DNA from: Streptomyces luteogriseus
GTDB lineage: Bacteria > Actinomycetota > Actinomycetes > Streptomycetales > Streptomycetaceae
Assembly: GCF_014205055.1 (NCBI RefSeq)
Contig: NZ_JACHMS010000001.1
Coordinates: forward strand, 4,650,001-4,714,000
Length of the DNA stretch: 64,000 nucleotides
Reading direction: 5' to 3'
Position 1 is the first letter of the stretch. Each line of letters starts with the position of its first letter. The notes below the pieces were generated by a model. The model made no database searches, was not told the DNA's origin, and saw only the letters and a list, made by a program, of their open reading frames with translations. Both the position numbers and the translations under genes were made by a program. Below are positions 1-64,000 of the stretch, one piece after another.

Positions 1-39
1 TGGGAGACGATCAGTTCGGAGCTGGTGCTCACGGACTGA
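1..39 (+). CDS. 3' end of a GntR-family paralogue (partial)
   Basis: The first 12 codons of the window read WETISSELVLTD and then stop at TGA. This closely resembles the last residues of the complete GntR regulator ending at 1302 (WETITTDLTLS). The simplest reading is that a paralogous GntR regulator lies immediately upstream of the window in the same orientation. Only the tail is visible, so the family assignment is inference from this short match. Confidence 0.5.
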   Translation, partial: WETISSELVLTD

Positions 40-75
40 CGTCTCCCACGGGTCGTTCCGGGGCGGTGCGGTGAC

Positions 76-264
76 TCATCGGGCGGGCCCCGTCATCAGC
101 AGCGCGAGCACCACGGCCCCCGCGGAGCTGACGGCCGGGCTCTTGGCCTTGACGCCTACGGTGAGAAGGATCAGGCCGACGAGGCCGGCCGGACCGTACT
201 TCCACTGGACGAGCTGTTCGAAGGCGACGACGAAGGCGGCGGAGAGGAGAGCGAGGGCGGGCAT
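76..264 (-). CDS. Small hydrophobic membrane protein, 62 aa
   Basis: A 62-residue protein starting MPALALLSAAFVV. It is mostly hydrophobic and probably forms two short membrane segments (about residues 3-14 and 24-58, broken around QWKYGPAG and VKAKSP). An upstream in-frame extension exists, but the ATG at 264 follows a purine-rich GGGGGAAC, so I chose it. It is divergent from the GntR gene at 418 across a repeat-rich intergenic region, which suggests that regulator controls it. No function is known. Confidence 0.6.
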   Translation of the reverse strand: MPALALLSAAFVVAFEQLVQWKYGPAGLVGLILLTVGVKAKSPAVSSAGAVVLALLMTGPAR

Positions 265-302
265 CGGTGTTCCCCCTTCGGACGTACGGAAGCAAAACTT
301 CC

Positions 303-405
303 GCCAACTCCGAGAAGTTGGCAACCAACTCTGATTAAGTTGTCCCCACTTGGCCCCTACTCATAAACAACTTCCAAACAACTCCCGCCAGATGGATCAG
401 AGTTG
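303..405. promoter_or_regulatory. Operator cluster between small membrane gene and GntR
   Basis: The divergent spacer holds several copies of an AACT/AGTT motif. GCCAACT and AGTTGGC form a perfect inverted repeat (303-309 and 316-322). CAACT and AGTTG form a second one (326-330 and 338-342). CAACTCTGA at 326-334 recurs inverted as TCAGAGTTG at 397-405. This is what a dimeric GntR regulator controlling both divergent genes would need. The binding is inferred. Confidence 0.45.
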
Positions 406-417
406 TAGCGTTTGGTC

Positions 418-1302
418 GTGACCCAGGAGAACGTGGCGGAGAACGTGGCAGTGAACGGCAGCAGAAGGCCCTCGCCCCAGGAGATCGCCGACATCCTGCG
501 GGAACGCATCCGCGCCGGTGAGCTCAAGCCGGGGGACCGCCTGCCCACCCAGGCCGAACTCGCGGAGGAGTTCGGCGTCGAGCGCGGCACCGTCCGCCAG
601 GCCCTGCGCGTCCTCCAGGAGGACGGCCTCCTCACCAACGTCAGCAAGGGCAGCCCACCGCGGATCGCGGCCCCGGAGCCGGTCCGGGGCGAACCCCAGC
701 CGACCATGGTGGGCCTGGCCCCACGACTGACCGAGGCCTTCTCGGCCCGGCATGTCCGCGCCGACGTCCTCTGCCACACCGCGGAGACGCTGATGGTCGC
801 CATCGGCGAGCCGCTGCGCCAGATCCACGAGGGCCGCATCCACCCCGAGTCGATCGACGTCCGCATCCTGGTCCCCTCCCGGGACATCGAGCTGGCCTTC
901 CCGGTCCCGGTCGAGGCCCACGGCGACGACAACCCGGTCCACCAGCGCTGGCTGGCCATGCGCAACGCCCAGGGGCAGGTCCTCCAGCACAACCTCAAGG
1001 CGCTGCGCTCGACGCACGGCATCGACGTGCGCGTCACGTTCCGCGCGCTGCCGTTCACCCCGCCGGTGAAGCTGTACCTCCTCAACGAGGAGGAGGCCCT
1101 GATCGGCTACTACATGCTGACCAGGCGCGCGGAGGAGTGGGGCAGCCAGACCCTCGACATGTACGACGTCCTCGGCTCCCAGTCCCTCCTCTTCTCCTTC
1201 GTGAAGCGGACGGGCCGCCGGGACGCGGCGTTCGTGAAGGAATCCCAGAAGTGGTTCAACGCCCTCTGGGAAACCATCACGACGGACCTGACACTCTCCT
1301 AG
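418..1302 (+). CDS. GntR-family transcriptional regulator, 294 aa
   Basis: The N-terminal winged helix (about residues 15-80) has the typical GntR signature: EIADILRERIRAGELKPGDRLP, then LAEEFGVERGTVRQALRVLQEDGLL. The remaining 200 residues form a ligand-binding region I cannot assign to a named effector class; it is not an obvious FCD domain. No ATG is available; GTG at 418 (no clear ribosome site, possibly leaderless) or TTG at 412 are the candidate starts. The stop overlaps the start of the HAD gene (TAGTG), so the two are translationally coupled. A paralogue tail lies at 1-39. Confidence 0.8.
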   Translation: MTQENVAENVAVNGSRRPSPQEIADILRERIRAGELKPGDRLPTQAELAEEFGVERGTVRQALRVLQEDGLLTNVSKGSPPRIAAPEPVRGEPQPTMVGLAPRLTEAFSARHVRADVLCHTAETLMVAIGEPLRQIHEGRIHPESIDVRILVPSRDIELAFPVPVEAHGDDNPVHQRWLAMRNAQGQVLQHNLKALRSTHGIDVRVTFRALPFTPPVKLYLLNEEEALIGYYMLTRRAEEWGSQTLDMYDVLGSQSLLFSFVKRTGRRDAAFVKESQKWFNALWETITTDLTLS

Positions 1303-2045
1303 TGACTCCTGATACGAAGCAGACTGGTGCGGCGCACATCGCGGCCGAGAACGATCCGAACCGACTCCGCCATCTGATCAGACGTGCCCGTGTCGTGCTG
1401 TGGGACTTCGACGGGCCCATCTGCCGCCTGTTCGCAGGGCACTCGGCGGAGCGGGTGTCGGGCGACCTGGTGTCCTGGCTGGAGGGCCGCGGTCTGCACG
1501 GACTGCTCACGGAGACCGAGCGCGAGTCCCTCGACCCCCAGGTGGTCCTGCGCGCCGTGGACCGCCGGCATCCCGGCAGCGACCTCGTCGCCGAGCTGGA
1601 GGAACGTCTCACCCAGGAGGAACTGCGGGCCGCGTCCTCGGCGATGCCGACCCCGTACGCCGATCCGCTGATCCGCACCTGGACGGCGGTGGGGTCCCGC
1701 CTCGCGATCACCACGAACAACGCGCCGCGGGTGGTGCGCACGTACCTCGCGGGACGCGGCCTCGCCGACTGCTTCGCCCCCCACATCTACGGCCGCACCC
1801 AGGAGCTCCACCACCTGAAACCCGACCCGCACTGCCTGAACCGGGCACTGCGGGCGATGGGCACCGCGCCGGGCGAGGCGTTGATGATCGGCGACGCCCC
1901 CACGGACCACAAGGCGGCCGAGCGGGCCGGAGTGCCCTTCCTGGGCTACGCGCGCAACGACAGGAAGGCGAAGCTCCTGCTGGAGTCCGGGGCGGAGACG
2001 GTCGTGGGGTCCCTGGAGACGCTGCTGCGACTGCTGCGCGGGTGA
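1302..2045 (+). CDS. HAD-family hydrolase (phosphoglycolate phosphatase-like), 247 aa
   Basis: HAD phosphatase motifs are in order: motif I WDFDGP (Asp35 nucleophile, Asp37), the TTNN threonine of motif II, the motif III lysine in HHLKPDP, and motif IV MIGDAPTDHKAA. An alpha-helical cap sits between motifs I and II. It would hydrolyse a phosphomonoester in the cytoplasm; the substrate is unknown. GTG at 1302 shares a base with the GntR stop, indicating an operon, so the regulator may sense a related metabolite. Confidence 0.85.
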   Translation: MTPDTKQTGAAHIAAENDPNRLRHLIRRARVVLWDFDGPICRLFAGHSAERVSGDLVSWLEGRGLHGLLTETERESLDPQVVLRAVDRRHPGSDLVAELEERLTQEELRAASSAMPTPYADPLIRTWTAVGSRLAITTNNAPRVVRTYLAGRGLADCFAPHIYGRTQELHHLKPDPHCLNRALRAMGTAPGEALMIGDAPTDHKAAERAGVPFLGYARNDRKAKLLLESGAETVVGSLETLLRLLRG

Positions 2046-2217
2046 GCGAAGAACGGCCCCGCGCCGACGGGGGACCGTCGTCCGGGTGTGCGTCGGTCAC
2101 CCCTGGGAGGGGACCCGTTCCCGGATGGCCGGGTTTTCCTCCGGCGACCGAGTGCGGTGGAGTAACGTGCGTCTCCCCCTACACCATCGGCACCACCGGA
2201 ACAGGCTGAACCAGCGA

Positions 2218-3327
2218 ATGACACCCCCCTTGGTCTCCGGTGCTCGAGAGCGAGCAGAGGAGATGAGCGGCGACCCGAATCTGGTCAAGGGGCCGCTCAA
2301 GGGGTATCACCACGAGACGTACGTCCTCGCACTGCCGGGCCGGACGGGAGCCGTCAAGGTACGGGAGCCGCGGGCCGAGATCCTGTGGTTCGACCGGAGG
2401 TGCTTCAGGTCGGAGGAGGAGCTGCTCAAGGCTCTCCAGGCGCACCTCAGCCGCGTCCCGCAGATCGTCGATGTCGGCGGCATGGCGCTGCAGGGCTTCA
2501 TCGAGGGGCGGACGCTCGGCGGGCATCGCCGGCCGGGGCGGCGCGTCTCGGACGCCACGTTCGGTCAGATCGTCGACGTCTTCCGCGAGATGGTGCGGGT
2601 CACGCCGGACATGCTCAGCGTGGAGCGGCGCTGCGAGGACCGGGACCGCGCCGAGGACGGTGACAGCGACGGCTTCCTGGAGCGCCTGATCGTCTTCGTC
2701 GAGGAGCAGGTCTACGAGAAGAACCACGGGACCTTCGCAGGGCTCTTCCACGCGCTCGGCATCTCGGAGGAATCGTTCACCCTGCTCAGGAAGCACGTGC
2801 TGGGGCTTCAGGAGCGCCGCTTCTGCCTTCTGCACGCGGACCTGCACCGGGAGAACTTCGTCCTCGACCACCAACAGCGGCTCTGGGTCATCGACTGGGA
2901 GCTGGCGATGCTGGGGGACCCGCTCTACGACCTGGCCACCCATCTGTACCTGATGCGCTATCCGGCCGATCAGGAGAACCGCATGGTGCGCGAGTGGTGC
3001 CGGGTCGTCGAGGGGATCCGGCCCGGTGGCTCGTCCGGCTGGGAACGGGACCTGCCGATGATCCTCGACTTCAAGAGGGCGCAGTCGGTCTTCACCGACG
3101 TCATCCGGGTGGCGCTGTCCCTGCGTGAGGAGTGGGGCTTCAACTGGATGGCCGTTCCCGTCGCCGCGGGCCGGCTGCAGAAGATCCTGGCTGCCGCCGC
3201 TCGGCCGCTCGGCCTGGCGCAGGTACCGAGCCGGCCCCAGATCATGGCCGCGCTCGTCCGCTGGCACGGGGAACGCGAGGCGTCGCGTGACGAACGGCCC
3301 ATGCCCACCGCGTCGGACGTCTACTGA
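2218..3327 (+). CDS. Aminoglycoside/choline phosphotransferase-family kinase, 369 aa
   Basis: Shows the APH kinase core: the catalytic-loop motif HADLHRENFVLD (about residues 207-218) and the Mg-binding segment VIDWELAMLGDPLYDLATHLYL (split here: VIDWELAMLGD then PLYDLATH), about 15 residues later. It should transfer phosphate from ATP to a small hydroxylated substrate. Nothing indicates that it is a resistance enzyme rather than a metabolic kinase. ATG at 2218 gives the longest plausible protein; ATG at 2263 directly after AGAGGAG is an alternative. Confidence 0.75.
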   Translation: MTPPLVSGARERAEEMSGDPNLVKGPLKGYHHETYVLALPGRTGAVKVREPRAEILWFDRRCFRSEEELLKALQAHLSRVPQIVDVGGMALQGFIEGRTLGGHRRPGRRVSDATFGQIVDVFREMVRVTPDMLSVERRCEDRDRAEDGDSDGFLERLIVFVEEQVYEKNHGTFAGLFHALGISEESFTLLRKHVLGLQERRFCLLHADLHRENFVLDHQQRLWVIDWELAMLGDPLYDLATHLYLMRYPADQENRMVREWCRVVEGIRPGGSSGWERDLPMILDFKRAQSVFTDVIRVALSLREEWGFNWMAVPVAAGRLQKILAAAARPLGLAQVPSRPQIMAALVRWHGEREASRDERPMPTASDVY

Positions 3328-3427
3328 CCCGGGGCCGCCGCGGCAGCCCGTTCGCCCCGGCCTGCCGCCCCGCTCCTCGCCCCGTACCGCGCCCCGGTCC
3401 GGCCCCGCGCCTGCGTAGGCTCCCCCC

Positions 3428-4051
3428 ATGAGCGACCCCGGCCTGCGTGAGCGCAAGAAGCAGCGGATGTACGAGACCGTGTCGGACGTCGCCGTGCGGC
3501 TCTTCATGGAGAAGGGGTTCGACGCGGTGTCCGTCGCGGAGGTGGCGGCGGCGGCCGAGATCTCGAAGCCGACGTTGTTCCGGTACTTCCCGGCCAAGGA
3601 GGATCTGGTGCTGCACCGGATCGCCGATCACGAGGGGGAGGCCGCCCGGGTGGTGGCGGGGGCCGAGGGGGCGCCCGTGGAGGCGTTGCGGCGGCATTTC
3701 CTGGAGGGGCTGGAGCGGGGGGACCCCGTGACCGGGCTGAACGACCATCCCGACGTGCTCGCCTTTCACGCGCTGCTCTACGGCACGCCCTCCCTGGTCG
3801 CCCGGGCGCACACGCACCAGGAGCGGTCGGAGGCCGCGCTCGCCGAGGTGCTCGGGGGTGATCTGGACGCGCGGTTGGCGGCCGGGCAGATCATGGCCGT
3901 GCTGCGGGTGCTGGCGCTGGAGAACTGGCGGCGGATCGCGGCGGGTGAGCGGGTGGCGGACGTACGGCCGGACGCGGTCGCGGCGGCGCAGCGGGCGTTC
4001 GGGTGGCTCGCGGCCGGGCTGCCGCCGCACCCACGGGGTGAGTCTCGGTAA
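3428..4051 (+). CDS. TetR-family transcriptional regulator, 207 aa
   Basis: The N-terminal TetR helix-turn-helix is clear: RLFMEKGFDAVSVAEVAAAAEISKPTLFRYFPAKEDLV (read as two halves), about residues 20-58. The C-terminal half is helical with no recognised ligand class. The HelR-like gene starts 40 bp downstream in the same direction. The AT-rich stretch around 4049-4061 overlaps this gene's stop codon and probably contains the next gene's promoter. Confidence 0.85.
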   Translation: MSDPGLRERKKQRMYETVSDVAVRLFMEKGFDAVSVAEVAAAAEISKPTLFRYFPAKEDLVLHRIADHEGEAARVVAGAEGAPVEALRRHFLEGLERGDPVTGLNDHPDVLAFHALLYGTPSLVARAHTHQERSEAALAEVLGGDLDARLAAGQIMAVLRVLALENWRRIAAGERVADVRPDAVAAAQRAFGWLAAGLPPHPRGESR

Positions 4052-4091
4052 ATTATTTAACTCGGTTACGTTTTCGCGTACGCTCGGTGGA

Positions 4092-6110
4092 ATGACCTCG
4101 ACCGAGCCTGCCCTCCAGTACGTCCTCGACCGGGAACGCGCCCACCACGAGCGCTGCCGGACCGCCCTCGCCGCGATGGTCGAGGGCGCCGGTGAACAGG
4201 TCGTCATCGGGGAGGACGTGTCCGCGTCCGGGGCCGATGCCGAAGTCCTCGGCTACCAGCTGCGCAGCCGGGCGAAGGCGCTGCGGGAGCTGCCCGAGGG
4301 GCCGTTGTTCTTCGGGGCGCTGGAGGGCGGGGACGGCACGCTGCACATCGGGCGGCTGCGGATCTCCGAGCACCCGGCCGAACCGCCCCTGGTCGTCGAC
4401 TGGCGTGCACCCGTCTCACGCGCCTTCTACCAGGCGTCGGCCCGGGACCCGCAGGGCGTGGCGGTGCGCAGGCGGTTCGGGTGGGCGCCCGGCAGCCGGG
4501 GCGACTCCGGGGACCTCACCGGCCTGGAGGACGAGCGCCTGGAGCAGGGCGAGTCGCGCGACAGCGAGATCGTCGCCCGGGAGCTCGAGCGGCCCCGGGT
4601 CGGGCCCATGCGGGACATCGCCGCGACGATCCAGCCCGAGCAGGACGACCTCGTCCGGGGGGATCTGGCGCTGTCGGTGTGCGTGCAGGGAGCGCCGGGC
4701 ACCGGCAAGACCGCAGTCGGCCTGCACAGGGCCGCCTATCTGCTCTACACGCACCCGCAGCGCATCCGCCGCGGCGGCCTGCTGATCCTCGGGCCCAACC
4801 GCACCTTCCTGTCGTACATCGCCGAGGTGCTGCCGGCCCTCGGCGAGACCGGCGTGCGGCAGTCGACCCTGGCGGAGGAGATCGCGCGCTGCGAGGTCCG
4901 GGGCGTCGACGACGCGCGGGCCGCCGTCGTGAAGCACGACGCCCGGATGGCCGAGGTACTGCGGCGGGCGCTGTACGCGAGGGTGCGCGCCGGGGGGAAC
5001 GGCGCGGAGATCGCCCTGCCCGACGGGGCCTACCGGTGGCGGGTGCCGGCGGGGGAACTCGCCCGGATCGTGGCCGAGGTGCGGGAGGAGGAACCGCCCT
5101 ACGGGGTCGGGCGGGAGCGGGTGCGGGCGCGGATCGTGCGGTGCCTGCGCGAACAGGTCGAGCGGCGGGCCGGGCCGCCGCCGAACGCCTGGGTGCGGCG
5201 GGTCGAGCGGGCGCGGCCGGTGTCGGCGTACGTCGATGCCGTGTGGCCGCGGGTGCGGCCCGAGGAGGTCGTGGCCGAACTGCTGGGCGGCGAGGAGGCG
5301 TTGGCCTCGGCCGCCGAGGGGCTGCTCGACGCCGGTGAGCAGCGGGCGCTGCGGTGGAAACGGCCGCCGCGGTCGTGGAAGTCGGCGCGCTGGTCGGCCG
5401 CCGATCTGGTGCTGCTCGACGAGGTGGCCGGGCTGATCGGGCATCCGGAGGGGTATGGGCACGTCGTCGTCGACGAGGCGCAGGACCTGTCCCCGATGGA
5501 GTGCCGGGCCATCGCCCGCCGGGCCCGCTTCGGTTCGCTGACGGTGCTGGGCGATCTGGCGCAGGGGACGACGCCGTGGGCGGCCCGGTCCTGGCGCACG
5601 GTCCTCGCGCACCTGGGGAAACCGGACGCGGTCGAGGTCGCCCTCACCACCGGCTTCCGGGTGCCGCAGGCCGTCGTCGGGCTCGCCAACCGGCTGCTGG
5701 AGCACCTCGACGTGGACGTGCCGGCGGCCCGTTCGCTACGCGGGGACGGGGAGTTGCGGATGCGGGAGACCACCGTCGACGGCGTGCCCGGGGCGGTCGT
5801 CGCGGCCGTACGGGACGCGCTGGGGCGGGAGGGCTCGGTCGGGGTCGTCGCGGCGGACGCGGACGTCCCCCGGGTGCGGGCCGCACTGGACGCGGCCGGC
5901 ATCGCGGCGGCGGGCCCGGACGAACTCGGCGCGCGGGTCGCCCTGGTGCCGGCGAGCGTGGTCAAGGGCCTGGAGTACGACCATGTCGTGGCCGTCGAGC
6001 CAACCGCGATCGCCGAGGCGGAGGAACGGGGCCTGCACCGGCTGTACGTGGTGCTGACCCGGGCGGTGTCGCGGCTGGAGGTGGTGCGGGGTAGGGAACT
6101 GCCGTTCTAG
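4092..6110 (+). CDS. helR: HelD/HelR-like RNA polymerase-associated UvrD-type ATPase, 672 aa
   Basis: A superfamily 1 ATPase: Walker A GAPGTGKTAVGLHRA near residues 198-212, Walker B VVVDEAQDLSPMECRA near 458-473, and C-terminal motifs VKGLEYDHVV and RLYVVLTRA. The N-terminal 130 residues carry the DWRAPVSRAFYQA segment typical of actinobacterial HelD proteins. This family binds RNA polymerase, removes stalled enzyme and, in HelR of S. venezuelae, displaces rifamycins. ATG at 4092 was chosen because upstream in-frame codons lie inside the TetR gene. I see no rifamycin-associated element upstream, so rifamycin inducibility is doubtful. The symbol is by family resemblance only. Confidence 0.75.
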   Translation: MTSTEPALQYVLDRERAHHERCRTALAAMVEGAGEQVVIGEDVSASGADAEVLGYQLRSRAKALRELPEGPLFFGALEGGDGTLHIGRLRISEHPAEPPLVVDWRAPVSRAFYQASARDPQGVAVRRRFGWAPGSRGDSGDLTGLEDERLEQGESRDSEIVARELERPRVGPMRDIAATIQPEQDDLVRGDLALSVCVQGAPGTGKTAVGLHRAAYLLYTHPQRIRRGGLLILGPNRTFLSYIAEVLPALGETGVRQSTLAEEIARCEVRGVDDARAAVVKHDARMAEVLRRALYARVRAGGNGAEIALPDGAYRWRVPAGELARIVAEVREEEPPYGVGRERVRARIVRCLREQVERRAGPPPNAWVRRVERARPVSAYVDAVWPRVRPEEVVAELLGGEEALASAAEGLLDAGEQRALRWKRPPRSWKSARWSAADLVLLDEVAGLIGHPEGYGHVVVDEAQDLSPMECRAIARRARFGSLTVLGDLAQGTTPWAARSWRTVLAHLGKPDAVEVALTTGFRVPQAVVGLANRLLEHLDVDVPAARSLRGDGELRMRETTVDGVPGAVVAAVRDALGREGSVGVVAADADVPRVRAALDAAGIAAAGPDELGARVALVPASVVKGLEYDHVVAVEPTAIAEAEERGLHRLYVVLTRAVSRLEVVRGRELPF

Positions 6111-6141
6111 GCACCCTTTTCGGCGGCTAGGGTCCCATGTC

Positions 6142-6765
6142 ATGGCTGACGTCGACGCGTTCACGGACATACCCACGACCACGCTGGCCGATCTGCTGGG
6201 CCGCGAGCAGGTCATGGACATCGGGATCCGGCCGCTGTGGGAGCCGGTGCCCCGGGTGGCCGGACCGGCCTTCACCGTACGGTGCCCGCCCGGCGACAAC
6301 CTGATGCTGCACGCCGCGATCCACCGGGCCGGCCCCGGCTCGGTCGTCGTCGTGGAGTCGGGCGACCTGGACTACGCCCTGGCCGGCGGCAACGTCTGCG
6401 CCGTCGCACGGCGCCGGGGCATCACCGCGTTCGTCGCCGACGGGCTGATCCGCGACCTCGCCGAGGTCCGGGACATGCGCTTCCCGGTGTTCGCACGCGG
6501 CGTCATCCCCATCCCGGGCACCAAGTCGGCCGCCCGGCCGCTGAACGAGCGGGTGCGCTGCGGCGGGGTCGCGGTCGACGCGGGCGACACGGTCGTCGCA
6601 GACGAGGAGGGCGTCGTGGTCGTCCCCGGGGCCCGCCGCGAGGAGGTGCTGGCGACGGCCAGGGCCAAGCTGGCGAAGGAGGCCGCGCAGTCCCTGGACG
6701 ACTGGGAGTCGGCCCACCGCACCCGCATCGCCACGATCCTCGCGGACCAGGGTTTCGTGGACTGA
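6142..6765 (+). CDS. RraA-like / HMG aldolase-family protein, 207 aa
   Basis: The full length matches the RraA-like fold: TTTLADLLG near the N-terminus, GPAFTVRCPPGDNLMLH, the GGNVCAVARRRGITAFVADG core (a glycine-rich loop followed by Asp) and IRDLAEVRDM. Proteins of this family are either regulators of RNase E activity or divalent-metal 4-hydroxy-4-methyl-2-oxoglutarate aldolases. The retained G-x-RD type loop favours an aldolase/decarboxylase. It lies 31 bp after the HelR-like gene in the same direction, but a functional link is not evident. Confidence 0.75.
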   Translation: MADVDAFTDIPTTTLADLLGREQVMDIGIRPLWEPVPRVAGPAFTVRCPPGDNLMLHAAIHRAGPGSVVVVESGDLDYALAGGNVCAVARRRGITAFVADGLIRDLAEVRDMRFPVFARGVIPIPGTKSAARPLNERVRCGGVAVDAGDTVVADEEGVVVVPGARREEVLATARAKLAKEAAQSLDDWESAHRTRIATILADQGFVD

Positions 6766-6790
6766 CCGACCGGTCTCGGCAGGCCGGCCG

Positions 6791-7969
6791 CTACGCCGCG
6801 GCGAAAGGCCCTCCGTTCGCGAAGGCCAGTTCGTGGAAGCGGTCGCCGATGTGGCGGTGGGTGGCCGCGTCCGGGTGGATGTGGTCGGGCAGGGGGAGGG
6901 CGGCGGCGTCCTTCGCGCCGTAGAGGTCGAGGCCGTCGAGGTAGTGGAGGTTCGGGTCGTCGGCGGCGCGCTGTTCGACGATGCGGGCCAGTTCCTCGCG
7001 GATGACGGTGAGCGTGAGCTTGCCGGCGGCCGTCTGCGCCGGGTCCCCCATGGCTGCGAAGACCATGCGGCCCTTGCTCATCTCTTCCCGGTCGGGTGCG
7101 GTGGGGCCGGGCGTGTCCTCGTGGATGGCGCAGTGGATGGGGGAGACGAGCAGCAGCGGGGTGTCCGGGTGCCCGTCGCGGATCGTGTCGAGGAAGCCGT
7201 GCACGGCGGGCCCGAAGGTGCGCAGGTGCATCGCGTCCTGGTTGACGAGGTTGATGCCCGTCTTGACGCTGATCAGGTCGGCCGGGGTGTCCCGCATGGC
7301 GCGCGCGGTGAACGGGTCGAGCATCGCGCTGCCGCCGAAGCCGAGGTTGACCAGCTCCACACCGCCCCGCAGCGCGGCGATCGCGGGCCAGATCGCGGTG
7401 GGGCTCGCGGCGTCCGAGCCGTGGCTGATCGAGCTGCCGTGGTGCAGCCACACCCTGCGGCCCCGGTCCGGCACGGGCGTGACGGGGGCGTTTGCGCGCA
7501 GGGCGACCAGCTCGGTGGTCTCGTTGTGCGGGAGCCAGATCTCGACGTCCTTGTCCCGCGCGGGCAGGCCCGTGAAACGGACCGTGCCGACCGGGCCGGG
7601 CGTGACCTCGCCCGCCCAGGTGGCGAGGTCGACGGTGAGGACGTTGCCGTCGGTCCCGGCCGCCTGGCCGGCCTGGCGGCCGTCGACGAGCAGGTCGTAC
7701 AGCCCGTCCGGGCGCGGCGGGAAGCCGGCGTAGTCGCGCTTGGTGCGCAGCGTGTCCAGCTCGACGGCGGTCGCGGCGGTACGGAACGCCAGACGTACGC
7801 CCGAGGGCTGGGCCTCGGCCATCGCCAGCTGCGGGCTGGTGTTCTGCGCGCGGGCCCGGGCGGGCAGCCGGTGGGGGAGCAGGCCGTGCTCGGTGCGCTC
7901 CACGTCGAGGGCGCCGCGCAGCAGGTCCGCCGTGACGGGCGTGGTGATCCAGTCGTGCTCGGTGTGCAT
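6791..7969 (-). CDS. SGNH/GDSL-type esterase, 392 aa
   Basis: The C-terminal 210 residues form an SGNH hydrolase: block I contains the nucleophile serine in HHGSSISHG (about residues 174-182), LVNLGFGGSAM supplies the Gly block, and DHIHPD near residue 370 supplies the Asp-x-x-His pair. The N-terminal 170 residues are beta-rich and resemble the jelly-roll module of the two-domain carbohydrate esterases. No signal peptide is seen, so it is probably intracellular. It lies 5 bp downstream of a TetR gene and is likely co-transcribed with and repressed by it. Confidence 0.75.
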   Translation of the reverse strand: MHTEHDWITTPVTADLLRGALDVERTEHGLLPHRLPARARAQNTSPQLAMAEAQPSGVRLAFRTAATAVELDTLRTKRDYAGFPPRPDGLYDLLVDGRQAGQAAGTDGNVLTVDLATWAGEVTPGPVGTVRFTGLPARDKDVEIWLPHNETTELVALRANAPVTPVPDRGRRVWLHHGSSISHGSDAASPTAIWPAIAALRGGVELVNLGFGGSAMLDPFTARAMRDTPADLISVKTGINLVNQDAMHLRTFGPAVHGFLDTIRDGHPDTPLLLVSPIHCAIHEDTPGPTAPDREEMSKGRMVFAAMGDPAQTAAGKLTLTVIREELARIVEQRAADDPNLHYLDGLDLYGAKDAAALPLPDHIHPDAATHRHIGDRFHELAFANGGPFAAA

Positions 7970-7974
7970 GGGTG

Positions 7975-8562
7975 TCAGCCTCGGGGATCGGTAGGGGCCG
8001 CGGGCCAGTTCCGCAGCAGCGTGTCGAGGGCGTCGAGGATCCGGGCCCAGGTCTCCTCGGTGTCCGGCGCGCTGTGGCTGAAACCGCCGCCGAGCTCCAG
8101 GCTGACGTAGCCGTGGAAGACGCTGCCGAGCAGCCGGACCGCGTGGGTCTGGTCCGGTTCCGTCAGGTCGTAGCCGCGTAGCAGTGCCCGGGTCATCTGC
8201 GCGTGCCGGACACCGGCGCTCGCGGCCGCCGTCTGCGGGTCGAGCCGCAGCTGGGCCGCGGCGTAGCGGCCGGGGTGTTCCCGGGCGTAGTCGCGGTACA
8301 CGTTCGCCAGGGCGGCCAGGGCGTCCTTGCCGGCCCGTCCGGCCAGGGCCTCGGCGGCCCGGTCGGCGAGTTCCGCGAGGGCGAGCAGGGCGATCCTCGT
8401 CTTCAGGTCGTGGGAGTTCCGCACGTGCGAGTACAGGCTCGCGACCTTGACGTCGAACCGCCGGGCGAGCGCCGAGACGGTGACCTGCTCGAAGCCGACC
8501 TCGTCGGCGAGCTCGGCGCCGGCCTCGGTCAGACGCTCCGGCGTCAGTCCTACGCGTGCCAT
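7975..8562 (-). CDS. TetR-family regulator with WHG-type C-terminal domain, 195 aa
   Basis: The helix-turn-helix is at about residues 22-55 (VTVSALARRFDVKVASLYSHV). The C-terminal portion with LGSVFHGYVSLELGGGF matches the TetR_C/WHG-type ligand domain. It is followed after 5 bp by the SGNH esterase gene. A perfect palindrome at 8599-8617 sits just upstream of its start, giving a simple picture of an autorepressor controlling the esterase. Confidence 0.85.
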   Translation of the reverse strand: MARVGLTPERLTEAGAELADEVGFEQVTVSALARRFDVKVASLYSHVRNSHDLKTRIALLALAELADRAAEALAGRAGKDALAALANVYRDYAREHPGRYAAAQLRLDPQTAAASAGVRHAQMTRALLRGYDLTEPDQTHAVRLLGSVFHGYVSLELGGGFSHSAPDTEETWARILDALDTLLRNWPAAPTDPRG

Positions 8563-8598
8563 GAGGGTTCTCCCTTCTACCTGAAGAGAGTGTGCCCG

Positions 8599-8617
8599 TG
8601 CCTAAACCTTTTAGGCA
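8599..8617. promoter_or_regulatory. Palindromic operator upstream of TetR-SGNH pair
   Basis: TGCCTAAA (8599-8606), spacer CCT and TTTAGGCA (8610-8617) form a perfect 8-bp inverted repeat. It lies 37 bp upstream of the TetR start codon at 8562 and overlaps the stop codon of the preceding DUF2269 gene. Its size and symmetry fit a TetR operator. The binding protein is inferred from position. Confidence 0.6.
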
Positions 8618-9114
8618 AATGCCTGTGACCTTTCGCGGCCGCGGCGGGTCTTCCCCCAGGGCTTGAGGACGGAGATCACCGTCATGAACACGTAGGCGGA
8701 CAGCGACACGAGCGGCCCGAACAGCACGTCACCGGCGTCCGGCAGCGGCCCGCCCGCGGCGACGGCCGTGACCGCGGAGTTCACGCCGGGGCGCAGCGCG
8801 AACACCGTGGCGGTGGTGGTGGCGAGGGTCAGCCAGAACTTCGTGTACACCCACCGGTACCGGGCCAGGCCCCACTTCGTGCCCAGCGACAGCAGCAGGC
8901 CGCTGAGGAGCGTGAGGAACGCGACGGGGAGCAGGAGCCAGTCGGCGAAGAGCTTCATGGCCCGGACGGAGGCCTCCACGGTCACGGGGGACCCGGTGGT
9001 GGCCGCGGTGATCCCGAGCGCGAGCAGCCCGAGCGTCAGCCCGAGCCAGCAGGCGGAGACGGTGACGTGCACGACGAGCGCGGCCCGGCGGGCGGGGCGG
9101 CTGAGTTTCTGCAT
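8611..9114 (-). CDS. DUF2269-like integral membrane protein, 167 aa
   Basis: Four hydrophobic helices are visible (about residues 10-36, 55-80, 88-110 and 130-155), with WGLARYRWVYTKFWLTL linking helices 2 and 3. This pattern is typical of the DUF2269 family, which is of unknown function. ATG at 9114 (MQKLSRP) was preferred over GTG at 9123. The gene precedes the TetR-SGNH pair in the same direction, but the operator between them suggests separate control. Confidence 0.7.
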   Translation of the reverse strand: MQKLSRPARRAALVVHVTVSACWLGLTLGLLALGITAATTGSPVTVEASVRAMKLFADWLLLPVAFLTLLSGLLLSLGTKWGLARYRWVYTKFWLTLATTTATVFALRPGVNSAVTAVAAGGPLPDAGDVLFGPLVSLSAYVFMTVISVLKPWGKTRRGRERSQAFA

Positions 9115-9245
9115 GGGGCACACGGTGCCGGGGAGGGGGCGGGAGGGCGTCTTACGACGGGAGTAACCGGGCGTACTGGCGTCGGAGTACAGGGCTGCCG
9201 CCCGTACCGGAGGGCCGTGTCAGTGCCGTCACCTACCTTCGCGGC

Positions 9246-9641
9246 ATGACCGAGCCCTCGTACGTCACCGCCGTCCGCGAGTCCTACGACACCGTCGCCG
9301 CCGACTACGCCCGACGCGTGCCGGAGCCGGCCGAGTTGGACCCGGTGTCCCGAGCGATGCTGGCCGCCTTCGCCGAACTCGCGGCGCCTCTCGGGCCGGT
9401 CGCCGACCTGGGCTGCGGCCCCGGCAAGGTGACGGCACACCTGGCCGCCCTCGGAGTACCGGTGTTCGGCGTGGACGTGTCACCGGGGATGATCGAGCTG
9501 GCCCGGGCGGCGTATCCGGAACTCCGCTTCGCCGTCGGCTCGATGACCGCGCTGGACATCGCCGACGGTGAACTCGGCGGCATCCTCGCGTACTACGCCA
9601 CCTCTGCGGCGATGGCGTCGGCGAGTTTCACGTACTCGTAG
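9246..9641 (+). pseudogene. Truncated class I SAM methyltransferase
   Basis: The start and the SAM-binding half are intact: SYDTVAADYARRVPEP, then motif I VADLGCGPGKVTAHLA and motif II VFGVDVSPGMIELAR. After LGGILAYY, at about 9595, the frame runs into unrelated sequence and stops at 9641 (131 aa in total). Complete family members continue for roughly 80-100 residues more, so the enzyme should be non-functional. The junction coincides with a reversed GntR fragment, showing a deletion or recombination event here. Confidence 0.75.
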
Positions 9642-9658
9642 CGCGGGAGCTCCGTCAT
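9593..9658 (-). pseudogene. N-terminal fragment of a GntR regulator
   Basis: Reading from ATG at 9658 gives MTELPRYEYVKLADAIAAEVA and then a TAG stop. This resembles the N-terminus of small Streptomyces GntR regulators (aromatic-rich lead followed by the first helix LADAIAAEI). Only 21 codons remain before the junction with the methyltransferase fragment. The 184 bp between this fragment and the intact GntR gene at 9844 also look like degraded coding sequence, with no intact gene. Confidence 0.5.
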
Positions 9659-9843
9659 CTCCCCACCGTGCCGCAGCCCGCGCCCCCTGGCGCCGGTTTT
9701 CGATCTCTTCGGCTGCGGTGGCCTCGCTGTTCGAGCTGGCCCAGGTGCGACGGATGCCCGGCAGGGACGCCGCTTCGGTAAGCGGCTGCGGATTTGCGCT
9801 ACGGCTTGTGCGACAACGAGGTGGTCACTGCCCAGGCGCCGTC

Positions 9844-10140
9844 TCAGCTGCTCGGTTCGGCCTCTTCGGGGGCGTCGCCGACCGGCCGTTCGACGACGAA
9901 GGATCCCTTGCCTCGCACGGTGACGATCAGGCCGCGCTCGCGGAGCTCCTGTGCGGCCCGACGCGCGGTCAGTCGTGCTACGCCGTACTCGTCGGCGAGG
10001 TGGTTCTCGGAGGGGATGGGCCTGTCCGGGGCCAGCTCACCGGAGGCGATCTTCCCGGCGATGACGTCGGCCAACTGCACGTAGAGCGGTCTTGCGCTCA
10101 TCGGGTCCAGAGTGGGCTTCGACGCTTCGGTATCGCTCAT
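9844..10140 (-). CDS. Small GntR-family regulator (DNA-binding domain only), 98 aa
   Basis: A compact GntR winged helix with no effector domain: PLYVQLADVIAGKIASGELAPDRPIPSENHLADEYGVARLTARRAAQELRERGLI (first and second halves) occupies about residues 19-75, with a short acidic tail. Such short GntR proteins are common in Streptomyces and on integrative elements. It is divergent from the hypothetical pair at 10299-10972, so it is the likely repressor of that pair. Confidence 0.8.
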   Translation of the reverse strand: MSDTEASKPTLDPMSARPLYVQLADVIAGKIASGELAPDRPIPSENHLADEYGVARLTARRAAQELRERGLIVTVRGKGSFVVERPVGDAPEEAEPSS

Positions 10141-10183
10141 ACGTCCAACGTAGAGCGGTAGCGACCTGCCCGGTCGTGTGGAT

Positions 10184-10207
10184 CCCTCTGTACTTGTATG
10201 TAGAGGG
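10184..10207. promoter_or_regulatory. Candidate GntR operator
   Basis: CCCTCT (10184-10189) and AGAGGG (10202-10207) are inverted arms around TGTACTTGTATGT. They lie about 45 bp upstream of the GntR start in the divergent intergenic region. The TGTAC-TTGTATGTA core looks like GntR half-sites. Assignment is from position and symmetry only. Confidence 0.35.
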
Positions 10208-10240
10208 CTGTATGCAGGTGTAGCGTCGAAGACGGAAAGA

Positions 10241-10269
10241 CCCCGGCGAGGTGGCTAGACCTCCCGGGG
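10241..10269 (+). terminator. Hairpin in leader of the 10299 gene
   Basis: CCCCGG-cg-AGGT (10241-10252), a six-base loop and ACCT-c-CCGGGG (10259-10269) form a strong stem with an asymmetric bulge. It lies 30 bp upstream of the ATG at 10299, after the divergent promoter region. No T-run follows, so it may be an attenuator or RNA-stability element rather than a true terminator. Confidence 0.35.
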
Positions 10270-10298
10270 CACGGCCAACGCTTTCAAGGAGCGTCGAC

Positions 10299-10649
10299 AT
10301 GCATGACCTTATCCCCCGCGCCCTCCAATGGCTGCGCCTCCTTTTCGCCCCTGGGACCGGGCGACGGCGTCGGTGTCGCCCCCGCCGTCACCTCTTCCCC
10401 CACGTGCACCTCACCCTCGTCAGCTGCCCCTGCGCATCGCAGCCGCCGCAGCTCCCCCGCCCCCGTTCCCCGTACGGCCTGCACAGTCCCCTCGACGGGG
10501 CAGACTCCTCCCTCGTCCGCCCCTACCTCGCCGCCCACGAACAGGAAGCCGCTCTCCAGGAACGCCGCCGCCTGGCCCTCGTGCTCGCCGCCGACTTCGG
10601 TATCGATCTCGACCAGCATCTGATCGGCGCGCGGGAGGTGGCCGCCTGA
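10299..10649 (+). CDS. Hypothetical protein, 116 aa
   Basis: ATG at 10299 is well placed behind AAGGAG. The N-terminus has a short amphipathic/hydrophobic helix (IPRALQWLRLLFA) and a basic Arg-rich segment. The C-terminus carries the better-conserved part: SSLVRPYLAAHEQEAALQERRRLALVLAADFGIDLDQHLIG. Similar proteins are, from memory, frequent in Streptomyces beside small GntR regulators. The stop overlaps the next start (TGATG). No function can be assigned. Confidence 0.6.
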   Translation: MHDLIPRALQWLRLLFAPGTGRRRRCRPRRHLFPHVHLTLVSCPCASQPPQLPRPRSPYGLHSPLDGADSSLVRPYLAAHEQEAALQERRRLALVLAADFGIDLDQHLIGAREVAA

Positions 10650-10972
10650 TGGAACGCCCCACCGGTCGGACACACGTCACGCCGCCACCCCGGCTCCTGC
10701 CCTGGCCGTCGCCCGACGGCAACCCCTGCTACCTGGTGACCGACGACGACGGCAGCTACCTCTCCCGTCTCGCCGACGACCTGGAGGCCGTCCAGCTCGC
10801 CACCGGCGCGGACGTACTCGGACACGCCCGCAAGGTGCTGGACGATCCGGCCTCGCCGTACAGGGAGGTCCGTTTCGCCGGCCTCCGTCTCGCCGAGTGC
10901 CTGACCGACGCCCTGCGGGTCGCCGAGTCCCGGGGGATGCGCCTGCCGGTACCGGACACTGAGGACCCCTGA
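10649..10972 (+). CDS. Hypothetical protein, 107 aa
   Basis: Translationally coupled to the preceding gene by a TGATG overlap. It begins with a proline-rich leader containing PWPSPDGNPCYLV and continues as a predicted helical domain with repeated LADDLEAVQLATGADVLGHA and LRLAECLTDALRVAESRG. No enzymatic motif is seen. The pair is divergent from the small GntR regulator, which probably controls it. Confidence 0.6.
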   Translation: MERPTGRTHVTPPPRLLPWPSPDGNPCYLVTDDDGSYLSRLADDLEAVQLATGADVLGHARKVLDDPASPYREVRFAGLRLAECLTDALRVAESRGMRLPVPDTEDP

Positions 10973-10977
10973 GAGGG

Positions 10978-11682
10978 CTACCCGCGGTGTGTCCACACCC
11001 GCAACGGGCCGATCGGCTCGAAGCCGTGCCGGAGGGCGACCCTCAGATCGTCCCCCCGCTCGTAGCCGACGACGGGAAGGGTGGGGAAGAGGTGGGCGAG
11101 CGCGTGCAGGACGAGGGGCCAGGCCGCGTAGGGAGGCCCGAAGACGTTGGACACGCCGACCACTTGCTCACTGCGCGTGGCCACGGCTCCGGCGACGACA
11201 CGTCCGTCGGCGGAGCGGCCCGAGATCACGAAGGTCCCCGGGTCGGCGAGCAGCCCGGGCCGGAACAGGTCCGCGTCCCCGGCCCCGTCATCCCAGGCCA
11301 ATGCCCAGGCACGCAGGGTGTCCGAGTCGCCCACCACGTCCCACACGAGATCGGATGACGCGGTGGGTGCCCCGGCCGGCCGGTGGACCCACCGCGCCTC
11401 GAACAGCACTTGGAACCCGGCTGCCGCCAACTCCAGGTCGGCGAAACTGTCCTTGATCGAGGCGCCCGGCGAGGCCGTGTCGATCCGTGTCACGAGCGCG
11501 TCCCGGCCGGTCTCCGGCTCCAGCGTCACCGCGTCGGGGTAGTAGAGCGGCGTCCGCACCGCCGCGGCCCAGGCCTCGGCCCCGAACTCGCCCGCCACCC
11601 CGTGCGCCCGGCACATCGCCGCACACCACTCGGCGTTGTTCCGGGCGGCGGCCCGGACCAGGGCTTGCCGCGAAGTCGTCAT
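10978..11682 (-). CDS. Acetyltransferase-like (GNAT-fold) hypothetical protein, 234 aa
   Basis: The start at 11682 (MTTSRQALVRAA) was chosen over an upstream extension that begins inside the divergent promoter region. The C-terminal half reads like a GNAT domain: FVISGRSADGRVVAGAVA followed by VVGVSNVF and an ending RVALRHGFEPIGPLRVW that matches the last beta-alpha-beta of GNAT enzymes. The canonical acetyl-CoA loop is weak. It is convergent with the 10649 gene with a 5-bp gap. Confidence 0.5.
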   Translation of the reverse strand: MTTSRQALVRAAARNNAEWCAAMCRAHGVAGEFGAEAWAAAVRTPLYYPDAVTLEPETGRDALVTRIDTASPGASIKDSFADLELAAAGFQVLFEARWVHRPAGAPTASSDLVWDVVGDSDTLRAWALAWDDGAGDADLFRPGLLADPGTFVISGRSADGRVVAGAVATRSEQVVGVSNVFGPPYAAWPLVLHALAHLFPTLPVVGYERGDDLRVALRHGFEPIGPLRVWTHRG

Positions 11683-11768
11683 GACGTGGATCAAATCGAT
11701 GGCCGGCCCGGTCCGTCCACCGATTTGATGGTTGCCGCCGCCGACCACTGCTGGAAGGACTTCACCCT

Positions 11769-12317
11769 GTGACTGCTTCCCATGCCGAAACCGGACCGGC
11801 CGTCGCGCTCCTGAGCGGGCTCGGCGCGGCGGACATGGACCACCCGGGCGGCACCCTCCTCGCCCACCTCACGCGGGTGCAGAGGCAACTCGCCGCGTGG
11901 GGCGCCCGCCCGGCCCTCCAACTGGCGGGACTGTGCCACGCGTTCTACGGCACCGACGGCTTTCCGGGCGCCCTGCTGCCCCTGGACCGCCGTGGCGAAC
12001 TCGCGGCGGCGGTCGGTGCCGAGGCCGAGGCTCTGGTGTACCTGTACGCCTCGTGCGATCGCGGGGCCACCTATCCGACGCTCGCGGATGCCGAGGGACC
12101 TTTCCGCGACCGGTTCACAGGCCTGAGCCACATCCCGGAGCCGCAGTCGCGGCGGGACTTCGCCGAGTTGTCCGCCGCCAACGAGATCGACCTCGCTCGC
12201 CTCGACCCCGCCTTCCGTGATCGGTGGGGTCCCGAACTCCTCAGCCTCTTCACCCGCATCCGTCCCCTGCTGAGCCGACCCGCCTGGGCGGACTGCCAGG
12301 AGGTGCTGGCCGGATGA
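11769..12317 (+). CDS. DUF6817-like hypothetical protein (HD-domain-like), 182 aa
   Basis: GTG start at 11769. It contains HPGGTLLAHLTRVQRQLAAWGARPALQLAGLCHAFYGTDGFP (two segments), a pattern of spaced histidines (H-x6-H ... LCHAFYG) like a reduced HD-type helical metal site. I recall this family as DUF6817. Its stop overlaps the VOC gene start by the ATGA arrangement, so the two are co-expressed. The substrate is unknown. Confidence 0.55.
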   Translation: MTASHAETGPAVALLSGLGAADMDHPGGTLLAHLTRVQRQLAAWGARPALQLAGLCHAFYGTDGFPGALLPLDRRGELAAAVGAEAEALVYLYASCDRGATYPTLADAEGPFRDRFTGLSHIPEPQSRRDFAELSAANEIDLARLDPAFRDRWGPELLSLFTRIRPLLSRPAWADCQEVLAG

Positions 12318-12685
12318 AGCTGAGCGCGATCACCCTGGACTGCGCCGATCCGCTCGCCCTGGCGGCGTTCTACCAGCAGGCCACCGGACTGGAGCCGCAC
12401 CCGAAGTCGGACGCCGATTTCGCCGCGCTGGAGGGTGACAACGGCCTCTCCCTCGCCTTCCAGCGAGTCGACGACCACCGGCCTCCCGGCTGGCCCGACC
12501 CTGCCGTTCCGCAGCAGTTGCACTGCTGTTTCCGGGTCACGGATCTGGACGAGGCGGAGACACGACTGCTGAAGCTGGGCGCCGGCAAGCCGGAGCATCA
12601 GCCGAACGCGGGCAGATGGCGGGTGCTCACGGACCCGGCCGGGCATCCCTTCTGCATCGTCGGGGGGCTCGCCGAGCCTGAATGA
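12314..12685 (+). CDS. VOC-family (glyoxalase/bleomycin resistance-fold) protein, 123 aa
   Basis: Two beta-alpha-beta-beta-beta repeats typical of VOC proteins: ITLDCADPLALAAFYQQATG at the N-terminus and HCCFRVTDLDEAETRLLKLGA followed by RVLTDPAGHPFCIV at the C-terminus. Members bind metals or small molecules; no substrate can be assigned. ATG at 12314 overlaps the preceding TGA, indicating translational coupling. Confidence 0.8.
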   Translation: MKLSAITLDCADPLALAAFYQQATGLEPHPKSDADFAALEGDNGLSLAFQRVDDHRPPGWPDPAVPQQLHCCFRVTDLDEAETRLLKLGAGKPEHQPNAGRWRVLTDPAGHPFCIVGGLAEPE

Positions 12686-12753
12686 GACGGTCGGCTCGTC
12701 GGCTGGGAACGAGTCCTCGGCCGGCGTGCGGCGGCTCGGCCAGCATGGGATCC

Positions 12754-13377
12754 ATGACCTCGCCGAACACACCGAACACACCGAACGCATCGGACACACT
12801 GAATGGCCCGGCCCCGGTGCCCGCCTCACTCACCCTGTCCGCCACGGAGATCACCACGCCCCGGCTCCGGCTGCGCAAGGCGCGCGACGCCGACCGCGCC
12901 GGGCTCATCGAGCTGCAGACCGACCCCTGGGTCCGGTTACACCTCGGCGGCCCGAGGCCGCGCGGTGCGGTCGAGCAGTACTTCGACGCGATGGGCGTCG
13001 CGCACGTCACCGACAAGCCCGGCACGTTCGTGGTCGCCGACCGGACGACCGACGACCTCGTCGGCGTACTCCTGATCCACCGACGCCCCGTCGACCTCCC
13101 CGGACACGTCACCGAGGAGGGCGGGGAACTGGAACTGACCTACGTCCTGCGCCGCGCCGCCTGGGGCGCCGGACTGGCCCTCGAAGCAGCCACGGCCGCG
13201 TTGCGCACCGCCGCGTCCGAACTGCCCGACCAGCCGGTCCTGATCGTGACCCAGACGGCCAACACCCGCTCCCTCGACCTGGCCGCCCGCCTCGGCTTCC
13301 GACGCGTGAGCACCTTCGAGGCCTACGAAGCCGAACAGACCCTCGCGGTGGCCGACCTGCACGCGTTCCTGGCCTGA
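12754..13377 (+). CDS. GNAT-family N-acetyltransferase with a TTA codon, 207 aa
   Basis: A RimJ/RimL-type GNAT protein: TPRLRLRKARDADRAGLIEL near the N-terminus, ELTYVLRRAAWGAGLALEAATAAL (acetyl-CoA loop region) and TQTANTRSLDLAARLGFRRV near the C-terminus. The first residues contain a low-complexity NTPNTPN stretch made by a 9-bp DNA repeat. Codon 62 (12937-12939) is TTA, a rare leucine codon in Streptomyces that needs the bldA tRNA, so translation may be developmentally delayed. ATG at 12745 is an alternative start. Confidence 0.75.
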   Translation: MTSPNTPNTPNASDTLNGPAPVPASLTLSATEITTPRLRLRKARDADRAGLIELQTDPWVRLHLGGPRPRGAVEQYFDAMGVAHVTDKPGTFVVADRTTDDLVGVLLIHRRPVDLPGHVTEEGGELELTYVLRRAAWGAGLALEAATAALRTAASELPDQPVLIVTQTANTRSLDLAARLGFRRVSTFEAYEAEQTLAVADLHAFLA

Positions 13378-13431
13378 GTGTTGGTCGGCGGGCGGCCCAC
13401 GGCGGCGCGCTCCCGTGATGGGATGCGCCGC

Positions 13432-14277
13432 ATGAGCGACTCGCTGCCTGCTCGTATCGAGCAGTACTACTCCACCGTGCCGTTGCTGTTCTCCGAGGCC
13501 GAAGAGTTCGGTCCCTTACGGCTTTTCGTGCGGAGGAAGCCAGGTGCCCCGTACTACGGCGGTCCCAGCCATGCCCAGCCCACCGCGGAGGGGGCGTCGG
13601 CGGTCACCGCCGCCGACATCGCCCGGGTGCGGGCACGGCAGCGCGAGCTCGGCGTGCCGGAGGCTTTCGAGTGGCTGGCCGAGGCGGCACCGATGCTGCG
13701 CTCCTGTGTCGAGGCCGTCGGCCTGCCCGTAGCGGAACGCCCGCTGATGGTGTTGGATCCGCACCACCGGCTCCCCTCGCAGCCGTTGCCGGAGGGCGTG
13801 ACGCTCCGCGCGCTGACGGCCGAAGACCCCGCGCTGCCCGCAGTCCTCGCCCTTCCCCGCCTGGCCTTCGCAAAGGAGGGCACGGCGGTTGCCCCGGCAG
13901 GTCGCGGGGAGCTGTCGGCGGTGGCCGGGGAACTGATGAAGAACGGCACGGTGGCAACGGTCCGCCCCACCCTGCGCGCCGGGCACAAAACGCTCATCGC
14001 CGCCTTCGCCCCGGACGGCACCCCGCTGGCCGCCGGCCACTACCACCCGGCGAACGACACCACCGAGATCGGCGGCATAGGCACCCTTCCCATCGCCCGC
14101 CGCCAGGGCCTCGCCGCCGCCGTGACGACGGCCCTGGCCGTCCACGCGCGTGACCACGGAGTGACCACCGTCTTCCTCGCCTATGCGGAAGACGCCGTCG
14201 CTCGCATGTACGCGCGCCTGGGATTCCGCCCTGTCGGCAGCACCTTGCTGATCGCCAACCAGCCCGCGCGGTCATAG
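13432..14277 (+). CDS. GNAT-family N-acetyltransferase with a TTA codon, 281 aa
   Basis: The C-terminal GNAT domain shows AAGHYHPANDTTEIGGIGTLPIARRQGLAAAVTTAL (beta strand 4 plus the R/Q-x-x-G-x-A loop, shown in part) and VARMYARLGFRPVG. The N-terminal 130 residues form a variable region. Codon 29 (13516-13518) is TTA, the second such codon in adjacent genes, pointing to bldA-dependent translation. The gene follows the previous GNAT gene by 54 bp in the same direction. Confidence 0.75.
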   Translation: MSDSLPARIEQYYSTVPLLFSEAEEFGPLRLFVRRKPGAPYYGGPSHAQPTAEGASAVTAADIARVRARQRELGVPEAFEWLAEAAPMLRSCVEAVGLPVAERPLMVLDPHHRLPSQPLPEGVTLRALTAEDPALPAVLALPRLAFAKEGTAVAPAGRGELSAVAGELMKNGTVATVRPTLRAGHKTLIAAFAPDGTPLAAGHYHPANDTTEIGGIGTLPIARRQGLAAAVTTALAVHARDHGVTTVFLAYAEDAVARMYARLGFRPVGSTLLIANQPARS

Positions 14278-14333
14278 ACCCACCACCGGGCCGGACGCGC
14301 TGACGTACTCATCCCAGGTGGCGTGGCGCACTT

Positions 14334-14353
14334 TTGCAAGCGGGTGCTTGCAA
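14334..14353. promoter_or_regulatory. Perfect palindromic operator of the XRE regulator
   Basis: TTGCAAGC (14334-14341), spacer GGGT and GCTTGCAA (14346-14353) form a perfect 8-bp inverted repeat 30 bp before the ATG at 14383. The right arm abuts CAATAGTTAG, a possible -10 region, and TTGCAA could act as the -35 element. Occupancy by the encoded XRE protein would block transcription, suggesting autorepression. Confidence 0.6.
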
Positions 14354-14382
14354 TAGTTAGCGGGGTGCTGCACTGTGGAGGC

Positions 14383-15045
14383 ATGGCATCGCTCAACGTC
14401 GGCAATCTCGGTGACTATCTGCGCGAGCAGCGGCGCACTGCGCAGCTGTCGCTCAGGCAGCTCGCCGATGCCGCCGGGGTGTCCAATCCGTATCTGAGCC
14501 AGATCGAGCGCGGGCTGCGCAAGCCGAGCGCGGAGGTGCTGCAGCAGGTCGCCAAGGCGCTGCGGATCTCCGCCGAGACGCTGTACGTCCGGGCCGGGAT
14601 CCTCGACGCCGAGCGGGACCGGGACGAGGTGGAGACGCGGGCCGTCATCCTCGCCGACCCGACGCTGAACGAGCGGCAGAAGCAGGTGCTGCTGCAGATC
14701 TACGAGTCCTTCCGCAAGGAGAACGGGTTCGGGATCGGCGAGGGCATCGATGTCCCGGGCGCCGAAGACGGCCCCCGCGGCGCGGGCGTCGTCGGTGTCG
14801 TCACCGGTGACGGTGCGGTGAGCGTGGACGGGGATGCTCCCGACGCCGGTGGCGAGATATCGCGGACCGGCCCGGCCGACGGCGGTCAGCCCGCCCGGCG
14901 CCGCAGCCGCAAGACCGCCGGCAAGGGCGCCGGCACGAACGACAGCACGAACGACAGTACGAACGACGGTGGTACGACCGCCACCCGCCGGACCCGCAAG
15001 AGCACCGGCGGCAGCGACACCGATCCGCAGCAGACGGCCGGCTGA
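14383..15045 (+). CDS. XRE-family helix-turn-helix regulator, 220 aa
   Basis: The N-terminal Cro/CI-type HTH is at about residues 7-65: LGDYLREQRRTAQLSLRQLADAAGVSNPYLSQIERGLRKPS (in sequence). Next comes a helical segment ending NERQKQVLLQIYESFRKENG. The C-terminal 100 residues are low complexity, Gly/Asp/Thr-rich, with a small tandem NDST repeat. The gene precedes the HbhA-like gene by 92 bp in the same direction and may form one transcription unit with it. Confidence 0.8.
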   Translation: MASLNVGNLGDYLREQRRTAQLSLRQLADAAGVSNPYLSQIERGLRKPSAEVLQQVAKALRISAETLYVRAGILDAERDRDEVETRAVILADPTLNERQKQVLLQIYESFRKENGFGIGEGIDVPGAEDGPRGAGVVGVVTGDGAVSVDGDAPDAGGEISRTGPADGGQPARRRSRKTAGKGAGTNDSTNDSTNDGGTTATRRTRKSTGGSDTDPQQTAG

Positions 15046-15137
15046 GCCGGCCGGACCAGGGCATGGGCCGCCCGCCGCGGATCACACAACCCTCAGCCGA
15101 ACCCTCAAGCGAGACAGAATCCGGGAGGACCATCACC

Positions 15138-15800
15138 ATGGCCATCACCGACGACCTGCGCAAGACCTTCAGCGACCCGACGCCGCTCTACTTCGCCGCA
15201 GGCACCGCCGACCTCGCCCTTCAGCAGGCCAAGAAGGTGCCGGCCCTGGTGGAGCAGCTGCGCTCCGAGGCCCCCGCGCGGATCGAAGCCGTGCGCAACA
15301 CCGACACCAAGGCCGTCCAGGAGAAGGCGTCCGCCCGCGCCAAGGAGGCCTCCGCCCGCGTCAAGGAGACGCAGGAGACCCTCCAGACCAAGGTCACGGC
15401 GTTCATCGGCTCCCTCGACTCCGACTTCAAGAAGCTCGGCAGCAACCTCGATGCGGACCTGAAGAAGTTCGGCGAGAACGCCCAGGACTTCGCGCTGCGC
15501 GGTGTCGGCGTGGCCGCCGAGTACGCCGTCAAGGCCCGCGAGACCTACGAGAAGGTCGCCGAGCACGGCGAGCAGGCCGTGCGCACCTGGCGCGGCGAGG
15601 CCGCCGACAGCATCGAGGACGTCGCCGAGGGCGTCGAGGAGCTGGCCGTGGCCGTCGAGCCGAAGCCGCAGCCGGTCGAGGTCAAGGAGGAGCCGGTGAA
15701 GCCGGCCGCCGCCGCCCCGGCGAAGAAGGTCCCCGCCGCCAAGAAGGCCCCGGCGCGCAAGCCCACCACCGCGAAGAAGCCCACCCCGCCCGCCAAGTAG
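15138..15800 (+). CDS. HbhA-like (heparin-binding hemagglutinin-like) helical protein, 220 aa
   Basis: ATG at 15138 follows GGGAGG. The protein is a long amphipathic helix (about residues 1-165), with DDLRKTFSDPTPLYFAAGTADLA at the start, as in mycobacterial HbhA and Streptomyces homologues. It ends in a Lys/Ala/Pro-rich tail (PAKKVPAAKKAPARKP). In mycobacteria such tails bind sulfated glycans or DNA; the role in Streptomyces is not known to me. A strong terminator follows. Confidence 0.75.
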   Translation: MAITDDLRKTFSDPTPLYFAAGTADLALQQAKKVPALVEQLRSEAPARIEAVRNTDTKAVQEKASARAKEASARVKETQETLQTKVTAFIGSLDSDFKKLGSNLDADLKKFGENAQDFALRGVGVAAEYAVKARETYEKVAEHGEQAVRTWRGEAADSIEDVAEGVEELAVAVEPKPQPVEVKEEPVKPAAAAPAKKVPAAKKAPARKPTTAKKPTPPAK

Positions 15801-15817
15801 GACCGCGGAGCGGCCAC

Positions 15818-15850
15818 ACGGGCCGGGCACCCTGGGGGTGTCCGGCCCGT
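15818..15850 (+). terminator. Terminator after HbhA-like gene
   Basis: ACGGGCCGGGCACC (15818-15831) pairs with GGTGTCCGGCCCGT (15837-15850) with one mismatch and a short loop. It lies 18 bp after the HbhA-like stop codon. Confidence 0.6.
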
Positions 15851-15889
15851 TGTACGGGTACGGTGACCGCGTAGGACGAGCCGAGTCAG

Positions 15890-16240
15890 GTGGTGGACGT
15901 TGTGCTGATGCAGGGCTTCGCAGGGTTTATGTGGCTTCTGAGCATGGCCCTGATCGTTTTCAGCGGCTTCGCGTTGTTCGACGCGGCTGTGCGCCGGGAG
16001 GACGCCTACCGTGCGGCCGACAAGAAGACCAAGCCCTTCTGGCTGATCATCCTCGGTATCGCCTTCGTGGTGAACCTGCTGTTCCCGATCCTGTCGTTCC
16101 TGCCGATCATCGGCCTCATCGCGACGATCGTGTACATGGTCGACGTACGGCCCGCGATCCGCGCGCTCCCGGGCGGCGGGCGCAGCAACCGCGGCTCCAG
16201 CAGCGACGGCCCGTACGGGCCGTGGAACGGCGGCCGGTAA
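15890..16240 (+). CDS. DUF2516-family membrane protein, 116 aa
   Basis: Three hydrophobic stretches: residues 9-30 (GFMWLLSMALIVFSGFALF), 48-66 (KPFWLIILGIAFVVNLL) and 68-86. A conserved VRREDAYRAADKKTKPFW loop lies between the first two, and the tail is Gly/Ser-rich. This layout is the actinobacterial DUF2516 family, function unknown. GTG at 15890 is the longest start; ATG at 15908 is possible. Confidence 0.75.
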   Translation: MVDVVLMQGFAGFMWLLSMALIVFSGFALFDAAVRREDAYRAADKKTKPFWLIILGIAFVVNLLFPILSFLPIIGLIATIVYMVDVRPAIRALPGGGRSNRGSSSDGPYGPWNGGR

Positions 16241-16312
16241 GAGCCCCGGCGCCCGGCGCCCGGCACCCGCGCTTTCGCCCCCCCCCGGCCCTCGATCCTC
16301 GCGCTCAGCCCC

Positions 16313-16340
16313 AAGGCCCCGGCCCTCGTGCCGGGGCCTT
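16313..16340 (+). terminator. Terminator after DUF2516 gene
   Basis: AAGGCCCCGG (16313-16322) and CCGGGGCCTT (16331-16340) form a perfect 10-bp stem with an 8-base loop. It can serve the DUF2516 gene and lies upstream of the repeat block. Confidence 0.6.
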
Positions 16341-16370
16341 CGGCTTGAGGTCTTCCCTCGGGTTCCAGGC

Positions 16371-16538
16371 TTCCGGCTCCGGGTTCTGCGGATTCAGGCT
16401 TCCGGCTCGGGGTCCTGCGGATTCAGGCTTCCGGCTCGGGTTCCTGCGGCTCCAGACTTCCGGCTCCGGGTCCTCCGACTCCGGCCTCAGGGCCTCCGGG
16501 CCTTCCGGCTCTTGGCCCTCGCCCGGGCCTTCCGGCTC
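16371..16538. repeat. 29-bp and 27-bp minisatellite-like tandem repeats
   Basis: The word TTCCGGCTC recurs at 16371, 16400, 16429 and 16458, exactly 29 bp apart, with the intervening bases mostly conserved (for example TGCGGATTCAGGC). It recurs again at 16503 and 16530 with a 27-bp period carrying CTTGGCCC. The block fills most of the 358-bp gene-free stretch between DUF2516 and the PP2C stop codon at 16599. Confidence 0.75.
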
Positions 16539-16598
16539 TTGGCCCGGCCCTACCGTCCGCCCCCGGCCGAGCCCGGCCCGACCCGCCTGCGGCAGAAC

Positions 16599-17945
16599 CT
16601 ACGGCACCCGGTCCAGCAGCAGTACCGCCACGTCGTCCGTCAGCTCGCCACCGTTGAGGTCGCGCACCTCGTTCACCGCCGCCCGCAGCAGCTGCTCGCC
16701 CCGCAGGCCCTCGGCGAGCTGGCGGCGGACCATCTCCGTCATGCCGTCCTGGCCGAGTCGCTCCCGGCCCTGGCCGATGTGCCCCTCGATCAGGCCGTCG
16801 GTGTAGAGCATCAGGCTCCACTCCGCCCCCAGCTCCACCTGCATCCGCGGCCAGCGGGCGCCCGGCAACAGCCCGAGGGCCGGTCCGTTGTTGTCGTACG
16901 GCAGCAGGCGGGCCGGTTTGCCCGGGCGGGCCAGCAGCGGCGACGGGTGGCCCGCCAGGCAGAGCCCGGCACGGCGGCCGTCCGGCGCGATGTCCACCGT
17001 GCAGAGGGTCGCGAAGATCTCGTCGTCGGCCCGCTCGTGCTCCAGCACCTGCTGCAGCGTGCCCAGCAGCTGGTCGCCGCACAGGCCCGCCAGGGTCAGC
17101 GCGCGCCACGCGATCCGCAGCTCCACACCGAGGGCGGCCTCGTCCGGGCCGTGGCCGCAGACGTCGCCGATCATGGCGTGCACGGTGCCGTCCGGCGTGC
17201 GGACGACGTCGTAGAAGTCGCCGCCGAGCAGCGCGCGCGAGCGGCCGGGGCGGTAGCGGGCGGCGAACCGCAGGGGGGAGCCCTCCAGCAGCGGCGTCGG
17301 CAGCAGGCCGCGCTCCAGGCGGCGGTTCTCCTGCGCGCGCAGCCGGCCCTCGGCGAGCCGGCGCTCGGCCGACTCGGAGCGCTTGCGCTCCACCGCGTAG
17401 CGGATCGCCCGGCTCAGCAGCCTGCCGTCCAGCTCGTCGCGGAAGAGATAGTCCTGGGCCCCCACCCGTACCGCCTCGGCGCCGCGCTCGGCGTCGCCGG
17501 ACGCGGTCAGCGCCAGGACGGCGTGCCGGGGCGCGAGCTCCAGCACGTGCCTGAGCACGGCGAGCTCGTCCTCGGGGTCCGCGTGGCCCGGCGCGGGCAG
17601 CGCCAGGTCCAGCAGGATGCAGTGGACGTCGTCGGTCAGCAGCCGCCCGGCCTCCGTCAGGTTGCGGGCCGTGCGGACGCGGATCGGCTTGCCTGCCTGG
17701 TCGAGCATGTCCGGCACGATCGGCGAACCGGCCGGGTCGTCCTCGATCAGCAGCAGCGTCAGGTTGGTGTGAGCGGTGTTGTTCTCCACCTTGTCCGTGG
17801 TGTTCCCGGCGGTGTCCGGCATGCGGCTCACGGGCGAGGCGTCCTTCACGGACTCCCCGGCCGAGCCGCCGTGCGGGGACGCGGCCTGCGCCTGACCACT
17901 CTCCACGGCCGGGATCGCTCTCTGCCGCGGTATGGGTACGGGCAT
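16599..17945 (-). CDS. Response-regulator/PP2C (SpoIIE-type) serine-threonine phosphatase, 448 aa
   Basis: A CheY-like receiver domain (about residues 58-180: TLLLIEDDPAG, the phospho-acceptor Asp in CILLDLALP, LALTAS) is followed by a coiled-coil linker (RKRSESAERRLAEGRLRAQENRR) and a PPM/SpoIIE phosphatase domain (about 215-448). The latter has GGDFYDVV and GDVCGHGPDEA metal-binding motifs and ends LTDDVAVLLLD. It probably dephosphorylates an anti-sigma-factor antagonist under two-component control. ATG at 17945 has GGAGGGAAGGA upstream, deciding the start over 17978. Confidence 0.85.
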   Translation of the reverse strand: MPVPIPRQRAIPAVESGQAQAASPHGGSAGESVKDASPVSRMPDTAGNTTDKVENNTAHTNLTLLLIEDDPAGSPIVPDMLDQAGKPIRVRTARNLTEAGRLLTDDVHCILLDLALPAPGHADPEDELAVLRHVLELAPRHAVLALTASGDAERGAEAVRVGAQDYLFRDELDGRLLSRAIRYAVERKRSESAERRLAEGRLRAQENRRLERGLLPTPLLEGSPLRFAARYRPGRSRALLGGDFYDVVRTPDGTVHAMIGDVCGHGPDEAALGVELRIAWRALTLAGLCGDQLLGTLQQVLEHERADDEIFATLCTVDIAPDGRRAGLCLAGHPSPLLARPGKPARLLPYDNNGPALGLLPGARWPRMQVELGAEWSLMLYTDGLIEGHIGQGRERLGQDGMTEMVRRQLAEGLRGEQLLRAAVNEVRDLNGGELTDDVAVLLLDRVP

Positions 17946-18278
17946 CGTCTTGGGTTCCTTCCCTCCCCCCGAGGGCATGGTGGGGCGAGGGACCTCGACC
18001 CACCGAGCGGGACCATAGCGGGTGTCGGCGCCGCATTGGAATGGTGTGAGCCACGCCGCTGCGCCACCGGCCAGTGTCATATGCCGCGATATGCCCCGCA
18101 GTTGGACAGCTCGGAGATGCTGCGGGGATGACGAACGTCACGTCGGCGCACGGTTTGCTCGTGGTCGAGCGTGCGGTGGGTCACGTGGGCCAGGTCACCG
18201 CGGGTGTCCGATATTCGGGGTGCGGTGCCCGGCCTTTCGGTGTGCCGCCCTCCGGCCGCCCTCGGCCGCCGTCCGCGC
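17946..18278. other. Gene-free stretch between PP2C and NlpC genes
   Basis: This 333-bp interval contains the PP2C promoter region and short out-of-frame readings in several frames. None has a convincing start or codon pattern. I see no repeat or RNA element in it. Confidence 0.4.
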
Positions 18279-19367
18279 TCAGTTGGCGTCGGCGCCGGCG
18301 TCCGGCCGCACCACCCCGAGGATGGGCATGGTTCCGGCGCCCGCGATCGTGATGGTCCGCCCGGGGCGCGGCGCGTGCACGATCGCCCCGTCGCCGATGT
18401 ACATGGCGACATGGCTGGCGTCGTCGAAGTAGATGATGAGGTCGCCGGGGCGCATGTCCTGGATTTCGATGTGCCGCAGCCGCTTCCACTGCTCCTGCGA
18501 GGTGCGCGGGATGCCGCGTCCGGCGGATCCCCAGGCCTGTGACGTCAGCCCCGAGCAGTCGTAGGTCTCGGGGCCCTCGGCGCCCCACTGGTACGGCTTG
18601 CCGATCTGGGCCGTGGCGTACTTCACGGCCTTCTTGCCCTGCTCGGAGGCCTTGCCGTTGATCTCTTCGAGGATGCCGGAGCCCAGCCAGGCGGTCTGCG
18701 CCTTGTTCGCCGCATCCTTCTCCAGCTCGGTGAGGCGCTCCTGCTCCTCCTTCTGCAGCGCGGACTCGAGCTTCTCCGCCTGCGCGATCTGCTTCTCGAT
18801 CTTCTTCTGTGCGGCGGCCTTGGCCTTGCGGCCCGCTTCCAGCTTCTTCAGCTGCGCGGAGGCGTCCTTGGCGTACTGCTCCAAGTCCTCCTGGGTGCGG
18901 GTCAGTTCGCCGAGGAGGCCCTTCGTCGCGTGGTGGCCCTCGCGGACCCGGCCCGCGCCGTCGAGGAAGTCCTGCGGGTCGTCGCTCAGGACCAGATGGG
19001 CCTCGGGGGGCAGTCCGCCCCCGCGGTACTGGGCGGCGGCAGCGGCGCCCGCGCGGTCCTTGAGCTTCCTGAGCTTCTCCTGGCCCTTGACGATCTTCTT
19101 GGCCAGCTCGACGACCTCGGCGGACTGCTTGTCGGCCTTCTCGTCCGCGGCGTTGTACTCGTCGGTGGCGCGGCCCGCGGCGCGGTAGAGCTTGTCGAGC
19201 TTCCTACGGACGGCCTCGAGGTCCTTGGCGGGGGCGAGCGCCGGTCCCGCGCTCGGGGTGGGTGAGGGGGTGGGGTTCGCGAACGCCGTGCCCGGTGCGG
19301 CCAGCACCGTGACCGCGCAGACCACGGCCACCGCCGTCGCGATCAGGCCACGCTTGCCCGTTCCCAT
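18279..19367 (-). CDS. Secreted NlpC/P60 peptidoglycan endopeptidase, 362 aa
   Basis: A signal peptide (residues 1-30, ending AFA-NP) is followed by a Thr/Pro linker, a long coiled coil (about 48-225) and an NlpC/P60 domain. The catalytic residues are Cys271 (YDCSGLTSQAW), His319 (DASHVAMYIGDG) and probably His331 (IVHAPRPG). It should cleave D-gamma-Glu-diaminopimelate stem-peptide bonds in the cell wall, as RipA-like enzymes do. The coiled coil probably keeps it inactive or recruits partners. Confidence 0.9.
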   Translation of the reverse strand: MGTGKRGLIATAVAVVCAVTVLAAPGTAFANPTPSPTPSAGPALAPAKDLEAVRRKLDKLYRAAGRATDEYNAADEKADKQSAEVVELAKKIVKGQEKLRKLKDRAGAAAAAQYRGGGLPPEAHLVLSDDPQDFLDGAGRVREGHHATKGLLGELTRTQEDLEQYAKDASAQLKKLEAGRKAKAAAQKKIEKQIAQAEKLESALQKEEQERLTELEKDAANKAQTAWLGSGILEEINGKASEQGKKAVKYATAQIGKPYQWGAEGPETYDCSGLTSQAWGSAGRGIPRTSQEQWKRLRHIEIQDMRPGDLIIYFDDASHVAMYIGDGAIVHAPRPGRTITIAGAGTMPILGVVRPDAGADAN

Positions 19368-19563
19368 ACCTCAGCCCCCGAACTGATTAATCGTCAGTAA
19401 CTTGTGGTTCGCCTGGGGATGCTGCCACGTCGGCCAGTAAAGCGACAGAGGTAGTGCTTCCCGCTGCCGCCGCGCCGGTATGCCCCGGCATGGCGATCTC
19501 CCCGCCTGTGTGACGAACGACTCAAAGAGATCGTTCCAACGGGCCCTGTCGGGGCGGGAGCAA

Positions 19564-20382
19564 TCAGGCGCCCGGGGCCAAAGCCTCCCACCGCACCGTC
19601 ACTTCGCCCTGCCGCCACCGCACCGGCCCGTCCGTCACCGGCCAGTCCGCCGTCAGGTCCCGCACCGCCCGGATCCAGCGCTGCCGGGCGCCGTAGGACG
19701 CGTAGGGCGCGGCGGCCGCCCAGGCGCGGTCGAAGTCGCGCAGGAAGGTGTGCACCGGCTCGCCCGGGACGTTGCGGTGGATGAGCGCCTTCGGCAGGCG
19801 TTCGGCCAGGTCCGAGGGGCGTTCCAGGGAGCCCAGCCGGGTCGCGAAGGTGACCGTGCGCGGGCCCTCCGGGCCGAGCGCGACCCACACGTGCCGGCGC
19901 CCGATCTCGTCGCAGGTCCCCTCGACCAGCAGACCGCCGCGTGCCCCGGTCGCCGGATCGGCCGGTGCGAGCCGCGCACACAGCCGCTCCCACACGGCCG
20001 CGACCTCGCCCTCGTCGTACTGCCGCAGCACGTTCGCCGCGCGGACGAGCAGGGGCCGCTGGGGGATCGGGATCTCGAAGCCGCCGTGCCGGAAGACGAG
20101 CCCCGGCCGCGCGTAGGGCAGCGCCGCCGCGACCCGGGCCGGTTCGATCTCGACGCCCACCACCCGCGCGCGGGGCGCGACCGTGCGCAGGCGCTGGAGC
20201 AGCTCGACGGCCGTCCAGGGGGCGGCGCCGTACCCGAGGTCGACCGCGACCGGGTCGGCGGCGCGGCGCAGCTCGGCTCCGTGGGTGGCCGCGATCCAGC
20301 GGTCCATGCGGCGCAGCCGGTTGGGGTTGGTCGTCCCGCGTGTCACCGTGCCGAGAGGGCGGGTGGCTGCGCGGGGTGTCAT
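19564..20382 (-). CDS. SAM-dependent methyltransferase-like protein, 272 aa
   Basis: A Rossmann-type SAM site is seen: VAVDLGYGAAPWTAVELL at about residues 46-63, then ARVVGVEIEPARVAAA. It includes the segment ANVLRQYDEGEVAAVWERL in place of the usual DVV motif. The C-terminal half (GTCDEIGRRHVWVALGPEGP, TFATRLGSLERPSDLAERLP) is conserved in actinobacteria from memory. The substrate is unknown. Confidence 0.7.
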   Translation of the reverse strand: MTPRAATRPLGTVTRGTTNPNRLRRMDRWIAATHGAELRRAADPVAVDLGYGAAPWTAVELLQRLRTVAPRARVVGVEIEPARVAAALPYARPGLVFRHGGFEIPIPQRPLLVRAANVLRQYDEGEVAAVWERLCARLAPADPATGARGGLLVEGTCDEIGRRHVWVALGPEGPRTVTFATRLGSLERPSDLAERLPKALIHRNVPGEPVHTFLRDFDRAWAAAAPYASYGARQRWIRAVRDLTADWPVTDGPVRWRQGEVTVRWEALAPGA

Positions 20383-20412
20383 GCGTACGAGGTTAAGCGG
20401 CCTCCGGCGCTG

Positions 20413-20829
20413 TCAGGGCGCGAGGTGCCGCCGCCAGTAGGTGGGGCGCCAGTAGTACAGGGTGGTGAGGTCGTCCGGCATCGGGTCGTGGGACGGACCC
20501 TCCTCGAACGGGTCCCGGCCCGGGTCGGCGGGCCGGAAGCCCGGGTCCCGCGGCTCGTCGTCCCGTGGTGGCCGTACGTGGCGCCGCATCTCCTCGGTCA
20601 CTGCGCCGATCCGCAGGTAGTTGGCCTGCGCCTCGATCAGGCTCAGCCCGTGGTTGGGGCCGCCGCCGGACGTGGGATGGCGGAGCTGGGAGGGGTCCTC
20701 CTCCCAGAAGCAGACCGGGCAGATCTCGTAGGCCCACAGCTCGCCGAGGGTCTGGTGGCCGCAGCACGGGCACGGGAGGAACTCCTCGGGCGGAGGCGGC
20801 GGTGCGGGGTGGTGCCGTGGGCCTGTCAT
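20413..20829 (-). CDS. CPCC-family cysteine-rich protein, 138 aa
   Basis: The signature CPCCGHQTLGE and YEICPVCFWEEDPSQLRHP (residues about 19-55) provides four cysteines for zinc. The conserved NHGLSLIEAQANYLRIGA segment follows. The remainder is acidic/proline-rich and ends in WRPTYWRRHLAP. The family has no assigned function. ATG at 20829. Confidence 0.8.
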   Translation of the reverse strand: MTGPRHHPAPPPPPEEFLPCPCCGHQTLGELWAYEICPVCFWEEDPSQLRHPTSGGGPNHGLSLIEAQANYLRIGAVTEEMRRHVRPPRDDEPRDPGFRPADPGRDPFEEGPSHDPMPDDLTTLYYWRPTYWRRHLAP

Positions 20830-20934
20830 GCCGGTGAGGCTAGGGGGCCCGGGGGCCCTGCCGCCTCGCCCTTTCCGTTCCTCGGCCGCTACGCCCGCCC
20901 TCCACCCTCGAACGGTTGAGCGACGAGCGGTAAT

Positions 20935-20956
20935 GATTCGGTAAAACTCCCGAATC
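20935..20956. promoter_or_regulatory. Inverted repeat upstream of mshA
   Basis: GATTCGG (20935-20941), spacer TAAAACTC and CCGAATC (20950-20956) make a perfect 7-bp inverted repeat about 93 bp upstream of the mshA start. It may be an operator in the mshA promoter. No regulator is identified. Confidence 0.35.
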
Positions 20957-21048
20957 GGGAAATGGAGCATCCCTTTCCGGTGTTGGACCCCGTCGGAGGG
21001 CACCGTGCGCCCTGCGAGAGGCATGCCCGAGGCGAGGAGGAACGCCAC

Positions 21049-22386
21049 GTGAGCCAGTACATCGGCAGGCTCGGCCGGCGCTCCACGTCGTCGACGGCGC
21101 GCCTTCGACTGCATCGCAGGCCCCGTCGCGTCGCCATGCTCTCCGTGCACACCTCCCCGCTCCACCAGCCGGGCACCGGCGACGCAGGCGGCATGAACGT
21201 CTACATCGTGGAGCTCGCCCAGCGCCTCGCCGCGCACGGCATCGAGGTCGAGATCTTCACGCGCGCGACCGCGGCCGCCCTCCCGCCGACCGTGGAGCTG
21301 GCCCCCGGCGTCCTCGTCCGGCACATCGACGCCGGCCCCTACGAGGGCCTCAACAAGGAGGACCTCCCCGCGCAGCTGTGCGCCTTCACCCACGGCGTGA
21401 TGCAGGCCTGGGCCCACCACCGCCCCGGCCACTACGACCTGGTCCACTCGCACTACTGGCTCTCCGGCCACGTCGGCTGGCTCGCCGCCCAGCGCTGGGG
21501 CGTCCCCCTGGTGCACGCCATGCACACCATGGCCAAGGTCAAGAACGCCAACCTGGCCGACGGCGACACCCCGGAGCCGGCCGCCCGCGTCATCGGTGAG
21601 ACCCAGATCGTCACCGCCGCCGACCGCCTCATCGCCAACACCACCGAAGAGGCCGACGAACTCGTACGGCACTACGCGGCCGAGACCGACAAGGTCGCCG
21701 TGGTCCACCCCGGCGTGAACCTCAGCCGCTTCTCGCCCGCCGACGGCCGTGCCGCCGCCCGGGCCCGCCTCGGTCTGCCCCAGGACGCGCTGATCCCGCT
21801 CTTCGCGGGCCGCATCCAGCCCCTGAAGGCCCCCGACGTGCTGCTGCGCGCCGTCGCCGTCCTCCTCGACGAACGCCCCGAGCTGCGCTCACGCCTCCTC
21901 GTGCCCGTGGTCGGCGGCCCCTCCGGCAGCGGCCTCGCCAAGCCCGAGGGCCTGCAGAAGCTCGCCGCGCGCCTCGGTGTCGCGGATGTCGTACGGTTCC
22001 GCCCGCCGGTCGGCCAGGAGCAGCTCGCGGACTGGTTCCGTGCCGCCTCCGTGCTGGTCATGCCCTCCTACAGCGAGTCGTTCGGTCTGGTCGCCATAGA
22101 GGCGCAGGCGGCCGGCACCCCGGTGCTCGCGGCGTCGGTCGGCGGCCTGCCGGTCGCCGTGCGCGACGGGCACACCGGCTTCCTCGTCCGCGGGCACGAT
22201 CCGGCCGACTACGCGCGCGTGCTCGGCGACTTCGCCGACGACCCGCGGCTGACGGACCGGCTCGGCGGGCAGGCCGCCCGGCACGCCCAGTCCTTCGGCT
22301 GGGACACGGCCGCCGCCGCCACGGCGGACGTCTACACGGCCGCGATGCAGGCGCACCGCCGTCGCGTACGCTCGCTGTATGGGTGA
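21049..22386 (+). CDS. mshA: D-inositol-3-phosphate glycosyltransferase (mycothiol synthesis), 445 aa
   Basis: A GT-B glycosyltransferase of family 4. It transfers GlcNAc from UDP-GlcNAc to 1D-inositol 3-phosphate, the first step of mycothiol synthesis. Evidence: [51 protein letters not shown], and the nucleotide-sugar site [15 protein letters not shown] with [22 protein letters not shown] (E-x7-E). GTG at 21049 is preceded by GAGGAGG. The N-terminus is about 30 residues longer than the catalytic fold and basic. It overlaps ybjN by 8 bp. Confidence 0.95.
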
Positions 22387-22888
22387 AACCGATCAGGAAC
22401 AGCGCGCGGCGCAGGTCGTCGAAGGAGCGCTGAAGGACGCCGACCTGGAGTGGGAGAGCCCACAGCCCGGCACCTACGTCGCGCAGCTCCCCGGCACCCG
22501 CAAGCTCAAGACGACCGTCTCCCTGATCATCGGCCGCCACTCCCTGTCGCTGAACGCCTTCGTCATCCGCCACCCCGACGAGAACGAGCAGGGCGTCCAC
22601 CGCTGGCTGCTGGAACGCAACCTCAAGCTCTACGGCGTGAGTTACGCCGTCGACCAGCACGGCGACGTCTACGTCACCGGCCGCCTCTCCCTGCCCTCCG
22701 TCACCCCCGACGAGCTCGACCGGCTGCTCGGCCAGGTCCTGGAGGCCTCCGACGGCGCCTTCAACACCCTGCTGGAGCTGGGCTTCGCCTCGGCGATCCG
22801 CAAGGAGTACGCGTGGCGGGTGTCGCGGGGTGAGTCCACGCGCAACCTGGACGCGTTCGCCCACCTCACCCAGCGCCCCGAGCGCTGA
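22379..22888 (+). CDS. YbjN-domain protein, 169 aa
   Basis: A type III secretion chaperone-like YbjN fold: [70 protein letters not shown] and [17 protein letters not shown]. It overlaps mshA by 8 bp, and mshA-ybjN adjacency is conserved in Streptomyces from memory. Its biochemical role is unknown. The last codons and stop lie in a 35-bp sequence that is tandemly duplicated downstream. Confidence 0.8.
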
Positions 22889-22930
22889 ACCCCGTCCACC
22901 TCACCCAGCGCCCCGAGCGCTGAACCCCGC
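22861..22930. repeat. 35-bp tandem duplication of the ybjN 3' end
   Basis: The segment beginning CCACCTCACCCAGCGCCCCG at 22861, which encodes the last YbjN residues and the TGA stop, is repeated at 22896 with only the last base changed. A shortened third copy (CGGCCTCACCCAGCGAGCGC) starts at 22931 and runs up to the AraC stop. The extra copies are non-coding, so this looks like replication slippage. Confidence 0.8.
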
Positions 22931-22949
22931 CGGCCTCACCCAGCGAGCG

Positions 22950-23750
22950 CTAACCCGCCTTGTAGCGCCCCGGCGGCACCCCCACCAGCCTGCGGAAGTG
23001 CCGGGTGAGGTGCGACTGGTCGTAGAACCCGGCCGCCACCGCCGTATCGCCCGGTGAGCGCCCCTCCAGCAGCAGCCGCCGGGCGCGCCCCACGCGCAGG
23101 GACGTCAGGTACTGGTGCGGGGCGATGCCGTAGGCCGCGCTGAACGCCCGTACGAGATGGGCGGGATGGGCGCCGAGCAGCCCGGCGGCCTCCCGCAGCG
23201 CGACGCCCTCGACGATCCGCTCGTCCAGCAACTCGCGCAGCCGCCGCGCGAGAACGGGATCCGCCGGCCGCGCGGAAGCGGGGTCGCCGACGCCCCGCAG
23301 GTGCCCGCGCAACCGCTCCCCGACGAACAACAGCCTGCTCTCGGACTCCAGTTCCTCACCGGGCCGCCCCAGCGCGCCGTGCAACTGCCCCACCCGGCGC
23401 CGCAACAGCGGATCGCGCAGATCGGGCCGGTCGACGGCCGCTCCGATCAACTCGTCCCCGAGGTGCGTCCCGTCCAGGTACAGCACCCGCTTGCGGAAGC
23501 CCTCCGGGGTGACGGGGGAGCCGTTGTGCGGCACGTGCGGCGGCAGCAGCGACACGGTGTCGTGCGGGGTGCCGTGCTCGTGCCGGTCGAGGTCGTACCG
23601 TACGGCGCCGGTGTCGACGATCAGCAGCGTCCAGGCGTCGTGGACGTGCATCGGATACGCGTACTCGGTGAACCGCGCGTGGAAGACCTCGACGACACCC
23701 GGGACGGCGGGCCGCCAGGCGGAGACGATCCGGGAGGACTCGGAGGCCAT
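22950..23750 (-). CDS. AraC-family transcriptional regulator, 266 aa
   Basis: An N-terminal cupin-like domain (HARFTEYAYPMHVHDAWTLLIVDTG, with the His pair) and a C-terminal AraC double helix-turn-helix (LRELLDERIVEGVALREAAGLLGAHPAHLVRAFSAAYG, then AGFYDQSHLTRHFRRLVGVPPGRYKAG, in segments). It is divergent from the DUF2000 gene across 49 bp, so it probably controls that gene. Confidence 0.85.
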   Translation of the reverse strand: MASESSRIVSAWRPAVPGVVEVFHARFTEYAYPMHVHDAWTLLIVDTGAVRYDLDRHEHGTPHDTVSLLPPHVPHNGSPVTPEGFRKRVLYLDGTHLGDELIGAAVDRPDLRDPLLRRRVGQLHGALGRPGEELESESRLLFVGERLRGHLRGVGDPASARPADPVLARRLRELLDERIVEGVALREAAGLLGAHPAHLVRAFSAAYGIAPHQYLTSLRVGRARRLLLEGRSPGDTAVAAGFYDQSHLTRHFRRLVGVPPGRYKAG

Positions 23751-23799
23751 GCAAAGAACGTACAAGACCCCGGTGAATGCTGCCGGGCACGCTCGGACC

Positions 23800-24237
23800 A
23801 TGGACACCGCACCCTCCCCGGAGCCGATCCGCTTCGACACGAAGATCGCCGTACTGCTGCGCTCCGACCTGGAGCCCTGGCAGCGCCTCAATGTGACATC
23901 GTTCCTGGTCAGCGGCCTGGGGACACAGCTTCCCGAGGTGATCGGCGAGCCCTACGAGGACGCGGACGGCGTGCCCTACCTCCCCATGTTCCGCCAGCCG
24001 GTCATGGTCTTCGAGGCCACCAAGGAAACCCTGACCACCGCCCACGCCCGTGCCCTCTCCCGCGCCCTGCCCCGCGCGGTCTTCACCTCCGACCTCTTCG
24101 CCACGGGCCACGACCGTGACAACCGCGCCGCCGTACGGGCCGTGCCGACCGCGGACCTGGACCTCGTGGGGCTCGCCGTGTACGGCCCGAAGAACGCGGT
24201 GGACAAGGTGGTGAAGGGGGCGCGGATGCACCCGTGA
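23800..24237 (+). CDS. DUF2000-family protein, 145 aa
   Basis: Contains FDTKIAVLLRSDLEPWQRLNVTSFLVSG near the N-terminus, YLPMFRQPVMVFEATKETL in the middle, and the closing LDLVGLAVYGPKNAVDKVVKG. These are the hallmarks of DUF2000, a family related to peptidyl-tRNA hydrolase 2 folds. It is commonly paired with an AraC regulator in actinobacteria, as here. The function is unknown. Confidence 0.75.
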   Translation: MDTAPSPEPIRFDTKIAVLLRSDLEPWQRLNVTSFLVSGLGTQLPEVIGEPYEDADGVPYLPMFRQPVMVFEATKETLTTAHARALSRALPRAVFTSDLFATGHDRDNRAAVRAVPTADLDLVGLAVYGPKNAVDKVVKGARMHP

Positions 24238-24348
24238 GACGGGATCGGACGGGATCGGGCTGGGCCGGGGTGGGAGGACGACCAAAGTCGCGGGCGCGTA
24301 GACCAACGGCCGACGACAGGGCGGACGGCTTCCGAAGAGACTCGTGCC

Positions 24349-25080
24349 ATGGAGGAAGCCAGAAACGTTCCCATGCGGAAGAGCTCCCGGCAGCGGGTGG
24401 GCGCAGCCACCGAACTCGCCGAGTCGGCCTGGGCCATCGTGCTCTTCTGCGCCGCCTGCGGTGCCGTGGCCGGCGCCCTGCTCCCGCTCCTCGCCCGGCT
24501 GCTCCTGGCCCTGCCCTGGGCACCGCTCGAAGGCCCGGCCGAACTGCTGACCTCGGTGCCGGAGCCCGCCCGCACCCTCGGCACGATCGCGGTGGGCGTG
24601 CTCGGCGGGCTGCTGCTCGGTTTCACGGCGGTCCACGAGTCGCTGTCCGTCCGCGTCGGCGACACCCACGTGACCCTGACGATCCGGGACAGCGCCCAGG
24701 AGTTCACCCGCGAGGAGATCGCCGTGTTCTTCCGCGACGGCAAGCAGCTCGTACTGCTCGGCCCGAGCGGTCTCGAACTGGCGCGGGAGCGCTGCGGCCT
24801 GAACTGGCAGCGCCTCGCCGACGCCCTCACCGCCCACGGCCACACCTGGGCGGGGCAGGACCCGCACCGCGCCGAGTTCCGCCGCTGGGTCCCCGGCACC
24901 CCCGGCCTGCCCCCGGGCGCGGACGCCCTGCTGCGGGCCCGCGCCCTGGCCCGCAGGGACGAGGACGACGCCGAGGAGGCCCGGGAGTTGCGCGGGGAAC
25001 TGCTGCGGCTGGGCGTGGTCGTACGGGACGAGGACGGACGGCAGTACGTCCGGGTGGTGACCGGTGACGTCGACCGGTGA
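24349..25080 (+). CDS. YqeB-like membrane protein, 243 aa
   Basis: Two membrane helices (about residues 27-52 and 72-92) are followed by a soluble domain with SLSVRVGDTHVTLTIRDSAQEFTREEIAVFFRDGKQLVLLGPSG. Helical segments then follow, ending in a short beta hairpin (VVVRDEDGRQYVRVV). This resembles actinobacterial YqeB-family proteins. The role is unknown. Confidence 0.65.
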   Translation: MEEARNVPMRKSSRQRVGAATELAESAWAIVLFCAACGAVAGALLPLLARLLLALPWAPLEGPAELLTSVPEPARTLGTIAVGVLGGLLLGFTAVHESLSVRVGDTHVTLTIRDSAQEFTREEIAVFFRDGKQLVLLGPSGLELARERCGLNWQRLADALTAHGHTWAGQDPHRAEFRRWVPGTPGLPPGADALLRARALARRDEDDAEEARELRGELLRLGVVVRDEDGRQYVRVVTGDVDR

Positions 25081-25159
25081 CGTCGGCGGGTGACTCGGAA
25101 ACGGCGGGGTTGGGGGGATGGGGTTCTCGCCGCGGCGCCGGTGAGCCACGCGCCGGGCG

Positions 25160-25579
25160 TCAGGGCGTGCAGGCCGCGGCGATCGACACGCTGTTCTCGT
25201 ACAGGTGGTGCCGGGTGATCCGTCCGTCCTCGACCGTGAGCCGTAGCGCGAAGGGACCCGAGAAGGACTTGCCGGTCGCCCGGACCGTCCCGGACAGGTG
25301 CCCGGTCAGCACGGCGTCGGTCCCGTCGACGAGGATCGTGTCGACGGACACGCGGGCGTCCTCGGGGATGGTGTGGCGGGCCAGGTCGCCGGCCTGCGCC
25401 GCACACTCGGCGGCGGTGGACCGGGGCCGGATCCAGGGCACGGCGGGGTTCTCGGCGAGCATCCAGTCGACGGTGTCGGCGAAGAGGTCCGTGAGCCCCT
25501 CGGTGTCACCGGCGAGACGGAGTTCGAGGAACCTCCGGACGGTGGAGCGGGTGGCTTCGGCGGTGTCGGTGGGCGTCAT
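25160..25579 (-). CDS. SnoaL/NTF2-like domain protein, 139 aa
   Basis: The NTF2-like cone fold is recognisable: VRRFLELRLAGDTEGLTDLFADTVDWML (helices plus the substrate-pocket Asp/Trp), then TGHLSGTVRATGKSFSGPFALRLTVEDGRITRHHLYEN. Such proteins are isomerases, hydrolases or binding proteins; no ligand can be assigned. It is a stand-alone gene with no obvious operon partner. Confidence 0.8.
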   Translation of the reverse strand: MTPTDTAEATRSTVRRFLELRLAGDTEGLTDLFADTVDWMLAENPAVPWIRPRSTAAECAAQAGDLARHTIPEDARVSVDTILVDGTDAVLTGHLSGTVRATGKSFSGPFALRLTVEDGRITRHHLYENSVSIAAACTP

Positions 25580-25760
25580 GGAACCCAGCCTGCCGGGGTG
25601 TCCGAATTGTGTCGATTACCTCGGAGGTAGCCTCCGCGCGCCGTCGGCGCAGACGTGGGGCGCGCAGACGTGTCGGCGTGTGTCGATCCCATGGCTCGCG
25701 ATGCATCGGACATGGCCGCGTACGTCGGACCGGGCCGCCGCTTGACCTAAAATCGAACGC

Positions 25761-26096
25761 ATGAACGATCCAGAGTCGCGGCTCGCGCTGCTCCGCTTCC
25801 TGGAGCGCGTGCAGGCGCGCGACCTGGCACGCACCCGCCGTTGGATCGCGGACGAGGAACGCCGCCAGGCCGAACACCGGCGCGGCCTCCTGGCCCGGCC
25901 GCCCGTGCCGGACTGGCTGATCGAACGCGGCCTGTCCGGACACGAAGCCGTGTACGTCCACGTCGGCGGCTGCTGGAACGCGGGCCGGCGCAGCAAGGGC
26001 GTCGACCGGGACCATGCCCGGCGCGCCCTCGCCGACGGAGTCAAGGCCTGCCCGCAGTGCCGGCCGGACACGGAGCTCGGCTTCATGGACGGGTAG
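25761..26096 (+). CDS. DUF6233-like protein, 111 aa
   Basis: The N-terminal helix LALLRFLERVQARDLARTRRWIADEERRQAEH is followed by VPDWLIERGLSGHEAVYVHVGGCWNAGRRSKGV and a C-terminal RALADGVKACPQCRPDTELG with a Cys-x-x-Cys pair. From memory this is DUF6233, frequent in Streptomyces genomes and phage-like regions. The function is unknown; one Cys pair plus the upstream Cys could bind a metal. Confidence 0.6.
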   Translation: MNDPESRLALLRFLERVQARDLARTRRWIADEERRQAEHRRGLLARPPVPDWLIERGLSGHEAVYVHVGGCWNAGRRSKGVDRDHARRALADGVKACPQCRPDTELGFMDG

Positions 26097-26361
26097 CGCG
26101 GCCGCCCCGGGACGGGGACGCCTCGGCGCCCGGAGCCCTGTTGTCAGTGCCGGGGCCTATGGTCCGCAGCGCGCGACCGGCTTCCGGGGGTTCCAGCTCT
26201 GTAGGGAACGGTTTACATCCCCGGCCTGTCCGGGGGCGGCCCGGAGAAGTCGTCCGGGACCCAGCCGACGGTCGAGCTTCGCCGATGGCCAGGAGGAGAC
26301 CTGCCAGAGCCGGCCGCGCGGCCCGGGGCATGGTTCCGGTATGCCGGATCATCATTCCGGT

Positions 26362-26898
26362 ATGCCTGCGAACCAGCCCCCCACGGCCCCGGCCGTCACG
26401 CGGCTCCCCAGCTACACGAAGACCGACCAGGACGAGATCCTCGGCCCCGGCGACGATCCCTTCGGCGTTGCCGGGACCGGTCTGACCTGGCTCCCCAAGG
26501 AGGATCACTTCGGCGTCCGGCTCGACGGCCGACTGGTGGCACACGCCGGTCTGCTGCGGCTGCCGGTCGCGATCGGGGACGTGGAGACAGAGGTCATGGG
26601 AGTGGGCGGAGTGGCCGTGGCGCCCGACGTACGGGGGAGGGGCCTGGCCCGGCTCGTGCTGGCGGCGGCCCTCGACCACGCTCGTACGCAGGGTCCCGCC
26701 CACGCGCTCCTGTTCTGCCGGTCGCCCCTCGTGCCGCTGTATCAACGCCTCGGCTGGCATCCGCTCGACACGGACGTACTCGTCGAGCAACCCGGCTCCG
26801 CTCCGGTGACCATGCCGTTGTGCACGATGGTGACGCCCCTGCACGAGACCGCGCCCCGGATCTCCGGGCGAGTGCGGCTGTACTCCCTGCCGATGTGA
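26362..26898 (+). CDS. GNAT-family N-acetyltransferase, 178 aa
   Basis: Shows the GNAT core: HFGVRLDGRLVAHAGLLRLPV, VGGVAVAPDVRGRGLARLVLAAAL (acetyl-CoA loop R-G-R-G-L-A) and LLFCRSPLVPLYQRLGWHPL. The substrate is unknown. Two in-frame ATGs at 26341 and 26362 lie in a duplicated TTCCGGTATGCC sequence. I chose the second; the first would add MPDHHSG. Confidence 0.75.
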   Translation: MPANQPPTAPAVTRLPSYTKTDQDEILGPGDDPFGVAGTGLTWLPKEDHFGVRLDGRLVAHAGLLRLPVAIGDVETEVMGVGGVAVAPDVRGRGLARLVLAAALDHARTQGPAHALLFCRSPLVPLYQRLGWHPLDTDVLVEQPGSAPVTMPLCTMVTPLHETAPRISGRVRLYSLPM

Positions 26899-26977
26899 CG
26901 GGCCAGGAGACGACGCCGCCCCGGCGGGTCCGTCTCTCGCCACCGGCGTCCGGAGAGGAGCTCCGGGTGCCGTGTGG

Positions 26978-28306
26978 TCACAGCGTTCCGCTGCTCCGGC
27001 TTTCCCCGCTCACCCCGTCCGCCACCCCAAGGACCCCGTCCGCCGTCCTCGTCTCCTCCTGGTCCTGGTCCTTGTCCGTCTCCTTCTTCTCCCCCTCCTC
27101 CGACACCCGCCGCATCAACACGGCGTATCCCACCCCGGCCACCGTCCCCACCAGCGCGCACAGCCCCCACAGCCACTCCGCCCCGAACCGGTCGATGACG
27201 AACCCGGACAGCAGCGGAGCGACGAGGGCGGCCACGGACCAGGACATCGTGTACATGCCCTGGTAGCGCCCGCGCCCGTGCACCGGGGACAGCCGTACGA
27301 CCAGACTCGTCTGCGTCGGCGCGTTGACGATCTCGGCCAGCGTCCACACGCACACCGTGAGCGCGATGACCCCAAACGACCCCGCGAAGGCGGTGAGCGC
27401 GAAGCCGTACCCGGCGAGGACGGACGAGACGACCAGCAGCCGGCGGGGGTCACGGTGCTGGATGAAGCGGGTGACCGGGATCTGGAGGACGACGATCAGC
27501 ACGCCGTTGACGGCGATGGCCATGCCGTACTCGGCCGGAGTGAAACCGGCCTCGCCCATCGCCACCGGCAGCCCCACCGCCCCCTGCTGGAAGATCAGCG
27601 CGACGAGGAAGGACAGTCCGACGACGCTCATGAACGGACCGTCGCGCAGGACGGTGCGCAGGCTGACGGAGTCGTCCCGGGGAGCCGCCGCCTCCGCCAC
27701 CGTCGCGGTGGGCTTGGACTCCGGCAGCCGCAGGAAGACGAGGACCGCGCAGAGCATCGTCATCCCCGCCTCGATCAGGAACCCGGCGCGGTAGCTGACC
27801 TCGGCGATGAACCCGGCGGCCATGGAGGAGACGGCGAAGCCGAGGTTGATGGCCCAGTAGTTGAGGGAGAAGGCGCGGATACGGTCCTCGGGCCGGACGA
27901 TGTCGGCCATCATCGCCTGCACGGCGGGCCGCGAGGCGTTGCTCGCCATGCCGACCAGGAAGGCGACACCGGCGATCGCCACCGGGTCGCGCACGAACCC
28001 CAGCAGTGCCACGGACGCGGCGGTCGAGGACTGCGCGATCAGCAGGGTCGGCCGCCGGCCCAGCCGGTCGGTCATCACCCCGCCGCCCAGCGAGGAGACC
28101 ACCCCGCCGAGCCCGTGCAGCGCGGCGACCAGACCGGCGTACGTGGCGGAGTAGCCGCGGTCGAGGGTCAGGTACAGCGCCATGAACGTGGCGACGAAGG
28201 CGCCGAGCCGGTTGACCAGCGTGCTGGTCCACAGCCACCAGAACTCGCGGGGGAGACCGGAGACCGTCTCCCGGACGGCGCGTCGGGCACGCAGGGCGTA
28301 CGGCAT
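26978..28306 (-). CDS. MFS transporter, 442 aa
   Basis: Twelve predicted transmembrane helices. The loop 2-3 MFS signature GGGVMTDRLGRRPTLL is at about residues 72-87 and a weaker copy HRDPRRLLVVSS follows in the second half. It belongs to the drug/multi-substrate proton antiporter group (DHA1-like). The C-terminus is a charged cytosolic tail rich in Glu/Asp/Lys. Start ATG 28306 gives MPYALRARRAVRE. The substrate is unknown. Confidence 0.85.
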   Translation of the reverse strand: MPYALRARRAVRETVSGLPREFWWLWTSTLVNRLGAFVATFMALYLTLDRGYSATYAGLVAALHGLGGVVSSLGGGVMTDRLGRRPTLLIAQSSTAASVALLGFVRDPVAIAGVAFLVGMASNASRPAVQAMMADIVRPEDRIRAFSLNYWAINLGFAVSSMAAGFIAEVSYRAGFLIEAGMTMLCAVLVFLRLPESKPTATVAEAAAPRDDSVSLRTVLRDGPFMSVVGLSFLVALIFQQGAVGLPVAMGEAGFTPAEYGMAIAVNGVLIVVLQIPVTRFIQHRDPRRLLVVSSVLAGYGFALTAFAGSFGVIALTVCVWTLAEIVNAPTQTSLVVRLSPVHGRGRYQGMYTMSWSVAALVAPLLSGFVIDRFGAEWLWGLCALVGTVAGVGYAVLMRRVSEEGEKKETDKDQDQEETRTADGVLGVADGVSGESRSSGTL

Positions 28307-28500
28307 GGATCCCCCCGGAGGCAACAAGGCGTCGGCGGCGCCGGCTGAGCAGCGCTCGCGGCGCCTGTAAGCGGCGCCGACCGCATGCGCAAATTACAAG
28401 CCGCCGGTCGCCGGGGGCCACTCGATTAACAGATCCGGTCAAACGTCCGCCTGCCGGGCAGCCACGCGAACGGGCGAAAGCGTGGATTACGCTCTGAGGC

Positions 28501-29262
28501 ATGGCCGACGCACCGTACAAGCTGATCCTCCTCCGCCACGGCGAGAGCGAGTGGAACGAGAAGAACCTGTTCACCGGCTGGGTGGACGTCAACCTCACCG
28601 CGAAGGGCGAGAAGGAGGCGACGCGCGGCGGCGAGCTGCTCAAGGACGCCGGCCTGCTCCCCGACGTCGTGCACACGTCCCTCCAGAAGCGCGCCATCCG
28701 CACGGCGCAGCTGTCCCTGGAATCCGCCGACCGCCTCTGGATCCCGGTCCACCGCAGCTGGCGCCTCAACGAGCGCCACTACGGCGCTCTCCAGGGCAAG
28801 GACAAGGCCCAGACGCTCGCCGAGTTCGGCGAGGAGCAGTTCATGCTGTGGCGCCGGTCCTACGACACCCCGCCCCCGGCGCTCGACATCGACGCCGAGT
28901 ACTCCCAGTTCGCCGACCCGCGCTACGCGACCCTCCCGCCGGAGCTGCGGCCGCGCACGGAGTGCCTGAAGGACGTCGTCGTCCGCATGCTCCCGTACTG
29001 GTTCGACGCGATCGTCCCCGACCTGCTGACCGGCCGCACGGTCCTGGTCGCGGCCCACGGCAACTCGCTCCGCGCCCTGGTCAAGCACCTGGACGGCATC
29101 TCCGACGCGGACATCGCGGGGCTCAACATCCCCACGGGCATCCCGCTCTCCTACGAACTCGACGCCGACTTCAAGCCGCTCAACCCGGGCGGCACGTACC
29201 TGGACCCCGAAGCGGCGGCAGCGGCCATCGAGGCGGTCAAGAACCAGGGCAAGAAGAAGTAG
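28501..29262 (+). CDS. gpmA: 2,3-bisphosphoglycerate-dependent phosphoglycerate mutase, 253 aa
   Basis: A glycolytic enzyme interconverting 3- and 2-phosphoglycerate. The phosphohistidine motif [20 protein letters not shown] is at residues 9-28; the family loop [13 protein letters not shown] and the second catalytic histidine in [16 protein letters not shown] follow. The protein is full length. The final codons QGKKK-stop lie inside the 18-bp att repeat, so integration of the mobile element leaves the coding sequence intact but replaces the downstream DNA. Confidence 0.95.
29244..29261. other. attL: left core repeat of the AICE
   Basis: CCAGGGCAAGAAGAAGTA occurs here at the 3' end of gpmA and again at 43106-43123. 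The flanking bases differ on both sides (A/G here, C/A at the right). The 18-bp direct repeat includes two bases of the stop codon, as expected for a site-specific integrase crossover within a gene end. Confidence 0.85.
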
Positions 29263-29274
29263 GGTTCGTGATCA

Positions 29275-29311
29275 TGCCCCCGACCTGCGCAGACGGCGCG
29301 GGGCGGGGGCA
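29275..29311. terminator. Element-borne terminator replacing the gpmA terminator
   Basis: TGCCCCCG (29275-29282) and CGGGGGCA (29304-29311) form an 8-bp stem followed by TTTTC. It lies 13 bp after the gpmA stop, within the element. It can end both gpmA transcription and the leftward int transcript. Confidence 0.55.
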
Positions 29312-29340
29312 TTTTCACGGCCTGGGCCCTCTGTGGGACC

Positions 29341-30579
29341 TCAGCGCGGCGGGTCCTGCGGCGGGCGGAGTGCTTGACCGAGAGCCTTCCGGGCCCGGTC
29401 GCGGCTGCTCGGCATGAGGTGCGCGTACACCTTCAGCGTGAGTCCCGGGTCGGAGTGCCCGAGGTACTCGCTCACGGCCTTGATGCTCTCGCCCGCGTCC
29501 AGCAGTACCGACGCGTAGAAGTGCCTCAGGGCGTGCATGCCGTGCTCGCGCGCGGCGGTGTGCTCCCGGCTCTTGGCCTTCGGGATGACGCCCACGGAGG
29601 CCAGGGCGGGCTTCCAATGGTCCTCATTCAGCGAGGTGCGCCAGACGTGGCCGCCGTTGGGCCCGGTGAAGATCAGCCGCTTGGTGACGGGCTGGCCGTT
29701 CGCCCGCATCCAGGGCAACGTGATCTCGACGGGCGGGAAGCGCTTGATGTGCTCCTTGAGTGCTTCCGCCACGGGATCGGGCAGCGGGACGTCACGGAGC
29801 TTGCCGCCCTTCGGGGGCGCGAACACGGCCTTACTCAGGCTGAGCTTGAGCTGCTGCACCACATGCAGGGTGCCGCTGTCGAAGTCCAGCTCATCCAGGG
29901 AGAGTCCGAGGATCTCGCCTTGCCGTAGGCCGCAGCCGGCGCCCATGTCCACCATGGGCCGGAAGCGTTCGACCATGGCGGCCCGCATGGCGAAGACGCG
30001 TCCCGGCTCCCAGGGGACGACCCGGCGCATGCCCATCTCGGGGAGCGTCACCGTGCGCGAGTTGCACGGGTTTCGGCGAAGGTAGCCGTCCTCTACGGCC
30101 GCAGAGAGCACGGCCCGGACGTTGGAGAAGATCACACGGGCGTATGCGCCCGACATGCCGGACGCTTCGAGCTGTGTCACGAACTCGCGGATGTGGCTGG
30201 GTTGGAAGGACCCCAGGGGCCGTGACCCGATGCGGGGGAAGGCGTGCAGCTTGAGCTGAGACTGCATCGACGCGCGGGTGTTCGGGTCTCCGCTCTGGCT
30301 CGCGAGCCAGCCTTCCGCGAACTCCTGGAACGACGTCCGGGACGCGTTCGGGTCGATGTAGTCGCCCCGGGCGACGTCCGCCGTGACCTTGCTCAGCCAC
30401 TGCTCGGCGAGTCGCTTCTGTCCGTCGGGGAACGACTTGCCCTTGCGCTTCCCGTCGGGCGCGAAGTAGCGAGCCCGGTAGCGCAGGCCGGTCCCATAGC
30501 GCTCGGTCTTGATTCGGACGGTCTTGCCGTTCGTGTCGGTCTGGGTCTTGTACCAGCGGTCTTGGATGCTGCCTGCCAT
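29341..30579 (-). CDS. int: Tyrosine site-specific integrase, 412 aa
   Basis: The full set of tyrosine recombinase residues is visible: Arg219 (GCGLRQGEILGL), Lys near 257-260 (PPKGGKLRDVPL), His349-x-x-Arg352 (HALRHFYAS), His375 (LGHSDP) and nucleophile Tyr385 (KVYAHLMPSS). The N-terminal arm-binding region (about 1-75) and a SAM-like core-binding domain (about 82-165) precede the catalytic part. It catalyses integration into gpmA and, with Xis, excision. It lies adjacent to attL and downstream of the excisionase gene. Confidence 0.95.
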   Translation of the reverse strand: MAGSIQDRWYKTQTDTNGKTVRIKTERYGTGLRYRARYFAPDGKRKGKSFPDGQKRLAEQWLSKVTADVARGDYIDPNASRTSFQEFAEGWLASQSGDPNTRASMQSQLKLHAFPRIGSRPLGSFQPSHIREFVTQLEASGMSGAYARVIFSNVRAVLSAAVEDGYLRRNPCNSRTVTLPEMGMRRVVPWEPGRVFAMRAAMVERFRPMVDMGAGCGLRQGEILGLSLDELDFDSGTLHVVQQLKLSLSKAVFAPPKGGKLRDVPLPDPVAEALKEHIKRFPPVEITLPWMRANGQPVTKRLIFTGPNGGHVWRTSLNEDHWKPALASVGVIPKAKSREHTAAREHGMHALRHFYASVLLDAGESIKAVSEYLGHSDPGLTLKVYAHLMPSSRDRARKALGQALRPPQDPPR

Positions 30580-30609
30580 CGGAGGCGGAGTCCCTTCTCA
30601 GCATGGATC

Positions 30610-30636
30610 AGGGGTGGCCGTTCAACGGCCACCCCT
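30610..30636 (-). terminator. Hairpin between xis and int
   Basis: AGGGGTGGCCGTT (30610-30622), one central base and AACGGCCACCCCT (30624-30636) form a perfect 13-bp inverted repeat. It lies 20 bp after the xis stop and 30 bp before the int start. Both genes read leftward, so it could act as a partial terminator that sets the int:xis ratio. Confidence 0.55.
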
Positions 30637-30655
30637 GGTGGTGTGCGAGGTTGCG

Positions 30656-30901
30656 TCAGGCCGCGACGCCGTCGACGTTCTTGAGCTGAGTCACGTAGGC
30701 CCCCACTTCGGCGGGGTCATAGCGCACGTGCTTGCCGACGCGGAAGCCGGGGGGACCGGTGCGCTTCCTGCGCCACTGGTAGACGGTTTCGAGGGGGACG
30801 CCGAAGATCTCGGCGATGTCGTCGGGCTTGAGGTACCGGTCGGGGAGATCGCTGCGGAGGGTGGCGCGGGGGTCGGGTTGAGCGGAACCAGGTCGGCTCA
30901 T
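30656..30901 (-). CDS. xis: Excisionase / MerR-like helix-turn-helix protein, 81 aa
   Basis: A compact winged helix-turn-helix of the excisionase type: DRYLKPDDIAEIFGVPLETVYQWRRKRTGPPGFRVGKHVRYDPAEVGAYV (about residues 21-70). It sits directly upstream of the integrase in the same direction, the usual AICE arrangement, and should direct excision by binding att-arm DNA. Confidence 0.8.
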   Translation of the reverse strand: MSRPGSAQPDPRATLRSDLPDRYLKPDDIAEIFGVPLETVYQWRRKRTGPPGFRVGKHVRYDPAEVGAYVTQLKNVDGVAA

Positions 30902-30974
30902 GGAGTCCTCAGAGGTTGAGTCGCGTTGGCTTTGGGGGTCTCGGACTCAGCGTGTGTCCGAGGTGGGGATTTCT

Positions 30975-31180
30975 GCGTCACAGCGTCACCTGCGTCACTC
31001 AGGCTTCTGACCTGCGGATTTTGGGTGACGCAGAGGGGTGGGGGTGCGTCACGCGTGACGCAGGCTGTCCGTCACGCGTGACGCAGGTGACGCGGCGTGA
31101 CGCAGTCGGGAGCGTCTGCGTCACGCCCCGTCTGCGCAGGTCACCCGCTGTTTTCGGGGTGCCGTGTGACGCTGTGACGC
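30975..31180. repeat. Iteron-like cluster of GTGACGC / GCGTCAC heptamers
   Basis: About twelve copies of GTGACGC or its complement occur in 206 bp: 30975, 30983, 30992, 31025, 31046, 31055, 31078, 31087, 31097, 31118, 31166 and 31174. TGCGTCACGCGTGACGCA at 31045-31062 is a perfect 18-bp palindrome. The block fills the non-coding gap between xis and the replication ATPase. It is a candidate replication origin or initiator-binding region, or Xis-binding array. Confidence 0.75.
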
Positions 31181-31296
31181 AGCGTTCCCCTACTTAGGAA
31201 AAAGAGCGGGTGTTTGTGGTGGTGCAGTGCCGCTCAGGACGTGAAGAAGGAGCCGCTGCGCGGCGCGTCCAGCGCAGGGCGGCGGCGCCGCCGAAC

Positions 31297-31336
31297 AGCA
31301 AGAGGAGCACGCCTGGCCGGTGGTGCTCCTCTTGCT
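31297..31336 (-). terminator. Terminator after the replication ATPase gene
   Basis: AGCAAGAGGAGCAC (31297-31310) pairs perfectly with GTGCTCCTCTTGCT (31323-31336) across a 12-base loop. It lies 19 bp beyond the ATPase stop codon on the minus strand. The remaining DNA up to the iterons shows no gene. Confidence 0.65.
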
Positions 31337-31354
31337 CGTGCGCGGCGGCACAGG

Positions 31355-32830
31355 TCAGAACGCCTGCTGCTCGTGCGAGGGCGGGGCGGCCGGGGAGCGG
31401 GTCATCAGGATGAAGCGGCCCTCGCGGGTGCGGCCGGAGTCGATGAGGACGCCACGTGCGGCGAGGGTCGGCTGTAGGCGCTTGAGCCGGTCGGAGAGCA
31501 CCTTGCCGGTGGTGGGCCAGCCCTTGGGCAGGGGACGGAAGTCTTCCCCCGTGTAGACGCGGCTGAGGCAGTGCAGCCACTCCGTGGACGTCATCCGCTG
31601 CTCCGCGCCCGCTTCGAGACCGGCGGCGTGCTGCAACACGGTCTGCGCCAGCAGGTCACCCTCGATCACGTCGTCGTTCAGGTCGTCCAAACTCGCCCTG
31701 TAGGCGGTGAGCGCTCCGAGACCGGTGGCGGCGTCGAGCTGCGCGCACAGGTGCGCGAAGTCGGCCATGCGCAGATCGGTCGGGGTCTCTGCCTCCACCG
31801 CACGGACCTTGACCGTCAGGTCCAGGAGCGAGCCGAGGACGACGGGCAGCACCTCCGCGTACTCCGTCCACAGCTCGTCCTCGGTGCGCCGCACCCGGGG
31901 CCGCTCCAACCGCAGCGGCAGCAGCCGTTCGGCGAGGTCGGGGCGGATGACTCCGACGTCGATACCGGTCAGGAGCAGGGGGCGGCGGTAGCCGACGCGG
32001 AACACGTCCCCGTCGGTGAACAGGGCGCGCTTGACGTTCTCGGCGCCGGTGACGATGCAGCACATCGCGTCGGACAGGTCCGGGCTCATGTGGGAAAGGT
32101 TGTCCAGGGCCGTGACCCATCCGGCGGCCACGGCTGCGAGCAGGTTCTCTTCGTCCTTCGGGGCTCGGCGCAGGTCGCCGGTCATGCCCTCGATGATGCG
32201 CACGAGCATCCGGCCGCCGGTGGACTTGCCGGCGCCCTGCGGCCCGGTGAGGAACGGGGCGGGGACGGGCACGGATGGACCGAGGCAGCCGACCAGCCAC
32301 GCGATGGCCAGGCACTCGGTCTCGGCGGTGGCGAAGTTGCACAGCCTGAGCAGCAGATCGATGCCCTTGCCGTCGGTGTTCTTGACCGGCAGGGGGAGTT
32401 CGCCGGTGAGCTGCGTGCGGCGCCAGCACACCTCACGCGGGTCGGGGACGGTGATGTCCCAGCCGGTGGGGTGGATGCGGACGGACTGGCCGTCGGCGCG
32501 GCCCAGGTCCAGCCACGTCGCCCCGTCGAATCCGGGGGCGACGCGGATGTGTACGGGCTGCACGTCCTCGGTGAGCGCTAGTGCTTCGATCAGGTCCAAC
32601 GCCTCCTTGAGTGCGGTTCCGTTGAATACGCCGAGCCCGTCCTTGAAAAGGCCGACCATGAGTTCCTGCCGGTGGCTGCCCGTCGTGCCCTGGGAGCGGA
32701 TGGGGCGGGCCACGGGGTGGCCGTTGCGCTGCGCGTATACGGTTCCGTCGGCGGTGCGGAAGTAGCGGAAGTGCGCCTGCGCGTAGTCGGTGATGATCTC
32801 GCGGGCGGGATTCTTCTCGTCGTCGGCCAT
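31355..32830 (-). CDS. Replication ATPase/helicase-like protein of the AICE, 491 aa
   Basis: Walker A FLTGPQGAGKSTGGRMLV is at about residues 193-210, with VTALDNLSHMSPDLSDAMCCIVTG as the Walker B-like/sensor region about 40 residues later. The arrangement resembles phage D5/superfamily 3-type helicases. The N-terminus has FRYFRTADGTVYAQRNGHPVA, usual in actinomycete prim-pol-associated helicases. It starts one base after the prim-pol stop codon, so the pair should be made together. It probably drives AICE replication after excision. Exact helicase class is uncertain. Confidence 0.7.
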   Translation of the reverse strand: MADDEKNPAREIITDYAQAHFRYFRTADGTVYAQRNGHPVARPIRSQGTTGSHRQELMVGLFKDGLGVFNGTALKEALDLIEALALTEDVQPVHIRVAPGFDGATWLDLGRADGQSVRIHPTGWDITVPDPREVCWRRTQLTGELPLPVKNTDGKGIDLLLRLCNFATAETECLAIAWLVGCLGPSVPVPAPFLTGPQGAGKSTGGRMLVRIIEGMTGDLRRAPKDEENLLAAVAAGWVTALDNLSHMSPDLSDAMCCIVTGAENVKRALFTDGDVFRVGYRRPLLLTGIDVGVIRPDLAERLLPLRLERPRVRRTEDELWTEYAEVLPVVLGSLLDLTVKVRAVEAETPTDLRMADFAHLCAQLDAATGLGALTAYRASLDDLNDDVIEGDLLAQTVLQHAAGLEAGAEQRMTSTEWLHCLSRVYTGEDFRPLPKGWPTTGKVLSDRLKRLQPTLAARGVLIDSGRTREGRFILMTRSPAAPPSHEQQAF

Positions 32831-32831
32831 G

Positions 32832-33680
32832 TCACAGTCCCAACGTGGTCAGGGCGTTGGTCCACGCGTCGGTGCAGTGCCGGGGGGATTCGCCCTTGGC
32901 TTGCGCGGCGGTGAACAGCCGCCCGATGTGGGCGTCGGTGAGGCAGCCGCACCGGCCGTGCGTGGACAGCACGGCGAGGAACGTCCGGTAGACGGTGGCG
33001 TGGATCGCGGTGCGGGCGGCGGTGATGCGCTGCTCGGCCATGGCGATGCCGCGTTCCAGGAAGGCGGGCGTGCGGTGCGGGCACTGGCCGCCGCCGGACC
33101 GTACGGGCGCGGAGATGGAACAGGGCGCTGGCAGGGACGGGGAGGGCCCCTTCAAGGCCAGCGCGCGGACGAGGTCGGGCAGGTCGGTCATGGTGCCGGT
33201 GCCGGGCCCGAGCCATCGTGCGTATGCCATCGTCGACTTGATGTCGACCCCGGGCCGGACCGCGTTGTGCGATGTCATGGCGCCCTGGTAGATCCAGTGC
33301 TCACCGCGCGTCGTCTGCACGGCCCGTGTGGCGGGCAGGGTCTCGCGGGCCCATGCGACGGCTGCCGCGTCGTCGAGGTCGACCACGGTCAGCCCGGCGG
33401 CGCCGGGGTGGTAGGCGACGCAGACGGCCCGGCGCCATGCGGCCGTCCAGGCCGGTGAGGTGAGGACGTCCGGGTCGGTGGTGGCGGCGGCCCACGCGTG
33501 GCAGACGCCGGGGCAGCGGCAGGGGCCCGCGCTTTTCATGTTCGGCCGGCCGCCGCAGGCGTTGTTCGCGCAGGCACGGCAGTTGCCGAATGGCGCCTTT
33601 CCCGCGCGCAGGGGCAGCACCGGCACGCCGGTAGCAGCCAACATCAGTGCGGTACGCAGGGGATCGGGCAGCGTGTTCAT
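32832..33680 (-). CDS. Bifunctional DNA primase/polymerase (prim-pol), 282 aa
   Basis: The prim-pol fold is supported by LMLAATGVPVLPLRAGKAPF at the start, a Cys-rich insert (CRACANNACGG, GPCRCPGVCHAW) likely to bind zinc, LTVVDLDD with the metal-binding acidic pair, and VDIKSTMAYARWLGPGT. It would make the primers and possibly extend them for element replication (RepPP-type). Its start overlaps the methyltransferase stop by 4 bp. Confidence 0.8.
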   Translation of the reverse strand: MNTLPDPLRTALMLAATGVPVLPLRAGKAPFGNCRACANNACGGRPNMKSAGPCRCPGVCHAWAAATTDPDVLTSPAWTAAWRRAVCVAYHPGAAGLTVVDLDDAAAVAWARETLPATRAVQTTRGEHWIYQGAMTSHNAVRPGVDIKSTMAYARWLGPGTGTMTDLPDLVRALALKGPSPSLPAPCSISAPVRSGGGQCPHRTPAFLERGIAMAEQRITAARTAIHATVYRTFLAVLSTHGRCGCLTDAHIGRLFTAAQAKGESPRHCTDAWTNALTTLGL

Positions 33681-34372
33681 GCGGCAGCCTCCAGACCGGT
33701 TGCGGTCAGCAGGGTGAGTGCGGCGTGCCCGATGTGCTCGGTGTAGACCGGGGGGATGCATTCGCGGATGCCGTCGCGGTTCATCCACGGCACCCCGAGC
33801 ACGCGACGGGCGAGGTCGACGCCGGAGAAGTTGCCGACGAACTGCCCGTAGTGGCCGGGCGGAACGGGGCGGCCCATCTTGGCTTGCGGTACGAGGTGTG
33901 CGGGGTGGCCGGGCTGGGCCAGGGTGAAGCCGCCGCCGGTCTCGAAGTACCGGTGCCGGTAGTTGGCCAGGCCGAACATCTGCCCGCACAGCATCACGGG
34001 AGCGTGCAGCTTGGGCACCGCGCCGCGCACGTTCTCCATGACCCACGGCCGGCCGGTCGTCTCCAGCGCCGCGCGGGTCGGGGCGATCAGGTCGGGGTGG
34101 GTGTTGCCCTGGATGCGCTGGCACTCGGTGTCGTGCTGGCAGGGCGGTGAGGCGTGGATGAAGTCGAACGCGGCCCCGTGTTCCAGGATGAACGCGATCG
34201 CGTCTGCCTGCACGAACCGGAAGGGGTAGCGGGGCTGGGGCGTCTTGTCGACGCCGGTCACGTTGAACCCGGCGTCGTCGTAGCCTTTGCCGGCGCCGCC
34301 CTGGCAGCAGTACAGATCCAGTAAGCGCGGCCGACGGCCGTGTACTCGCCGGAAGGTAGCGGGTTGCGTCAT
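33677..34372 (-). CDS. C5-type DNA methyltransferase-like protein, 231 aa
   Basis: Motif I LLDLYCCQGGAGKGYDDAGF (in order), the catalytic Cys78 in ASPPCQHDTE (motif IV) and WVMENVRGA (motif VI) identify a cytosine C5 methylase. It is short at 231 aa: a clear target-recognition domain is missing, so the specificity or even activity is uncertain. Compact homologues are a recurrent part of AICE backbones. It is coupled to prim-pol by a 4-bp overlap. Confidence 0.75.
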   Translation of the reverse strand: MTQPATFRRVHGRRPRLLDLYCCQGGAGKGYDDAGFNVTGVDKTPQPRYPFRFVQADAIAFILEHGAAFDFIHASPPCQHDTECQRIQGNTHPDLIAPTRAALETTGRPWVMENVRGAVPKLHAPVMLCGQMFGLANYRHRYFETGGGFTLAQPGHPAHLVPQAKMGRPVPPGHYGQFVGNFSGVDLARRVLGVPWMNRDGIRECIPPVYTEHIGHAALTLLTATGLEAAA

Positions 34373-34413
34373 GCTGGGTTGTCTCCAGTTCCTTGTTGGG
34401 GTGCTGGTTAGGC

Positions 34414-34453
34414 AAGGGCGGCCCCGCGTTCTTGGCGGAAGGGGGCCGCCCTT
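34414..34453 (-). terminator. Terminator-like hairpin after DUF6251 gene
   Basis: AAGGGCGGCCCC (34414-34425) and GGGGCCGCCCTT (34442-34453) form a perfect 12-bp stem with a 16-base loop. It lies 8 bp after the 34461 stop and 42 bp before the methyltransferase start on the minus strand. Confidence 0.6.
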
Positions 34454-34460
34454 GGCGCAG

Positions 34461-34925
34461 CTAGCTGTGGAAGTGGTTGCGCTTGAACGTGGCCTTACGG
34501 ATGTTGACCGTGGTCCCGCCGTGGTGGCTGCTCGCGCTGAAGAGCTGCACAGCGATCCATCCGCCGAAGATGACGGCGGCCAGGGTGATGAGTTGGGTGA
34601 TGAAAGCGGTGAGTGCGGCGATGAACGAGGTGAGCAGGATCAGCCCGCCGCACACGGCGAGGAACCCGACGCCTCCGAGGGCGACGTTCACGGCCGTGCG
34701 GGACACGGCCGGCTTGGCCGCGACCGGCTCGGGCTGGACGGGGTTGATGGCGTAGCCGGTGACGACGCGGCCGTCGGGCAGGACGATGCTCGCCACCGCG
34801 GGGATGCTGCCCGGCTGCGCCTGCACGACCGGTGCCGGGACGGTGACGGCGGGCGGGAGCGGGGTCGGCTGGTGCACCTCTATGGCCCGTTCGGCGGGCG
34901 GCTGGTGGGTGTGGTCGGGGTACAT
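34461..34925 (-). CDS. DUF6251-like AICE membrane protein, 154 aa
   Basis: A proline-rich N-terminus with the linker SIVLPDGRVVTGYAINP is followed by two adjacent membrane helices (about residues 80-105 and 108-132) and a basic C-terminus (VNIRKATFKRNHFHS). I recall this as DUF6251, usually found next to the AICE translocase gene, and small membrane Spd-type proteins help plasmid spreading. The function here is inferred from location. Confidence 0.55.
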   Translation of the reverse strand: MYPDHTHQPPAERAIEVHQPTPLPPAVTVPAPVVQAQPGSIPAVASIVLPDGRVVTGYAINPVQPEPVAAKPAVSRTAVNVALGGVGFLAVCGGLILLTSFIAALTAFITQLITLAAVIFGGWIAVQLFSASSHHGGTTVNIRKATFKRNHFHS

Positions 34926-35018
34926 GCGGAATCCCTTCCGGTACGTGGTCGGGGAGGCGGGGACACCCCCTGGCGGGGGCGTTGTGGAGGGGTGTTTCGG
35001 GGGTCTGGTCTGCGCGCT

Positions 35019-35104
35019 TCCCTGCCTCCCTGAGTGATCATTTGCGCACTTCAGGGCGGGGGAGGCGGGTCAGGGAGGCGTGTAGGGAGTTCTCCCTGCC
35101 TCCC
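35019..35104. repeat. GGGAGGC repeat cluster, candidate clt/transfer locus
   Basis: Four copies of GGGAGGC lie in 86 bp: inverted at 35024-35030 and 35098-35104, direct at 35060-35066 and 35073-35079. TCCCTGCCTCCC occurs in full at 35019 and again at 35093. AGGGAG-tt-CTCCCT (35084-35097) adds a small palindrome. The cluster sits directly downstream of the TraB-like gene, where plasmid clt loci often lie. The role is inferred. Confidence 0.45.
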
Positions 35105-35129
35105 CGGCCCGTTGGGGGTCGGCTCCCTG

Positions 35130-37247
35130 TCATTCGCCGACGGAAGCGGAACCCTCGTTGTTGCGGTTGGCGAGGGCGCGGGCGACGCGGTCGCGGCCGA
35201 CGACCATGCGGCCCTCGGACTTGTAGGGCTCGGCGTCGACGTCCTCCAGCACGCGCTTGAGGTCGCCGGGGGTCCACCGGCCGTAGGTGTCCTCGCTGAG
35301 CGCGGAGAGCCGCTTGAGGACGTCGGCGGTCAGGACGCGGGAGGCGTTGCCGAGGACGGAAGCGATGTCGGCGAGGTGGTCGCGTTCCTCGCCCCGTTCG
35401 ATGACGTGCAGGGTGGTGACCCCGTCGCGCAGGGCCTTGGCCCGCTCGGCGATCTCGGTTGCGTCGTCGGTGCTGATGTAGTGCGTGCGCACCGTGATGG
35501 ACGCCTGACCGGCCGGGATGTCGATGCCGTCGGAGGCGACGACCAGGGTTCCCTTGTCCAGGCCCTGGCGCAGTAGGTGAGGGGCGGCGCCGCCGTCGAC
35601 GGCCTTGTCCCCCAGCGCCATGCGGGCCTGTGACTCGGTGCCCAGGGCGAGGGAGGCGCGGGTGTGGGCGCCCTCGCGGACCAGCTTGGGAAGGTTCTGG
35701 TCGGTGGGGTCCTGCGTGCCCTGCCACAGCAGCACGTTGACCGCACGGCCCTGGTTGTGGACCTTCCGGCAGGCCATGAAGTACCGGGACTCGTTCCGGG
35801 ACCCGCCGTAGGGGCGCTTCTGCTCGTCCTTGGCGGGGCACATGAACGCCACCTGCGCCTCGTCCACGAGCAGGATCAGCGGCGGGAAGGCGGTGCCGGG
35901 CGGGGCCTGGAGACGGCGGTTCATCTCCTCGACGCCGTCCTCGACCATCTCGGTCGCCTCGATCACGTGCTCATCGGTGGGACCCTGGATCAGCACCGTG
36001 GCCAGGCCATCGAACATGGCCCAGTCGCCCACGCCCTTGAGGTCGGCGATGCGGAACTCGGCTGTGCGGTCAAAGGCGAGCCACAGCGCGAGCGCCCGCA
36101 GCGCGGCCGTCTTGCCCTGGTTGGACAGGCCCGTGACCAGCAGCATCCGCTGATACAGGCTCAGCAGAGCCGCGTCCCCGCGCAGGTCCTGGCCCCAGGG
36201 GGCGCGGCCCTTGGCGTAGTCGGCGGTGAGTGACTCGTCGACGGCCAGCGGGGACGGGCCGATCGGCTCGTCCAGCGCCCCGGAGTCGGCGATCCACAGC
36301 CGCACCGTGCGGGCGGCCTGGGGGATGGTGATGAACACCTCGTGCTCGTGCCGGGTCAGGTTCTCGGCAAGCTTCCGGCGCTTGTTCTGCACCTCCACCG
36401 TCGACACCCCGGAAGGGAGGGTTACGTCGACTTCCACGCCGCATCCGGCGATGCGGATCGGTCCGAGCATCGAAGCGCCGGCGTCGCCCATCTCTTTGAT
36501 GGCGTTGCGCAGCGCGGGCACGCCGAGGTCGCGCAGGGCCTTGACCACGATGGACGGCGTGATCGGCTCCCCCTCCCCGTTGCGGACGCTGTCGGGCAAT
36601 GCCCACTGGGGTGCGGCCTGCTGCTTGCGGCCGACCGACCACAGTGCGAGCAGGGCGAACAGCGGGCCGAGGGTGACGGCGTAGGGCCAGACCACCTGGA
36701 CGATGGTGATGAGCAGGCCGATGAACTCGATCACCGCAGTCAGCGGCGTGATGACGTCGGCGACGTCCTTGGTGTTGAGGGCCATCACGATGCCGAGGGC
36801 GACCAGGGTTCCGATGCTCATCCCGGTGCCGATGGCGGCGCCCTTGGCCACGTCGACGGGCGAGGTGAGCAGGTCCATGCGGCGACGGTGCCGGGCATCC
36901 CGGAAGCGCTGCAACCGCTCCTCCCACTCCTCAGCCAGCTCGTGGTTCCCCGCGGCTTCCGCAGCCCGGATCATGCGTTCGTAGCGAGAGCCGGTGCGCC
37001 CATCCCAGGTGCGGCGGGCCACGATCCGGCCCCCGTTGAACGTGTACATCCCATGGCGGGCCACCGCACGAAGTGCGGTCGTGGTGCGCTCGTCGGTGGC
37101 GACGCGCTTCACGGCCCGCCCGGAGCGCACCCACAGCGGCACCGGGGCCGGGGCGGCCGGGTCGGTCACCACGGTGAGCGTGGTCACCGGCGCGTCCTGA
37201 GGAGCAGGTTCGGGGGTCTTGTGGAGGCGTACGACGTTGTCGGACAT
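35130..37247 (-). CDS. traB: TraB/FtsK-SpoIIIE-family conjugative DNA translocase, 705 aa
   Basis: An AICE transfer protein thought to pump double-stranded DNA between mycelial cells. Membrane helices are at about residues 136-157 and 171-207. The FtsK-like motor has a variant Walker A MLLVTGLSNQGKTAALRAL (about 366-384), FRIADLKGVGDWAMF and Walker B PPLILLVDEAQVAFM (about 452-466). The C-terminus (LSALSEDTYGRWTPGDLKRVL) looks like the winged helix that recognises repeats in the clt locus. ATG at 37247 was chosen over an upstream extension. Confidence 0.9.
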   Translation of the reverse strand: MSDNVVRLHKTPEPAPQDAPVTTLTVVTDPAAPAPVPLWVRSGRAVKRVATDERTTTALRAVARHGMYTFNGGRIVARRTWDGRTGSRYERMIRAAEAAGNHELAEEWEERLQRFRDARHRRRMDLLTSPVDVAKGAAIGTGMSIGTLVALGIVMALNTKDVADVITPLTAVIEFIGLLITIVQVVWPYAVTLGPLFALLALWSVGRKQQAAPQWALPDSVRNGEGEPITPSIVVKALRDLGVPALRNAIKEMGDAGASMLGPIRIAGCGVEVDVTLPSGVSTVEVQNKRRKLAENLTRHEHEVFITIPQAARTVRLWIADSGALDEPIGPSPLAVDESLTADYAKGRAPWGQDLRGDAALLSLYQRMLLVTGLSNQGKTAALRALALWLAFDRTAEFRIADLKGVGDWAMFDGLATVLIQGPTDEHVIEATEMVEDGVEEMNRRLQAPPGTAFPPLILLVDEAQVAFMCPAKDEQKRPYGGSRNESRYFMACRKVHNQGRAVNVLLWQGTQDPTDQNLPKLVREGAHTRASLALGTESQARMALGDKAVDGGAAPHLLRQGLDKGTLVVASDGIDIPAGQASITVRTHYISTDDATEIAERAKALRDGVTTLHVIERGEERDHLADIASVLGNASRVLTADVLKRLSALSEDTYGRWTPGDLKRVLEDVDAEPYKSEGRMVVGRDRVARALANRNNEGSASVGE

Positions 37248-37298
37248 GCTGAGGGTTCTCCTGACTGCCCCGATCAGGGGCGGGCGTTGAGGGAGAGA

Positions 37299-37340
37299 CC
37301 GGGGGTGGCCTGGTCCTGGCAGACGAGAGGCCACCCCCGG
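37299..37340 (-). terminator. Terminator-like hairpin upstream of traB
   Basis: CCGGGGGTGGCCT (37299-37311) pairs perfectly with AGGCCACCCCCGG (37328-37340) around a 16-base loop. It lies 15 bp after the stop of the HExxH gene and 52 bp before the traB start, so it could reduce read-through into traB. Confidence 0.6.
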
Positions 37341-37354
37341 GCGCAGTGCGGGGT

Positions 37355-37915
37355 TCAGGCGGCGGCGCGGGCGCCGGGGACGAGCTTCTCGGCGAGGTAC
37401 TCGCGGCTGTGCGCCTCGTTCTCGTCCAGCTCCACCAGCTGCTCGTACTCGCGGGCCTGGCGGCGGGACTGTCGCTCGATGCCCAGCCTGGCCCGGGTGT
37501 TGCGCACGATCCGTTCCAGCACGCCCTTGCGGCTGAACTGCATGGCGTGCACCAGCTCGTGCACGAGCGTCACTGCGAAGTCCGCCGGGGTCGGGTGCTT
37601 GTCGGCGTCGATCAGGATCAGCGTCGAGCCGTCCGGGCGCGGGATCGCCGCTGCCTGCACCTCGCGGGCGGTGCGCTTGGCCTCCCGCGTTGCGCGGTTG
37701 AGGGCGCGGCGGTCGACGGCCCCGGCCAGGGCGATATCAGCGGCGACCATCAGTTCGGGCATGGCGCGCTCGGTGGTCAGGACGACTTCCACGTCCGGCA
37801 TGCGGCCGGACACCGAACGGCTCACGAGCTTGACGGCTTGCTCGGTCAGTTTCTTCGCGGTGCGGAGGGTGGAGCCGTAGCCGGGCAGCTTGTGCGTGCC
37901 CACAGTGGTCTTCAC
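37355..37915 (-). CDS. AICE-encoded HExxH (gluzincin-like) protein, 186 aa
   Basis: GTG start at 37915. The centre carries VTLVHELVHAMQFSRKG, an HExxH zinc motif (His119, Glu120, His123), with a further glutamate in LVELDENEAHS (about residue 167) that could be the third zinc ligand. It thus looks like a small metallopeptidase. No signal peptide is seen, so it would act in the cytoplasm. It lies between RRQRL and traB in the transfer operon. Function unknown. Confidence 0.55.
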   Translation of the reverse strand: MKTTVGTHKLPGYGSTLRTAKKLTEQAVKLVSRSVSGRMPDVEVVLTTERAMPELMVAADIALAGAVDRRALNRATREAKRTAREVQAAAIPRPDGSTLILIDADKHPTPADFAVTLVHELVHAMQFSRKGVLERIVRNTRARLGIERQSRRQAREYEQLVELDENEAHSREYLAEKLVPGARAAA

Positions 37916-37946
37916 GACAGATCTCCGTCTCAGGGGTCGCCGCAGG

Positions 37947-38282
37947 TCAGGCGGCGGATTCTTCGGGGTAGGCGCAGGTGACGCACATGCCGAGTGAGGT
38001 CGGGAGGACGTATCCCGCATCGAGCTGGCAGGACGGGCAGGTGCGGCGGGCGGTGTTGGCCTTAGCCAGGGCCACCCACCTCGCCGGCGTCATGGGACGT
38101 ACCGGCTTGGCGTCTTCGACGCGGTAGAGGTAGGCGACCAGCGGTTCACGCCGTCTGCGGGGGCGTTCGAGCTGAGCGGCCACGTCCTGTCCGCCGGGCC
38201 GCAGCCCCTTCGCACGGAGCTGACGGCGAGTGGCCAGGCCATCCGGCGCGAACTTCCACGGGTAGACGGGTAAGGCGCCCAT
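37947..38282 (-). CDS. RRQRL motif-type zinc-binding protein, 111 aa
   Basis: Contains FAPDGLATRRQLRAKGLRPGGQD, the RRQ(R)L motif near the N-terminus, then TARRTCPSCQLDAGYVLP and GMCVTCAYP, giving a four-cysteine zinc site. I recall this as an AICE/plasmid-specific small family. ATG at 38282 shares one base with the upstream stop (TGATG), showing translational coupling to the SpdB-like gene. Confidence 0.7.
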   Translation of the reverse strand: MGALPVYPWKFAPDGLATRRQLRAKGLRPGGQDVAAQLERPRRRREPLVAYLYRVEDAKPVRPMTPARWVALAKANTARRTCPSCQLDAGYVLPTSLGMCVTCAYPEESAA

Positions 38283-39292
38283 CACTGACCCGCGATGGCG
38301 AGATCAGCACGACCGCCGGCGGCGGGGTCGCGGTGCTCGGCGTAGCGGTGGGAGACCCAGCCGACCGACCAGCCGCACAGTTCCGCCGCCTGCCGCACCG
38401 ACAGGTTCGCTGCGAAGGCGGCGGCCACGATCCGGCGCGCCTCATCCTCCGGCAGCTTGCTCTCCGCCGGGCCACGCTCCAGTAGCACGGCGCGTTCACG
38501 CTCGGCCCGCTCCTCGCGTTCACGGCGTTCACGCTCCGCCTGCTCGACGCGCTCACGCTGCTCGGCTTCGGCCCGTTCCCGGGCCTGCTGTTCAAGCGCG
38601 AGCTGCTCTTGTTCACGCTGTTCACGCTCGCGTTCACGGCGTTCACGGGCCTCCCGCTCGGCAGCCTCAGCCCGCTCCCGGGCCTCCCGCTCCTCGCGGC
38701 GCTGCCGCTCCTCCCGCTCTGCTGTCTCGCGGGCGATGCGGGCTTCGTGTTCACGCTGTTCACGCGCCAACTGCGCGGCGTGCTCGCGCTCCTCCCGCGC
38801 CTCTGCACGGGCCTGCTCGGCGCGCTCATGGGCCACCCGCTCCCGGCGTTCTTGCTCGGCTTGCTCCTTGGCTTCCAGGGCCGTCACGGCGCGGGCGATG
38901 GCCCGGCGGTAGGCCAGGCTGGTCTCTGCAGTGACGATCAGCAGAAGCGGCGCCACCGAATGGACAGCCGCCCCGACCAGGTCTTTCTTCAGCGCGGAAT
39001 CGGCCGTATTGAGTGCGAGGGTCATCAGGCCGGTCATCCAGCGCAGCGTGATGGGCCAGCGTCCGCCGTTCCCGCCCAGGCGGGCCAGCACGTCATCGAG
39101 CTTGACCACGATGACCACAGCCGCATCCACCACTAGAGGCAGGATCGGCGCCGTCCAGTCCCACTCCTCGGCCGTGTGCTCGGCCATCAGCGGCGTGACC
39201 GTGAGGATGGAATAGAGCATCGCCCCGCACACGATCAGCCACGTACCGCCCGACAGGGCACGTTCTGCTGAACGGGTCTGAACGCTGTTCAC
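38282..39292 (-). CDS. DUF2637/SpdB-like membrane protein with long charged coiled coil and HTH, 336 aa
   Basis: Four membrane helices in the first 130 residues (LIVCGAMLYSILTVTPLMA; ILPLVVDAAVVIVVKL; a third at about 80-98; SVAPLLLIVTAETSLAYR) match DUF2637. A single Glu/Arg-rich coiled coil follows (about 138-290, repeated EREER type units). The last 45 residues form a helix-turn-helix: ARRIVAAAFAANLSVRQAAELCGWSVGWVSHRY (in part). Spd proteins support intramycelial spread of transferred DNA; the HTH suggests DNA contact. Confidence 0.7.
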   Translation of the reverse strand: MNSVQTRSAERALSGGTWLIVCGAMLYSILTVTPLMAEHTAEEWDWTAPILPLVVDAAVVIVVKLDDVLARLGGNGGRWPITLRWMTGLMTLALNTADSALKKDLVGAAVHSVAPLLLIVTAETSLAYRRAIARAVTALEAKEQAEQERRERVAHERAEQARAEAREEREHAAQLAREQREHEARIARETAEREERQRREEREARERAEAAEREARERREREREQREQEQLALEQQARERAEAEQRERVEQAERERREREERAERERAVLLERGPAESKLPEDEARRIVAAAFAANLSVRQAAELCGWSVGWVSHRYAEHRDPAAGGRADLAIAGQ

Positions 39293-39819
39293 GCTGCCTC
39301 CCCGATCGGCTTCGGGACGGGCGCGTACGCGCGGCGGAAGCCGTTGGATGCGGCGTTGTAGATGAACGCCTCACATCGCCACTTGCACTCGGCGGCGGGG
39401 CGTTCACCGGAGGGCACCCACCCGTCCGGGGAGGCTCCGTGGGTGGCGGTGTCGGCGTAGGCGTCCTCGCGGGAGGCGTAGACGGTGTGCGGCTCGCCGT
39501 AGTGCAGCAGCACCGTCAGCGTCCGCCCCTCCATCGAATCGCCCTCCAGCTCGGCCCGCAGCCGGCGGATCTCGATGTCCTTCAGCAAGAGTTCCTGCTG
39601 CGCGGCGGACAGCTCCTCCATCGCGCGGGCCAGGAGCTGGCCCACCTCAGAGGTGGTCGCTTCCGCCCGCTCGGCGCGGTCGGTGGCGGTGTACAGCTCA
39701 CGGACGTGCCGGCCGAACGCCTCGTTAGCCGCCCCGCTGGTCTCCCGGGCCAGCTCACAGGCGTCACGGAAGTCGTGCTCAAGCTGCTCGATGCGGGATT
39801 GGGTGACGATGCGGATCAT
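39289..39819 (-). CDS. Hypothetical AICE protein with coiled coil, 176 aa
   Basis: The first 95 residues are a predicted coiled coil (IEQLEHDFRDACELARETSG ... AMEELSAAQQELLLKDIEIRRLRAELEG). A small beta-rich C-terminal domain follows, with TVLLHYGEPHTVYASREDAYADTATHGASPDGWVP (in part) and a Cys-containing CKWRCEAFIY. It overlaps its neighbours on both sides by 4 bp. I do not recognise the family. Confidence 0.6.
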   Translation of the reverse strand: MIRIVTQSRIEQLEHDFRDACELARETSGAANEAFGRHVRELYTATDRAERAEATTSEVGQLLARAMEELSAAQQELLLKDIEIRRLRAELEGDSMEGRTLTVLLHYGEPHTVYASREDAYADTATHGASPDGWVPSGERPAAECKWRCEAFIYNAASNGFRRAYAPVPKPIGEAA

Positions 39820-40079
39820 GCGACACCGCCCGTCTGCCCGGCCAGGCCGTTGACGTGGTCGCGGTGCGCGGCGAGCACGCGCCGACGGGCCCGGCGAATG
39901 CGCCGCTCGTCCAGCTCGGTCGGGGCGCGGTCGATGGTGACGATCTGCGCGTCCAGGAGGTCGACCTCCGCCAGGATGACGGGGATCTCCAGCTCGATCG
40001 CGTCCAGCTCCGCGTCCGTCGGCTCCATGAAGTCGGCGAACGCGGTAACAGCGTCCTGAACAGTGACGATGTGGTCCAT
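39816..40079 (-). CDS. DUF6284-like AICE protein, 87 aa
   Basis: A small, mainly helical acidic protein with a basic end: FADFMEPTDAELDAIELEIPVILAEVDLLDAQI followed by RRIRRARRRVLAAHRDHVNGLAG. I recall this as DUF6284, the usual first gene of AICE transfer operons. Its ATG at 40079 opens the leftward operon, downstream of the hairpin-rich leader. The function is unknown. Confidence 0.65.
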   Translation of the reverse strand: MDHIVTVQDAVTAFADFMEPTDAELDAIELEIPVILAEVDLLDAQIVTIDRAPTELDERRIRRARRRVLAAHRDHVNGLAGQTGGVA

Positions 40080-40576
40080 TGGGTCGTGTTCTCCCTTGCA
40101 GGTGGAACGGCCCGAACAGCGGCCCCGGTGTTCCAGCACCGGGGCCGCGCGCCGTTGAAGTCGGTAGATCCGGCTCCCCTCAGCGCTGCTCGTGCGTGAC
40201 GAGCAGCGGAGGCAACCGGCCGCAGCAGATGAGCCGCGGAAAGGTCGAATTGCGCTGTACTCGCACGCGGGACAGAACCCGCGCACGCCGCCCTCTTGCT
40301 CGCGGAGGTGGGGCGGTCTACCTGAGGCACTCTGTTCACTTCTCAAAGAACGGTCGCTACCGGCGGGCGCGGTAACCCCTGGTCAGAGGGGCTCCCGTCT
40401 TCACGGGACCCGTCGGGCGCTGTCAGTACAGGCAGGCACACTCGAAGGTGTTGCACCACCTGCTCAGCTTGTTGGTACAAGCTGATGCAGTGATGCTGCA
40501 CCGACGGACAGTGATGCGTCAAGGGGTTAGGAACTGCATGTACCAACAAGTTGCGCGAGTGCGTCATGATGGGGCC
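40080..40576. other. Divergent control region of the AICE (leader hairpins and promoter DNA)
   Basis: This 497-bp gene-free interval separates the leftward transfer operon from the rightward GntR gene. GCGGCCCCGGTG (40119-40130) pairs with CACCGGGGCCGC (40137-40148), and CGCTGCTCGT (40184-40193) pairs with ACGAGCAGCG (40199-40208). Both hairpins lie in the leader of the leftward transcript and could attenuate it. The repressor operators lie further right at 40468-40550. Confidence 0.6.
40468..40550. promoter_or_regulatory. Paired GntR (KorSA-like) operators
   Basis: The 12-mer CTTGTTGGTACA (40468-40479) recurs in the opposite orientation as TGTACCAACAAG (40539-40550), perfectly conserved. 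The first copy also sits in a local palindrome, AGCTTG-ttggta-CAAGCT. The second ends 26 bp before the GntR start. The arrangement fits a repressor that controls its own gene and the divergent transfer operon, perhaps by looping. Confidence 0.65.
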
Positions 40577-41344
40577 ATGAACAAGCAGCCGAAGTACCGG
40601 CAAGTGGCCGACGTCCTGCGCCGCGAGATTGTCAACGGCACCCATGCGCCTGGATCGCGGCTGCCCTCTGAGAACGACCTACAGCAGCGTTTCGACGCGT
40701 CGCGGAACACCGTCCGCAACGGGCTGAGTCTGCTGGTCAGTGAGGGGCTGATCTCGTCCAGTCAGGGACTCGGGTACGAAGTCAAGTCGCACGAGGTGTT
40801 CGAGCTCAACGCGTCTCGCTTCGAGAACCTGACCTTCCCGCAGAACGGCGACGCGTACAACACGGACGTGACAAACGCGGGCCGCCGGCCACACCAGACG
40901 TTCCGTGTGGAAATGCTGCCGGCGTCGCAGGAGATCGCTGAGCGCCTGAAGATCGAGCCAAGTACGAAGACGGTATTGCGGTTTTGTCATCGCTATGTGG
41001 ACGACGTTCCGTGGTCCACACAGGCGACCTACTATCCGTCGTGGCTGGTAGACGAGTCGCCGCGACTAGCTGAGCCAGGCGACATTGCCGAGGGCACGAC
41101 GCGGTATCTCGCCTCTCGGGGTATCGAACAGGTCGGGTACTTCGACGAGATCGCGGCTCGAATGCCCACGCCTGAGGAAGCCCGTCTGCTGGAGATTGGA
41201 GCCGGTGTGCCGGTCATGCTCTGGACCCGAACGGGCTACTCGCCGGATCGGCCCATCCGATGCACGATCACAACGTTCCGGGGTGACCTGAACCGGATGA
41301 ACTACGAGATCGGCGAGTTGTCCGCCCGAAGCGAGAACTCGTGA
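40577..41344 (+). CDS. GntR/UTRA-family regulator (KorSA-like), 255 aa
   Basis: GntR winged helix at about residues 4-75 (KYRQVADVLRREIVNGTHAPGSRLPSENDLQQRFDASRNTVRNGLSLLVSEGLI, in segments), followed by a UTRA ligand domain ending in VPVMLWTRTGYSPDRPIRCTITTFRGDLNRM. In pSAM2-type elements the KorSA repressor of this class holds replication and transfer genes off. The stop overlaps the GNAT start (GTGA). Confidence 0.85.
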   Translation: MNKQPKYRQVADVLRREIVNGTHAPGSRLPSENDLQQRFDASRNTVRNGLSLLVSEGLISSSQGLGYEVKSHEVFELNASRFENLTFPQNGDAYNTDVTNAGRRPHQTFRVEMLPASQEIAERLKIEPSTKTVLRFCHRYVDDVPWSTQATYYPSWLVDESPRLAEPGDIAEGTTRYLASRGIEQVGYFDEIAARMPTPEEARLLEIGAGVPVMLWTRTGYSPDRPIRCTITTFRGDLNRMNYEIGELSARSENS

Positions 41345-41913
41345 TCATCTCTCTCGCAGAGCCGCGTGACGTGGCCAAGCTGCTGGCTTTCCGGGAGGAG
41401 GCGGCAGCTTGGTTGCGCGGTCTCGGCTCGGACCAGTGGAGCCGTCCGTACCCGGCTGACAAGCTGTTGGCCACGATCGAAGCGGGCACCGTGTTCATGC
41501 TCCGCGACGGGCATACGACCGCCGGAACGATCACGCTTACCCCAGAGGCCGAAGAGGGGCTGTGGACTGACGAGGAACTGACCGAGCCGTCACTCTTCAT
41601 CAACAAGCTCACCGTTGCTCGTGAGTACGCCGGGCAGAACCTCGGTGGCCGCTTGCTCGATTGGGCTGGTGACCGCGCGTACCGTGCTGGTGCTCGGTGG
41701 CTCCGACTGGACGCGTGGACGACGAACGAGGGGCTCCAGCGGTACTACCTCGCGCAGGGATTCACGCATGTTCGCACTGTCTGTGAGGGCACGGCCGTCA
41801 ACGGTGGGCCACGGGTTTCCGGATGGCTTGCACAGCGGGCGGCCCGAGTGGTCGCGGATCACGGCTTCACGGACCGTACGCCGGCGCCCGAGCGGCTCCG
41901 ATTCGCAGCGTGA
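41341..41913 (+). CDS. GNAT-family acetyltransferase (AICE cargo), 190 aa
   Basis: GTG start overlapping the GntR stop by 4 bp. GNAT motifs: SLFINKLTVAREYAGQNLGGRLLDWAGDRAY (strand 4 plus acetyl-CoA loop) and LRLDAWTTNEGLQRYYLAQGFTHV. The N-terminus has LAFREEAAAWLRGLGSDQW, usual for a subgroup of aminoglycoside/small-molecule acetyltransferases. Coupling to the repressor suggests co-regulation. The substrate is unknown. Confidence 0.75.
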   Translation: MIISLAEPRDVAKLLAFREEAAAWLRGLGSDQWSRPYPADKLLATIEAGTVFMLRDGHTTAGTITLTPEAEEGLWTDEELTEPSLFINKLTVAREYAGQNLGGRLLDWAGDRAYRAGARWLRLDAWTTNEGLQRYYLAQGFTHVRTVCEGTAVNGGPRVSGWLAQRAARVVADHGFTDRTPAPERLRFAA

Positions 41914-42118
41914 CTTCCCCGGGGCGGAGCCTTAGGGCCATCCTCTGGCCCACTCGGGCCAGACGAATTGCTCTGGGGGGCCGTATGTGCAGGTCAGGGT
42001 CCCATCCCGTCGCGTGAATTCGGCTGGTCTCTGCCGCTCTGACATCAGCTAACCGAGCCGACCCAGAGCGGTTGAATACGCCTCCGGCGGTTCGGCACAT
42101 CAGGCAGGATCAACCAGC

Positions 42119-42706
42119 ATGGACCCTGCCGTCATCGCTGCTCTCATAACCACCCCGACCGCAGTCCTTGCTGCCGTCACCGCATACGCCGCCGGTCGAG
42201 CCCAGGGGCGAGGCACCGTGGACGCTGTGCGCCGCCAACACCAGCGCGACGCATACGCCGCATTCCTGTCCGCCGCCATCTCCTTTGCTGATCAAATGGA
42301 CTGGCGACGGTGCGTAGCGCTGGCCACCAGGGAAACAGCCGCCTCGACCCATCCGGAGAGCGCCGAAGCAGTGCGGCGTCTCGCAGCTGGCATCCGAGCC
42401 GCTGTCGATATCAAGCCCATGCAAGATGCTTCAATGCTGGTGCACCTGGAAGGCCCGAAGCACGTCAGCCAGCTCGTCATCACGGCCATGAACCAGGCCC
42501 GCAAGAACCAGGAGGATGCCGAAACGGCGATCCAAGATACTCCGACGGCACCCGGCACGTTTGCGCTGCCCGACCCCGAAAAGGCCGACTACGCCTTCAG
42601 CCGTCGTGTGGGCATCTTCATGGCCGCCGCCAGTGCTCACCTGAATGGGGACGACGCCCTTGCAGCGGAAGCCCGAGCGTCGGCCTCTATAAGCGACCAT
42701 CCGTGA
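42119..42706 (+). CDS. Hypothetical protein with N-terminal membrane anchor (AICE right end), 195 aa
   Basis: Residues 4-27 (AVIAALITTPTAVLAAVTAYAAG) form a single membrane helix. A cytosolic helical region follows with QHQRDAYAAFLSAAISFADQ. Codon use is slightly less G+C-biased than in neighbouring core genes. It is the last gene before attR and may be cargo. I do not recognise the family. Confidence 0.6.
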   Translation: MDPAVIAALITTPTAVLAAVTAYAAGRAQGRGTVDAVRRQHQRDAYAAFLSAAISFADQMDWRRCVALATRETAASTHPESAEAVRRLAAGIRAAVDIKPMQDASMLVHLEGPKHVSQLVITAMNQARKNQEDAETAIQDTPTAPGTFALPDPEKADYAFSRRVGIFMAAASAHLNGDDALAAEARASASISDHP

Positions 42707-43105
42707 GGATGGACAGCCGCGGGTTCCTGGCGGGGGTTGGCCGCGCCAATCCACCGGCGGCGCGGCAAACCGCTGGCCAACCAGGCGTAGGCGGCGCCCG
42801 ATGATGGGACCCTTGGGCAGGTCAAGTCGCATTCGGCCGTGCAGATCCGGCCGGTCTTGGCAGCCGTTCCCCCTGGGCGCCGTAGAACTTCCCCTGCTCG
42901 TCGCTACGCCGACCTCGTGGATCCGGGGCCGCCAGGCAGGCTGCTCCTCTTCGTGACGAGAGTTCGGGCCCACACCGCCGGGCCCTCTCTGGGCCCTCCG
43001 GGGTCGACCGACGACGACCAACGACGACAAACAACGACGGCCCAATCGCAGGTCAGTTGAGGTACGTGACGCGCTGACCAGGGCCGAAAAACGGGCCCTC
43101 CAGAC
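42707..43105. other. Non-coding right end of the AICE
   Basis: No convincing gene. The last 120 bp contain short repeats of the type GACGAC/AACGACGAC (around 43007-43035) and two GGGCCCTC words (42978 and 43092). These may be integrase arm-binding sites, since the left end also carries GGGCCCTCT at about 29325. The assignment is tentative. Confidence 0.35.
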
Positions 43106-43123
43106 CCAGGGCAAGAAGAAGTA
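43106..43123. other. attR: right core repeat of the AICE
   Basis: Second copy of CCAGGGCAAGAAGAAGTA, identical to that at the gpmA 3' end. It is followed by AGCAGCG and then by the displaced gpmA terminator. The sequence to its right is therefore the original chromosomal DNA. Confidence 0.85.
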
Positions 43124-43136
43124 AGCAGCGCTGAAG

Positions 43137-43175
43137 AAGCCCCCTACCTGCGGTTTGTCCGCTGGTAGGGGGCTT
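43137..43175 (+). terminator. Original gpmA terminator, displaced by the AICE
   Basis: AAGCCCCCTACC (43137-43148) and GGTAGGGGGCTT (43164-43175) form a perfect 12-bp stem with a 15-base loop, followed by GTTGTTG. It lies 13 bp beyond attR, the position expected of the native gpmA terminator before integration. The remaining bases to 43317 show no gene. Confidence 0.7.
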
Positions 43176-43317
43176 GTTGTTGGGCTTGGGCCGCCAGGGG
43201 CGACGGCGCGAGCGACGCCACCTCGCCCGAGTTCGAGCGCGATGGCGCCCTCGGTGCCGGAGCCCTCTTCGCCTCTGCCAGACGCGGCGGCTTCCCGTGG
43301 TGAGTCGTGTGTGCTCC

Positions 43318-44109
43318 TCATCGTGAACCTTTGAAGAGATCCGAGTGGTTGGTCGCCCCGGACTCTGCGGATCTGATGAACCATTCTCGCCCGAGCAGCA
43401 GACCGAACAGAGGGGCGGGAATCCGGATCAGTGCCCGCATGATTGGCGCCAGCCGACCAGTTCCGTTCACTTGTGACTGGTGAGCAGCGAGCGCCGCTTG
43501 TTTCTGCTTGGCGAATTTGCGTACGTTCACTCGATGCGTGATGGCGGCGCGTGAACTGTATGCGGTGCCGGGAGCCACGGCGTCATGCCGGACAGGAAGT
43601 CTCAACCAGTCAACAAGCTTCAGAACCCGAGCCACCAGATCCCGGGGAATGGTCGCTTCCAGCACTTGTTCCACGCCGGCCAAAGACGCGGCGCGCCTCC
43701 CAACCTCGTGAACCCTGACGTGATCGCGATGGCCGTAGCCCCCGTTGGCGTCGTAGCTGAGAAGTACCTGCGCTTTCTCCTCCTGGAGAATCGCTGCCAG
43801 CCGCGCGGCGGCTTCCTGCGGATCGGCACGCGTGAAGCGCACTCGGTCCGGCGGATCCGGATACAACACCGGTCCGTTTCCGCTGTCCGCATACCCCAGA
43901 TGCACCACGCGAGCCGCGCCCAGCACCGCCGCACTGGCGCGTAGCTCGCCCAGGCGCGGTGGTTCACCCTGACCGACCTCACCCGTCGAGCCGTCGGTGG
44001 CCACAACGATCACCACTCGGTGCCCCTCCGCAGCAGCACGCGCCAGCGTGCCGCCTGTCATGAGCACCTCGTCATCAGGGTGGGCGTGAAAGGCCACAAC
44101 TGTTGCCAT
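43318..44109 (-). CDS. PIG-L family LmbE-type deacetylase, 263 aa
   Basis: A zinc-dependent N-acetylglucosaminyl deacetylase fold: FHAHPDDEVLMTGGTLA (zinc ligands His, Asp-Asp), IVVATDGSTGEVGQG, and GGYGHRDHVRVHEVG (His-x-x-His third ligand). Members deacetylate GlcNAc-containing small molecules, including mycothiol and antibiotic intermediates. It is probably not MshB, being distant from the MshB sequence I remember and far from mshA. The substrate is unassigned. Confidence 0.8.
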   Translation of the reverse strand: MATVVAFHAHPDDEVLMTGGTLARAAAEGHRVVIVVATDGSTGEVGQGEPPRLGELRASAAVLGAARVVHLGYADSGNGPVLYPDPPDRVRFTRADPQEAAARLAAILQEEKAQVLLSYDANGGYGHRDHVRVHEVGRRAASLAGVEQVLEATIPRDLVARVLKLVDWLRLPVRHDAVAPGTAYSSRAAITHRVNVRKFAKQKQAALAAHQSQVNGTGRLAPIMRALIRIPAPLFGLLLGREWFIRSAESGATNHSDLFKGSR

Positions 44110-44151
44110 GGGTCACATCCTGTCCTACGCCGTCACGTGGAGACAGGAGGT

Positions 44152-44613
44152 TCACGGCACATACCAGCCGCCGAGGCGGCCGACCTGGCCAGGTACGCCC
44201 CGTACTTGCATCCGCGCGTTCTGGGTCCCGGTTTCCCAGGTGAGCAGTGCTTCAGGCGTGCCCCATGCCTGAGCAGCAAGCGCGTTGATCCGCGCTTCGA
44301 GGGTGCGCAAGTGTCGTCCGATCCTCTGAATGGCCCTGTTGAATCCACGTAACCACAACACTGCCAACAGCAGAACCAGCACCGCGACGTACACAGTCGG
44401 GGCGCCGAAGGTGAACTTCTTGGACACAGCCAACAAGGCAGAGACAACGCCGGCGAACCCGATCATCTGCATGCGTGAGGCCACGCGCTGTGTCACCTCT
44501 TCACGTAAGGTCCGATACTCCTCGAAAAGGGTCGCTATCTCATGCTCGATCTGGCGCTGAGGAGTCAGCGCACCAGGAGGTGCCGGGGGGTTGACGGAAC
44601 CGTGGGGCGACAT
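44152..44613 (-). CDS. Hypothetical membrane protein with coiled coil, 153 aa
   Basis: The N-terminal Pro-rich region is followed by helix IEHEIATLFEEYRTLREEVTQRVASRMQ, two membrane segments (about residues 50-65 and 73-90: VYVAVLVLLLAVLWLRGF), and a C-terminal helix. ATG at 44613 directly follows the TGA of a small upstream reading frame, implying translational coupling. The family is not recognised. Confidence 0.6.
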   Translation of the reverse strand: MSPHGSVNPPAPPGALTPQRQIEHEIATLFEEYRTLREEVTQRVASRMQMIGFAGVVSALLAVSKKFTFGAPTVYVAVLVLLLAVLWLRGFNRAIQRIGRHLRTLEARINALAAQAWGTPEALLTWETGTQNARMQVRGVPGQVGRLGGWYVP

Positions 44614-44757
44614 TCATTGTCCTCCGGGAGCTTCACGGTCAACGAGGCGAATGTACCCACGCCGAACCTCAATGACACGATTAGCGGACCAGGCGCTACG
44701 GGCTGAGATTTCTCGAAGTTGATGCACTGCAACAATGGAATGCGGCAACCTCAGCAA
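44614..44757 (-). CDS. Possible small protein, 47 aa (TTG start)
   Basis: The frame ending at 44614 reads LPHSIVAVHQLREISARSAW then SANRVIEVRRGYIRLVDREAPGGQ and stops exactly before the ATG of the 44613 gene. The amino-acid pattern looks coding and the coupling is suggestive. The only nearby starts are TTG codons at 44757 or 44748 behind a G-run. It could equally be the remnant of a longer gene. Low confidence. Confidence 0.35.
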   Translation of the reverse strand: MLRLPHSIVAVHQLREISARSAWSANRVIEVRRGYIRLVDREAPGGQ

Positions 44758-44932
44758 CCCCCCCCGTGCCCATTGGCCCCCTGGGCCATGGAGCGATCTG
44801 TCGGGTGGGGAACAGCGGGGAATCACGGTGAAGGCACCGAGCCCGACCAGGCACCTGCGTAACATCTCGGGGCCGGCGCCTGGACGCGAAAGGCTGAGGG
44901 CCGCCTCGTCGGTGCTGGTGGAGGGGGAGGGC

Positions 44933-45233
44933 ATGGCTGAGGAGCCGATCAGTGATCGACTGCGAGACCGTATCCGGCGGGATTTCCCGGACCCCGACGC
45001 CGCCACAGGGATAGAGGGGGGCCCTGCGGAAGCTGGCGGTGGAGCTCGAAGATTCGCTACAGAGCCCGGAGCGGCTCCTGACCGCGGCCGTGGTGATCGC
45101 GGACGGGGACGTGGACCGCTTTCGCTCGGCGGTCCGCCTCGCGCGCACGGACTGGCGTGATCTCCTCATGGCCGGCGGGCTGGGCCATGGGGACTGGCCG
45201 AGCGTCCTGGACGAGGAACTGCGTCCTCGGTAG
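44933..45233 (+). pseudogene. Frameshifted small protein gene (about 99 aa if repaired)
   Basis: From ATG at 44933 the first frame reads MAEEPISDRLRDRIRRDFPD and on to ATGIEG. After a GGGGGG run at about 45017-45022 the continuing homologous-looking sequence is in the +1 frame: LRKLAVELEDSLQSPERLLT, then VIADGDVDRFRSAVRLARTD and a stop at 45233. One extra base in the G-run explains it. It is either a real pseudogene or a homopolymer sequencing error. The family is unknown. Confidence 0.65.
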
Positions 45234-45472
45234 CCGCTGTTCGGCCGTGGGACGTGCACCGCTCGACGTCGGCCTTGCGGATGGCGGCCGTCGTCCCGTC
45301 GCCGTGCCGGCTCGGGCCGAAGATCCGGACGGTGGGCCGTCCACCGAACACCACGGCAGTCAGGCCGTCAGAGGGCCGGGCCCTCGGCTACCGGATCCTG
45401 GTCACGGGCGTCCGACCCCCGCCAGCCCGATATTCGGTGGCGGCACCGCTCCCGCCGGTCCACCATGCCCGC

Positions 45473-46102
45473 ATGGTCTCAGGTGAGCACACCGGTCAAG
45501 CAGCGATGCCAGAAGACTCGGACACGACGCGGTGGACGCGGGCGACCGTCTATCCCGACATGTGGGTCGACCCCGGTGACGACCCCCGCGAGACCGACGT
45601 CCAGCCCGTCGACGAACGCGGCATCCTCCTCGACTACCTGCGCAACTACCGCCTCACGTTCGAGATGAAGTGCGCGGGACTCAACGCCGAGCAGATGGCC
45701 CGGCGTTCCGTCCCGCCGTCCACGATGTCCCTGCTCGGGCTGGTGCGGCACCTGACCGAGGACGAGCGGCACCTCCGGCGGGTGATGGCCGGCGAGGACG
45801 CGCCGAAGCTGTACCGCACGGAGGAGGACCGGGACGGTGACTTCAACGGTGCCGTCGCCGACCAGGCGGTCGTGGACGAGGCCTGGCGGGCGTGGCGAGC
45901 CGAGATCGAGAGCACCGACCGCTTCCTGGCCGGCGTCACCGACCTCGCCACCCGCAACGCCGGCTTCTCCGACTACGGCCCCGAACCGGGCGGACAGGTC
46001 CAGCTCCGCGACATCCTGGTCGCACAGATCGCGGAGTACGCCCGGCACTGCGGCCACGCCGACCTCCTGCGCGAACGCATCGACGGCCGCGTCGGGCAGT
46101 GA
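45473..46102 (+). CDS. DinB/DUF664-family protein, 209 aa
   Basis: The four-helix DinB fold is seen: LDYLRNYRLTFEMKCAGLNAEQMARRSVPPSTMSLLGLVRHLTEDERH (with the metal-ligand His), EAWRAWRAEIESTDRFLAGV, and VAQIAEYARHCGHADLLRERIDG (His-x3-His-type ligands). The family includes mycothiol-dependent transferases and metal-binding proteins. ATG at 45473 is the most likely start; ATG at 45506 is possible. Confidence 0.8.
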   Translation: MVSGEHTGQAAMPEDSDTTRWTRATVYPDMWVDPGDDPRETDVQPVDERGILLDYLRNYRLTFEMKCAGLNAEQMARRSVPPSTMSLLGLVRHLTEDERHLRRVMAGEDAPKLYRTEEDRDGDFNGAVADQAVVDEAWRAWRAEIESTDRFLAGVTDLATRNAGFSDYGPEPGGQVQLRDILVAQIAEYARHCGHADLLRERIDGRVGQ

Positions 46103-46135
46103 ACGAAAGCCGCTGAGAAAAAACTTCGGCGGCGA

Positions 46136-46162
46136 TGTCGAGAACCCGCGTCCGGCTCCGTC
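46136..46162 (+). promoter_or_regulatory. Predicted ECF42 promoter of the DGPF-sigma operon
   Basis: TGTCGA (46136-46141) and CGTC (46159-46162) are separated by 17 bp and lie 53 bp upstream of the YCII/DGPF start. As I recall, ECF42 sigma factors recognise a TGTCGA -35 element and a CGTC/CGA-type -10, so the operon is probably autoregulated by its own sigma factor. Confidence 0.55.
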
Positions 46163-46214
46163 CCCGGGGTGAAGGCGGCCAGGATGGGCCGCACCAGCAC
46201 CGAGGAGAACCACG

Positions 46215-46637
46215 ATGGCCAAGTACCTGCTTCTGAAGCACTACCGCGGCGCCCCGGCAGCGGTCAATGACGTGCCCATGGACCACTGGACGCCGGAGGA
46301 GATCTCCGCGCACATCCAGTACATGAACGACTTCGCGGCCCGGCTGGAGAAGACCGGCGAGTTCGTCGACGGTCAGGCGCTCGCCCCCGAGGGCGCGTGG
46401 GTCCGGTACGACGGTGAGGGGCGCCCGCCGGTCACCGACGGCCCGTTCGCCGAGACCAAGGACCTCATCGCCGGCTGGATGATCATCGACGTCGACAGCT
46501 ACGAGCGTGCCGTCGAGCTGGCCGGAGAGCTGTCCGCCGCTCCCGGCGCGGGCGGGAAGCCGATCCACGAGTGGCTGGAGGTGCGTCCGTTCCTGACCGC
46601 GCCGCCCACCATCCCGGAGTGCTCCGTCCATGGATGA
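46215..46637 (+). CDS. DGPF/YCII-related protein, 140 aa
   Basis: Carries the diagnostic TDGPFAETKDLIAGWMIIDVDSYERAVELA with the DGPF signature and starts MAKYLLLKHYRGAP. YCII-fold proteins are small enzymes or binding proteins with a conserved His-Asp pair. Genes of this type are the regular partners and targets of ECF42 sigma factors. The gene overlaps the sigma factor gene by 8 bp. Confidence 0.85.
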   Translation: MAKYLLLKHYRGAPAAVNDVPMDHWTPEEISAHIQYMNDFAARLEKTGEFVDGQALAPEGAWVRYDGEGRPPVTDGPFAETKDLIAGWMIIDVDSYERAVELAGELSAAPGAGGKPIHEWLEVRPFLTAPPTIPECSVHG

Positions 46638-47775
46638 GGCACTGCTCCGCAGCCTCACCCCGACCGTGCTCACCGTCCTCGTCCGCCGCGGAGCCGACTT
46701 CGCGGCGGCCGAGGACGCCGTGCAGGACGCGCTGATCGAGGCGCTCCGCGTGTGGCCGGCCGACCCGCCGAGGGACGCCAAGGGCTGGCTGGTCACCGTG
46801 GCCTGGCGCAAGTTCCTCGACCAGGCACGGGCGGACAGCGCCCGCCGCCGGCGTGAGGACCTGGTCGACGAGGAGCCCACGCCCGGGCCCACGCCCGACG
46901 CCGACGACACGCTCCAGCTCTACTTCCTGTGCGCCCACCCCTCGCTGACACCGTCGTCGGCGGTCGCGCTCACCCTGCGTGCCGTCGGCGGGCTCACCAC
47001 GCGGCAGATCGCCGAGGCCTACCTGGTGCCCGAGGCGACCATGGCGCAGCGCATCAGCCGTGCCAAGCGCACCGTGTCCGGCGTGCGGTTCGACCAGCCC
47101 GGCGATGTCGCGACCGTGCTGCGCGTCCTCTACCTGGTCTTCAACGAGGGTTACTCCGGCGACGTCGACCTCGCCGCCGAGGCCATCCGGCTCACCCGGC
47201 AGCTCGCGGGCACCATCGACCACCCCGAGGTGGCGGGGCTGCTGGCGCTCATGCTGCTGCACCACGCCCGGCGCGCCGGCCGTACCGCGCCCGACGGCAG
47301 CCTGGTGCCGCTCGCCGAGCAGGACCGCGGCCGGTGGGACACCGCGTCGATCGCCGAGGGCATCGGGATCCTTCAGACGGCACTCGCCCGCGACCGGCTG
47401 GGCGAGTTCCAGGCGCAGGCCGCCATCGCGGCACTCCACGCCGACGCGTTCACCGCCGAGGAGACCGACTGGGTGCAGATCGTGGAGTGGTACGACGAAC
47501 TGCTGCGCCTGACGGACAACCCGGTCGTCCGGCTCAACCGCGCGGTGGCCGTGGGCGAGGCCGACGGACCGCGCGCCGGACTGGCGGCGCTCGCGGCACT
47601 GGACGACTTGCTGCCCCGCCACACCGCGGTGGCGGCGTACCTCCACGAGCGCGACGGCGACCCGGAAACGGCCGCCCGCCTGTACGCCGAGGCGGCCCGC
47701 AAGGCTCCGAACCTCGCCGAACGCGACTACCTGACCCGCCAGGCGGCCCGCCTCAACGCCGGCCGGCGCCGCTGA
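46630..47775 (+). CDS. ECF42-type RNA polymerase sigma factor with C-terminal extension, 381 aa
   Basis: Sigma region 2 (about residues 10-75: AAEDAVQDALIEALRVWPADPPRDAKGWLVTVAWRKFLDQAR) and region 4 (about 110-165: GLTTRQIAEAYLVPEATMAQRISRAK). A 210-residue extension follows (LYLVFNEGYSG, HARRAGR and repeated helix pairs near the end), the DUF6596/TPR-like domain of group ECF42. There is no anti-sigma gene; the extension is thought to be needed for activity. The partner DGPF gene is directly upstream. Confidence 0.9.
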   Translation: MDEALLRSLTPTVLTVLVRRGADFAAAEDAVQDALIEALRVWPADPPRDAKGWLVTVAWRKFLDQARADSARRRREDLVDEEPTPGPTPDADDTLQLYFLCAHPSLTPSSAVALTLRAVGGLTTRQIAEAYLVPEATMAQRISRAKRTVSGVRFDQPGDVATVLRVLYLVFNEGYSGDVDLAAEAIRLTRQLAGTIDHPEVAGLLALMLLHHARRAGRTAPDGSLVPLAEQDRGRWDTASIAEGIGILQTALARDRLGEFQAQAAIAALHADAFTAEETDWVQIVEWYDELLRLTDNPVVRLNRAVAVGEADGPRAGLAALAALDDLLPRHTAVAAYLHERDGDPETAARLYAEAARKAPNLAERDYLTRQAARLNAGRRR

Positions 47776-47793
47776 CGGGCCGTGTGCGGCAGA

Positions 47794-48045
47794 TCACTTG
47801 ACGGTCAGAGGCACAGGGTGCACCTCGTCCGCCATGTGCCCGGCCCGCTCGTGAATGCGCTGTACCGCTTCGGCCGAGGGCGCCTCGGAGAGGCAGTAGA
47901 CGTGGCCGGACTCCGGGTCCGCCCAGGCCATCTCGAAGTGGACCTGCTCGTCCTTCTCTATGGCGAGGTCCGCGTTGTGGGCTTCACGGAGCTGTTCCGC
48001 CGTGATGCCTTTCATGCCGCGATGGACATCCATGAACTTTGGCAT
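47794..48045 (-). CDS. SCO4226-like nickel-binding protein (DUF4242), 83 aa
   Basis: MPKFMDVHRGMKGITAEQLREAH and HFEMAWADPESGHVYCLSEAP match the small ferredoxin-like fold of DUF4242. The S. coelicolor homologue SCO4226 is, from memory, a dimeric nickel-binding protein, using His and Cys residues like those seen here. The start at 48045 (MPKF) was preferred over a longer frame. It lies in the same chromosomal position as SCO4226, upstream of phoU. Confidence 0.8.
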   Translation of the reverse strand: MPKFMDVHRGMKGITAEQLREAHNADLAIEKDEQVHFEMAWADPESGHVYCLSEAPSAEAVQRIHERAGHMADEVHPVPLTVK

Positions 48046-48166
48046 GCCGCGCGTCTCCTTCCCGGCACGGCGCCGGCCAGCGCCGCCTTGCCTCCCTCCC
48101 ATGCTCCGCCCGTGCGGCCACGGGGGCGACCCCAGGCCCCGCGGCCATGACCGGAGACCCCACGCC

Positions 48167-48198
48167 GTAGGGCCCCGGCGACACCGCCGAGGCCCTAC
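48167..48198 (-). terminator. Terminator after the Cys-rich small gene
   Basis: GTAGGGCC-c-CGGCG (48167-48180), loop ACAC and CGCCG-a-GGCCCTAC (48185-48198) form a 13-bp stem with one C/A mismatch. It lies 29 bp after the stop of the 48227 gene on the minus strand. Confidence 0.6.
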
Positions 48199-48226
48199 AG
48201 GTCGTACGAACGTCGACGCGCCGGCG

Positions 48227-48382
48227 TCAGCCGCACTGGCAGGGGCTGCCCGACTGACATCCGCAGCCGCAGCCCGAGCCGCAGCCGCACGCGGCGATCA
48301 GGGGCAGGCTCCTGATCTCGGCGGGCTGCTCGGTCTCGCGCTGCCGGGCGGGGTCGGGATTCGTACTGGGGGATTCGGCCAT
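48227..48382 (-). CDS. Tiny Cys/Gly-rich protein, 51 aa
   Basis: MAESPSTNPDPARQRETEQP is a hydrophilic lead, followed by AEIRSLPLIAA and a C-terminal core CGCGSGCGCGCQSGSPCQCG with eight cysteines in 20 residues. The ATG at 48382 has a strong ribosome site (GAGGAGGG). The pattern suggests a metallothionein-like metal binder; a leader-plus-core ribosomal peptide is a second possibility, but no modification enzymes are nearby. It lies beside the nickel-binding protein gene. Confidence 0.65.
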   Translation of the reverse strand: MAESPSTNPDPARQRETEQPAEIRSLPLIAACGCGSGCGCGCQSGSPCQCG

Positions 48383-48535
48383 GGGTCCCTCCTCGAGGCT
48401 GGTGCCTGTGCCCATTGGATGCCCGTTCCGCTGGGCGCATCAACGGCGCACTGAGGCGCCCACGCGCCCCAGCCGATCCCCGCCCGCCCCCAGCGGCACC
48501 GGGCACCCGCCCGGCCAGGCACCCGGCACCCCCCG

Positions 48536-49237
48536 TCAGGCGCTCTCGGCCCCAGCGACCGCCTGGATCTCCGGCTGCGAGTCCGTCTGGAGCTCGTCCG
48601 CGTGCTCACCCGTCACCAGGTACACCACGCGCTTGGCGACCGACACCGCGTGGTCGGCGAACCGCTCGTAGTAGCGGCCGAGCAGCGTGACGTCCACGGC
48701 CGTCTCGATGCCGTGCTTCCAGCGGTCGTCCATCAGGTGCTGGAAGAGGGTGCGGTGCAGCAGGTCCATCTCGTCGTCGTCCTGCTCCAGCTGGAGCGCC
48801 AGGTCGACGTCCTTGGTGATGATCACCTCGGCGGCCTTCGCCATCAGGCGCTGCGCGAGCTGGCCCATCTCCAGGATGGTGGCGTGCAGGTCGCTCGGGA
48901 CCGCGCGGTCCGGGTAGCGCAGGCGCGCGAGCTTCGCCACGTGCTGGGCGAGGTCGCCCGAGCGCTCCAGGTCGGCCGACATCCGCAGCGACGTGACGAC
49001 GATGCGCAGGTCCGTCGCCACCGGCTGCTGCCGCGCCAGCAGGGCTATGGCCCGGGCTTCCAGGTCGTGCTGGAGCTCGTCGACCTTCTGGTCGGCCTCG
49101 ATGACGTTCTCGGCCAGCTTCAGGTCGGAGTCGAGCATGGCGGTCGTGGCGCGCCCGATCGCCGACCCGACCAGCCGGGCCATCTCCACCAGACTGTCGC
49201 TTATCGAGTCCAGTTCCTCGTGGTACGCGTCCCGCAT
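48536..49237 (-). CDS. phoU: PhoU-family phosphate signalling regulator, 233 aa
   Basis: Two three-helix PhoU repeats: the first includes LDSISDSLVEMARLVGSAIGRAT and ARQQPVATDLRIVVTSLRMSADLERSGDLAQHVAKLA (conserved E-R-x-x-D), the second contains LLGRYYERFADHAVSVAKRVVYL. It modulates the PhoR-PhoP phosphate response. It is divergent from phoR across a region containing a PHO box. Confidence 0.95.
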   Translation of the reverse strand: MRDAYHEELDSISDSLVEMARLVGSAIGRATTAMLDSDLKLAENVIEADQKVDELQHDLEARAIALLARQQPVATDLRIVVTSLRMSADLERSGDLAQHVAKLARLRYPDRAVPSDLHATILEMGQLAQRLMAKAAEVIITKDVDLALQLEQDDDEMDLLHRTLFQHLMDDRWKHGIETAVDVTLLGRYYERFADHAVSVAKRVVYLVTGEHADELQTDSQPEIQAVAGAESA

Positions 49238-49396
49238 CAGGCTTTCCCTCTCGTGCGTCCGTGTCGGGGTTCATCGGGCCGGGGCCCGCCGAACGAGCCG
49301 GGGCCCACCGAACAACCGGCGGTACGACCGTCGTATTACCGGCGGTCCGAACCCCACGCTCCCACGTTCCGCCCCGTACGCGTCCGTTTCCGTCAT

Positions 49397-49429
49397 CCCA
49401 AATGAACCAATACTGACTCCAAGGTGAAC
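49397..49429 (-). promoter_or_regulatory. PHO box (PhoP operator) of phoU
   Basis: On the minus strand three 11-bp direct repeat units follow one another: GTTCACCTTGG (49429-49419), AGTCAGTATTG (49418-49408) and GTTCATTTGGG (49407-49397). The outer two match the Streptomyces PHO-box unit GTTCACC-n4. The site lies between the divergent phoU and phoR genes, explaining PhoP control of both. Confidence 0.75.
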
Positions 49430-49502
49430 TCTGGGCGACGAGTGTTCGAGCTCGCACCCCGACGGCTGTGGAGGGGGCCCGGGCCATGCCTAACCTGGGT
49501 GC

Positions 49503-50795
49503 ATGGACGTGAACGCGGCGGTCGCCGCAGCGGCAGCGATCGCCGGGGTGCTCACCGGTGTCATCGCCGTACTGGCGTTCCGGTGGAGTGAGCGCGAGCA
49601 GAAGCGCCCCACCCGTAGCTCCCTGCACACCGACGCGGTACTCCCGCCGGGCGTGGACACCGTCCTGTCGGTCCTCAGGTCGTCCGCCGTCGTCCTCGAC
49701 GAGGCGGACGCCGTGGTCAAGGCCAGCTCGGCGGCGTACGCCCTCGGCCTGGTCCGAGGCGGCAAGCTCGCCGTCGAGCCGATGCTGCAGATGGCCCGGG
49801 ACACCCGGCGGGACGGCGAGATACGTCAGGTCGAGCTCGACCTGCCACGGCGCGGCACCGGACGCGGAGAGGCCCTGGCGGTCTCCGCGCGGGTCGCGCC
49901 GCTCGGCTCCCGGCTGGTGCTGCTGCTCGTGGAGGACCTGACCGAGGCCCGCCGTATCGAGGCGGTCCGGCGCGACTTCGTCGCCAACGTGAGCCACGAG
50001 CTGAAGACGCCGGTGGGCGCCCTCTCGCTGCTCTCCGAGGCCGTGATGGACGCCTCCGACGACCCCGAGGCCGTCGAGCGGTTCGCCGGGCGCATGCAGA
50101 TCGAGGCCACCCGGCTGACCAGCCTGGTGCAGGAGCTCATCGACCTCTCCCGGGTGCAGAACGACGACCCGCTGGAGGACGCCGAGCCGGTCCGCGTCGA
50201 CGAGCTCGTCGCCGAGGCCATCGACCGCTGCCGGCACCAGGCCGGCGCGAAGCAGATCACGATGGCCGCGGGAGGCGCCGCGGACCTGCGTGTATGGGGA
50301 AACCGCGGCCAGCTGGCCGCCGCCCTCGGCAACCTCGTCGAGAACGCCGTCAACTACTCACCCGCCCGCACCCGCGTCGGCATAGCGGCCCGCAGTGTGA
50401 ACGCGCCCGGCGGGGACCACATCGAGATCGCCGTCACCGACCAGGGCATCGGCATCTCCGACAAGGACAAGGAGCGCATCTTCGAGCGCTTCTACCGCGT
50501 CGACCCGGCCCGCTCCCGTGCCACCGGTGGTACGGGGCTGGGGCTGGCGATCGTGAAACACGTGGCCGCCTCGCACGGCGGGGAGGTCACGGTGTGGAGC
50601 GCCGAGAACCAGGGCTCCACGTTCACCCTGCGGCTGCCGGAGGCCGGTGCGGCCCGCGACCGCTCACATCAGCAGCCCGCCCGACACGAGCGCGCAGGAG
50701 GCGCGGGCCTCGACGAGGAGGCCGGGCGGTCCACCCCCACATCCCCCGAATCAACCGCGTACGAAACGCTTCCCGCCCCGGAGGTCCTTCCGTGA
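49503..50795 (+). CDS. phoR: Sensor histidine kinase PhoR/SenX3, 430 aa
   Basis: A single N-terminal membrane helix (residues 5-28), then a PAS-like segment (about 55-145), the HisKA motif FVANVSHELKTP (phospho-His165) and an ATPase domain with N box LVENAVNYSP, G1 VTDQGIGISD, F box ERFYR and G2 TGLGLAIVKH. The C-terminal 55 residues are a disordered Pro/Ser/Thr tail. It phosphorylates PhoP on phosphate starvation. It overlaps phoP by 4 bp (GTGA). Confidence 0.95.
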   Translation: MDVNAAVAAAAAIAGVLTGVIAVLAFRWSEREQKRPTRSSLHTDAVLPPGVDTVLSVLRSSAVVLDEADAVVKASSAAYALGLVRGGKLAVEPMLQMARDTRRDGEIRQVELDLPRRGTGRGEALAVSARVAPLGSRLVLLLVEDLTEARRIEAVRRDFVANVSHELKTPVGALSLLSEAVMDASDDPEAVERFAGRMQIEATRLTSLVQELIDLSRVQNDDPLEDAEPVRVDELVAEAIDRCRHQAGAKQITMAAGGAADLRVWGNRGQLAAALGNLVENAVNYSPARTRVGIAARSVNAPGGDHIEIAVTDQGIGISDKDKERIFERFYRVDPARSRATGGTGLGLAIVKHVAASHGGEVTVWSAENQGSTFTLRLPEAGAARDRSHQQPARHERAGGAGLDEEAGRSTPTSPESTAYETLPAPEVLP

Positions 50796-51472
50796 CCCGA
50801 GTGCTCGTCGTCGAGGACGAGGAGTCCTTCTCCGACGCCCTGTCGTACATGCTCCGCAAGGAGGGCTTCGAGGTCGCCGTCGCGACCACCGGGCCCGACG
50901 GGCTCGACGAGTTCGAGCGCAACGGCGCCGACCTCGTCCTGCTCGATCTGATGCTGCCCGGCCTGCCGGGCACCGAGGTGTGCCGCCAGTTGCGCGGCCG
51001 TTCCAACGTCCCCGTCATCATGGTGACCGCCAAGGACAGTGAGATCGACAAGGTCGTCGGGCTGGAGATAGGAGCCGACGACTACGTCACCAAGCCGTTC
51101 TCCTCGCGCGAACTGGTCGCGCGCATCCGTGCCGTGCTGCGCCGCCGCGGCGAGCCCGAGGAGGTCACCCCGGCGGCCCTGGAGGCCGGTCCGGTCCGTA
51201 TGGACGTCGACCGGCACGTGGTCACCGTCGGCGGCACCAAGATCGACCTGCCGCTGAAGGAGTTCGACCTGCTGGAGATGCTGCTGCGCAACGCCGGCCG
51301 CGTCCTGACCCGCATGCAGCTCATCGACCGCGTCTGGGGTGCCGACTACGTCGGGGACACCAAGACCCTCGACGTCCACGTCAAGCGGCTGCGCGCCAAG
51401 ATCGAGCCGGATCCGGGCGCCCCGCGCTACCTGGTGACGGTCCGCGGCCTCGGCTACAAGTTCGAGCCGTAG
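50792..51472 (+). CDS. phoP: Response regulator PhoP (RegX3), 226 aa
   Basis: An OmpR/PhoB-type regulator: receiver domain with phospho-acceptor Asp52 (LVLLDLMLPG), conserved Thr (VTAKDSE) and Lys (YVTKPF). The C-terminal winged helix follows (EFDLLEMLLRNAGRVLTRMQLIDRVWG, TLDVHVKRLRAKIE). It binds PHO boxes and activates pho genes including pstS and phoRP/phoU. GTG start overlaps the phoR stop. Confidence 0.95.
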   Translation: MTRVLVVEDEESFSDALSYMLRKEGFEVAVATTGPDGLDEFERNGADLVLLDLMLPGLPGTEVCRQLRGRSNVPVIMVTAKDSEIDKVVGLEIGADDYVTKPFSSRELVARIRAVLRRRGEPEEVTPAALEAGPVRMDVDRHVVTVGGTKIDLPLKEFDLLEMLLRNAGRVLTRMQLIDRVWGADYVGDTKTLDVHVKRLRAKIEPDPGAPRYLVTVRGLGYKFEP

Positions 51473-51493
51473 ACCGGCCGCGCACGACGGCAG

Positions 51494-51541
51494 AGAACGA
51501 AGGGCGGGACCTCCCCGAGGGGAGGTCCCGCCCTTCGTTCT
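51494..51541. terminator. Bidirectional terminator between phoP and lipoprotein gene
   Basis: A 23-base arm from AGAACGAAGGGCG to CCTCCCC (51494-51516) is exactly complementary to 51519-51541, leaving only two bases between. It lies between convergent genes 22 bp after phoP and can end both transcripts. Confidence 0.8.
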
Positions 51542-51559
51542 ACTCGTTCGAGGACCGGC

Positions 51560-52243
51560 TCAGTGCCCGGCACCCGCGCTCGCCGAGGCCGCGTCGGTCG
51601 GCGTGCCGGACGCCTCGTGGCCACCCGGCTTCTCGCTGCCCGCGGGGCTCTCCGGCGCGCCCGACGCACCCTCGGCCGGGGAACCGGAGGGCGACCCGGA
51701 CGGGGACGCCGACGCGCCCGGCGCGGCCGGCACCTCGGACGGGCCCCACTCCTTGAAGTAGTGCTCGGCGGGGACGACGAACGCGCGCAGGCTCACGGCA
51801 CCCGTCCTGCTGAAGGTGAAGGTCACCTTCTGGGCGTTTCCGTCCTGCACGGCCTCACGGCTGCTCGGCAGCATCGCCGTGGCGTTGTTCGCGCCGCCCA
51901 GGATCAGCGAGCCGCCGGGCGGGATGCTGAGGCTGCCGCCCTTGGCGGGCTTGAGCTCGGCGGTCTTGCCGGTGCCGGGGAGGGTGATGGACTCCAGCGT
52001 CTCGGCGCTCTTGCCGGAGTTGAACAGGGTCGCGGAGACCGCGGCCGGGCCCGTCGACTCGAGGTCGGGCTGCGTGATCACGATCGCGTTCTGGACCTTG
52101 ATGTCACCGACGCTCGTGGCCGCGTTGTCCGGCTGGATCTCCAAGGTCTGGGCGTTGTTGCCGGCGCCGCACGCGGCGAGCGAGGCGATCGAGAACGCGG
52201 TGACGACGGCGGCGAGGGCACCGCGTCGAAGGCTGCTGCTCAC
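51560..52243 (-). CDS. Secreted lipoprotein, 227 aa
   Basis: GTG at 52243, preceded by AAGGAG, begins SSSLRRGALAAVVTAFSIASLAACG, a signal peptide with lipobox LAAC. The body contains VGDIKVQNAIVITQPDLESTGPAAVSATLFNSGKSAETLESITL (in part), like the DUF461/copper-chaperone-like beta fold. A low-complexity Ser/Gly/Pro/Ala tail of about 60 residues follows. The metal-binding Met/His residues of copper chaperones are not obvious, so the function stays open. Confidence 0.75.
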   Translation of the reverse strand: MSSSLRRGALAAVVTAFSIASLAACGAGNNAQTLEIQPDNAATSVGDIKVQNAIVITQPDLESTGPAAVSATLFNSGKSAETLESITLPGTGKTAELKPAKGGSLSIPPGGSLILGGANNATAMLPSSREAVQDGNAQKVTFTFSRTGAVSLRAFVVPAEHYFKEWGPSEVPAAPGASASPSGSPSGSPAEGASGAPESPAGSEKPGGHEASGTPTDAASASAGAGH

Positions 52244-52847
52244 GGCGGCGGCAACTCCTTGACTCGAGCGGAGCGGCCGGAAAAGCCGCCCTAAGTGTCT
52301 GTCAGCGGGCCTTAGGTTACCGAGCCGTCCGCGTCCGGCCGCACCCGACCCCCCGTCACCGGTGATCCCACCTGAGTCACACATGACTCCCGGGTCGCAT
52401 TGACGCGGCGCTCGTCCGGCATTCACATAAGAGCCCCGGGCAGTACCGCTAAGAGCCCCCGGCAGTACCGCAAATGTTCCGTGAAGGAATGCGCGGAGCA
52501 CCGCGGAATTGATCATCAACGGCCCGTCGGGCCGGCTCGTGATCAATTTCGGATTCGACCGGAACCCGGCTCGGGCCTCCGAACGGAGTAGCGGAAGTCG
52601 ATCGCATGGAACCGGACATATGGGGATGTTCGGCCTTCTGGAGGATGCTCCGGATGCGTGTAACGTACGCGTTTCGCTCACCCCGGACAGCCGCTCCCAC
52701 CTGCGAATACCTTCTTCCACTCCCTGTCCGAAGCACGTTCCTGTTGGAGTTGTCAAGCCCCGAGATATGCCCTGACCTGCGAAAACGTCATTCAGAACCC
52801 GCAGTTTCCGTGTTACCCTGGATAGCCACGGAAGGGGTACCTGTCAC
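52244..52847. other. 604-bp gene-free region upstream of carD
   Basis: Holds divergent promoters of the lipoprotein and carD genes, a tandem 22-bp repeat (52428-52471) and the hairpin-like GGCCCG-tc-GGGCC between two TGATCA words (52508-52541). Before carD there is a purine-rich GGAAGGGG ribosome site and a possible -10 (TACCCT at about 52814). I found no convincing gene. The long spacer implies complex control of carD. Confidence 0.5.
52428..52471. repeat. 22-bp tandem direct repeat
   Basis: Two adjacent copies, 52428-52449 and 52450-52471, share TAAGAGCCCC and CAGTACCGC and differ only at one base in the central C/G run. The period of 22 bp is two helical turns, typical for tandem regulator sites. 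Confidence 0.7.
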
Positions 52848-53330
52848 ATGACGTTCAAGGTTGGCGACACCGTGGTCTATCCCCATCACGGGGCCGCGCT
52901 GATCGAGGCTATCGAAACTCGCCAGATCAAAGGCGTGGACAAGACCTACTTGGTGCTGAAGGTCGCCCAGGGTGACCTGACGGTACGTGTGCCAGCGGAC
53001 AATGCGGAGTTCGTCGGCGTGCGTGATGTGGTCGGTCAGGACGGGCTGGACCGGGTCTTCGAGGTGCTGCGTGCACCGTACGCCGAGGAGCCCACGAACT
53101 GGTCCCGTCGGTACAAGGCAAACCTGGAGAAGCTCGCCTCGGGCGATGTCATCAAGGTCGCGGAAGTGGTGCGTGACCTGTGGCGTCGTGAGCGTGAGCG
53201 TGGACTCTCCGCCGGTGAGAAGCGCATGCTCGCCAAGGCCCGCCAGATCCTGGTGAGCGAGCTGGCCCTCGCGGAGAACACCAACGAGGACAAGGCCGAA
53301 GCTCTGCTCGACGAGGTTCTCGCCTCCTGA
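52848..53330 (+). CDS. carD: CarD-family RNA polymerase-binding regulator, 160 aa
   Basis: The N-terminal RNA polymerase interaction domain ([27 protein letters not shown]) is followed by a helical DNA-binding domain ending in [31 protein letters not shown]. The conserved Trp in [13 protein letters not shown] wedges the open complex. It stabilises promoter open complexes, in particular rRNA promoters. It is followed by ispD/ispF, as in other actinobacteria. Confidence 0.95.
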
Positions 53331-53633
53331 GGCGAAGCTCGGTCGCTCAGCGCTGCGCTTGTCAAGGCTGCTGATCAAGCGCGCGCCTGCACATCGAAAT
53401 GCCGCGGTGCCCGATGACGAATTTCTTGTCGCCGGGCGCTGCGGCATGTTCGTACCCGATGCACCGCCACCCCGGGATGTGTTATCACTCACGCCCCGGT
53501 TGTTCGTCTGGTGTGCCGGGCCCGGGCAGCCGGCTCGACCGGCGTCACGGAAGGGGCCGGTCGAGCGCGTCGCGCCCGGCACTCCTCCAGGCCATACCCA
53601 CGCCAGGCCAGCACACAAACCTGACAGGAACCG
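53331..53633. other. 303-bp spacer between carD and ispD with a hairpin
   Basis: GCTCGACCGGC (53533-53543) and GCCGGTCGAGC (53556-53566) are perfect inverted arms with a 12-base loop, a possible terminator or attenuator before ispD. A short CGCCTC/GAGGCG palindrome overlaps the carD stop. No gene is seen. Confidence 0.5.
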
Positions 53634-54398
53634 ATGTCTGACGATTCGCGTCCCTCGCCCTCCACCGGTCCTTCCGCGGCCCGCACGGCGGCCGTGATCC
53701 CGGCCGCCGGCCGGGGTGTCCGGCTCGGCCCGGGCGCCCCCAAGGCGCTCCGCGCGCTGGGCGGCACCCCCATGCTGGTCCACGCGGTCCGCGCGATGGC
53801 CGCCTCCCGCGCCGTCTCCCTGGTCGTCGTCGTGGCCCCGCCCGACGGTGCCGCCGAGGTCAGGTCGCTGCTCGACGCGCACGCCCTGCCCGAGCGGACG
53901 GACTTCCTCGTCGTCCCTGGCGGGCGGAGCCGCCAGGAGTCGGTGAAGATCGGCCTGGACGCGCTGCCGCCCGGCCACGACATCGTGCTGGTCCACGACG
54001 CGGCCCGGCCGCTGGTGCCGGTGGACACGGTCGACGCCGTGATCGAGGCCGTCCGGGACGGCGCACCGGCCGTGGTCCCGGCGCTGCCGCTGGCCGACAC
54101 CGTCAAGCAGGTCGAGCCCGCCGGCACGCCCGGCGAGCCGGAGCCGGTCGTCGCCACGCCGGAGCGCTCGCTGCTGCGGGCGGTGCAGACCCCGCAGGGC
54201 TTCGACCGGGCCACGCTGGTGCGGGCGCACGAGACGGTGACCGGCGAGGTCACCGACGACGCCGGCATGGTCGAACAGCTCGGCCTCACCGTCGTGGCCG
54301 TCCCCGGTCACGAGGAGGCCTTCAAGGTCACCCGCCCCCTGGACCTGGTCCTCGCGGAGGCGGTCCTGGCCCGCAGGAGGCTCAACGATGGCTTCTGA
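53634..54398 (+). CDS. ispD: 2-C-methyl-D-erythritol 4-phosphate cytidylyltransferase, 254 aa
   Basis: The MEP-pathway enzyme that makes CDP-methylerythritol. The N-terminal CTP-binding motif [25 protein letters not shown] (Arg and Lys of the signature present), [30 protein letters not shown], and the C-terminal [12 protein letters not shown] / [13 protein letters not shown] segments are all there. The first 17 residues are a Ser/Pro-rich extension. It overlaps ispF by 11 bp. Confidence 0.95.
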
Positions 54399-54882
54399 CC
54401 AGCCTGTTCTGCCCCAGGTCGGCATCGGCACCGACATCCACGCCTTCGAGGAGGGCCGGGAGCTGTGGTGCGCCGGCCTGAAGTGGGAGGGCGCGGGCCC
54501 CGGCCTGGCCGGCCACTCCGACGCGGACGTCGTCGCCCACGCCGCCTGCAACGCCCTCTTCTCCGCCGCGGGCCTCGGCGACCTCGGGCAGCACTTCGGC
54601 ACGGGCCGCCCCGAGTGGTCCGGAGCCTCCGGAGTCACCCTCCTGACGGAGGCCGCGCGCATCGTGCGCGAGGCCGGCTTCCGGATCGGCAACATCGCCG
54701 TACAGGTGGTGGGCCCCCGTCCGAAGATCGGCAAGCGGCGGGACGAGGCCCAGAAACTCCTGTCGGAGGCGGCCGGCGCCCCGGTGTCGGTGTCGGGCGC
54801 GACGACGGACGGCCTCGGCTTCCCCGGCCGGGAGGAAGGGCTGATGGCGGTGGCCACGGCGCTGGTCGTGCGCACCGGCTGA
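54388..54882 (+). CDS. ispF: 2-C-methyl-D-erythritol 2,4-cyclodiphosphate synthase, 164 aa
   Basis: Converts CDP-methylerythritol 2-phosphate to the cyclodiphosphate. Metal-binding [14 protein letters not shown] (Asp-x-His), [29 protein letters not shown] and the C-terminal [25 protein letters not shown] are all family-defining. Normal length. The overlap with ispD implies translational coupling in the MEP pathway. Confidence 0.95.
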
Positions 54883-54981
54883 AGGCAAGGGTTCGGGGCG
54901 TTCCCGTTGCCAATGTCACGAATATGTGCGCCCCGAGGGGAAGGTCCTGAGGCACACCCCGGGGCCCACTACCCTGGAGTG

Positions 54982-56379
54982 GTGACTATTCGCCTGTACG
55001 ACACCAGCGCCCGGCAGATCCGTGACTTCTCCCCGCTCCAGCCGGGTTGCGTCTCGATCTACCTGTGTGGTGCCACCGTGCAGGCCGCCCCGCACATCGG
55101 GCACATCCGCTCCGGGCTGAACTTCGACATCATGCGCCGCTGGTTCGAGTACCGCGGCTACGACGTCACGTTCGTGCGGAACGTGACGGACATCGACGAC
55201 AAGATCATCGCCAAGTCGGCCGACCGGAACCGCCCGTGGTGGGCCATCGGCTACGAGAACGAGCGCGCCTTCAACGACGGCTACACCGTGCTCGGTTGCC
55301 TGCCGCCCACCTACGAGCCGCGGGCCACCGGCCACATCACCGAGATGGTCGAGATGATGCGCGGCCTCATCGAGCGCGGGCACGCCTACGAGGCCGACGG
55401 CAGTGTCTACTTCGACGTCCGCTCCTGGCCCTCCTACCTGGAGCTGTCCCGGCAGGACCTCGACGAGATGCGGCAGCCCGCCGAGGAGGGCATCACCGGC
55501 AAGCGCGACCCGCGTGACTTCGCCATGTGGAAGGCGGCGAAGCCGGGGGAGCCGAGCTGGGAGACGCCGTTCGGGCGAGGTCGCCCGGGCTGGCACCTGG
55601 AGTGCTCGGCGATGGCCCACAAATACCTCGGGACCGCCTTCGACATCCACGGCGGTGGCCTCGACCTGGTCTTCCCGCACCATGAGAACGAGATCGCGCA
55701 GGCCAAGGCCTACGGCGACGACTTCGCCGCCTACTGGGTGCACAACGCCTGGGTCACCATGAGCGGCGAGAAGATGTCCAAGTCGCTCGGCAACTCGGTC
55801 CTGGTCAGCGAGATGGTCAAGCGCTGGCGTCCCATCGTGCTGCGCTACTACCTCGGCACCCCGCACTACCGGTCGATGATCGAGTACAGCGAGGAGGCGC
55901 TGCGCGAGGCCGAGTCGGCGTTCGCGCGGATCGAGGGCTTCGTGCAGCGCGTGGTGGAGAAGGCCGGCGTCGTCGAGCCCGCCCCCGAGGTGCCGCTCGC
56001 CTTCGCCGAGGCCATGGACGACGACCTGGGCGTGCCGCAGGCGCTCGCCGTGGTGCACACCACCGTCCGGCAGGGCAACAGCGCGCTGGCCGCCGACGAC
56101 AAGGAAGCCGCCGTGGCCCGGCTCGCCGAGGTCCGCGCGATGCTCGGCGTGCTCGGCCTCGACCCGCTGGACCCCCAGTGGGCCGGGGAGGGCGACCGCG
56201 GCGACGACCTGCACGGCGTGGTCGACACGCTCGTCCGCATGGTCCTCGACCAGCGCGAGGCCGCCCGGGCCCGCAAGGACTGGCCCACCGCGGACGCCAT
56301 CCGCGACCAGCTCGGCCAGTCCGGCCTGGTCATCGAGGACGGCCCGCAGGGGCCGCGCTGGAGCCTCGGCCCGCGCTGA
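54982..56379 (+). CDS. cysS: Cysteinyl-tRNA synthetase, 465 aa
   Basis: Class I aminoacyl-tRNA synthetase. The zinc/cysteine site and HIGH motif occur as [20 protein letters not shown], the KMSKS motif as [11 protein letters not shown], and [15 protein letters not shown] with [10 protein letters not shown] supplies zinc ligands. The C-terminal DALR-like helical domain includes a conserved [18 protein letters not shown] at 54982 is the start; upstream in-frame codons overlap the ispF-cysS spacer. Confidence 0.95.
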
Positions 56380-56403
56380 GACGAGCCCCACGGGCTGATC
56401 GAC

Positions 56404-56431
56404 TGTGCCGCCCGGGCCTCCGGGCGGCACA
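56404..56431 (+). terminator. Terminator after cysS
   Basis: TGTGCCGCCCGG (56404-56415), loop GCCT and CCGGGCGGCACA (56420-56431) form a perfect 12-bp stem 25 bp after the cysS stop. Confidence 0.75.
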
Positions 56432-56510
56432 CTGCATAGACGGAACAGACGTACACAGCCGTACGGACACGATCGTACGTACGCATCACTTCACGGAGAC
56501 GAGTAGCTCA

Positions 56511-57452
56511 ATGGCCGCGAACAACCGCCGCATGTCCGGCAAGAAGGGCGCGCAGGTCGGCAGTGGCGGCCAGCGACGCCGGGGCCTCGAAGGCAAGGGC
56601 CCCACCCCGCCCGCCGAGATGCGCAAGGGACACAAGAAGAACCGCGTCGCCAACGCCAAGGCGAAGCAGGCCGTCCGCCGGCCCACCGTGCGCGGCCGCG
56701 GCGGCAAGGGCACGTCCGAGCTGGTCGTCGGACGCAACCCGGTCCTGGAGGCGCTGCGCGAGGGCGTCCCGGCCTCGACCCTCTACGTCCAGCAGTTCAT
56801 CGACAACGACGAGCGGGTGCGCGAGGCTCTCCAGGTCGCCGCCGAGCGCGGCGGGATCAACCTCATGGAGGCCCCGCGTCCCGAGCTGGACCGGATGACC
56901 AACGGTCTCAACCACCAGGGCCTGGTCCTCCAGGTCCCGCCGTACGAGTACGCCCACCCCGAGGACCTGGCGTCCGCCGCCTACGACGACGGTGTCGACC
57001 CGCTGATCGTCGCCCTCGACGGTGTCACCGACCCGCGCAACCTCGGCGCGGTCGTCCGCTCCGTCTCCGCCTTCGGCGGGCACGGTGTGGTCGTCCCGGA
57101 GCGTCGCGCGGCCGGCATGACGGCCGGTGCCTGGAAGACGTCCGCCGGTGCGGCGGCCCGCACCCCGGTCGCCCGTGCCACGAACCTCACCCGGGCCCTG
57201 GAGGCGTACAAGAAGGCCGGTATCACCGTCGTCGGCCTGGCCGCCGACGGCGAGTCCGAGGTCGGCGAGCTTCCGGCGCTGGACGGCCCCGTCGTCATCG
57301 TCGTCGGCAGCGAGGGCAAGGGGCTGTCCCGGCTGGTCGGGGAGACCTGTGACCACCGGGTGCGGATCCCGATGCCGGGCGGCGCGGAGTCGCTCAACGC
57401 CGGTGTGGCGGCGGGCATCGTGCTGTACGAGGCGGCCCGCCGACGCAGCTGA
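56511..57452 (+). CDS. 23S rRNA 2'-O-methyltransferase, RlmB/TrmH (SpoU) family, 313 aa
   Basis: A highly basic N-terminal extension (residues 1-65; [21 protein letters not shown]) precedes the SpoU substrate-binding domain ([20 protein letters not shown]). The knotted methylase domain follows: [16 protein letters not shown] (motif 1), [15 protein letters not shown] (motif 2) and [22 protein letters not shown] (motif 3, in part). It methylates a guanosine ribose in 23S rRNA by family analogy. Confidence 0.9.
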
Positions 57453-57580
57453 ACAGGCGTCCGGAACTTCACCCGTACGGGGTAATTCCGGTGTCATCGG
57501 GGCGACGAGGACAAGCTTGACGGGGTCCGGACAGATCCGGCGGGTCAAAGCAGTGTCCTAACCCGACGTCACTCGGTTAG

Positions 57581-59263
57581 ATGAGTGTGGACACCAGAAC
57601 ACCCCGCACACCCACGGGGGACCGCTCGTCGGGACTCGACGACGCTCCCGCGCTGAGCATGGTGAAGGTGCCGAGCGACCCGGCGCAGGTCATCGTCAAC
57701 CACGCGAGCTTCCGCGTGCAGTTGGGCGTATCGACGCGTCGTCTCCAGTCCCCCCGGGTCGCACGGCATCTGACCGCCACCGAGGACACCGCCCGCATCC
57801 CCCAGGTGGGGGGCGAGGCGGACGGGGCCACCGCCCGCCGCCGGCCGGTCGTCTGGAGCGGCAGATCCGCCCCCGACGACACCGGCGCGCACCGGCTCCT
57901 GCAGGCGGTGCGGCACGAGAGCGTCCGCCACGCCGACGAGCCCGCCTCCGACACCGGAGCCACCCAGGTCATCTCCCGCGTGGGACCGGGCTACGACGGC
58001 CCGGGCTACCAGGGCGCGGGCCACGACGGCTACGGCTACGGGGACGACCTCGCCCATACCGTCGAGACCCCGGTCGTCGGCCCCCAGCGCACCCACGAGC
58101 CCGCCGACGGCACCCGGCTGCTGCCGCCCATGCGCACCGTCGGCAGCACCTACGACGAACCGGCCTACGCGGACGACGAGTTCGAGGAGTCCGACACCGA
58201 CGCGGACGGCACCGGCCGCCGGGCCAAGCGGCACGGCGACGACCCGGCCCGGCACGCCTACTACCCGGGCCGCCGGATGAACCTCGGCGTCGTCCTGCTG
58301 CCGCTGCGCGTCTTCCTCGGCTTCATCTCGATCTACGCCGGCATGGGCAAACTGTGCGACCCCGTCTACTTCGAAGGCGGCAAGCGCGGCTCCATGGTCA
58401 AGTGGCTCAACACCCTGCACCCGTGGGAAGTTGCCGAGCCACTGCGCCAGTTCGCCCTCGAGCACCCGGTCGGCGCCGGTCTGGTCATCGCCTTCGCGCA
58501 GGTCATCGTCGGCGTCCTGACGGTGCTGGGCTGCTGGCAGCGCGTCGCCGCCTGCCTCGGCGCCCTGCTGTCGGCCGCGCTGCTGGTCACGGTCAGCTGG
58601 AAGAGCGTCCCGGCCTACGAGACCCCCGACATCATCTATCTCGCCGCGTGGTCCCCGCTGATCATCGCCGGTGCGCCCGTCTACTCCGTGGACGGCCGTC
58701 TCGCCGGCAGTGCCTGGCGTCGGCTCGGCCCCCGCGCCGACATCTGGGACCTGCGCCGCTACGTGCTGCGCCGGGGTGCCCTCGTCACGGCCATCGTCAC
58801 CGGCATCACCCTGCTCGTCGGCTCGCTGCTCGGCGGCGCCGTCCGTGACGCCGACCGGGTCGTCGTCCCGGGCCCCGGCGAGGCCCCGCGCAACGAGCTG
58901 CCCGGCTCCCCGCTCCCGGGTGAGCCCGACAAGCGGCAGGACAAGCGGACCCCGTCGGCCTCCTCGTCGCCCACCCAGGGCGCCACGGCCGGCTCGGCGA
59001 GCCCCAGCGCGGGCACCACGACCAGGCCGGACGCCACGCGCGACACCGGCACGGTCACCGGTGGCGCCCCCAGCCAGACCCAGGGCACCGCGGGCCAGGT
59101 CCCGCCCCAGCAGTCCACCCCGGAGAACCAGGCCCCGAGCACCACGACCGGCCCCACCTCCGGCGGCACGGCGACGGGCGGCTCGGGCTCGACGGGCGGC
59201 TCGGGCACCGGCGGCTCGTCCTCCACGGGCCGACCGGGCCTGGTGGGCGGCCTGCTGGGCTAG
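57581..59263 (+). CDS. DoxX-family membrane protein with long disordered termini, 560 aa
   Basis: The first 225 residues are disordered and acidic with Arg patches and a GYDGPGYQGAGHDGYGYG stretch. The DoxX core (about 228-415) has LLPLRVFLGFISIYAGMGKL, HPVGAGLVIAFAQVIVGVLTVLGCW, LSAALLVTVSW and DIIYLAAWSPLIIAGAP. One more membrane helix follows at about 405-425. The last 130 residues are a Ser/Thr/Gly/Pro-rich tail. DoxX proteins relate to redox or thiol balance. The 57581 start has little leader and may be leaderless. Confidence 0.8.
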   Translation: MSVDTRTPRTPTGDRSSGLDDAPALSMVKVPSDPAQVIVNHASFRVQLGVSTRRLQSPRVARHLTATEDTARIPQVGGEADGATARRRPVVWSGRSAPDDTGAHRLLQAVRHESVRHADEPASDTGATQVISRVGPGYDGPGYQGAGHDGYGYGDDLAHTVETPVVGPQRTHEPADGTRLLPPMRTVGSTYDEPAYADDEFEESDTDADGTGRRAKRHGDDPARHAYYPGRRMNLGVVLLPLRVFLGFISIYAGMGKLCDPVYFEGGKRGSMVKWLNTLHPWEVAEPLRQFALEHPVGAGLVIAFAQVIVGVLTVLGCWQRVAACLGALLSAALLVTVSWKSVPAYETPDIIYLAAWSPLIIAGAPVYSVDGRLAGSAWRRLGPRADIWDLRRYVLRRGALVTAIVTGITLLVGSLLGGAVRDADRVVVPGPGEAPRNELPGSPLPGEPDKRQDKRTPSASSSPTQGATAGSASPSAGTTTRPDATRDTGTVTGGAPSQTQGTAGQVPPQQSTPENQAPSTTTGPTSGGTATGGSGSTGGSGTGGSSSTGRPGLVGGLLG

Positions 59264-59280
59264 CGGCCGACCGGAGCGAC

Positions 59281-59315
59281 AGAAGGCCCCGCATCACGCA
59301 GATGCGGGGCCTTCT
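59281..59315. terminator. Terminator after DoxX gene
   Basis: AGAAGGCCCCGCATC (59281-59295), loop ACGCA and GATGCGGGGCCTTCT (59301-59315) form a perfect 15-bp stem, 17 bp beyond the DoxX stop. The next gene is convergent, so it is probably used in both directions. Confidence 0.8.
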
Positions 59316-59515
59316 CACGCGTAGGAGACAAGGCTCATCAAGGGGCAAGCGGGCTCGGGGACAAGGGCCTCATGGGGCGCGGGGAACTGCGCGACGAGCC
59401 ACGACGAGCGGTCAGCCGCCGACGGGAAGCAACCGGCCGAGTCTCGGCGTTTGAACGTCCCAGCTCCTTGACGGGGGAGGCCGGCCCTCGCCACCCGGCC
59501 CAACCGGCGGAGCCC

Positions 59516-60247
59516 TCAGCGCCCCAACGCGGCCAGTTCCTTCGCCGCCTCCGTCAGATCCTTCGCCGTGTCGATGGCCCGCCAGTACGACCCCTGGGGA
59601 ATCGTGAACCCGGCCAGCCGCCGCTCACGGGCCAGATGGGGAAACGTCGTCCGCTCATGATCGCCCCGGTGCGGCAACAACCCGGCGAACTCGGGGGAGA
59701 AGACGTACACGCCGGCGTTGATCTCGAACGTCGACGGCGGCGCCTCGATGAAGTCGGTGATGCGCCCGAACCCGTCGGTCTGCACCGCTCCCCACGGCAG
59801 CCTGGGCCGCGCCAGCGCCAGCGTCGCGACGGCGTCCCGCTCGGCGTGGAAGTCGGCCATGTCCCGCAGCGAGAACCGCGTCCAGATGTCCCCGTTGGTC
59901 GCGTACCACGGCTGGTCGGGGTGCGGGAGATGCGCCGCGGCGTACTTGAGGCCGCCACCGCGCCCGAGCGGCTCCGGCTCGACGACCGTTGTGACGGCGA
60001 CGGGCAACTCGGCTGTCTCCAACCACTTCTGCAGCACCTCGGCGAGATGGCCGCAGGAGACCACGACGTCCGTCACACCCTCGTCGGCGAGCCAGGACAG
60101 CTGATGGCCGATGATCGGCGTCCCCGTCCCGGGGATCTCGACCATCGGCTTGGGCCGGTCGTCGGTGTACGGACGCAGCCGGGAGCCCTGGCCGCCGGCC
60201 AGAACGACGGCTTGAACGGGGCGGGACGCGGCGCTCGGATCGCTCAT
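59516..60247 (-). CDS. Nucleotidyltransferase (NTP-sugar pyrophosphorylase-like), 243 aa
   Basis: A GT-A-like nucleotidyltransferase: VVLAGGQGSRLRPYTDDRPKPMVEI signature at the N-terminus, YATNGDIWTRF with the metal-binding aspartate, and EINAGVYVFSPE with YWRAIDTAKDL near the C-terminus. It resembles mannose-1-phosphate guanylyltransferase and glucose-1-phosphate thymidylyltransferase cores without extra domains. The sugar is not known. ATG at 60247; GTG at 60253 is possible. Confidence 0.8.
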   Translation of the reverse strand: MSDPSAASRPVQAVVLAGGQGSRLRPYTDDRPKPMVEIPGTGTPIIGHQLSWLADEGVTDVVVSCGHLAEVLQKWLETAELPVAVTTVVEPEPLGRGGGLKYAAAHLPHPDQPWYATNGDIWTRFSLRDMADFHAERDAVATLALARPRLPWGAVQTDGFGRITDFIEAPPSTFEINAGVYVFSPEFAGLLPHRGDHERTTFPHLARERRLAGFTIPQGSYWRAIDTAKDLTEAAKELAALGR

Positions 60248-60346
60248 GGACACGAACTGTACGTGGCGTCCCGCCCGGGACGGCGGCCGACGATCGATCT
60301 CACGTCAGCCGTAATGGACTTCCCACCCGTCGGCAGGGCGGTGCGC

Positions 60347-60796
60347 TCAGCTGTGCGCGGCGGCGACGCCGGTGGCGAAGGCGGTGTCGCAGACCGGGCG
60401 CGCGTAGGACTGGGCGCGGGTGGGGCCGTAGACGCGGACGGCTGCCTGGCCGAGGGCGCGGGCGATGGACGCGCAGTGCTTCGCCAGCGACGGACGGCCG
60501 TTGACGGCCTGCTGGAGGTGGGTGAGGGCGACGCCCGGGTCCTCCTCCTGCAGTTCGGTCAGCAGCTTGTCGCGCAGGACGTCCTGGGGGGCACGCTTGG
60601 CGACCCGTGGGGAACCCACGGAGGTGTCCGCGGCGGTGAGCACCGGGTCGGTGGAGTTCCCCGACCAGTTGACTCGGGTGACCGCGAGGGTCCCGGAGAG
60701 CACCAGGACGACGGGCAGGACGAAAGCGAGGGTGCGGCCGATCCGGCGGGCGGGGCCCCGGCCGCGTCGCGTCTGTTGGTTCATGGAGTGCTTCAC
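60347..60796 (-). CDS. Hypothetical exported protein, 149 aa
   Basis: A basic start (NQQTRRGRGPARRIGR) is followed by a hydrophobic segment LAFVLPVVLVLSGTLAVTRV, so it is anchored or exported. The body carries QDVLRDKLLTELQEEDPGVALTHLQQAVNGRPSLAKHCASIARALGQAAV (in segments) with two cysteines that may form a disulfide (AKHC and PVCDTAF). The family is conserved in Streptomyces from memory, function unknown. Confidence 0.65.
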   Translation of the reverse strand: MKHSMNQQTRRGRGPARRIGRTLAFVLPVVLVLSGTLAVTRVNWSGNSTDPVLTAADTSVGSPRVAKRAPQDVLRDKLLTELQEEDPGVALTHLQQAVNGRPSLAKHCASIARALGQAAVRVYGPTRAQSYARPVCDTAFATGVAAAHS

Positions 60797-60932
60797 GCGT
60801 GTGAGGGTAGCGCCCCGTAATGGTTTGTAGACATTTAGTCACCGGTTCGGGGGATGAGAGAGTGCCACTTTCCGGGTATGGCGTTGACGCACAAAGCTCG
60901 AAAAGTCCGGTCTGCCGGGGTATTTGTCGACA

Positions 60933-60972
60933 ACGACGAGGGCCCCGCAGCACGCTGCGGGGCCCTCGTCGT
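60933..60972. terminator. Terminator downstream of msiK
   Basis: An 18-bp arm ACGACGAGGGCCCCGCAG (60933-60950), loop CACG and its exact complement (60955-60972). It lies 43 bp after the msiK stop codon on the minus strand and also blocks the opposite direction. Confidence 0.8.
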
Positions 60973-61014
60973 CAACCTGGGTGATTCACCCGGGGTCGTG
61001 CGTCTGCTGGTTGA

Positions 61015-62103
<1,089 letters not shown>

Positions 62104-62197
62104 GGTGAATGAACCCCTTCTACCGGCAGGAACGTGCCGGACGATCCGAGTAGGAAGGCGGTGCCACGACGGGTGTTCCGTTGTGGTGTAGTCCACG

Positions 62198-62263
62198 CGT
62201 GTGAACTGGCTCAGGACGGTACCTGGCGTTCACACGTCTGTCAGTAGTTCCGGGCCTGTGAAC
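62198..62263. promoter_or_regulatory. TGTGAAC inverted repeats upstream of msiK
   Basis: CGTGTGAAC (62198-62206) and GTTCACACG (62228-62236) are perfect inverted arms 21 bp apart, and a third TGTGAAC lies at 62257-62263. They are located 95-160 bp upstream of the msiK start, outside the coding region of the WYL gene. They may bind a sugar-responsive regulator. Confidence 0.5.
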
Positions 62264-62308
62264 TTCGCGGAAATTTTCGAAGCGGCACGTCACGGCTGTG
62301 CTGCCGGC

Positions 62309-63277
62309 TCATGTCTCCCCGTACCGGTCCGCCAGCACCGCTACCGCCCGGGCCACGGCCTGCCGCAGGCCGGGAGGGCCGAGGACCTCGGCCTCCGGGC
62401 CGAGCCGGAGCAGGTCGCCCACGGCCACCGCCTCGGACTCGACGGTGAGCTCCACCTCCACCCAGCCGTCCCCGTCGGGCGGACCTGCGCTCTCCAGGGC
62501 CCGTACGCCCGCCGCTCCGAACTGCATCGGCAGCAGCCGCCGCGCGCGGGGCGAGATCCGCAGCCGTGCGGTGTCCTGCCGCAGGGCGGCCTCCAGGCGC
62601 CGGGAGGACTCGGCCCAGGAGGCGGCCAGGTCGAACCCCGCCGGGCGCTCGAAAACCTCCCCCGTGTCCTCCACGTCCAGCACGCGCGACACCCGGTAGG
62701 TCCGTACGGCCTCCTCCGCCAGGGCCACCAGGTACCAGATGCCGCCCTTCAGGACGAGCCCCAGCGGCCGCACCTCCCGGCGCACCTCGCCGCGCCACCG
62801 CCGGTAGTGCAGCCGCAGCACCCGCCGCTCCCACACGGCCGCGGCAACGGCTTCCAGACACGGCACCGGGTCGGCCTCCCGGAACCACGCGGGTGCGTCG
62901 AGGTGGAATCGCTCCTGGACCCGCCGCGCCTGCCCGGACAGCTCGGCCGGCAGGGCCGCCTGGACCTTCAGCTGGGCACTGGCCAGCACCGCCCCGAGCC
63001 CCAGGTCCCGCGCGGGCCCGGGCATCCCGGCGAGGAAGAGCGAACCGGCCTCGGCGTCGGTCAGGCCGGTCAGCCGGGTCCGGTACCCGTCGACCAGCCG
63101 GTAGCCGCCCTCGGGCCCCCGGTCCGCGCACACCGGCACACCGGCCGCCCCCAGCGCCTCGACGTCGCGGTAGACCGTCCGCACCGACACCTCCAGCTCG
63201 GCGGCGAGCTCGGGCGCGGTCATCCGGCCGCGGTTCTGGAGCAGCAGGAGCAGGGAGAGGAGCCGGTCGGCGCGCAT
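62309..63277 (-). CDS. WYL-domain helix-turn-helix regulator, 322 aa
   Basis: The N-terminal HTH_11-type winged helix (MRADRLLSLLLLLQNRGRMTA PELAAELEVSVRTVYRDVEAL region, residues 1-55) is followed by a WYL domain (about 140-220) with VLRLHYRRWRGEVRREVRPLGLVLKGGIWYLVAL in two parts, and a C-terminal WCX-like extension ending GPPGLRQAVARAVAVLADRYG. It is divergent from the DUF3224 gene, over a perfect operator palindrome. Confidence 0.9.
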   Translation of the reverse strand: MRADRLLSLLLLLQNRGRMTAPELAAELEVSVRTVYRDVEALGAAGVPVCADRGPEGGYRLVDGYRTRLTGLTDAEAGSLFLAGMPGPARDLGLGAVLASAQLKVQAALPAELSGQARRVQERFHLDAPAWFREADPVPCLEAVAAAVWERRVLRLHYRRWRGEVRREVRPLGLVLKGGIWYLVALAEEAVRTYRVSRVLDVEDTGEVFERPAGFDLAASWAESSRRLEAALRQDTARLRISPRARRLLPMQFGAAGVRALESAGPPDGDGWVEVELTVESEAVAVGDLLRLGPEAEVLGPPGLRQAVARAVAVLADRYGET

Positions 63278-63300
63278 AGGGCCATTGTCCGGGCGTGCGT

Positions 63301-63333
63301 CGCCGTACCTGACAGGAGATGTCAGGTACGGCG
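63301..63333. promoter_or_regulatory. Perfect 33-bp operator palindrome of WYL regulator
   Basis: CGCCGTACCTGACA (63301-63314), spacer GGAGA and TGTCAGGTACGGCG (63320-63333): a perfect 14-bp inverted repeat lying 24 bp upstream of the WYL start and 48 bp upstream of the DUF3224 start. It is well placed to repress or activate both genes. Confidence 0.75.
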
Positions 63334-63381
63334 CCCAGACTGGTCGTGGAAGTCCGGCTGAACGAACCGAGGGGACACACC

Positions 63382-63789
63382 ATGCGCACCACGACCGGCC
63401 ACTTCACCTTCGCCGACTGGCAGGAACGCGTGATCGGCCCCGGCGAGGACGCGAACCCGCGCCTGGCCCACGCCTCCGTCCGGAACACCTTCACCGGCGG
63501 CATCGAGGCCGCCGGGACGCACTGCGAGTACGCGATCGTCTACGTCACCGCGAAGACCGGCTCCTTCAGCGGCATGGAACTCCTCACGGGCAGCGTCGAC
63601 GGCCGTGAGGGGAGCTTCGCGGTCGAGGAGCGGGGGTTCTTCGACGAGGACGGAACCGTGCACTGCACCTTCGAGGTGGTGCCGGGCTCGGGAAGCGGGC
63701 AGTTGTCGGGCCTGAAGGGCAAGGGCGGCTTCACAGCACGGCACGGCGAGCCGGCTGTGCCGTACCGCTTCGAGTACGAGACGCCGTGA
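63382..63789 (+). CDS. DUF3224-family protein, 135 aa
   Basis: A beta-barrel (allene-oxide-cyclase-like) family: GHFTFADWQERVIG, ASVRNTFTGGIEAAGTHCEYAIVYV, GSVDGREGSFAVEERGFFDEDGTVHCTFEVVPGSGSGQLSGLKGKGGF in segments. Commonly next to a WYL regulator in actinobacteria, from memory. The function is unknown. ATG at 63382 follows GAGGGGA. Confidence 0.8.
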   Translation: MRTTTGHFTFADWQERVIGPGEDANPRLAHASVRNTFTGGIEAAGTHCEYAIVYVTAKTGSFSGMELLTGSVDGREGSFAVEERGFFDEDGTVHCTFEVVPGSGSGQLSGLKGKGGFTARHGEPAVPYRFEYETP

Positions 63790-63887
63790 CCGCGACCCCG
63801 GCCCGAACGGAACTTCGTGGCTCGGCGTAACGGGCTCTGTGTACAGTGGAGCCGCCCTCGCGCGCGGCAACGCGACACACGGCGCCC

Positions 63888-63961
63888 GCCTCCTTAGCTC
63901 AGCTGGCCAGAGCAACGCACTTGTAATGCGTAGGTCGTCGGTTCGAATCCGACAGGGGGCT
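63888..63961 (+). tRNA. tRNA-Thr (anticodon TGT)
   Basis: The cloverleaf is complete: acceptor GCCTCCT (63888-63894) pairs with AGGGGGC (63954-63960) with one G-T, the D arm is TAGCTCAGCTGG, the anticodon arm ACGCA-CTTGTAA-TGCGT has anticodon TGT, and the T arm includes GTCGG-TTCGAAT-CCGAC. CCA is not encoded. It reads ACA threonine codons. Confidence 0.95.
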
Positions 63962-63967
63962 CCGCTG

Positions 63968-64000
63968 AACCCCAGGTCGGGTGTGATCCGACCTGGGGTT
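63968..64000 (+). terminator. Terminator after tRNA-Thr
   Basis: AACCCCAGGTCGG (63968-63980), loop GTGTGAT and CCGACCTGGGGTT (63988-64000) form a perfect 13-bp stem 6 bp after the tRNA, at the end of the window. Confidence 0.75.

Follow-up and report, generated by a model that had tools for sequence, protein, structure and literature searches.

A two-sided GTGACGC iteron array as the probable Rep-bound replication origin of an SLP1-type AICE in Streptomyces luteogriseus

The dense array of GTGACGC repeats next to the rep gene of an integrated element in Streptomyces luteogriseus is very probably the Rep-bound iteron origin, of plasmid type, of an SLP1/RepPP AICE. Judging from homologues and from the layout of the region, the array would act as the origin in vivo, and the comparison supports the original prediction, which had read it as an initiator-binding origin. 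The best explanation is an origin of an already known kind, namely the Rep-bound iteron origin of the SaPI/P4 type; what is possibly new here is a predicted specificity switch in Rep, together with a concrete origin for SLP1-type AICEs. No published origin of Prim-Pol/RepPP AICEs was found in the open-access literature, subscription journals lying mostly outside the search. The analysis thus names a precise origin candidate and its likely initiator for a common AICE class.

We propose that the element would excise and that Rep, encoded beside the array, would bind the iterons via its C-terminal winged helix, the recognition helix reading TGACGC and the wing-tip residue 469 reading the first base. 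Several Rep subunits would gather on the two-sided array and presumably form helicase rings; the assembled Rep would open the DNA, and the adjacent Prim-Pol would prime synthesis. Binding, assembly, melting and priming would here proceed as in the relatives of Rep, on which these steps are modelled.

The repeat array and its host element

The window, which is the whole 64-kb stretch of DNA that was analysed, contains the following repeats around the proposed origin.

30975..31180, no strand assigned: iteron array with 12 exact GTGACGC in both orientations, the proposed Rep-bound replication origin
31045..31062, no strand assigned: perfect 18-bp palindrome TGCGTCACGCGTGACGCA, two iterons head to head
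30965..31190, no strand assigned: outer inverted repeat with arms 30965-30989 and 31166-31190 (25 nt, 88%)
31286..31347, no strand assigned: inverted repeat just past the rep stop codon, conserved in relatives, likely a transcription terminator

As had been predicted, about a dozen copies of one heptamer are present in both orientations (12 exact copies of GTGACGC/GCGTCAC, spread over both strands), and the predicted 18-bp perfect palindrome is found among them. The fuller repeat unit is GRTGACGCAG, and a 13th, degenerate iteron (GTGACGGAC) lies on the minus strand at 31067-31075. A near copy of the palindrome occurs 23 bp on (31067-31087), and the arms of the outer inverted repeat give the whole array dyad symmetry. 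A second motif, TGACCTGCG at 31008-31016 with its inverted copy CGCAGGTCA at 31135-31143, lies in the two longest stretches of the array that are free of iterons, and it is conserved in relatives. The array was said to fill a gene-free gap of 206 bp; the gap is indeed gene-free, but it measures about 450 bp, from the rep stop codon (31355) to the xis start codon (30901), and the array is only its xis-side part. It begins 174 bp beyond the rep stop codon, hence beside the prim-pol/ATPase module as originally described; on its other side, the xis start codon follows 74 bp downstream.

Outside the array, GTGACGC reaches at most one copy per 206-bp stretch across the whole 64-kb window, in which no other heptamer attains 12 per 206 bp and no other iteron cluster of this kind occurs. 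Simulation of 200 first-order Markov sequences, each 64 kb long, never gave more than 3 copies per 206 bp. Given that the heptamer is not enriched window-wide (24 observed vs 24.7 expected), only its clustering is special. A genome-wide search for three copies in direct orientation at the spacing tested returned only the array and one unrelated 36-bp tandem repeat. It should be noted that a looser scan for three spaced GTGACGC matched 277 of 393 genomes, and as many of these matches are unrelated GC-rich tandem repeats, the spaced pattern is not diagnostic by itself. AT content shows only a mild peak (about 51%) just outside the array; no strongly AT-rich melting region was seen at or beside it, and a search for DnaA boxes allowing up to two mismatches found none.

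The array lies in a module whose genes, from the TraB-like gene to the integrase gene, are all on the minus strand, in the order translocase, small membrane protein, methyltransferase-like protein, Prim-Pol, Rep, array, Xis and integrase.

35130..37334, minus strand: FtsK/TraB-type DNA translocase (phrog_1358, E 1.7e-17; weak NF041214)
34461-34925, minus strand: small membrane protein
33677-34372, minus strand: 231-aa protein overlapping the Prim-Pol start (PHROG 363, DNA methyltransferase, E 3.9e-33)
32832..33680, minus strand: Prim-Pol, 282 aa, primase partner (PF09250, E 6.9e-10, above cut-off)
31355..32830, minus strand: Rep, 491 aa, helicase-type ATPase with a predicted C-terminal winged helix; proposed iteron-binding initiator (RepPP type)
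30656..30901, minus strand: Xis-like helix-turn-helix protein, 81 aa (PF12728; phrog_66, excisionase)
29341..30579, minus strand: tyrosine integrase (PF00589)
29244..29261, no strand assigned: candidate att direct repeat CCAGGGCAAGAAGAAGTA, 18 bp, 3' end of a CDS; other copy at 43106-43123

One integrated element therefore encodes a tyrosine integrase, Xis, Prim-Pol plus RepPP, and FtsK/TraB. This gene content is that of the RepPP AICEs described by Ghinet et al. (PMC3218068), probably of the SLP1 type. The end of the Prim-Pol gene adjoins rep. Pfam, NCBIfam, PHROGs and PDB sequence searches gave no family name above cut-off for Rep. The candidate att pair would bound an element of about 13.9 kb at the 3' end of a protein-coding gene, not of a tRNA gene; a tRNA-Pro called by ARAGORN at 22869-22953 sits in a local repeat and is probably spurious. 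The methyltransferase-like protein is present in only 29 of the 124 loci of the close set described below.

Association of the array with Rep

We collected the loci whose Rep is >80% identical to that of the window (the close set, n = 124, with 109 distinct gap sequences). The original prediction had named the absence of a repeat array in close relatives as the observation that would speak against it; the array was found at the same place in all 124. The arrays have a median of 12 copies (range 6 to 15) of the consensus GRTGACGCAG, at positions about 170 to 380 bp past rep that are largely conserved, as are the orientations, with variable inner sites. The repeats are thus adjacent to rep and conserved with rep, as in iteron origins. 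Relatives with a named organism come from Streptomyces and a few close genera, and a homologous Rep is carried by 110 of 294 sampled genomes of the order.

The neighbouring genes are less constant. Among the 76 loci with long flanks, which were scored for homologues of the window Xis, integrase and TraB, these were present in 33, 48 and 48, respectively. In the 28 long loci where no homologue of this TraB occurs, the median is still 12 iterons, and in the 16 that lack both Xis and TraB homologues it is 13 copies. As judged from these sequences, the array belongs to Rep and stays when integrase, Xis and TraB are replaced.

An array in the same place is also kept on free plasmids with Reps 60–69% identical, where its neighbour is parA instead of xis. 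In more divergent systems, the repeats often differ. Reps of about 60% identity (L021, L145, L149 and L150) go with GGGGGACGCAG arrays and carry an insertion in the wing, while the pFP11 group (Rep 36% identity) has (A)GGGACGCA repeats, L023 and L024 have ACCGTCC arrays, and L026 and L036 have ATGTCCC arrays. More distant Rep families often have other repeats downstream of rep, and in several distant family members no clear array was detected near rep by the 7-mer criterion. Viral contigs (L167–L179) carry distant Rep homologues, mostly without an iteron cluster near the gene.

Rep residue 469 and the first iteron base

Rep was modelled with AlphaFold2 from 27 sequences (pLDDT 85, pTM 0.84), which yielded an ATPase core followed by a C-terminal winged helix.

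31397..31603, minus strand: Rep residues 410-478, predicted winged helix (AlphaFold2)
31460-31507, minus strand: predicted recognition helix, Rep 442-457, sequence almost constant in close relatives
31424..31426, minus strand: codon of Rep residue 469 (Arg here), predicted wing tip and predicted specificity residue for iteron base 1

The modelled winged helix comprises helices 415-427 and 442-457 and strands 461-468 and 471-478, residues 469-470 being placed in the wing turn between the two strands. The best solved structures returned by Foldseek were AsfvPrimPol, the SaPI5 primase-helicase, NrS-1 and poxvirus D5-type helicases, with TM-scores of only about 0.5.

Across the close set, we asked how well the share of A at iteron base 1 is accounted for by each variable alignment column of those seven element proteins that occur in enough loci. 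At 81% of the base-1 variance (R2 0.81), Rep residue 469 comes first, against 36% for the next best Rep column. The best columns of Prim-Pol and Xis reach R2 values of 0.20 and 0.43, respectively; one TraB column reaches 62%, from 12 sequences only. Thus, among the binders originally put forward, the ATPase is favoured, while Prim-Pol and Xis are not, the latter also because the array persists where this Xis is absent. From these sequences and the model, Rep is likely the binder of the array.

Residues R, K or N at position 469 go with G at iteron base 1, and S, F, Y, M or Q with A; this class predicts the base in 105 of 107 elements, the two exceptions being L084 and L015. L084 pairs Arg469 with A-type iterons, and the element closest to it is of the Ser/A type; this would agree with a recent change at residue 469 that the array has yet to follow. 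On a tree built from rep DNA minus its last 95 codons, the residue-469 trait and the base-1 trait each changed 18 times. Independent pairs on well-supported branches nearly always agreed 5:0, with a median p of 0.06, the minimum possible with five independent pairs. Moreover, in 16,000 tree simulations of an independently evolving trait, agreement never exceeded 85 of 107, vs 105 of 107 observed. Given that Rep and the array are neighbours, part of the association could reflect joint inheritance; however, columns beside 469 associate far more weakly with iteron base 1 and five different residues give the same result, so linkage alone is unlikely.

The change extends over the array. Of 14 common iteron positions, 7 shift from ≤11% A to ≥67% A between the two types, and most of the remaining ones are relaxed in G-type arrays. 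The helix segment KVLSDRLKRLQPTLAA is nearly unvarying across close relatives, as is the TGACGC core. Overall, we consider it fairly probable that residue 469 is a single-residue specificity switch, in which R/K/N reads G and S/F/Y/M/Q accepts A, and that after each switch most of the dozen dispersed iterons were rewritten together, repeatedly in the history of Streptomyces AICEs. More than 100 natural Rep/iteron pairs hence form a series for studying how an initiator and its binding sites change together, which is also useful for building compatible Streptomyces vectors.

Some iteron positions tolerate A with Arg/Lys Reps: alignment columns 430, 538, 594, 603 and 566 are sites that differ in strictness, and at column 566 the iteron stays mostly G even in A-type arrays. 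These differences suggest different roles of the sites. One genome (G011) harbours two elements of different predicted iteron types, L013 (Lys/G) and L029 (Ser/A), and offers a natural pair for a comparison of compatibility. As counted by eye, co-resident elements share their iteron type in 7 of 8 genomes, so there is no sign of incompatibility driving the switch.

Alternative explanations and known systems

All the evidence for Rep binding would also fit if Rep bound the array mainly as a copy-number or incompatibility control site, like the crr site of phage P4, and replication started elsewhere, for example in the rep gene. A second region reported to matter for SLP1 replication (PMC3218068) was not located in the window, which is in keeping with this explanation. 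We nevertheless regard it as unlikely, given that the iterons next to repA are required for replication in pWTY27 (PMC3583192) and that the window holds no second iteron cluster of this kind. Still less probable is recognition of the origin through a folded stem-loop, the mode proposed for pRN1, which would make the repeats a by-product of inverted symmetry. The single strand of the array region does fold far better than shuffled sequence (z = -11.4), and the pRN1 origin is a stem-loop downstream of the prim-pol/helicase gene, ORF904 (PMC4234260). Against this, the repeat is retained in either orientation and the inner sites vary; A- and G-type iterons, which would pair incorrectly, occur together in many arrays; and the repeat sequence is predicted by a protein residue (469).

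The remaining explanations attach the array to other genes of the element. The array could be a clt transfer locus bound through repeated 8-bp motifs by the FtsK/TraB translocase, which the element does encode, and clt sites contain short repeats (PMC3583192). This was rejected as highly improbable: the iteron type tracks Rep residue 469, the array adjoins rep about 4 kb from tra, and its copy number is as usual in the 28 loci, out of 76 with long flanks, that have no homologue of this TraB. Equally slight is the chance that Xis or another regulator of the element binds the array, controlling excision and the xis-int promoter, as its position upstream of xis might suggest. Only 33 of the 76 long loci have a Xis homologue but all have the array, and on plasmids with related Reps its neighbour is parA instead of xis; as the array goes with Rep and not with xis, this candidate was rejected as well. 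A partition site (parS) would agree with the location between rep and parA in related free plasmids; its likelihood is negligible and it was set aside, since the window element keeps the array without an adjacent parA, its neighbours being xis and int, and the array follows Rep rather than parA.

A Rep-bound iteron origin can be compared with several known systems. The SaPI/PICI Rep-ori (PMC7581432, PMC6092414) shares with the window Rep a helicase initiator that has its iterons directly downstream of its own gene, and SaPI Rep binds them with its C-terminal domain (PMC7581432); the window Rep likewise has a C-terminal DNA-binding domain, seen in the model only. Its fold matches the SaPI5 primase-helicase, while the PDB sequence search revealed no sequence similarity. 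In PICI origins, an AT-rich region is flanked by two sets of iterons; no such arrangement was seen here, and we therefore did not file the array as a SaPI/PICI origin. P4 alpha, which binds its origin repeats with a winged helix (PMC4234260), is like the window Rep as modelled a helicase with a C-terminal winged helix, and the pRN1 origin resembles the window layout in lying downstream of the replication gene. Unlike in the window element, the primase is fused in both P4 alpha and ORF904, and pRN1 uses a stem-loop rather than iterons.

Closer parallels are found in Streptomyces plasmids. For its replication, pWTY27 depends on repA, on the primase/polymerase gene repB and on a neighbouring iteron sequence of 300 bp, to which RepA binds in vitro (PMC3583192). 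The Prim-Pol gene of pWTY27 is co-transcribed with repA and, as here, adjacent non-coding iterons occur in both orientations; judged from coordinates, they adjoin the repA 3' end. By its published description, the pWTY27 iteron differs (GTGGGAAC), and pWTY27 is a free, non-integrating plasmid. The pFP11 plasmid of Streptomyces sp. F11 (NC_006911) encodes a homologous Rep (36% identity) beside a Prim-Pol gene, and (A)GGGACGCAC repeats lie downstream in both orientations, as in the window array; in contrast, their core is GGGACGCA, about 550 bp and a small gene separate them from rep, and the plasmid is free. The RepA of pFP11 has been reported to bind its iterons (PMC3583192), and since the annotation contains only one visible Prim-Pol/Rep pair, homologous to that of the window, this Rep homologue is probably the published iteron-binding RepA.

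SLP1 and the RepPP AICEs carry a Prim-Pol plus RepPP operon within an AICE (Ghinet 2011, PMC3218068), as does the window element. In one close relative (L043), Rep is 93% identical and a 12-iteron array is present in an element beside tRNA-Tyr. A tRNA-Tyr gene is the SLP1 integration site, and SLP1 thus probably carries an array of the window type. Unlike SLP1, the window element has its candidate att site at the 3' end of a protein-coding gene.
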